Source: a virus
Reading direction: 5' to 3' (one strand)
DNA: 23,738 bases
IMG/VR virus record: IMGVR_UViG_3300027985_000409
Span: 1-23,738 of that record
Part shown: piece by piece, positions 1 through 23,738 of the stretch
How positions within the stretch are numbered: the first letter of the stretch is position 1
How the letters are laid out: every line of letters begins with the position of its first letter
The notes under the pieces: model-generated
Told to the model about the DNA's origin: nothing
What the model saw: only the letters and a program-made list of their open reading frames with translations
Database searches by the model: none
Translations under genes and position numbers: made by a program

Positions 1-365
1 ACTAGTGCTTCTTCCAGTCGCTTTTCGAGGTCTGCACTTTCAGCAGCAATACGCTCTAGGCGCTGTGCTTCGTGGAGTTGTCGTTCAGCGTCGTTTACTT
101 GTGCTTGCGCCTGTCGGAGAAGGTTGTTATGCTGGTTACGCGCTTGGATTAGCTCTTGCTCACGCTCAGCAATAGCTTCAACCTTGCGAAGATACTCCTG
201 CTTGGCGTCTTCCTTCTTTTCATGAATAGCATGGAGTTCAACCTTGATGGGTTCTAACTCTTGCTGGTATGAGGCCAGCATTGCACGCATTTCTTCAAGG
301 CTCTTTGCTAAATCAGCAATTTCTTGATCTGAGCCTTTGCGGAAAACTACATCATTATCAGACAT
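1..365 (-). CDS. Coiled-coil protein, N-terminal part (runs off window)
   Basis: Open for 121 codons from an ATG at 365 to the left edge, so the C-terminus is missing. The product starts MSDNDVVFRKGSDQEIADL. It is almost entirely charged heptad-like helix rich in Glu, Gln, Arg, Lys and Ala, so a long coiled coil is expected. An excellent ribosome site, AAGGAGG (370-376), lies just upstream, behind a near-consensus promoter (388-416). This fixes the start and suggests strong early expression. No enzymatic motif is visible in the part seen. It could be the leader of a larger protein such as a helicase, nuclease or internal virion protein, but nothing here decides that. Confidence 0.8.
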   Translation of the reverse strand, partial: MSDNDVVFRKGSDQEIADLAKSLEEMRAMLASYQQELEPIKVELHAIHEKKEDAKQEYLRKVEAIAEREQELIQARNQHNNLLRQAQAQVNDAERQLHEAQRLERIAAESADLEKRLEEAL

Positions 366-387
366 GCTGCCTCCTTCGATGCTTCTG

Positions 388-416
388 AGTATACACCATC
401 CCCTTTAGTTTGTCAA
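388..416 (-). promoter_or_regulatory. Sigma-70-type promoter for the leftmost gene
   Basis: On the minus strand, TTGACA (416-411) and TATACT (393-388) are separated by exactly 17 bases. Transcription should begin near 381, giving a leader of about 16 bases that carries AAGGAGG. The flanks GATTTGACAA and TATACTCA are shared with the promoter at 2997-3025, so both probably belong to one class. The -35 box overlaps the end of the small gene at 405-545. Confidence 0.85.
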
Positions 417-545
417 ATCGTCATTAGTGATTGGATGCGCTTGTCGATACTGCTTTCTACGAATTACCTGAATACCGTTTACATAGAGGTAAGCTATAGT
501 GAACAGCGCACCAAGCAAATGGATTGTATTACCAATGGGGTCCAT
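405..545 (-). CDS. 46-residue single-span membrane protein
   Basis: A short minus-strand frame starting ATG at 545, with AAAGGATC a few bases upstream, and ending TAA at 405. The product begins MDPIGNTIHLLGALFTIAYL. Residues about 6-27 form a hydrophobic segment, followed by a basic patch (VIRRKQYRQ) and a polar tail, as expected for a small inner-membrane protein with the basic side in the cytoplasm. It begins just beyond the terminator at 572-620, so it may be expressed by read-through. Its last codons (TTG ACA AAC TAA) contain the -35 box of the next promoter. Function unknown. The good ribosome site and membrane profile support it, but it is short. Confidence 0.55.
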   Translation of the reverse strand: MDPIGNTIHLLGALFTIAYLYVNGIQVIRRKQYRQAHPITNDDLTN

Positions 546-560
546 ACTAAGATCCTTTGC

Positions 561-620
561 TTGAAAAAAGTAAGGCCCCCGACAGGTGGAGGTTCGCCAC
601 GAACAGACCTGTCGGGGGCT
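561..620 (-). terminator. Intrinsic terminator after the 639-1346 gene
   Basis: A 13-bp perfect stem (575-587 pairing with 607-619) is followed on the minus strand by CCTTACTTTTTTC. It closes the minus-strand gene ending at 639. Both stem arms consist largely of the dispersed motif CCTGTCGGG and its complement. An inner GTTC/GAAC pairing may extend the hairpin. Confidence 0.85.
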
Positions 621-638
621 TACTAGTTAACTACGCTG

Positions 639-1346
639 TCAGTCGTCAGTCTCGTCATCCTCAGACGAGTCATCGGTCTTAACGGCGCGGATCTTAGCAT
701 CCTTGAAGTCGAACTCGACAACCGTCGGGAATGACTCAGTGTTGGTGTCGGTGTTACCGGCAGCCTCGAAGAAGGCGCGCTGCAACTCAGTCGTCTCACA
801 GCCGACAACCTTAGCAGCAGCGGAGAACGTAGAACGAATCTCGCCGTCCTTGTTCTTGTTTCCAGCCAGCTGGCCGTTAACGTAAACGTCGAAGCCGCGA
901 ATACGGCGACCCCCGGTTCCGCTACCGGAACCACCGCTACGCCCGCGGCCCTCAACCTTAGGAGTATCTTCGAGCACACCGTCTCCGTAAACGGAAACGA
1001 GGTAACGCTTGGTGGCGTTGACAGCCTTAAGCTGCTCATCAAGAGCAGTCGGGTCAACACCGGAAGCCTCGACAGCCTTCTTGTACTCGTCGTCGATAAC
1101 CTTCTCGATAGCAACGGTACGCTTACCGAGCAGGTCCTCAAGCGCGGACTGAAGCTTTTCGATCTTCTCGTTAAGCTCTGAAACTCCCGGCCACGACTTC
1201 TCGAAATCGGCACGGAAGTCATCGAGGCTCTCGACGGACTTAAGCTTGGCGACCTCGGCGTTATACGCAGTCACCATATCCTGATACTTCTGAAGCGCAA
1301 GCTTACCGAAGTCATCAAGGACAATTGCATTCTTAGTGTCAGTCAC
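639..1346 (-). CDS. Acidic-tailed coiled-coil protein, probably highly expressed
   Basis: 235 residues from a GTG start at 1346, with AAGGA upstream (ATAAGGAAAATAAAAGTG). Residues 1-125 are helical and charged. Residues about 128-147 are a Gly/Ser/Arg linker (EGRGRSGGSGSGTGGRR). A compact C-terminal domain (about 148-222) starts RGFDVYVNGQ. The end is very acidic (DDSSEDDETDD). An acidic tail is typical of single-stranded DNA-binding and DNA-mimic proteins, but no OB fold is evident, so the role is open. Codons end mostly in C or G (AAC, GAC, AAG, CTC), as in the capsid gene and unlike most neighbours, which suggests abundant protein. It is a single-gene unit with its own promoter (1417-1445) and terminator (561-620). 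Confidence 0.88.
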   Translation of the reverse strand: MTDTKNAIVLDDFGKLALQKYQDMVTAYNAEVAKLKSVESLDDFRADFEKSWPGVSELNEKIEKLQSALEDLLGKRTVAIEKVIDDEYKKAVEASGVDPTALDEQLKAVNATKRYLVSVYGDGVLEDTPKVEGRGRSGGSGSGTGGRRIRGFDVYVNGQLAGNKNKDGEIRSTFSAAAKVVGCETTELQRAFFEAAGNTDTNTESFPTVVEFDFKDAKIRAVKTDDSSEDDETDD

Positions 1347-1416
1347 TTTTATTTTCCTTATCTCTTGTGTTGCGCCCTCCGCGATGCACGGCTAGGCGGT
1401 TCTCTAGAACGATCCC

Positions 1417-1445
1417 AGTCTATACCCATTGGCAGGACATGACAA
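1417..1445 (-). promoter_or_regulatory. Promoter for the 639-1346 gene
   Basis: Minus strand TTGTCA (1445-1440), 17-base spacer, TAGACT (1422-1417), matching actinobacterial vegetative promoters. The leader is about 65 bases. A perfect CCTGTCGGG copy (1455-1447, minus orientation) lies one base upstream of the -35 box, inside a 16-mer (ACTCCCCCTGTCGGGC) that recurs upstream of the 5270-5515 gene. Confidence 0.65.
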
Positions 1446-1537
1446 GCCCGACAGGGGGAGTCACTCATCCTCTCTCTGTCGAATTTTTCTTGCCATGCCC
1501 TGCCGGGTACCCCGCCCTCGGCTTTGGGCTGTGAGAG

Positions 1538-2005
1538 TCAGTCTGTGGGCTCTGACGGGGGTGTTACGTCGGGGCTGCCAGCATTGAGTTCCTCCTTGTA
1601 TTCACGCAGAAGTTCGTAAGCCCAGATAATAGGATTTTCTGGATCTGGGTATTGGTTGGAGAAGTTATCCTTCAAGAATACCTTAAGGTTTTCAGCCTTC
1701 TTCTCTGTGTCGTCCTTCTTCTTCCAGTCGGAGTACCACCCTTCCAGTGTCTTTTCTTCAACGTAATAGCTGTAGACACTGGCATAGCCTCGGATACCGT
1801 TGACGATTTCATGGCTCATCATACGGAAAAGCATTGAGAAGAACGTATCCTGAACGGCGTTACTTGTGAAGTTAAGTGTCAGGCGCGCATTACCGTGTTC
1901 GTCTTCATGGTCGATGAACACTTGCGAACCTGACTTAGTAATGCACGTTATACCGTCAACCTTGAAAGTTGTGGTGATATCTGTACGTTCGTGTCCTGAA
2001 CTCAT
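1538..2005 (-). CDS. Unknown 155-residue early protein
   Basis: ATG at 2005 with AGGTGA about 8 bases upstream. It starts 4 bases after the stop of the previous gene, so it is the last member of a five-gene unit driven from 3025. The product begins with a beta-rich stretch (ITTTFKVDGITCITKSGSQ), then a helical, aromatic middle (DTFFSMLFRMMSHEIVNGIR), a Lys/Glu-rich segment and a Pro-rich acidic C-terminus (TPPSEPTD). No signal peptide and no known motif. I do not recognise the family. The plus-strand frame inside it has no ribosome site. Confidence 0.8.
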   Translation of the reverse strand: MSSGHERTDITTTFKVDGITCITKSGSQVFIDHEDEHGNARLTLNFTSNAVQDTFFSMLFRMMSHEIVNGIRGYASVYSYYVEEKTLEGWYSDWKKKDDTEKKAENLKVFLKDNFSNQYPDPENPIIWAYELLREYKEELNAGSPDVTPPSEPTD

Positions 2006-2009
2006 TTGT

Positions 2010-2315
2010 TCACCTATCTTCCGGCGGAATCTTCAATAAGTTTGCCATGAACTCTGTTATTACCTTTTCAGCAATCTGTGAAGTGATCTTCATACCGTCT
2101 ACTGCTGGTCCGGTAAGGGTATCATACAGAGCTGACATAGCCTCTGCTTCATAACCATATCTAATGAGAGTCAGGCCGATACTTTGTGCTTCACGGGGAT
2201 CAAACTGAAGCTGAACAACACGATCATCGTCCATTTCGACTGATGCTGTAACGAGAATATGGTTAGTATCTTCATCAAGAGTCAGTTCTAAATGCATATG
2301 AGGCTTAACGGTCAC
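2010..2315 (-). CDS. Unknown ~101-residue early protein
   Basis: The open frame extends up to 2369, but that would place its first 18 codons inside the upstream gene. A GTG at 2315 preceded by AGAGGCGAG overlaps the upstream gene by only 11 bases, the spacing used elsewhere in this unit, so I start there (MTVKPHMHLELTLDEDT). The product has an N-terminal beta region (LELTLDEDTNHILVTASVEM) followed by helices (REAQSIGLTLIRYGYEAEA). No motif recognised. The ATG at 2369 is the alternative start. Confidence 0.75.
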   Translation of the reverse strand: MTVKPHMHLELTLDEDTNHILVTASVEMDDDRVVQLQFDPREAQSIGLTLIRYGYEAEAMSALYDTLTGPAVDGMKITSQIAEKVITEFMANLLKIPPEDR

Positions 2316-2490
2316 GAGAAACTCGCCTCTTAGCGTTGGAGTGCTGTTCCTGAGCAGTAGTGAGCACATTCAGGGGCGGGCCAGAAGGTCCCCAAGACTT
2401 CTTCCAAGCCTTACCGTTAGGGCGTCCTACATTCGTAGCAGTAGTGGTCTTAGCGCTACTGACGGTCTTAGGCTTAGCCTGCTTTGCCAT
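2305..2490 (-). CDS. Small basic Lys/Arg-rich protein
   Basis: 61 residues from ATG at 2490 with AAAGGAA upstream. It overlaps the previous gene by 17 bases and the next by 11 bases, forming part of a tightly coupled minus-strand unit. The product is strongly basic and unstructured-looking (MAKQAKPKTVSSAKTTTATN, then GRPNGKAWKKSWG, ending KRRVSRDR). This suits a nucleic-acid-binding or host-takeover peptide, but that is inference only. The ribosome site and gene packing are the main support. Confidence 0.65.
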   Translation of the reverse strand: MAKQAKPKTVSSAKTTTATNVGRPNGKAWKKSWGPSGPPLNVLTTAQEQHSNAKRRVSRDR

Positions 2491-2659
2491 TTTTGAGTTC
2501 CTTTCGAAGTAACAAGCCTTCGTGAATCATAAGAGAGGCTTCAAAAGCCTTTTTCCTGTCGATATTTAGCCTTCTCATAGCTCTGTGAAGCCTAACAGTA
2601 CCGTTATCAATCATCGACAGGGCAGCGGCGTAAACTAGGTCTCTATCACGATCATTCAC
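2474..2659 (-). CDS. Small winged-helix-like protein, FtsK-gamma-like (tentative)
   Basis: 61 residues from a GTG at 2659 that overlaps the upstream stop as GTGA, the classic coupled arrangement. The stretch VYAAALSMIDNGTVRLHRAM followed by RRLNIDRKKAFEASLMIHEG resembles the pattern of the FtsK/SpoIIIE gamma winged helix: a helix of alternating Ala/Val/Ile, a Gly-containing turn, Leu-x-Arg-x-x-Arg-Arg-Leu-x-Ile, then a basic recognition helix ending Glu-Gly-Leu-Leu. Gamma domains read short polar DNA motifs (KOPS). No motor domain is present, so it would act as a free DNA-binding domain. The resemblance was judged by eye from remembered family sequences and could be any small helix-turn-helix. 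Confidence 0.6.
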   Translation of the reverse strand: MNDRDRDLVYAAALSMIDNGTVRLHRAMRRLNIDRKKAFEASLMIHEGLLLRKELKNGKAG

Positions 2660-2973
2660 TTGTAATTACGCCTCGTAATCTCTTCCCAGAGGACGTCAAG
2701 GGTGCGGGAACTGACTCCCTTGTACCTGTCGAGGGTATTTAGCGTCTCCCTGTCGAAATGGTCAAGGTAATGCTGGAAATCCTTGCTATCGAAAGGCTTT
2801 GCAACTGCTCCGACAGCCAAGTAGATGATATCGAGCCATGTAATCTTATCAAGGCCGTTCTGAACTAGCTGCGAACGCTTGATGCTAGCTTTAACTAGTG
2901 CTGCTGTCTTTTCGGTAGGGCTCCACTCCGACAGGAGGTCATTGAGCCGGGGGCTATTCTGGTTGATTCTCAT
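2656..2973 (-). CDS. Unknown 105-residue early protein, first gene of its unit
   Basis: ATG at 2973 with AGGAGC (GATAGGAGCACCAATG), about 25 bases after the predicted transcription start. It leads the five-gene leftward unit 2973 to 1538. The product is helical, with a hydrophobic central stretch (TWLDIIYLAVGAVAKPF) too short and broken to be a clear membrane span. It ends basic (EEITRRNYK). The N-terminus (RINQNSPRLNDLLSEWSPTE) is polar. No motif recognised. First position behind a near-consensus promoter implies early, strong expression. Confidence 0.82.
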   Translation of the reverse strand: MRINQNSPRLNDLLSEWSPTEKTAALVKASIKRSQLVQNGLDKITWLDIIYLAVGAVAKPFDSKDFQHYLDHFDRETLNTLDRYKGVSSRTLDVLWEEITRRNYK

Positions 2974-2996
2974 TGGTGCTCCTATCTACGGATGTG

Positions 2997-3025
2997 AGTA
3001 TATCATGAAAATTAAAGATTGTCAA
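2997..3025 (-). promoter_or_regulatory. Near-consensus early promoter
   Basis: Minus strand TTGACA (3025-3020), 17-base spacer, TATACT (3002-2997). It shares GATTTGACAA and TATACTCA flanks with the promoter at 388-416. It drives the genes from 2973 to 1538. Neither promoter has a perfect CCTGTCGGG copy adjacent, unlike the 1417-1445 promoter. Confidence 0.87.
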
Positions 3026-3061
3026 ATCTGCGGTTAAACTTAGCTTGGGTTGGGACCTGGT

Positions 3062-3077
3062 TAAACTCCAGTCCATC
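3062..3077 (+). repeat. 16-bp direct repeat, copy 1
   Basis: TAAACTCCAGTCCATC, identical to 6329-6344. It lies beyond the terminator that closes the 3245-3817 gene, in a 271-base gap (2974-3244) that otherwise holds a promoter and a terminator. No coding potential seen. Confidence 0.8.
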
Positions 3078-3157
3078 TAACCCTAGCCCCCCGTAATAGG
3101 TTTGAAAGTCGGTGCCCGCAATGCGTCGGCGTAGTCGTCTTTATGTTTTTTCGGAAG

Positions 3158-3212
3158 AAAAAAAGGAAGGTACCTGGGCTCGGAAGGAGCAGTAACGAGC
3201 CCAGGTACCTTC
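3158..3212 (-). terminator. Strong intrinsic terminator after the SLOG gene
   Basis: A 17-bp perfect stem (3166-3182 with 3196-3212; arm GAAGGTACCTGGGCTCG), 13-base loop, then CCTTTTTTTCTTCC on the minus strand. It ends transcription of the 3245-3817 gene. Stem strength and T run are textbook. Confidence 0.93.
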
Positions 3213-3244
3213 GGTGTGCCGGCGTCCCCTCCGGCGTGATGAGT

Positions 3245-3817
3245 CTACTCGAAGACAGCGCGCTCCGTCCAGTCGAACTCATCGGTGCTCTTGTTGCTCG
3301 GGAGGTAACGGATCGGCTTACCGGCCTTGACGGCCTTAGCGATTGTGTTGGCGGTTCCCGAGGTAGCATCCTCAATGCTGGTAACACCGGCCAGCACCAA
3401 GTCTGCGTACTTGACCAGCTTGGTGTTGCGGAAGAAGTTAGCGTGCTCCCGCGTACCGTCGGGGTGTGTAACGAAGATGTTCTCCGTAACGATGCGGATC
3501 TTCGTAGCGCCTTCGGCCATCATGTTGAATTCGGCCATGCGGTTCGTACCGTCGGAATTCTTGTCCTTGCCGCCCCAGTAGTACGAGGGGAAAGTCTGGT
3601 TCGGAAGCACCAGCGAGTACGGGATGCCCAACTTCTTGGCGACAATTGCGAGCAGGTGGTCGAAACCCTGTGCTCCACCCGACAGCACACGGAGCTTATC
3701 GCCGTGCTCTGTGAGGAGTTCGACGAGAATTGCTTCGACCTGCTCAGCAACGTGCTCGCGGTTCTGGATGTTGCGTGGGCCGGTACCGGAAACGATGAAG
3801 AGGTTATCGGTGGACAT
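3245..3817 (-). CDS. SLOG-family (DprA/YspA-like) nucleotide-binding protein
   Basis: 190 residues from ATG at 3817, with AGGAGGAA upstream (CACAGGAGGAACGCCACAATG). An upstream in-frame extension to 3955 lacks a ribosome site and overlaps the regulatory element, so I reject it. The fold signature is a first beta strand FIVSGTGPR (7-15), then VLSGGAQGFDHLLA (44-57), the glycine-rich phosphate-binding turn of SLOG/YspA proteins. Later come NTKLVKYADLVLA (131-143) and SGTANTIAKAVKAGKPI (153-169), matching the typical GT...A...GKP end of the family. SLOG proteins bind nucleotides or nucleic acids and some act in nucleotide-signal immunity. The phage role is unknown. Codons are C/G-ending, suggesting strong expression. 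Confidence 0.85.
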   Translation of the reverse strand: MSTDNLFIVSGTGPRNIQNREHVAEQVEAILVELLTEHGDKLRVLSGGAQGFDHLLAIVAKKLGIPYSLVLPNQTFPSYYWGGKDKNSDGTNRMAEFNMMAEGATKIRIVTENIFVTHPDGTREHANFFRNTKLVKYADLVLAGVTSIEDATSGTANTIAKAVKAGKPIRYLPSNKSTDEFDWTERAVFE

Positions 3818-3861
3818 TGTGGCGTTCCTCCTGTGATTGTTGTGTGAGGTCTTGCACTGAT

Positions 3862-3924
3862 GATTGTATCCGGGCACCCAAGGTGGCTGACCCGACAAGC
3901 CAACCACCCCGGGACCCGACAGGA
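3862..3924 (-). promoter_or_regulatory. Conserved upstream element A (before the SLOG gene)
   Basis: Read on the minus strand, this gap contains ACTCCTGTCGGG, a second partial copy CTTGTCGGG 22-25 bases on, then CTTGGGTGCCCGGATACAA. The same order (ACTCC, CTGTCGGG, CTTGGGTGCCC, GAYACAA) recurs at 5553-5617 before another minus gene. TACAAT could be a -10 box, giving a leader of about 40 bases. No TTGACA lies at 17 bases, so the promoter may need an activator or use a different -35. Confidence 0.55.
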
Positions 3925-3927
3925 GTG

Positions 3928-4179
3928 TTAAGTTCCTTTGAGAACAGGACACCACTTTTTGTGTGGTACGCCTTCTGTGATAGCTGCTCCACAGAAGTTG
4001 CAGGCAGCCTTGTGCAGGCTGGTGAACTTCGGGAATACTGCGTCGATAACGGCGGCAGCTTGTAGGTGCTCGGCATCACCAGAGTGCCAATCTGGCTTAC
4101 GGTCTTTCCAACCTTGGAGTCGATAAAGAGCGATAGCTCCTTTGTCGATGAGTTCGTCTAGTTCATCAAACTTGCTCAC
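3928..4179 (-). CDS. Small zinc-binding-like protein (83 residues)
   Basis: The frame is open to 4290, but a GTG at 4179 preceded by GGGAGG is the best start (MSKFDELDELIDKGAIALYR) and overlaps the upstream gene by 14 bases. Near the C-terminus is CNFCGAAITEGVPHKKWC: a CxxC knuckle, then His and a third Cys, a probable single zinc site. The N-terminal half is helical and acidic. Last gene of the unit 5515 to 3928, immediately before element A. A role in nucleic-acid or protein binding is likely only by analogy with other zinc knuckles. Confidence 0.72.
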   Translation of the reverse strand: MSKFDELDELIDKGAIALYRLQGWKDRKPDWHSGDAEHLQAAAVIDAVFPKFTSLHKAACNFCGAAITEGVPHKKWCPVLKGT

Positions 4180-4324
4180 TTGAACGCTGCCTCCCTTGTT
4201 GGTTGAGTGTTCTCCCGTGTTCGTAGCAGTATGGAGAACCATGCATGCTGTCTCTTGTGCAATCCTCAGCTTTACAATGAGAGATTGCACAGTATTTATT
4301 GCAGGTAGGTAAGTGCTTACTCAT
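4166..4324 (-). CDS. Small Cys/His-rich protein (52 residues)
   Basis: ATG at 4324 shares one base with the upstream stop (TAATG), with AAGGAGG 12 bases before. The longer frame to 4393 lacks such a site. It starts MSKHLPTCNKYCAISHCKAE and contains six Cys (CNKYC, HCKAEDC, YC) and several His including YCYEHGR, a pattern consistent with one or two bound zinc ions. The C-terminus is polar (NQQGRQRSSEQV). It overlaps the next gene by 14 bases. Family not recognised. The name 'zinc-finger-like' rests on residue spacing alone. Confidence 0.75.
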   Translation of the reverse strand: MSKHLPTCNKYCAISHCKAEDCTRDSMHGSPYCYEHGRTLNQQGRQRSSEQV

Positions 4325-5256
4325 TAGAAGCGAGCCTCCTTGATGTACACGGGGATGCTTCCACCCGTAAACGTCAGCGCGGTCTGGACACAAGCGGGAA
4401 TGGGCCTATTGATGCTGTGCTTGTGCATCTTGAAAGCACCACCGGGTTCCGAAAGTGTTTTGTTGAGTGCTGCTGTCGAAGCGAGATTTCTAGTGTGGAT
4501 GCTCATAGCGTGCTCAATGATCTGAGCGGTAGCATCCGTCTGCTGTTCGCGGGTTGTACGCTCCGACAGGTCGAGGCTCCAAGTCTTGCGGAACTTGGTG
4601 TTAGCGCAGATGCCACATACTGCGTGACTACCTGGGCTAACGATAACGGGCCCGACAGCAAAGTCTGCGGGGTCACGTCCAACAACCTGCGTGTTGATCT
4701 TGAACAGCGCACGGGTGAAGAAGATGTGCTTGTTCCGGTACGTGAAGCCGTCCCAGTTATCGCAACGGTCAATGATTTCAACGTTGACCTTAGCGAGCCA
4801 GCGCTGACTGTTCTGTCGAACGCTACGCGACCAATCGACAATGCTGTCGCGCGTAAGGTTGACTATTTCGACAGGGAGTTCTGGGTCCAGCAGCACGTCG
4901 TACACACCGTCTATGTCTCGCTGGTAGTTAGTGCTCTCCGTGTACGTTGTGTCATCGGGGTCGTAAGTCTCAGGCTCTTCTTCCGCCCAGACGTTACGTG
5001 CGTTTTCTTCCCGAGTCTGCGGCGTAGCTGCTCGAACAGCGTTCGCTACTTCCCTGCGGATTGTTGTCATCCACGGGAGAATGTCTTGGTCGTGGTGCTC
5101 GATTTCAACTGCTTGGATGATGGGGAACAACAGCATCCTAGCGGCAGCTACCGGATTGTTGTCTACCCGGATTTCGTCGAGTGCTGTTTCCCAATCACAA
5201 CCTGCGTACTCTTCGAGCATTGCGAGTACGTAGTCGTTCTCTATGCGTGTGCGCAT
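4324..5256 (-). CDS. Unknown 310-residue early protein
   Basis: ATG at 5256 with AAGGAG (TAAGAAGGAGCACACCATG), 13 bases after the preceding stop. The N-terminus is helical (ENDYVLAMLEEYAGCDWETA). An acidic segment (WAEEEPETYDPDD, about 90-102) is followed by a mixed region with WDGFTYRNKHIFFTRALF (168-185). A CGIC pair sits at 214-217 in SHAVCGICANTKFRKTW. Two cysteines alone do not make a finger, but a further Cys near the end (IPACVQ) is available. No nuclease, helicase or polymerase motif found. A large plus-strand frame (4417-5301) is its shadow and has no ribosome site. Confidence 0.85.
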   Translation of the reverse strand: MRTRIENDYVLAMLEEYAGCDWETALDEIRVDNNPVAAARMLLFPIIQAVEIEHHDQDILPWMTTIRREVANAVRAATPQTREENARNVWAEEEPETYDPDDTTYTESTNYQRDIDGVYDVLLDPELPVEIVNLTRDSIVDWSRSVRQNSQRWLAKVNVEIIDRCDNWDGFTYRNKHIFFTRALFKINTQVVGRDPADFAVGPVIVSPGSHAVCGICANTKFRKTWSLDLSERTTREQQTDATAQIIEHAMSIHTRNLASTAALNKTLSEPGGAFKMHKHSINRPIPACVQTALTFTGGSIPVYIKEARF

Positions 5257-5269
5257 GGTGTGCTCCTTC

Positions 5270-5515
5270 TTATGAGAGTTCAGTGTACTTGGCGATGGTG
5301 AACGTGTAAGTCCCGGCCTGGAACTTACGCGGGAGCTTATCGGTGCTCATGGTCAAGAGTGCTTGTGCGGCCTTCCGGTAGGTACCGGCGTCCTCAGGGG
5401 AGATGAACGGGCTGTTGCTGTTGCTTTCCAGCCAACTACGGAACGCGATAATGCAGTGGTTGAAGCTAGTGCTTCCGGTAACAACGTCACCGTACTGATC
5501 GATAACGAGGTACAT
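5270..5515 (-). CDS. Small protein of 81 residues, first gene after element B
   Basis: ATG at 5515 with AAGGAGC (CCAGAAGGAGCACAAGCACC). The frame extends to 5635, but the extension crosses the regulatory element and has no ribosome site. It begins MYLVIDQYGDVVTGSTSFNH, a short beta-hairpin-like start, followed by helix (IAFRSWLESNSNS, EDAGTYRKAAQALLTM) and a C-terminal strand (GTYTFTIAKYTELS). Codons are C/G-ending as in the SLOG and capsid genes. Function unknown. It heads the leftward unit 5515 to 3928. Confidence 0.78.
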   Translation of the reverse strand: MYLVIDQYGDVVTGSTSFNHCIIAFRSWLESNSNSPFISPEDAGTYRKAAQALLTMSTDKLPRKFQAGTYTFTIAKYTELS

Positions 5516-5552
5516 GGTGCTTGTGCTCCTTCTGGTCGCTTGTTTGTTACTT

Positions 5553-5617
5553 GAGGTTGTGTCTGGGCACCCAAGCCGGCCTGGGAAGACCGGGGAAGGG
5601 CCCGACAGGGGGAGTGG
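5553..5617 (-). promoter_or_regulatory. Conserved upstream element B (before the 5270-5515 gene)
   Basis: Minus-strand order: ACTCCCCCTGTCGGGC, a G/C-rich spacer with a possible small hairpin, then CTTGGGTGCCCAGACACAA, paralleling element A at 3862-3924. The CACAAC at the -10 position is weaker than in A. The 16-mer at its upstream end is identical to the one next to the 1417-1445 promoter. Confidence 0.55.
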
Positions 5618-5710
5618 TGTGTTACTCTGTGTCACTGAGTTAGTTAATTTCTCCTTTCGCTTATGGAGGGTGGGGGGTATCTGGTTTTGATGACAACTGC
5701 GGCCGGCCCT

Positions 5711-5736
5711 GGGGCCCCCCCTAAAGGGGGGGCCCC
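5711..5736. repeat. Perfect 11-bp G/C hairpin
   Basis: GGGGCCCCCCC (5711-5721), loop TAAA, GGGGGGGCCCC (5726-5736). It is the strongest short hairpin in the window. No T run follows on either strand, so a standard terminator is unlikely. It may act in replication, packaging or RNA processing of the leftward leader. Confidence 0.8.
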
Positions 5737-5966
5737 GGTCGGGAGCCGGTACGCAGTGGCGGCGGTGACGGCTGTGGGGTTACAGGGCCGGGCGCCCTGT
5801 CGGGGGTCGTATAGATGGTGGCCGGGGTCGGGGATGCGGGATGGCTCAGGAGACGCAGGAGGGCCTGTCTGGGGGCTGGAAAGGTCTAGAGGGTACTCGG
5901 ATTAGGGTACGTAGTTTTCGATGGCTTAGAGAGGCTTCTAGGTACGGGTGGGGGTATCCAGTCGAA

Positions 5967-6042
5967 TGTTCGAAAGGATCGAGAAAGTGTTCGAAAGGAG
6001 CGAGAATCTGTACGAAAGGAAGCCCGAAAGTGTTCGAGTAGG
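5967..6042 (+). repeat. Iteron-like array, 21-bp period, four copies
   Basis: TGTTCGAAAGGA at 5967 and 5988, TGTACGAAAGGA at 6009, and degenerate TGTTCGAGTAGG at 6031. Spacing is 21, 21 and 22 bases, two helical turns, placing copies on one DNA face. A secondary CGAGAA follows copies 1 and 2. Such phased repeats are typical of initiator or repressor binding sites. Confidence 0.75.
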
Positions 6043-6192
6043 CTACCCTAACCAAAATGATCTTGCTCGGGATAAGTGTCAGGAATAGTTATCTTCGATT
6101 ACGCACAGTAACTTCAGTCAATGGAACTCAGCGTCAGTAATCCGGTACCACCAAGCACGCAGCCCCCTCAGAATCAGACGGCTAGCCGTAAT

Positions 6193-6269
6193 CACATAAG
6201 TGGCGTGGTTCTGTCAAGCCGAGGCGCTTTTCCTCGGCTTGACAGGTTCCGCCGCTTATGTGATAGGCT
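6193..6269. promoter_or_regulatory. Palindrome 1 with divergent promoters
   Basis: 14-bp perfect arms CTGTCAAGCCGAGG (6211-6224) and its complement (6232-6245) around loop CGCTTTT. Outer arms are CACATAAG (6193-6200) and CTTATGTG (6255-6262). Each arm holds TTGACA facing outward. Plus strand: TTGACA 6239-6244, 19-base spacer, TAGGCT 6264-6269. Minus strand: TTGACA 6217-6212 facing a poorer -10 near TTACGG. The leftward promoter could feed the iteron region and the left arm. Confidence 0.7.
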
Positions 6270-6375
6270 GAAGCCGACTGATGATGAAAAAAGAAGCCCG
6301 CACAGAGGCTGTTCTAGGTTGTTTGCAGTAAACTCCAGTCCATCGGAATTGCGGGTAACAGTAAAAAAAGCGAAA
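6270..6375 (+). ncRNA. Possible short transcript from palindrome 1
   Basis: The plus-strand promoter in palindrome 1 faces 100-odd bases with no good gene before the hairpin at 6376-6414. The stretch from 6296 resembles the equivalent stretch after palindrome 2: both have AGGC, TGTTCTA and GTTGTT about 40 bases after the -10 box. A 16-codon frame (MMKKEARTEAVLGCLQ) starts at 6281 and is too short to call. A small RNA or paired leader is inferred. Confidence 0.3.
6329..6344 (+). repeat. 16-bp direct repeat, copy 2
   Basis: TAAACTCCAGTCCATC, identical to 3062-3077. It lies a few bases beyond the T run of the 6361-6414 terminator. As with copy 1, it sits downstream of a minus-strand intrinsic terminator. 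Confidence 0.8.
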
Positions 6376-6414
6376 GGTGGGTTAGGGCAGCCGCTTTTGC
6401 TGCCCTAACCCACC
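6361..6414 (-). terminator. Strong intrinsic terminator after the 6428-6658 gene
   Basis: A 16-bp perfect stem, GGTGGGTTAGGGCAGC (6376-6391) with its complement (6399-6414), followed on the minus strand by TTTCGCTTTTTTTAC. The 7-base loop CGCTTTT is the same as in palindrome 1 and nearly that of palindrome 2 (CGCTCTT). It may also stop the plus-strand transcript from palindrome 1. Confidence 0.92.
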
Positions 6415-6427
6415 CGTACTGCTGCTA

Positions 6428-6658
6428 CTAGAGAAGCGTGGCAGCAATGCGCTGCCACATTTCGCGGGCAGCGTCCTTGCTGTCAGCCTTGAGAGTATTG
6501 GACGCGCACGGGCTGTCGTTGCCGTCGTGCTGGACGTACCAGTCCACGAAGAATTCCTTGCCAACCTGACGGGCCCTAAGGCCGACCGTGTAAGCGCCGT
6601 TCGCGTGCTTACGAGTGGCAATTGTGCGCTCATTGCTGAGACGGAAACCAGCGGACAT
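6428..6658 (-). CDS. Small single-gene unit between the two palindromes (76 residues)
   Basis: ATG at 6658 with AAGGAGC upstream. The frame runs to 6736 but the extension enters palindrome 2. The product starts MSAGFRLSNERTIATRKHAN. It looks like a small alpha/beta protein: strands YTVGLRARQVG and FFVDWYVQHDG, then a helix (SKDAAREMWQRIAATLL). No known motif. It has its own promoter region (palindrome 2, minus strand) and a very strong terminator, so it is transcribed alone. Codons are C/G-ending. Its place beside two control palindromes makes a regulatory or host-takeover role attractive, but this is inference. Confidence 0.78.
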   Translation of the reverse strand: MSAGFRLSNERTIATRKHANGAYTVGLRARQVGKEFFVDWYVQHDGNDSPCASNTLKADSKDAAREMWQRIAATLL

Positions 6659-6713
6659 GATTGAGTGCTCCTTCCAGCCGGACGGGACCTTCCCATCTGG
6701 CGCGGATAAGCGC

Positions 6714-6789
6714 AACACATAAGCGTAGCTTGTCAAGGCGAAGCGCTCTTCTTCGCCTTGACAAGCGTTAAGCGCTTATGTGTTACGCT
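6714..6789. promoter_or_regulatory. Palindrome 2 with divergent promoters
   Basis: 15-bp perfect arms CTTGTCAAGGCGAAG (6729-6743) and complement (6751-6765) around loop CGCTCTT. Outer arms are CACATAAGCG (6716-6725) and CGCTTATGTG (6773/4-6782). Plus strand: TTGACA 6758-6763, then TACGCT 6784-6789 at 20 bases. Minus strand: TTGACA 6736-6731 facing the 6658 gene, with no clear -10. Same architecture as palindrome 1, about 520 bases away; consensus arm TGTCAAGSCGARG. Confidence 0.7.
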
Positions 6790-6971
6790 GGTGCGCTAGA
6801 TGGATATAGCGGGGCTGCACCAAGGCGTGTTCTATGTTGTTGAGACACGTAAGCAACCTGGTGTATTGGTACTGGTGGGTGGAGTAGGTAGGTAGGTGGC
6901 TGTCGTTGGCCAACACCACCACAAGAAGCAGCAACGCATGTCGTAAAAGTTGTCGGAGTCCCAGTATAAAG

Positions 6972-7060
6972 TTGTTGCGGCTTACCGCTCTCAAATTTTT
7001 TTTTTGTTGCGGCTTACCGCTCTCAAAATTTTTTTTTGTTTTTGCTCTCAAAAATTATTT
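6972..7060 (+). repeat. Tandem repeats with phased T tracts
   Basis: TTGTTGCGGCTTACCGCTCT followed by CAAA and a run of about ten T occurs twice, 32 bases apart. A shortened third unit (GCTCTCAAAAATTATTTTT) starts at 7044. Runs spaced about three helical turns should bend the DNA just upstream of the regulator promoter. The GCGG-CTTA-CCGC core plus T run also resembles a weak terminator. Confidence 0.75.
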
Positions 7061-7065
7061 TTCAT

Positions 7066-7094
7066 TTGACATGGGTATATTCCTGTGCTATGCT
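7066..7094 (+). promoter_or_regulatory. Promoter of the regulator gene (leaderless transcript)
   Basis: TTGACA (7066-7071), 17-base spacer, TATGCT (7089-7094). The ATG is at 7101, only six bases after the -10 box, so transcription should begin at or next to the start codon. The preceding A/T-rich stretch could act as an UP element. Confidence 0.85.
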
Positions 7095-7100
7095 TCCAGT

Positions 7101-7811
7101 ATGTTCAGGGAACTTCGTGAGGGTCTTGGCCTCACCCGGTCGGACCTCGCGGTGCTCACCGGGCGGGGTGTGAATTATCTCCTTAAAGCAGAACAGTTAT
7201 GCTTTCCAACGCCACCTGTCTGTTTACTAGAATTCTATCGTACTGATGGCTTACTGGATCGTTTTCAAACTGATCCTGAGCCAGCAACCGCTCAGAAACT
7301 CATTAAGCACTTCCCCAGCGCCGCAGGCTTATTCCCCGGCGGGGTAGAGGTGATTAATTTCGGGGCCCATTCAACGACTGCCCTGTCGTGGGTCGAAAAC
7401 ATCACTAGTTATCAAAGTATACCTAAAGAGATATTGGAGGGTTGGTACTACGAAGCGCAGTTGGCTGTTCGCCGGGAGTGGCTTCAGAACTGGTTACCAA
7501 GTAGGTTGCTGAAACCAACTACGTTTAGTAGAAGCTGGGTACACGCTAGCATTTTCAGCACAGATTCGCACCTACTTCACAGCATTAAGCGGCCGACACA
7601 ATACGAGTTGAGTAAAGGCTTAGCGGTACCAGCAAGTGCGGTACACCGTTTTGAAACCAAAGGTCAGCAGGCAGGCAGTATTCGTATCGCTTTAGAACAA
7701 CTTATAGACTACGTTGAAAGCGGGGAGTACGTACTGAACGCGCCGGTGGCTAATGACACTTACCCGGTGTGGGAGTTGGTTGACCGGCTGAAAGCAATGG
7801 TGGTGAATTGA
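7101..7811 (+). CDS. Transcription regulator with two helix-turn-helix regions
   Basis: 236 residues. I start at ATG 7101 because a helix-turn-helix follows at once and a consensus promoter ends six bases upstream; the longer frame to 6906 runs through the promoter. Residues 3-31 (RELREGLGLTRSDLAVLTGR onward) match the XRE/Cro pattern. Residues about 164-206 (RPTQYELSKGLAVPASAVHR, then FETKGQQAGSIRIALEQLI) look like a second, divergent copy. The middle (70-150) is aromatic and unassigned. With two DNA-binding units it could bridge the nearby palindromes or repeats. It is the first gene of the rightward cluster. Whether it represses (lysogeny) or activates late genes is not shown; no integrase is in this window. 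Confidence 0.85.
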   Translation: MFRELREGLGLTRSDLAVLTGRGVNYLLKAEQLCFPTPPVCLLEFYRTDGLLDRFQTDPEPATAQKLIKHFPSAAGLFPGGVEVINFGAHSTTALSWVENITSYQSIPKEILEGWYYEAQLAVRREWLQNWLPSRLLKPTTFSRSWVHASIFSTDSHLLHSIKRPTQYELSKGLAVPASAVHRFETKGQQAGSIRIALEQLIDYVESGEYVLNAPVANDTYPVWELVDRLKAMVVN

Positions 7812-8047
7812 TGGTGGTAGTGATTTGGGGTGGGCCGGATGACGGTAAAGAAATGGTTGTTGCTGACGGATCACGGACGCTTAACGTAATGGAACGCGGT
7901 GAAGTCCCGGTAACGCCTTACGAGCCGGACCCTAGCAAGCCACCGGAACAGTTATACCGGATTAGACAGTGCCCGATACTTTACCCGCCCGGTAAAAGAA
8001 TGCCGGTAGTAGATTACTACGCAGGGAGGCTGATACGGGGTGAGTGA
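7811..8047 (+). CDS. Small GGPxDG-motif phage protein (78 residues)
   Basis: ATG at 7811 overlaps the regulator stop as TGATG, implying coupled translation; no separate ribosome site. The product begins MVVVIWGGPDDGKEMVVADG. A GGPxDG motif near the N-terminus is common in short phage proteins of unknown role, often near terminase genes. The rest is Pro-rich with no secondary motif (PYEPDPSKPPEQLYRIRQCP). It overlaps the small terminase by 8 bases. Confidence 0.75.
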   Translation: MVVVIWGGPDDGKEMVVADGSRTLNVMERGEVPVTPYEPDPSKPPEQLYRIRQCPILYPPGKRMPVVDYYAGRLIRGE

Positions 8048-8783
8048 AAACCAAACACTGACACCGGAGCAGTACGAGTTCCTGCTATACATGGAACAAA
8101 CATACTGGAAACGCTCCCTCCTACCGACGCTTGAACAGCTTAAGGCTGAAGGGGTAGAGGTCACTGAAGACTTCTACCTGTCGTGTTGGACTAACCCTGC
8201 GTTCGTAGCGAACCTTAAGGGCCGGGGTTTACCGGACACCGTGATGCTTCACATCCTCGAAACTATTGGGGTGGGGGATAAGCGCCCGGCGTTCTCAAAG
8301 TACGTTCTGACGGAGCAGCAGATGACTGTTGCTAATATGCTATTAGATGTTCACGACAGCCGTGCTCGTGTTAAGAAGTTGACTGAGGCAGGGGTCTCCC
8401 TGTCGGAATTCAACGCATGGCTTAAGGACCCAGCATACCAGGCTTACTGTCGGGAACGGGCGGAACAGTTACTTCTGGAAAACCAGTCTGATGCGCATAT
8501 TGCACTGATCGGACGGGTTCGACAGGGTGACTTAGGAGCAATTAAATACTTCAATGCAATTACAGGCCGCTTCGCGGAAAGCCGTGCAAGCGGCGTTACT
8601 ATTAATAACAACTTCGGAAGTGAACTCCTACGGGGTGTAGTTGAAGTAATTCAGCGACATGTAAAGGACCCAGAAACACTACGTGCGATTGCAGATGACA
8701 TTCTTGTCCTTCAAGCAGGTCATACACAACAGTCAGCACAGCCAACTAGAGCTATTGCAGGGCAGGTTATAGAATATGGCTGA
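8040..8783 (+). CDS. terS: Terminase small subunit (probable)
   Basis: 247 residues from a GTG at 8040, with GGGAGG about 11 bases before. The central part (TEQQMTVANMLLDVHDSRAR, then KKLTEAGVSLSEFNAWLKDP and AYQAYCRERAEQL) matches the helix-turn-helix pattern of phBC6A51-type small terminases: a Leu-rich helix, a turn, then WLKDPxF/YQ. It is followed by an oligomerising helical region (RQGDLGAIKYFNAITGRFAE) and a polar C-terminus. It recognises phage DNA and presents it to the large subunit. Position two genes before TerL supports the call. The pac or cos sequence was not identified. Confidence 0.78.
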   Translation: MSENQTLTPEQYEFLLYMEQTYWKRSLLPTLEQLKAEGVEVTEDFYLSCWTNPAFVANLKGRGLPDTVMLHILETIGVGDKRPAFSKYVLTEQQMTVANMLLDVHDSRARVKKLTEAGVSLSEFNAWLKDPAYQAYCRERAEQLLLENQSDAHIALIGRVRQGDLGAIKYFNAITGRFAESRASGVTINNNFGSELLRGVVEVIQRHVKDPETLRAIADDILVLQAGHTQQSAQPTRAIAGQVIEYG

Positions 8784-9117
8784 TCCATTTGCTCCAAGAC
8801 AGGCAGAAACAGTAAAAGATACTGACGCTACGGCTGAGAGCCCGCACCACACATTAGGTGCCGGGCCGATGCAGGCTGCGGCAGGTAACCATTCACATAC
8901 AAGGCCGTTAGTTGGGTCGTCAAGTCTGACGACCGATGGCTCAGGGGAAGGGACAATTGATACTGGAATTGATATTAACATTGGTGTAGTTATCAGTAAT
9001 GGTGACTACGGAAATCACGCTGCGAATCCTGAAGTTAAGAGTTGGTCTGGTACATCATTTACATTTACCAACTGCCTGGCTACTACTGCAATTGTTATTA
9101 ACTGGGTGGTTGCATGA
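8776..9117 (+). CDS. Unknown 113-residue protein, possibly structural
   Basis: ATG at 8776 overlaps the small terminase end by 8 bases, with a weak AGGGCAGG site. The N-terminus is polar with His clusters (ESPHHTLGAGP, GNHSHTRPL). The C-terminal half is beta-rich with alternating Gly, Thr and Ile (GEGTIDTGIDINIGVVISNG) and ends in a hydrophobic strand (LATTAIVINWVVA). This profile resembles the ends of phage fibre or decoration proteins, but it lies in the packaging module. Not assigned. The frame is well supported by packing. Confidence 0.7.
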   Translation: MADPFAPRQAETVKDTDATAESPHHTLGAGPMQAAAGNHSHTRPLVGSSSLTTDGSGEGTIDTGIDINIGVVISNGDYGNHAANPEVKSWSGTSFTFTNCLATTAIVINWVVA

Positions 9118-9136
9118 ATTAAGGAGTTCATCTAGA

Positions 9137-9463
9137 ATGTCTGCAATGTCGGTTGAGGACATTGACGAGGGAGGTACAGGGGAGCCTGTCGGGAGACAGG
9201 GTTTTCCACCATCACCTTTACTGATTAACTTACCACTTATTTCAAACGCCAAATGTAAAGGTATTGATAACTTACATTTTCCAGAGAACGGGAGATCCCT
9301 TAACAGCTTAGCAACAATTAAAGCAATCGCAATGTGCAAAGAATGCGATGGTATGGAAGCCTGTCGGAACTTTGCACTTGAAAATAATGAGCGGTTCGGT
9401 ATCTGGGGCGGAACCACTCCTATGAACAGAAGATTCTTAAGGAAAATGCTAGGATATGCCTAA
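9137..9463 (+). CDS. WhiB-like iron-sulfur transcription regulator
   Basis: 108 residues from ATG 9137 with AAGGAG at 9121; the in-frame extension to 8999 overlaps the previous gene and is rejected. The four WhiB cysteines are present as C-x26-C-x2-C-x5-C (NAKCKG, then MCKECDGMEAC), followed by ALENNERFGIWGG with the diagnostic G-I/V-W-G-G turn and a basic tail (MNRRFLRKM). WhiB proteins bind a 4Fe-4S cluster, usually contact sigma factor region 4, and are confined to actinobacteria and their phages. It sits between the terminase subunits and overlaps the TerL start by 8 bases, so it should be made with late genes. A perfect CCTGTCGGG forms part of a hairpin near its 5' end (9185-9200). Confidence 0.92.
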   Translation: MSAMSVEDIDEGGTGEPVGRQGFPPSPLLINLPLISNAKCKGIDNLHFPENGRSLNSLATIKAIAMCKECDGMEACRNFALENNERFGIWGGTTPMNRRFLRKMLGYA

Positions 9464-11024
9464 ACCTGATCCAGTACGCCAAGACAACTTCCTGCTATCT
9501 CTCGGTGAGTCATTACGCCGACAGGCGGGGTCACCGAACATTAACAGTTACATTCCCCATGCGAAACAGGTGGACTTTCACAGTTCACCAGCTAAAACGC
9601 GCCTGTATATTGGGGGTAACCGTTCAGGAAAGTCATTCGGCTCTATCGCTGAGTGCGTGTTTTGGCTGCGTAAGGATCACCCATACCGTAGAATTCCTGT
9701 GCCCGATTGGGAGCCCTGTCGGGGTCGTATTAATACAGTCGACTACATCAACGGATGGGAAAAGATTATTCAACCATTGTTGAAGCAACTGATGCCTCCG
9801 AGCCTTCTAATCAATGGCTCTTGGGAGGATAGTTACCATAAACAAGAGCATGTCCTGAATTGTTCAAACGGCTCAATGCTGGAAATCCTATCTTACGAAT
9901 CTGATCTGGATAAATTCGCTGGTACTTCACGCCACTTCATTAGCTATGACGAGGAACCGCCCGAGGCCATCTACACTGAGAATAAAGCCCGTCTGATTGA
10001 TACAGGCGGGCATCAGTGGTTTGCTATGACCCCTGTCGAGGGCATGTCGTGGGTCTATGATGCTATTTTCTTACCTGGCGAAGAAGGTAAGCCGGGCTTC
10101 CATAACACTACTGTGTCGATGGAAGAGAACCCACATCTTAATATGGCAGAGGTTCAGGAGTTCTTAGATGGACTCGACGAAGAAGAACGGAAAGCCCGTG
10201 GACAGGGAATTTTCGTTGAGTTCGGTGGTAGGATCTATAAGTCTTTCGACCCACACCCGGGCGGTATCCACGTTGTCGATAAAGAAAACCTACGTATGCC
10301 GCGTAATATTCCTATCGGGGTTAGTCTCGACCATGGGTACAACAACCCGACAGCGGTATACTGGCACGCTATTCTACCAGAAGGTAGAATCTTAACATAC
10401 CATGAGCACTACCTGTCGGGAGCAACAGTTCGTGAGCATGCTGCGATTATTCATAAGTTTAACAGGGCTCACCGTATTGAACCAACTATTTGGGTTGCCG
10501 ATCCTAGCATTAGGAATACTGATCCGATTACAGGCACGAGTATTCATCAGGAATACTTAAAGTACGGTATTCCGTGGATGCTGGGCAACAATGATGTTAA
10601 AGCCGGCATTGAGCGGGTGAACTCGTACATTAAACCGCGTGGTGCGGCAAAGCGTCCTATGTGGTCAGTCACTAAAGATTGCGTCAACATGAGAAGGGAA
10701 ATGGCGCGATATAAGTGGAAGACCTACACATCTAAGAAGTTGAATGCTGAATACAACAAGATGGAAGAGCCTCATAAGAAGGATGATCATAGTTGTGATA
10801 GTCTCAGGTATTTTTTAATGTCTCGGCCCGACCTTGGTTCTATCTTCACAGAAGAAACACAAGGCCGGGCCGAGGCATTGAAAAACTGGGAAGGTGCTGT
10901 AAGGTCTACAGATGGTGACTTTACAGTTACAACGTTACGTGCAGGTGAGTATGAGGCGTTAGCCTCTGGGGGTAGGGATTACGCTCACCGGGAGGGTGAT
11001 GACATGCTGGGTGGTCTTTGGTAG
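9456..11024 (+). CDS. terL: Terminase large subunit
   Basis: 522 residues. The ATPase domain has Walker A GGNRSGKS (53-60), Walker B FISYDEE (161-167) and a coupling motif MTP (191-193). The C-terminal RNase H-like nuclease has acidic residues at D292 (SLDHGYNNP), D349 (IWVADPS) and DDHSCDS (443-449). It translocates DNA into the prohead through the portal and cuts it. The length is normal for the family. The start at 9456 lies inside the end of the WhiB gene and is preceded by AAGGAA/AGGAT. Two perfect CCTGTCGGG copies lie inside it (9715, 10412). Its last 65 bases overlap a possible antisense gene. Confidence 0.97.
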   Translation: MPKPDPVRQDNFLLSLGESLRRQAGSPNINSYIPHAKQVDFHSSPAKTRLYIGGNRSGKSFGSIAECVFWLRKDHPYRRIPVPDWEPCRGRINTVDYINGWEKIIQPLLKQLMPPSLLINGSWEDSYHKQEHVLNCSNGSMLEILSYESDLDKFAGTSRHFISYDEEPPEAIYTENKARLIDTGGHQWFAMTPVEGMSWVYDAIFLPGEEGKPGFHNTTVSMEENPHLNMAEVQEFLDGLDEEERKARGQGIFVEFGGRIYKSFDPHPGGIHVVDKENLRMPRNIPIGVSLDHGYNNPTAVYWHAILPEGRILTYHEHYLSGATVREHAAIIHKFNRAHRIEPTIWVADPSIRNTDPITGTSIHQEYLKYGIPWMLGNNDVKAGIERVNSYIKPRGAAKRPMWSVTKDCVNMRREMARYKWKTYTSKKLNAEYNKMEEPHKKDDHSCDSLRYFLMSRPDLGSIFTEETQGRAEALKNWEGAVRSTDGDFTVTTLRAGEYEALASGGRDYAHREGDDMLGGLW

Positions 11025-11165
11025 GGGTGCTGTTACTCTTTGGATTTCTCCTAGATAATAATGCAGGCTCCTAATTGATGCTCTCCTAGCGTCTTCTGCG
11101 TCTTCAAGATCAGATAGAGCACAGCGAGCGGCTTCGGCTAGTTCGTCAAGCGTGTGTTTAGTCAT
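10959..11165 (-). CDS. Possible small antisense gene at the end of terL
   Basis: 68 residues on the minus strand from ATG at 11165, with a good AGGAGTTAAAG site. The N-terminal two thirds read like a real helical protein (MTKHTLDELAEAARCALSDL, then EDAEDARRASIRSLHYYLGE). The last 20-odd residues run antisense into terL and are Pro/Val/Thr-rich. It would be the only minus-strand gene in the right arm. No clear minus-strand promoter, although TAGTGT (11240-11235) is a weak -10 candidate. A shadow is possible, but the ribosome site and composition favour a real gene. Confidence 0.5.
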   Translation of the reverse strand: MTKHTLDELAEAARCALSDLEDAEDARRASIRSLHYYLGEIQRVTAPLPKTTQHVITLPVSVIPTPRG

Positions 11166-11210
11166 CTTTAACTCCTAAATACTCGTGCAGTCCTTTCAGT
11201 AAAAGACTCG

Positions 11211-11240
11211 TTGATCGACCCCCCACCCTCAGGATACACT
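11211..11240 (+). promoter_or_regulatory. Candidate internal promoter for the head gene block
   Basis: TTGATC (11211-11216), 18-base spacer, TACACT (11235-11240) in the gap after terL. The expected start site falls within a perfect CCTGTCGGG (11245-11253), so a protein bound there would block initiation. CCCCACCC (11222-11229) and GGGTGGGG (11253-11260) can pair around the -10 box. Confidence 0.45.
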
Positions 11241-11298
11241 AGGACCTGTCGGGGGTGGGGTGCGCCCTTATCCCGCATATACCCTAGGAAAGTTTGTT

Positions 11299-11757
11299 AT
11301 GAATGATGTTCGTTTAAATTCTCCAGCTAGAGTTCAGCCGGTTGAGGTTCGGTATTTAATCGAACCGGGTACTTGTGCCATCTGCGGTAAAGCTCCGAAC
11401 CCAGGTGAGGTTTGGGCTAACCCGATGATTGAGTTACCTGAGTACGGTTTCATCTATTTCTGTGTTCCTTGTTGTCTTGAAATCGGCAGCTTTGCTCTTA
11501 TGGTTTCTAAAGAGAATCATGCAATGCTGCTCCGTCGGTACAACGAGATTCTTTCTCTCAACATTGAACTGACAGAAAAGGTCAAGAGATTAAAGGAACT
11601 GCTTGATGTTCGCATTGATTCTGGTGACAGTAGTAGCGTGCCTAGCGTTAACATTAGTGACTTACCTATCCTTGAAGATCCATCAGACCCAGACGAAATT
11701 GCTCGACTCCTTGCAGAAACAGAATCAGGAACTCTTAAATCAGGTTCGAGCAACTGA
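11299..11757 (+). CDS. Zinc-ribbon plus coiled-coil protein (152 residues)
   Basis: ATG at 11299 with AGGAAAG upstream; the longer GTG frame at 11260 lies in the leader hairpin. Residues 25-62 carry CAICGKAPNPG and FCVPCC, two paired cysteine knuckles typical of a zinc ribbon. They are followed by a helix/coiled coil (LLRRYNEILSLNIELTEKVK) and an acidic, Ser-rich tail. The last ~150 bases are also read in another frame by the next gene. Small zinc proteins often sit beside portal genes in phages, but the function is unknown. Confidence 0.78.
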   Translation: MNDVRLNSPARVQPVEVRYLIEPGTCAICGKAPNPGEVWANPMIELPEYGFIYFCVPCCLEIGSFALMVSKENHAMLLRRYNEILSLNIELTEKVKRLKELLDVRIDSGDSSSVPSVNISDLPILEDPSDPDEIARLLAETESGTLKSGSSN

Positions 11758-11944
11758 TATTCACACTTTGTATGCTTTGAATTCAGCAACAGGTGTTAGT
11801 GATGAAGAGCAAGAGGAATCTGGGTATCAGACAGTAGATAATCGCGAACTAGAGTTGTGGATTAGGTCAACGGCAGCAGGCATGCCTGTTGGAGAAGTTG
11901 AATTAGATGACTTCGATACTGAAATGTTGAGGGATGGCCTGTGA
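11606..11944 (+). CDS. Membrane-anchored coiled-coil protein overlapping the zinc protein gene
   Basis: 112 residues from ATG 11606, with AAAGGA (11592-11597) at ideal spacing. The product begins MFALILVTVVACLALTLVTY, a clear N-terminal membrane segment, then a Gln/Leu-rich coiled coil (LKIHQTQTKLLDSLQKQNQE) and an acidic C-terminus. The stop overlaps the portal GTG as GTGA, strong evidence that this frame is translated. About 152 bases are shared out of frame with the previous gene. The topology resembles a spanin-like or small structural membrane protein, but it is far from the lysis genes. Role unknown. Confidence 0.75.
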   Translation: MFALILVTVVACLALTLVTYLSLKIHQTQTKLLDSLQKQNQELLNQVRATDIHTLYALNSATGVSDEEQEESGYQTVDNRELELWIRSTAAGMPVGEVELDDFDTEMLRDGL

Positions 11945-14007
11945 GTATTGACCTGACTACTCAGATGTTGCAGAATCCTGAGTTACTTCTTGCGTTTAAA
12001 CGTAATGAAGAGAACAAAGGATTAGGTACTTGGGTTGAAGATCAGTTCAAGAAGTGTAAGCAGATTCGTGAAGACCACGAAACTCAGTGGTATCTTAACC
12101 TCGCTTTCTACACGGGTAAGCAGTATGTTCGGCCGTTAAGGTCCGGTACTGCTATTGTTTTTCAGACGCCTAAAGCGCCACCGTGGAGAGTCCGCCTTGT
12201 TATTAACAGGGTTCGTGGTATTATTCGAACTGAGATTGCTAAGCTAATTGCCCAGCGACCGACAGCATATGTTATTCCTGCTACTGGGGAGGAACAGGAT
12301 AAGGCAGCCGCTAGGGCCGCTGAGCAAATCTGGGAAGCAGCGTATAGGGATAAAGAGATCAAGAAGCTGTTACGCCGTGTGCTTTGGTGGGGTACCATCT
12401 GCGGTAATGCATTCCTGAAGTCTTATTGGGATCAGAGTGCAGGAGATAAGCAGCAGCATCCAGAAACAGGTCAAGAGTTTGCTATCGGGGACGTGAAGAT
12501 GGAAGTTGTTTCCCCCTTCCATCTTCTCGTCCCTGATTTAACTATCGAAGAGATTGAAGAGCAGCCTTACGTTATTCATTCGACTATTAAAACGGCTGAG
12601 TACGTTAAGCGTACTTACGGTGTTGATGTTTCCCCTAAGGTTTCTGCTACTGATGAACTGTTCCGCACTGAGTTCCTTAATATTAAGAATGATGCATCCG
12701 TTACTAAGAAAGACGGAGTGCTTTGCCATGAGGTCTGGATTAAGCCTTATGGTCATAAGCTCTTCCCTCGGGGTGGCCTGCTTACTGTTGTTGATTCGCA
12801 GGTTGTTCAGCGAGTGGATGGATACCCGTACCCTCACGGAGAGTACCCATTCGCTAAGTTCGATCACATTCAGACCGGCAAGTTTTACGCTGATTCCGTT
12901 ATCACTGATCTGATTCCGTTACAGCGTGAGTTAAACCGTACCCGTAGTCAGATTATTGAATCTAAGAATCTGATGGCAAAGCCTCAGTTGATGGCTCCTA
13001 AAGGTTCTATTGATCCTCGGAAGATTACATCTGAGCCCGGTCAGGTTATTCAGTATCAGCCAGGATTAAACCCGCCAACCCCGCTGCCTATTCAGTCGCT
13101 TCCTAGCTATGTGTTACAGGAAGTCGACAGGCTTGTGCAGGATATGGATGATGTTAGCGGTCAGCATGAGATTTCTCGCGGTCAGAATCCTTCACAGGTT
13201 ACTGCTTATTCTGCATTGAGTTACTTACAGGAACAGGATGAGTCGAAGCTTGCTTCCTCTGTTGCTTCTGTCGAAGAGTTTGTTGAAAAGGTTGCTCGTC
13301 AGTACCTTAAGTATGTTATCTACTACTGGGATATTCCTCGGGCTGTTCGTATTGTTGGTCGTGATAAGAGCGTTGATGCTGCAATTTGGAAGGCTAGCGA
13401 TCTTCGCGGTAACACAGATATTAGAGTGGAGCCCGGTTCCGCTATTCCTCTTGGTAAACAGCAGCGTCAGGCGTTCCTTCTTGATCTGTTTAAGCTTGGC
13501 GCTATTGATCCTAATATGTTGTTCGATCTTCTTGAAATGAACGACATTAGGGACGCTAATGATGAGTTCCTTGTTGACAAGCATCAGGCGTTCAGGGAGA
13601 ATATGCTTATGACCGAGGCAGGGGCGGTCATGCCACCTGACCTCATGCAGCCTCAGATGGGCCCGGATGGTCAAGAGGTACCGCCTCAGATTCCTCAGAT
13701 GTTCTTGCCAAATAGTTTCGATAATCACGAAGCTCATATTCAGTTCCACAATCTTTTCCGTAAGAGTCAAGAGTTCGATAATCAGCCTGATATTGTTAAG
13801 CAGTTGTTCGAGCACCATGTTAATATGCACCAGATGGCGCTTATGACGGGTTTCCAGCCGACAGCCGGTATGCCCGGTGGTCAACCAGGAATGGTGTTAG
13901 AAAACCCGCAGCAACAGATGATGCAGCAGGAACAGCAGGAACCTCCGCCGCCCGGTGGAAATACAGAAGCAGAATCTAGTACGCAGCCCCCAGAACAAGG
14001 GAATTAA
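11941..14007 (+). CDS. Portal protein
   Basis: 688 residues from GTG 11941. Long portals with a wing-stem-crown layout like this are usual in podoviruses (P22 gp1-like). Visible landmarks are the N-terminal TWVEDQFKKCKQIREDHETQ, WYLNLAFYTGKQYVRP (50-65), the hydrophobic LLRRVLWWGTICGNAFLKSY (143-162), and SDI-type contact segments such as VITDLIPLQRELNRTRSQII. The C-terminal barrel region is Gln/Met/Pro-rich (from about residue 565, ending QQEQQEPPPPGG). It forms the dodecameric DNA channel and docks the terminase. Position after terL and before scaffold and capsid is canonical. Confidence 0.93.
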   Translation: MSIDLTTQMLQNPELLLAFKRNEENKGLGTWVEDQFKKCKQIREDHETQWYLNLAFYTGKQYVRPLRSGTAIVFQTPKAPPWRVRLVINRVRGIIRTEIAKLIAQRPTAYVIPATGEEQDKAAARAAEQIWEAAYRDKEIKKLLRRVLWWGTICGNAFLKSYWDQSAGDKQQHPETGQEFAIGDVKMEVVSPFHLLVPDLTIEEIEEQPYVIHSTIKTAEYVKRTYGVDVSPKVSATDELFRTEFLNIKNDASVTKKDGVLCHEVWIKPYGHKLFPRGGLLTVVDSQVVQRVDGYPYPHGEYPFAKFDHIQTGKFYADSVITDLIPLQRELNRTRSQIIESKNLMAKPQLMAPKGSIDPRKITSEPGQVIQYQPGLNPPTPLPIQSLPSYVLQEVDRLVQDMDDVSGQHEISRGQNPSQVTAYSALSYLQEQDESKLASSVASVEEFVEKVARQYLKYVIYYWDIPRAVRIVGRDKSVDAAIWKASDLRGNTDIRVEPGSAIPLGKQQRQAFLLDLFKLGAIDPNMLFDLLEMNDIRDANDEFLVDKHQAFRENMLMTEAGAVMPPDLMQPQMGPDGQEVPPQIPQMFLPNSFDNHEAHIQFHNLFRKSQEFDNQPDIVKQLFEHHVNMHQMALMTGFQPTAGMPGGQPGMVLENPQQQMMQQEQQEPPPPGGNTEAESSTQPPEQGN

Positions 14008-14010
14008 GAT

Positions 14011-14604
14011 ATGACTACTGCACTTGGTGGCGGAATTCAGACTGATTTTATTGATGCCCGTCGAACGCCTACGGGTGCTAGCCCTTTAAGCGCTAATTAT
14101 GCAGATGAAGCAGCACTTAATTCGGCACTTAACTCGGCGGGCTACTCAGCAGCAGATATTGCTGCGATGACTGTCAACGATAAGATTTACGCAACTCGGT
14201 TAGCTAATGACGCTGCTGGTATGCAGCCTTCTGGTCGTTTGCTGGCTGCTGGTGCAGATAGTGTTCAGGAGTACCCGGTTACTTCGGCGGCTGATGATAC
14301 CATCGATACCTGGGTCTTTACTTGGACGGATGCACTGCCTGCTGCGCCCGCTACTATGACGGCGTGGTTAGTTCTGACTCTGGCTACTGTTCCAGGATCT
14401 ACTCAGTCCGTTACTGTCGACCTCACTGGTCTTGGTGGAACCTCTGTCGTTTACGACAAGGGCAGCGACCTTGTTACTGGTGATGTTGTGGTTACGGATG
14501 AGTTTACCATTAGTCCCGGTCTGGATCAGGACGGTACTGCTGGTATTCCCAATACGTTCTCGACGTCGGCTGCGAAGCTCGTTACGCGAGAGCGTCTCTA
14601 CTAA
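14011..14604 (+). CDS. Probable minor head protein (197 residues)
   Basis: ATG at 14011, 3 bases after the portal stop, with AGGGAATTAAGAT upstream. The N-terminal half is Ala/Asn-rich helix (NYADEAALNSALNSAGYSAA). The C-terminal half is beta-rich and Thr/Val/Asp-rich (TMTAWLVLTLATVPGSTQSV), like head decoration or fibre proteins. The location between portal and scaffold supports a virion head role. No family recognised. Confidence 0.8.
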   Translation: MTTALGGGIQTDFIDARRTPTGASPLSANYADEAALNSALNSAGYSAADIAAMTVNDKIYATRLANDAAGMQPSGRLLAAGADSVQEYPVTSAADDTIDTWVFTWTDALPAAPATMTAWLVLTLATVPGSTQSVTVDLTGLGGTSVVYDKGSDLVTGDVVVTDEFTISPGLDQDGTAGIPNTFSTSAAKLVTRERLY

Positions 14605-14622
14605 ATCAGGAGATAATAAGAA

Positions 14623-15567
14623 ATGCCGCCTAAGACCAACGACGGTACGGAGGGCCTGAGCATTCAGGACCTAGCCGTTCGTATGTTGGGGCAGGCTAAC
14701 AACCCCGCCCCGCAGACAGTTACGGATGCAGCAGAAGAGGTACAGCCTGAACAGACTGAGGTTGAGCAGCCTGAGCAGGATGAGAATGTTCACTGGCAGA
14801 CAATCTTAAATGCTGTTCCCGAGGAATACCACGAAGCACTGCGTCCTCAGTTAGAGAAGTGGGACAAGGGCGTTAGTCGGCGTTTCGAGAAAATTCATAA
14901 AGAGTATGATCCGTATAAAGAATTAGTTGAGAAGTATGATTCTGATTATGTAGGCGAGGCCCTCAAGATTATGGGGGCTTTACAGGAAAATCCCGCAGCA
15001 ACATGGGAAGCAATTGGGAGAGTTTACGGACTTAGCCCACAGCAGGTTTCTCAGGCTGCCTCAACGTCATCTAATGACGACGATGAGGATTTTGATATTG
15101 ATGATTTACCCGGACCAATTAAGGCAGCGTTAGAGAAGGTCGGGCTCCACGAGCAGGTTTTAGAGGGTCTTGTTCGAGAGGCTACTAACCGTAATCAGGC
15201 TCAGGAAGAGGCTGAAGAGGATGCGGCTCTCGAAGAATACTTAGCTGAACTTCGTGAAGAGCATGGCGATTTTGATGAGGATTATGTTATTGCTCTCCTT
15301 GCTAACGGCATGGATGGTGATGACGCTGTTGGGCAGTATCAGGCATTAGTTGCTCGGATTAACCCGACGAAGGCGCCTACCCCTAAAGCACAGCCGCAGC
15401 AGCCTCAGCCTGTCGCACAGCCTAGTCGTCCTGTCGCTCCTAAAGTTATGAATAGTGGGGGTGGAATCCCCGCTGTCCCTGGGCCGGATGTTTCCAAAAT
15501 GTCAAGGGGAGACACTAAGAGCTTAATTATTCAGCTCCTAGAGGCTTCCCGAGCCGAACAATCATAA
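14623..15567 (+). CDS. Capsid scaffolding protein
   Basis: 314 residues from ATG 14623 with AGGAGATAATAAGAA. Typical scaffold features: highly acidic and helical, Gln/Glu-rich N-terminus (EEVQPEQTEVEQPEQDEN), a central KWDKGVSRRFEKIHKEYDPY motif common in actinophage scaffolds, long acidic coiled coils (NRNQAQEEAEEDAALEEYLA), a Pro/Gln linker, and a short conserved C-terminus (MSRGDTKSLIIQLLEASRA) likely to contact the capsid protein. It directs prohead assembly and is lost on maturation. Its place immediately before the capsid gene fits. Confidence 0.9.
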   Translation: MPPKTNDGTEGLSIQDLAVRMLGQANNPAPQTVTDAAEEVQPEQTEVEQPEQDENVHWQTILNAVPEEYHEALRPQLEKWDKGVSRRFEKIHKEYDPYKELVEKYDSDYVGEALKIMGALQENPAATWEAIGRVYGLSPQQVSQAASTSSNDDDEDFDIDDLPGPIKAALEKVGLHEQVLEGLVREATNRNQAQEEAEEDAALEEYLAELREEHGDFDEDYVIALLANGMDGDDAVGQYQALVARINPTKAPTPKAQPQQPQPVAQPSRPVAPKVMNSGGGIPAVPGPDVSKMSRGDTKSLIIQLLEASRAEQS

Positions 15568-15582
15568 CAAGGAGAGACTACT

Positions 15583-16863
15583 GTGGCAAGCGTCGCCACT
15601 CTTACTACGGTTAATGCGTTAACTAAAGAACTCTACCAGGGTCAGATTCGAGAGCAGTTACAGGACGAGGTTATCGGCCTTAAGCGCATCGAGCGTACTT
15701 CTGACGGCGTTACGTCGGAGGTCGGCGGCAAGTACGTGACGTTCCCGATTCGGGTGCAGCGTAATGCCGGTATCGGTTACCGCGAAGAGGACGAGACATT
15801 ACAGGACCCCGGTACGCAGGGTTACGCTCGTGTGAACGTTGGTCTGAAGTACGGCTACGGTCGCGTTAAGCTGTCGGGTCAGGCTATGGACCTCGCTGAG
15901 ACTAATCCTCAGTCGTTTGCGTCTGCCCTCGATCGCGAGATGAACGGTATCAAGTCTGATATCCGTAAGGATTCTGCGCGAATCTTCTATGGGGACGGTA
16001 CTGGTATCTTCGCCACCGCGACGGGTGCGGCTACTGGTCAGGTTATCCCTGTCGATGATGTGCAGAACTTCTTTGGCCAGATCGGTATGGTTCTGGATAT
16101 TATTGACGCTACTGATGTGGCCGCCTATGCGCCTGGTGGCCCGTCTTACAGCGAGTCTCAGTCTAACCTGAACGCTCCGCTGTACGGTGCTGGTCTGCCA
16201 ACGCCTAACAACGCCGGTGCGCTTACCCTGTCGGCTGTCGATACCGCTGCCAGTACCATTACGGTGGTCGGTACGGTGCCGACGGTTGCTTCTGGCGACG
16301 CTATCGTTCGCCGTGGTAACTTCGGTCGTGAGCCTCTCGGCCTTAAGGCTCTGGTTGGTACCGGAAACCTGTTCAACGTTAACACCACGACTTACCCGGT
16401 GTGGAAGTCGACGATTAACGATAACTCCGGCACGCCGCGTGCCCTGTCGGAGGCTCTGATGATTAAGGAGGTTGACGACATTCGTGTGCAGGGAGGCACT
16501 ACGTCTGTCGTGTTCACGTCGCTTGGTGTTCGGCGTGCTTACTTCAACCTGCTTACTCAGCAGCGTCGTTACGCGAACACCAAGGAGTTCGCTGGCGGTT
16601 TCACTGGCCTTGCGTTTAACCACGGTCGTGAGATTCCCGTTGTCGATGATGTTGATGCGCCGAAGAACCAGATGTGGTTCCTCGACGAGGATAAGTTCAA
16701 GGTCTACCGCGATAAGGATTGGTCGTGGCTGGATCAGGACGGCGGCATCTGGAAGTGGGTTAACGGTAAGGATGGCTTCGAGGCCGTTCTGAAGCAGTAC
16801 TGGCAGATTGGTTTGGAGCAGCGCAACGCTCAGGGTCTTCTGGACGACATTACTGAGGCGTAG
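15583..16863 (+). CDS. Major capsid protein (HK97-fold, probable)
   Basis: 426 residues from GTG 15583 with AAGGAGAGACTACT. The N-terminal arm (TKELYQGQIREQLQDEVIGL), the extended loop with VTFPIRVQRNAGIGYREEDE, and later elements (GVRRAYFNLLTQQRRYANTK; GREIPVVDDVDAPKNQMWFL) follow the order seen in phage major capsid proteins of the HK97 fold. Codon usage is visibly C/G-ending compared with flanking genes, as expected for the most abundant virion protein. No protease gene or cleaved N-terminal domain is seen. A strong hairpin follows the gene. Confidence 0.92.
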   Translation: MASVATLTTVNALTKELYQGQIREQLQDEVIGLKRIERTSDGVTSEVGGKYVTFPIRVQRNAGIGYREEDETLQDPGTQGYARVNVGLKYGYGRVKLSGQAMDLAETNPQSFASALDREMNGIKSDIRKDSARIFYGDGTGIFATATGAATGQVIPVDDVQNFFGQIGMVLDIIDATDVAAYAPGGPSYSESQSNLNAPLYGAGLPTPNNAGALTLSAVDTAASTITVVGTVPTVASGDAIVRRGNFGREPLGLKALVGTGNLFNVNTTTYPVWKSTINDNSGTPRALSEALMIKEVDDIRVQGGTTSVVFTSLGVRRAYFNLLTQQRRYANTKEFAGGFTGLAFNHGREIPVVDDVDAPKNQMWFLDEDKFKVYRDKDWSWLDQDGGIWKWVNGKDGFEAVLKQYWQIGLEQRNAQGLLDDITEA

Positions 16864-16871
16864 TTAAGTCT

Positions 16872-16912
16872 GGGGCGGGAGGCTGTTCGGTGCGGGGCCA
16901 GCCTCCCGCCCC
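16872..16912 (+). terminator. Hairpin after the capsid gene (terminator or attenuator)
   Basis: A 14-bp perfect stem, GGGGCGGGAGGCTG (16872-16885) with its complement (16899-16912), 13-base loop, followed by ACTCTGTTT rather than a full T run. It could partly end transcription or protect the 3' end of capsid mRNA, so that capsid is made in excess over downstream products. Confidence 0.6.
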
Positions 16913-16935
16913 ACTCTGTTTAAAGGAGAAAAGTA

Positions 16936-17199
16936 ATGTCTGAGCCTGTTCCTGATCCTGTTGTTGTTACTGATCCAGCTACCATTGCTTTACCGGGAAT
17001 GGTTGTTCCGTTTGATCTTTATCCGAAAATTATCGGTATTGATGGCGTGTTCGCTACTAGTACTGATTTCGAGTTCTGGTTGCGTACTGCATTGCGTGAT
17101 AAGTTAATTAGTTCACGTACTGTTGTAAAGCGTTCACTTCTTCAAGAAAAGCTTGAACGTGTTCATGATGAGGTTTTGGACGAAATTCGTAACCTGTAA
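16936..17199 (+). CDS. Small virion-module protein (87 residues)
   Basis: ATG at 16936 with AAAGGAGAAAAGTA. The product has an acidic Val/Pro-rich N-terminus (MSEPVPDPVVVTDPATIALP) and a helical C-terminus (ALRDKLISSRTVVKRSLLQE, then KLERVHDEVLDEIRNL). Its place between capsid and tail fibre suggests a head-completion or fibre-attachment role, but no family was recognised. Confidence 0.75.
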   Translation: MSEPVPDPVVVTDPATIALPGMVVPFDLYPKIIGIDGVFATSTDFEFWLRTALRDKLISSRTVVKRSLLQEKLERVHDEVLDEIRNL

Positions 17200-17214
17200 G
17201 TATTAGGAGATACG

Positions 17215-18909
17215 GTGGCTGTCGCTACTAGGACTGTTACAGGTAAGTTCCTTGCCCCCGACGGCACCCCTGCTGTCGGGGAATTGGAGTTCACGCCATC
17301 GAATACGTTGGTTTACGATACTGACGGTAATGTTTACATTGTTACTGGTCAAACTGTTATTCTTGATGCTAACGGTGCATTCAGCACTACTTTGATGGTA
17401 ACTGATGACGTTAATGTTGAGCCTAACGGCTGGCTCTGGTATGTTGATGAGCGTATTCCGAATGGTAAGTCTTGGTATATGGAGTTGCCTACAAGTGGCA
17501 GTCCATTAGATATTTCTACTATTTACCCGACGTCAAATGTTCCGTCACTTGGTATCAGTAACAAGACGTACATTGATGCTCAGGATGCTCTGAAAGTTGA
17601 TCGCGCCGGCGATACGATGACGGCTGATCTTGAGATTGATACGTCTGCTGCTGCGGCTAAGTTGATTCTTGACCGCCCTGCTGGTTACGACGGTGCGCTT
17701 CAGGTTAATACGAATGACGTGAAGCGTTGGTTACTTGGTGCTAATACTACAGCAGAAGGTGGATCAAACGCTGGATCTGATCTGTCTATTAAAGCGTATG
17801 ATGATAACGGCTCTTTGATTGCTGAAGCACTTAAAATTATGAGGGCTACTGGGGCGGTTCTTCTTTATGCTGATCCGACAGATGCTCTTGGTGCAGTCAC
17901 AAAGCAGTATGTAGATACTTTCCGTAATCGTAATTATTTTCATAATCCAGCACTTTCTATTAACCAGAGACAGCTTTCAAGTAGAACAACTGATGGTTAT
18001 GTTCTTGATCGTTGGAAGCGGAACGGTTCTGGCGGCACTATTTCTTACGGTTCTGCTAGTTTTGTTCTTGGCGATACTTCTGGAGGTATTCCAGAATCGC
18101 CAGAAAAATATGCATATATAACCACCAGCGGTCAGTCTGCCGCATCAGATTACGCGCAACTCTCGCAGGCGTTGGAGAGTGTTCGAATTTTATCTAACAG
18201 GACTGTAACCGTCTCGTTCTGGGCCCGCGTCCTTGGTGGTGGCCCTGCGAGTTTTGCTGTGAGCGCGACGCAGTGGTTTGGTACGGGCGGCTCTCCGTCG
18301 TCGGCCGTGGTTATTGCGTTCGGTAAAGTTGCTCTTAGTGGTACGTTTGCTAGGTATTCTTTAACAGCTACTATTCCAAGCATTTCTGGTAAAACACTCG
18401 GCTCAAATGGTGATGATGTTCTACAGTTTAATTTTTGGACTTCTGCTGGAAGTGACCATAACTCTAAAACTACATCACTTGGAATTCAGAATGAGCAGAT
18501 TGATCTTTGGGGTATTCAAGCAGAGGTTGGATCGACTGCAACCCCATTTGAAATTCGTAGTATTTCTGAAGAGTTGTTAAAATGTCAACGATACTTTGTG
18601 CGTCTTACTCCTGGTTCATATGTATATGGTAAGTTTGGCCCCGCTATTTTTGCTAGCACTACTATTGCTTATGCTGATATTGCTACTCCAGTGTTGATGC
18701 GTAAACCGCCTTCTTGGGACGGTTCGTCTACGCTTGGACTATATGATGGTTCTACACACTATTCAGTAACAAAAACAGGTGGTTCCTCTACACAACGAGG
18801 GTATACCCCACAATTAACTGGAACAGGATTTCCTGGGGCAGGTTATTCCTGTATGTTAGAAGCATACAATAGTTTGAGTGCTTATATTGATCTTTCTGCT
18901 GATTTATGA
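17215..18909 (+). CDS. Tail fibre / receptor-binding protein
   Basis: 564 residues from GTG 17215 with AGGAGATACG. Residues 1-115 form a beta-rich attachment domain (TRTVTGKFLAPDGTPAVGEL onward). A shaft-like KTYIDAQDALKVDRAGDTMT (117-136) is a classic tail-fibre repeat, and PTDALGAVTKQYVD (221-234) is another. From residue about 239 (RNYFHNPALSINQRQ, DGYVLDRWKRNG, VSFWARVLGGG, LWGIQAEVGSTATPFE) comes a jelly-roll, carbohydrate-binding-like domain seen in many phage fibres. It should bind the host surface. A G+C-rich patch at 18195-18320 stands out from its surroundings, suggesting mosaic exchange. Confidence 0.87.
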   Translation: MAVATRTVTGKFLAPDGTPAVGELEFTPSNTLVYDTDGNVYIVTGQTVILDANGAFSTTLMVTDDVNVEPNGWLWYVDERIPNGKSWYMELPTSGSPLDISTIYPTSNVPSLGISNKTYIDAQDALKVDRAGDTMTADLEIDTSAAAAKLILDRPAGYDGALQVNTNDVKRWLLGANTTAEGGSNAGSDLSIKAYDDNGSLIAEALKIMRATGAVLLYADPTDALGAVTKQYVDTFRNRNYFHNPALSINQRQLSSRTTDGYVLDRWKRNGSGGTISYGSASFVLGDTSGGIPESPEKYAYITTSGQSAASDYAQLSQALESVRILSNRTVTVSFWARVLGGGPASFAVSATQWFGTGGSPSSAVVIAFGKVALSGTFARYSLTATIPSISGKTLGSNGDDVLQFNFWTSAGSDHNSKTTSLGIQNEQIDLWGIQAEVGSTATPFEIRSISEELLKCQRYFVRLTPGSYVYGKFGPAIFASTTIAYADIATPVLMRKPPSWDGSSTLGLYDGSTHYSVTKTGGSSTQRGYTPQLTGTGFPGAGYSCMLEAYNSLSAYIDLSADL

Positions 18910-19394
18910 TGATTGCACCTAGCCTCACTGATGCTGCGCCGTTATTGGCTGCTACTGCTGTAATTAGTAATCAAGTGTTTGGTATGGCATGGACCGAGGT
19001 AGCAGCCCTGTTGACCGTCGTGATGATTCTCGGTACACTGGTACACAAGTTCTATATCAAGCCGCGTGACGCCCGACAGAAGATAGAAACTAAATTAGAC
19101 TACATCGTGAGTCAATTGACTATGAGTGATGGCAGGGGAATTCCAGAGTCCATTGAGCATCTCAATGGGCGATTGGATACTGTTCAGGGTGACTTAGCTA
19201 ATACAAACACTCAGGTTCAAAATCTTACAACGCAACTGAGTAGATTGCTAGAGGTTCTTGCAAGTATGTCACTCGTAAGCATAAAAGGCGGTGTAATACG
19301 TTATGAACCCTATGTGGAAGCACCTGGCGCTAACATTGACGGCAACCGTGTTAGCCTGGATAAGTTCTTACCTCGTCCCCCTGCTGAAAGATAA
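18906..19394 (+). CDS. DUF2746-like membrane protein of the lysis cassette
   Basis: 162 residues. ATG 18906 overlaps the fibre stop as ATGA; no ribosome site is apparent, so coupling is likely (ATG 18909 is an alternative). One membrane segment (EVAALLTVVMILGTLVHKFY, about 31-50) is followed by a long coiled coil (ESIEHLNGRLDTVQGDLANT and NTQVQNLTTQLSRLLEVLAS). This membrane-plus-coil layout beside lysin genes matches the DUF2746-type proteins of actinobacteriophages, which may assist lysis or DNA entry. The holin gene starts inside its 3' end. Confidence 0.72.
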   Translation: MMIAPSLTDAAPLLAATAVISNQVFGMAWTEVAALLTVVMILGTLVHKFYIKPRDARQKIETKLDYIVSQLTMSDGRGIPESIEHLNGRLDTVQGDLANTNTQVQNLTTQLSRLLEVLASMSLVSIKGGVIRYEPYVEAPGANIDGNRVSLDKFLPRPPAER

Positions 19395-19521
19395 GGACGG
19401 CGTTTCTGCTGCTGTCGGGGCCTTTTTAGCCATTTTTGTTGCCTACTTTACTCCGTTTATTAAAGACTACGGAGTTCAGTCTTGGAAGCGTAGGCAGCAG
19501 GTGGAGGATGAGGCTGAATAA
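19303..19521 (+). CDS. Holin (probable)
   Basis: 72 residues with two membrane spans: about 7-27 (KHLALTLTATVLAWISSYLV) and 35-52 (SAAVGAFLAIFVAYFTPF), joined by a short charged loop (LKDKDG) and ending in a charged tail (SWKRRQQVEDEAE). This is the usual small holin layout. ATG 19303 follows AAAGGCGG. ATG 19312 is a second in-frame start three codons later and could give a dual-start product. It overlaps the previous gene by 92 bases and the endolysin by one (TAATG). Confidence 0.85.
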   Translation: MNPMWKHLALTLTATVLAWISSYLVPLLKDKDGVSAAVGAFLAIFVAYFTPFIKDYGVQSWKRRQQVEDEAE

Positions 19522-20681
19522 TGTTACCTATTCCAGGTAAGCCTGTTCCTTCGACACCGTATGGCCGGCGTGGTAATTATTGGGCTGACGGTATTCATAA
19601 GGGGGTTGATTTCTCGGCCATTGCAGGAACTCAGGTTTTTGCTCCTTGGAGTGGTCGAGTTATTAGTATTGGTACTTGGGGACCTGCTTTTGGTGACCGT
19701 TCCCCGGTTATTGATTTCGATCGCTTACCTGATGGTACTCCAGGTTTTTGGGGTGTTTTAGCCCATCTTGAATCTTGTCTGGTTAAGCCAGGAGATAAAG
19801 TTAGGGCTGGACAGTTAATTGGCACTGTCGGAAGTCGTGGGAATTCGACGGGTCCTCATCTTCATTTTGAAGTTCAGAGGCAGTCGTACTGGACTAAAAC
19901 AGGGTATGTTGATCCTCAGAAGCATCTTGATGCTGTTCCTTTTTTGCAGGATGGCAAGGTTTTCGCTTCTCGTATGTGGAATGGTCAACTAGATTCTGAT
20001 AGTGTTAGGAATGTTCAGTTAGCACTTAACTTAGCCCATCGTTCGCCAACTGTTCGTGTTGGTGGTAGCTATAACGATGAGACGATGTATGCTGTTCAAG
20101 CATTTCAGAAGTCTTTTGGGTGGACTGGTAAAGATGCCGATGGTATTGTTGGCCCTGGAACAGCCGCAGCGCTTGGTTTAATTTGGGTTGATGATACCGA
20201 AGAAGAGGATGGTCAAGCCAAGGAGAATAACGTGTCTGTTTACAGGCTTCGCTTAAAAGAGATTTCCTATCATTTCAGCGGTAAGCCTAAAGACATTCAG
20301 GTGTTCAGAAGGCGTTACACTTCTATTGATAATGGTCGGTACGCTGCTCCTGGTTTTGGTGTTCTTATTGCACTACAGTACCTCAACCTTCATGTTAAAT
20401 TTAAGCCGGGGTGCGAGACGGGTACTGTTAGGCTTCGTCTGGTTCGTAAGAGTCCAGATGATCCTACGGCATATCAGGACTTCCCGATCAGTAAGAATGG
20501 AACTGCTGCTGCTGAGGATGGTAGCGTTAACTTCCTGATTACACACGTTTGGTTTGAATTGTGTGAGAAGGGTCGCCCATTACAGTGGGAGTTAGACTGC
20601 TCTGACGATTTCGAATTCGTTAGGGGAAATACTAGGTATTCTAAGTGGCTTACACTTATCTGTGAGAAGGTTGCTGGATAA
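19521..20681 (+). CDS. Endolysin: M23 peptidase with peptidoglycan-binding domain
   Basis: 386 residues. The N-terminal M23 (LytM-like) zinc peptidase is complete: H26 and D30 in GIHKGVD, H82 in VLAHLES, and H113/H115 in PHLHFE. It would cut peptide cross-bridges of the cell wall. Residues about 155-222 (SVRNVQLALNLAHRSPTVRV, then AVQAFQKSFGWTGKDADGIV) form a PG_binding_1 domain. The last ~150 residues are a beta-rich unassigned domain (VYRLRLKEISYHFSGKPKDI onward) that may bind the host wall or anchor the protein in the virion. The start shares one base with the holin stop. Being among structural genes, it could also be virion-associated. Confidence 0.93.
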   Translation: MLPIPGKPVPSTPYGRRGNYWADGIHKGVDFSAIAGTQVFAPWSGRVISIGTWGPAFGDRSPVIDFDRLPDGTPGFWGVLAHLESCLVKPGDKVRAGQLIGTVGSRGNSTGPHLHFEVQRQSYWTKTGYVDPQKHLDAVPFLQDGKVFASRMWNGQLDSDSVRNVQLALNLAHRSPTVRVGGSYNDETMYAVQAFQKSFGWTGKDADGIVGPGTAAALGLIWVDDTEEEDGQAKENNVSVYRLRLKEISYHFSGKPKDIQVFRRRYTSIDNGRYAAPGFGVLIALQYLNLHVKFKPGCETGTVRLRLVRKSPDDPTAYQDFPISKNGTAAAEDGSVNFLITHVWFELCEKGRPLQWELDCSDDFEFVRGNTRYSKWLTLICEKVAG

Positions 20682-21118
20682 TGGTTTACGTGATGGACAC
20701 GGACCTGCCAACCGCACATGACGATGGCCGGTTCATCAGTGCTCGTGTTAGCCGTATTGTAGAGCTTATTCGTGAGTATGACCGTAGGCTTAATGTTGTG
20801 TGGATTCCCCCGGATCGTAGAGGTGCTACTGACCCGGCATTTGCTATTACTGAGCGCCTGTCGGATGGTCGTGTCGTTATTGCTTTCTACGTTCAGAATG
20901 AGGAATCATTTAATGAATCTGTGCTCGCACGGGTGTATGAAGGCGACACAACGAGGAACGACGTACAGGCGCGCATTGATGCTAAGAATAAAGCGGCTAG
21001 AGCAATTCAAGCGCGAAGGCATGAAGAAGAATTAGCAGATAGTCTTGATTTCATGGCAACAATGTTCAAGACTAAGAAGCACACTTTCAAGCATGGCGGT
21101 CGTACTCTTCACCTTTAA
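20681..21118 (+). CDS. Unknown 145-residue virion-module protein
   Basis: ATG 20681 shares one base with the endolysin stop (TAATG). The N-terminal half is alpha/beta with RLNVVWIPPDRRGATDPAFA and RVVIAFYVQNEESFNESVLA. The C-terminal half is a long basic helix (RIDAKNKAARAIQARRHEEE) with a His/Lys-rich end (TKKHTFKHGGRTLHL). Similar short proteins occur just before head-tail adaptor genes in actinophages, but I cannot name the family. A structural or assembly role is inferred. Confidence 0.8.
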   Translation: MVYVMDTDLPTAHDDGRFISARVSRIVELIREYDRRLNVVWIPPDRRGATDPAFAITERLSDGRVVIAFYVQNEESFNESVLARVYEGDTTRNDVQARIDAKNKAARAIQARRHEEELADSLDFMATMFKTKKHTFKHGGRTLHL

Positions 21119-21129
21119 AAGAGGTAGAT

Positions 21130-21756
21130 ATGAAGTTAGCTGAAATCATCACGCGGGTCCAGAGGCAGTTCGGTGATGATGTTCAAAGTCAGATTACTAC
21201 TGATGATATCGTTCGTTGGGTTAATGATGCATGCATCGAGATCGCTAATGATGCATCTGTTACGAGTGTAATGCAGCGCGGTCGAACGAGCGTTCTTGCT
21301 AACCAGTCTGAATATGCACTCCCTGCTGATCTGTTGAAACTTCGTTCGGTTCGTGTCAACGGTATGAAGTTGCGCGGAACTACGTATGAGCAGATCAGTG
21401 AAGCATATGAAGCTGAGGGTAATCCTGACTCTTATTGGGTTCTTGAAGGTAAACTTTACCTGTTCCCGGTTCCTACTTCGGATCTCGGGACCATGGATGT
21501 TTACTACGTTAAGGCTCCTGATAAGTTAGATGCTAACGCGACCGACAGGGAACCTGATGTTCCCAAGATTTACCACAACCGGATCGTTGAATACTGTATT
21601 GCTCAGGCAGCAGAATTAGACGATGACTTAGACCATTACAATCTGAAAATGGCTCAGTTCAGGGATGGAGTGAGTCGTTCGCGTGGGGATTCTGAGAACC
21701 CGGAAGGTGATGGGTTTTATCCTAGTATTACCTACGTGAGGGAGTACGATGACTAG
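21130..21756 (+). CDS. Head-to-tail adaptor (gp4/gp11-like)
   Basis: 208 residues from ATG 21130 with AGAGGTAGAT. The N-terminus (MKLAEIITRVQRQFGDDVQS, then DDIVRWVNDACIEIANDA) and the following YALPADLLKLRSVRVNG, YWVLEGKLYLFPVP and DVYYVKAPDKL match the pattern of adaptor proteins that extend the portal in short-tailed phages. The rest is helical with an acidic C-terminus (YVREYDD). It would attach the tail tube to the portal ring. It overlaps the next gene by 8 bases, which fits the adaptor-then-hub order. Confidence 0.83.
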   Translation: MKLAEIITRVQRQFGDDVQSQITTDDIVRWVNDACIEIANDASVTSVMQRGRTSVLANQSEYALPADLLKLRSVRVNGMKLRGTTYEQISEAYEAEGNPDSYWVLEGKLYLFPVPTSDLGTMDVYYVKAPDKLDANATDREPDVPKIYHNRIVEYCIAQAAELDDDLDHYNLKMAQFRDGVSRSRGDSENPEGDGFYPSITYVREYDD

Positions 21757-23542
21757 TCGAACCACTAGGACACGTTCTCTCGGCCCGTGGCCTAAGGGGC
21801 TTAACCTTGTTTCTAACCGTGACCTGTCGGTGTTCTTGGAACCGACAGAACTCGGTCAAGCAGATAACGTGGTACTTACTTCGGACGGGTTTATTGAACC
21901 CAGACCGGGGTGTAAGGTGGTGCCCAACCTTTATGATGGTCTTGTTGTTACAGACACCGGAACTACAACAATTCTTGGTTCTGTTCGACTGAGCACTGGT
22001 GAGTTCGTTACCCTTGTTCAGACAGTCAAGGGTACGAGTGTTAAGATTTACAAGGTTACTGACCCTAATGATCTAATTAGTGGTGTTACTCTTTATTGGT
22101 CAAACACTTCTAGTATCAAGTTCAACTATGTGATTGCGCACAAAGGTCTTGCCCTGTCACCAGTAACGAACGGACATGATGGTATTTTCTTCATGTCTGC
22201 AAGCCTTAACGGCTCTTATGTGGCACCGCACGACCTGTCGACTTCTCCTCAGGCAATAAATAGTTCCCTCAACGTCCCCGGGAGCGATGGTGGCATTATC
22301 GTTAAAGATCGCCTGTTCCTTTGGAATAAGGCGTCTTCTACTTTCACCTACTCACCTGCTACTTACGTATTGGACTTCACAGGTACTCCCGATTATAGCG
22401 GTAATGGGAATGATATCTCTCGTGTTATCAATGTGGAGCCTAGCAGTGATTCATCTGACGGTATTACTACTGTCCAGTACCTAAATAACAACTTCTACAT
22501 TTTCAAACGGTTCAAGTCTTTCATCTTTACTTATCAGGCTGATCCATATGATGACGGTTACTTTCGTAAATTCAATACGGAACTCGGTGCATTAGATTCC
22601 GTGCTGTATCGTAACTCTCTTGTGGTTGCGAATACCAAGGGAATCTTCCGCGTAGATGTTACAGACTTTATTGACATTCAGCGTCAGCTTAACTTGCGTG
22701 TCGAACTTGGTCTTGATCGACCGAACATTGCTGACGATGATATTTTCATCACAGTTCTGAATGATAACATCTTGTTCGGCTTTAATGATACAGTTAACAG
22801 TGTGAAACATTGGTACTGTATGAATGGATTTACAGGTGGATGGACGCGCTGGGATTTCACCTACACGGCTGATATCGCTGCGCCGGGGTCCTCTATGTAT
22901 CCCTGTCAGAAGTCGAGTTCTGATATCCAGTATATGTTATTTAATACGTTCGACCAAAACCGTATCGTCTACATGGACGTCAAGCCGTATGAGGACAACT
23001 TTTACTATACGCTTGATTCCCATGAGGATGAAGTGTTCGGCAGCCCTCCCCCTATTGGCGTGACGCATTACATCCCTGCTGTCGCAATTAGGACCGCTTC
23101 GGCTGTCGGAGATAGTATTCTTGATTTCAAGAAACTTTATCGCTATTTTATGCGGTTCTTTTTGTCGGATATTGAATTTGATCCTGTTACTTACCCCACT
23201 GGTCTTTGGAAGCTTAGTATCAATTACAATGATTATTTCTTTAATGCTGGGCCATCAGGCGCCAACCCTGAATACTACTTCTATCCTACGGTTCCTGACG
23301 GTGCGGATTCGGTACCTTGGAAGCCTGTCGGTGGTGTGGCCACAGGACTCATCAAAAGAACCTACCAACTCCCCATCCCCCAGCAACGAGCAATTGAGTT
23401 TGTTTTCGATCTGACACGTAACTACAACTCTGTTACGTATCCTCCGTATAATGCAGAAGCCCCAGACAGGCCCGTGAAGCAGGGATATTACTTCTTGCTT
23501 GCAGGTATTTGGTTTGATTACTCAGATAAGGTGCAGGCATGA
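21749..23542 (+). CDS. Tail tube/hub protein (gp10 or tubular-B-like)
   Basis: 597 residues from ATG 21749. The opening (WPKGLNLVSNRDLSVFLEPT, then ELGQADNVVLTSDGFIEPRP) is the characteristic start of podoviral hub/tail-tube proteins: a 'GLN...L...EL..A.NV....G....RPG' pattern. The rest is repetitive beta structure consistent with a propeller (FNYVIAHKGLALSPVTNGHD, NNFYIFKRFKSFIFTYQ, HWYCMNGFTGGWTRWDFTY). The C-terminus is beta-rich and ends in FLLAGIWFDYSDKV. It would form the distal tube of a short tail. No tape measure or major tail protein precedes it. Confidence 0.8.
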   Translation: MTSRTTRTRSLGPWPKGLNLVSNRDLSVFLEPTELGQADNVVLTSDGFIEPRPGCKVVPNLYDGLVVTDTGTTTILGSVRLSTGEFVTLVQTVKGTSVKIYKVTDPNDLISGVTLYWSNTSSIKFNYVIAHKGLALSPVTNGHDGIFFMSASLNGSYVAPHDLSTSPQAINSSLNVPGSDGGIIVKDRLFLWNKASSTFTYSPATYVLDFTGTPDYSGNGNDISRVINVEPSSDSSDGITTVQYLNNNFYIFKRFKSFIFTYQADPYDDGYFRKFNTELGALDSVLYRNSLVVANTKGIFRVDVTDFIDIQRQLNLRVELGLDRPNIADDDIFITVLNDNILFGFNDTVNSVKHWYCMNGFTGGWTRWDFTYTADIAAPGSSMYPCQKSSSDIQYMLFNTFDQNRIVYMDVKPYEDNFYYTLDSHEDEVFGSPPPIGVTHYIPAVAIRTASAVGDSILDFKKLYRYFMRFFLSDIEFDPVTYPTGLWKLSINYNDYFFNAGPSGANPEYYFYPTVPDGADSVPWKPVGGVATGLIKRTYQLPIPQQRAIEFVFDLTRNYNSVTYPPYNAEAPDRPVKQGYYFLLAGIWFDYSDKVQA

Positions 23543-23738
23543 GACATAATATCTATATGACTGGGAGTCCTGTCGCACATAAGGGTGGAACTCTTAACCC
23601 CACTGGTTATATTAACAGGGAAATCAATAAAGGTAGTCGAATCAAGCCCTCGACACGACGATCAGGAACCGCTAAACTAGCCATGCGTAGGGCAGCACAG
23701 CGCCGCGTTGAGGCCAAGAATCGCGCCCCCAAGCCGCG
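23539..23738 (+). CDS. Basic protein, N-terminal part (runs off window)
   Basis: ATG 23539 overlaps the previous stop as ATGA and the frame is open to the right edge (66 codons). It begins MRHNIYMTGSPVAHKGGTLN and is strongly basic further on (RIKPSTRRSGTAKLAMRRAA, then QRRVEAKNRAPKP). A basic, Arg/Ala-rich start would suit a DNA-contacting or internal virion protein, but the visible part is too short to assign. Confidence 0.75.
   Translation, partial: MRHNIYMTGSPVAHKGGTLNPTGYINREINKGSRIKPSTRRSGTAKLAMRRAAQRRVEAKNRAPKP

Follow-up and report, generated by a model that had tools for sequence, protein, structure and literature searches.

The gene at positions 7101–7811 (+ strand) of a 23.7-kb viral contig (hereafter the window, the whole stretch of DNA analysed) raises the question of how the message of a phage regulator is started and what its product controls. 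An earlier note on the sequence had proposed that the gene is leaderless, that its 236-aa product carries two helix-turn-helix (HTH) regions, and that this arrangement fits a protein bridging separated palindromes.

The gene, its neighbourhood and its relatives

The genes in the left arm of the window point leftward, and those in the right arm point rightward and encode terminase, portal, scaffold-like, capsid and tail proteins. The terminase and capsid proteins are about 35–46% identical to those of Arthrobacter phage Jasmine, Microbacterium phage Shocker and Cellulosimicrobium phage DS1 (42% for TerL, 37–46% for the capsid). The terminase, the portal and the major capsid protein, which together characterize Jasmine-like actinobacterial podoviruses, are all related to those of that group. 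As judged from these comparisons, the window phage is podovirus-like and a distant relative of the Arthrobacter podovirus Jasmine. Every isolate with a related capsid and a named host infects an actinobacterium; the relatives comprise phages of Arthrobacter, Microbacterium and Cellulosimicrobium and one Streptomyces contig, in agreement with the actinobacterial setting assumed in the earlier note.

The regulator gene is the first substantial rightward gene. Its stop codon (7809–7811, +) can overlap the start of a small ORF (7811–8047, +) in the sequence TGATG, through which the small ORF may be translationally coupled to the regulator. A gene resembling those for terminase small subunits follows (8040–8783, +; phrog_24579, E 1.1e-8; Pfam HTH_Tnp_1_2, E 4.8e-8), and the gene for the large subunit (9456–11024, +) belongs to the same operon. 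The regulator gene heads the packaging and structural operon, with the small terminase gene two genes further downstream. A search against Rfam gave no match, and inspection of the window by eye revealed no integrase.

Direct homology searches with the window protein (tblastn against phages; viral contigs) returned no relatives. The loci of relatives were fetched by terminase and capsid alignments, and every ORF in them was then searched. With phmmer a few close relatives (one of them truncated) and two weak ones were found, and HMM iteration converged on 64 ORFs, 55 of them non-identical, which are full-length or truncated by the contig and form 45 clusters at 60% identity. The family was gathered by homology, not by promoter. 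It includes Jasmine gp2, Shocker gp10, the first rightward gene of DS1 and a member on a 46-kb contig from a Streptomyces griseosporeus assembly, the only clear gene-bearing relative in a genome-contig scan with the terminase alignment. Protein identity across the family is about 15–45%, and nearly all members are unannotated, the rest being called hypothetical proteins. In all 42 members tested the large terminase gene follows 1.8–6.4 kb downstream, on the same strand, and most of these members have a neighbour on the leftward strand. By homology, the gene is a member of a previously unrecognised family of two-HTH phage regulators. Leaderless messages have precedents in phage repressors (lambda cI) and in actinobacterial genes; no description of the two-HTH family, of its conserved leaderless start or of its position at the genome end was found in the literature searched.

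Structure prediction from the single sequence was useless (pLDDT 41), and a model based on the family alignment, used without its DS1 and Shocker rows, reached a mean pLDDT of 83 and a pTM of 0.78 and displays two helical domains. The helices of residues 2–57 fold into a Cro/C1-type HTH, for which CylR2 (Z 6.4), Stl and phage repressors gave the best structural matches. The HTH proper (HTH 1, residues 2–31; 7104–7193, +) matches Pfam weakly in the window protein alone and strongly as a family profile, which also matches SinR and the 434 repressor; single-member HTH matches are weak, with 28 of the 44 members hitting Pfam HTH_3 at E≤0.1. Model helices at residues about 156–206 (7566–7718, +) form a second HTH, also of Cro/C1 type, and its profile alone matches XRE HTHs in the PDB, namely PezA (E 2.8e-4), MBF1, HipB, ClgR and Stl. 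Aligned to each other with hhalign, the two HTH profiles match with a probability of 95.6%. Between them runs a long linker helix (residues 109–130; 7425–7490, +) containing Y116, the most conserved residue. A Foldseek search of the PDB gave no significant match for the model; the assignment of HTH 2 draws on the profile and the model. Among viral models, Foldseek ranked proteins of Shocker and GurgleFerb highest, both apparently belonging to the family. The S24 domain responsible for C-terminal dimerisation and cleavage is absent among the Pfam and PDB matches listed, and HTH 2 occupies the C-terminus. The protein thus combines an N-terminal HTH of the Cro/C1 (XRE) class with a second, C-terminal one. 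The two HTH regions had been placed correctly in the earlier note; the predicted structure contains two DNA-binding folds and the profiles agree with it, and on this combined evidence we regard both as real.

Promoter and start codon

Upstream of the gene, a −35 hexamer TTGACA (7066–7071, +) is followed by a 17-bp spacer, the −10 hexamer TATGCT (7089–7094), six bases (7095–7100) and the ATG at 7101. The TG of an extended −10 (TGC plus TATGCT; 7086–7094, +) stands one base before TATGCT. No Shine-Dalgarno core of at least four bases is present 5–20 nt upstream of the ATG at 7101. Both features on which the earlier note had built, the −10 box six bases before the ATG and the lack of a ribosome site, are therefore present in the window. 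A TANNNT −10 box centred ∼10–12 bp before the start codon marks leaderless genes, which are most frequent in Actinobacteria and Deinococcus-Thermus (PMC3160421). The window gene has the box in this position and no Shine-Dalgarno site, and from the spacing and the published TANNNT rule transcription is predicted to start at the A of the ATG (7101, +).

A promoter match alone is not rare: 4 kb of sequence contained two promoter-like sites where shuffling predicts 2.8, so that a single match is not significant and conservation has to carry the claim. Start codons of the family members were chosen from the protein alignment, except that a few were assigned manually because a Shine-Dalgarno site or a clear ATG further upstream indicated a different start, and the leaderless calls depend partly on this choice. 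In 22 of the 45 clusters exactly six bases separate a TAnnnT box from the start, and the other distances average about 1.5 (binomial p 6e-21, a count in which homologous upstream regions are not fully independent). Three further clusters carry CAGAAT or GATACT at the six-base position, and three carry TAnnnT at seven bases. The box at six bases together with a −35 is found in 16 of 45 family clusters and in 14 of 1786 control ORFs, and TTGACA itself is kept in most leaderless relatives. Shine-Dalgarno cores occur in one of the 24 leaderless-type clusters and in 16 of the remaining 21 (Fisher 8e-7), and ATG is the start codon in 27 of 28 leaderless-type members as opposed to 8 of 18 others. When the bases upstream of the start were simply counted in 46 members, with no selection for promoters, the TG (−15/−14), TAnnnT (−12 to −7) and the TTG of the −35 became visible, and position −1 showed a pyrimidine and no G. 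The spacing of TAnnnT and the exclusion of G from −1 are as they should be for a transcript whose first base is the A of the ATG.

It appears, therefore, that the mRNA of the regulator begins exactly at the start codon. The leaderless expression proposed in the earlier note is supported by the fixed spacing, the exclusion of Shine-Dalgarno sites, the nearly exclusive use of ATG and the pyrimidine at −1, and the underlying promoter geometry is, as read from the alignments, conserved in over half of the relatives analysed. The leaderless label is scattered over the protein tree, where it needs 13 changes, at least eight of which are forced by well supported branches; the leaderless state, as traced on this tree, has been regained or lost repeatedly and interchanges with leadered forms.

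Several other sites in these genomes deserve mention. L151 is without the TACCCT box kept by its close relatives L152 and L004 and has AAGGAACATGATG instead, which looks like a recent leaderless-to-leadered switch. Shocker gp2 (L004 550) is a second leaderless-looking gene (TACCCT-AACCGC-ATG) directly after the Shocker terminal repeat; TACCCT also occurs upstream of leadered Shocker genes. In the window, 21-nt tandem repeats at 5967–6060 (TGTTCGAAAGGA.CGAGAA) are followed by TACCCT and, seven bases on, by the ATG of a short ORF (∼27 codons), which may be another leaderless start or the remnant of a promoter.

The predicted genome end and candidate operators

In 26 of 46 members a bipartite element, ATGTYGY-N-TYCC (ATGTTG(T/C)...TTCC(A)), lies between the divergent operons and precedes the regulator start by 67–336 nt (for instance at 1306–1330 in L001 and 454–484 in L004). 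The form ATGTTGT-N-TTTCC is confined to the + strand and was found 16 times against 0.03 expected, a figure that is optimistic since the pattern was written after the sequences had been seen. The direct terminal repeats of Jasmine, Adat and Shocker stop about one base after the TTCCA of the element, and that of Casserole stops a few nucleotides earlier, inside the element. This coincidence in sequenced relatives suggests that the element probably marks the packaging end. The corresponding sequence in the window is ATGTCGTAAAAGTTGTCGGAGTCCCAG (6938–6964, +), which places the predicted end at about 6964 and the promoter of the regulator just inside it. In Shocker the regulator gene is about 3.1 kb from the terminus.

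Tandem AT-rich direct repeats (6972–7062, +) lie upstream of the −35 in the window, with 32-nt units at 6972–7003 and 7004–7035 and a partial third at 7031–7062. The 24-nt exact repeat in this upstream region was not reached in 100 random windows, and the full-length 18-nt repeat core occurs within the window only at 6972–7062. The repeats are candidates for an operator, an UP element or a packaging site. Tandem AT-rich repeats precede the −35 in several relatives too, with a different unit in each, and the excess of repeats reaches p<0.05 in 12 of 43 loci (combined 2e-4). Upstream of other members GTATAC is found 17 times against 1.6 expected. Both the repeats and the GTATAC sites, the latter overlapping the −10 consensus, are present in part of the family only; each of the two is a possible operator. 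In L018, L027, L032 and L036, tandem or palindromic TAGTATACTA/GTATAC sites lie upstream of the gene between divergent promoters and may act as operators in this subgroup.

Two similar nested perfect palindromes, at 6191–6264 and 6702–6796, have inner stems of 14 and 16 bp with 7-nt loops and outer arms that carry CTTATGTG; they flank a small leftward ORF (6428 to about 6660). The same scan detected no nested palindromes that could be shared operators in the loci of 14 relatives, L007 having similar-looking ones by eye. A protein bridging separated palindromes, as envisaged in the earlier note, thus finds no support, and the recurring element beside the promoter is instead the tandem AT-rich repeats.

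Another sequence, CCTGTCGGG, is strongly over-represented in the window (41 sites with up to one mismatch against 4.2 expected), for example at 1447, 3915, 5601, 9185, 9715, 10412 and 11245. The sites are mostly oriented along transcription, lie within genes as well as between them, and are also frequent in L157. As a simple operator of the regulator CCTGTCGGG was rejected, its copies being spread genome-wide and mostly inside genes.

A proposed role of the regulator and comparison with known systems

The gene family, the two HTHs, the position of the gene and the conserved promoter geometry are established, and from them we propose, with a probability of roughly 0.62, that a two-HTH regulator made from a leaderless mRNA at the head of the rightward operon binds its own promoter region and tunes divergent transcription. 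The host sigma-70-type polymerase would start at the A of the ATG, and the 70S ribosome would initiate directly on the 5′ AUG. Because this promoter opens the packaging and structural operon, where rightward and leftward genes part, and lies just within the predicted terminus, the regulator would be the first product of rightward transcription. The protein, with a Cro/C1-type HTH at each end and a helical linker between them, would then bind the region that controls its own gene, by way of the tandem AT-rich repeats and, in certain relatives, of GTATAC palindromes, and once bound would set the timing or level of divergent transcription. It would in this way regulate itself, plausibly as a repressor.

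An activator of the late or leftward genes, rather than an autorepressor, is possible though doubtful. Late-gene activators such as RinA/ArpU are found just upstream of terS in Gram-positive phages, and the regulator gene has the same placement relative to the terminase genes; its own promoter, however, comes close to the consensus, has an extended −10 and would apparently work without an activator.

The predicted packaging end lies beside the repeats, so these might serve packaging instead, and the protein could mainly act on packaging or the genome end, its two HTHs binding the tandem repeats beside the terminus with transcriptional control secondary or absent. The genome-end element of Jasmine, Adat and Shocker (Casserole within a few nucleotides) is indeed just upstream of the gene in the 26 members, the window repeats stand between that element and the promoter, and the small terminase gene is two genes downstream. 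Yet a separate small terminase gene with an HTH of its own is present, Cro/C1-type HTHs typically belong to transcription regulators, and the distance between gene and terminus in Shocker fits poorly; we consider a packaging protein unlikely. Rather improbable, too, is a combination of the two roles, in which the two-headed regulator, its leaderless promoter abutting the genome end, would bind the repeats between terminus and promoter and couple genome entry or end-processing to the onset of rightward transcription.

Transcription could also start further upstream and yield a leader that lacks a Shine-Dalgarno site, with the promoter close to the ATG being coincidental or serving downstream genes. 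The window ORF is open upstream as far as 6888 and contains an in-frame ATG at 7071. The latter overlaps the end of the −35, is not conserved and was ruled out as the start of the regulator, and the closest relatives have a stop codon 1–4 codons upstream of the conserved start. With the exact spacing kept over proteins about 15–45% identical, the Shine-Dalgarno exclusion and the pyrimidine at −1 also against it, a leadered message is very unlikely. A temperate-phage repressor that maintains lysogeny, in the manner of lambda CI, would share the Cro/C1-type HTHs, the divergent promoter region and the leaderless message (PMC3160421), but is hardly probable for a gene that heads a structural operon in a window with no integrase seen by eye, the more so as the genome-contig scan gave a single clear gene-bearing relative and only Galaxy among the Arthrobacter phages of PMC5513430 has an integrase, by which mark Jasmine is not temperate.

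One regulator family thus appears to have kept its transcription start on the start codon itself in phages that have diverged widely. To our knowledge, most leaderless phage regulators described are isolated cases, and almost no regulators are annotated in actinobacterial podoviruses, for which a likely control protein can now be named. Since the conserved leaderless start is repeatedly swapped for Shine-Dalgarno forms, selection for leaderless translation is testable in culturable phages (Jasmine, Adat, Shocker), and the conserved genome-end element would let ends be predicted in uncultured relatives.

Closest to the window gene are phrog_37477/Jasmine gp2 and relatives, unannotated members of the same family at about 15–22% identity to the window protein, which have the N- and C-terminal HTHs and the leaderless geometry and, as predicted for the window gene, come first in the rightward direction after the terminal repeat. 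The RinA/ArpU-type late regulators likewise lie just upstream of terminase genes, and their HTH type differs from that of the window regulator. The lambda cI message from PRM is leaderless (PMC3160421), and with lambda-type repressors the window gene shares a Cro/C1-type HTH, a leaderless mRNA and a promoter adjoining a divergent operon. It differs from them in having two HTHs in one chain and no cleavable C-terminal domain seen, and in heading a packaging and structural operon, probably of lytic podoviruses, rather than an immunity region. In the leaderless TANNNT genes of Actinobacteria and Deinococcus (PMC3160421, PMC12340547) the −10 box stands ∼12 bp before the start with no Shine-Dalgarno site, as it does here; unlike in those genes, the arrangement is conserved within one phage gene family and has switched repeatedly to leadered forms.
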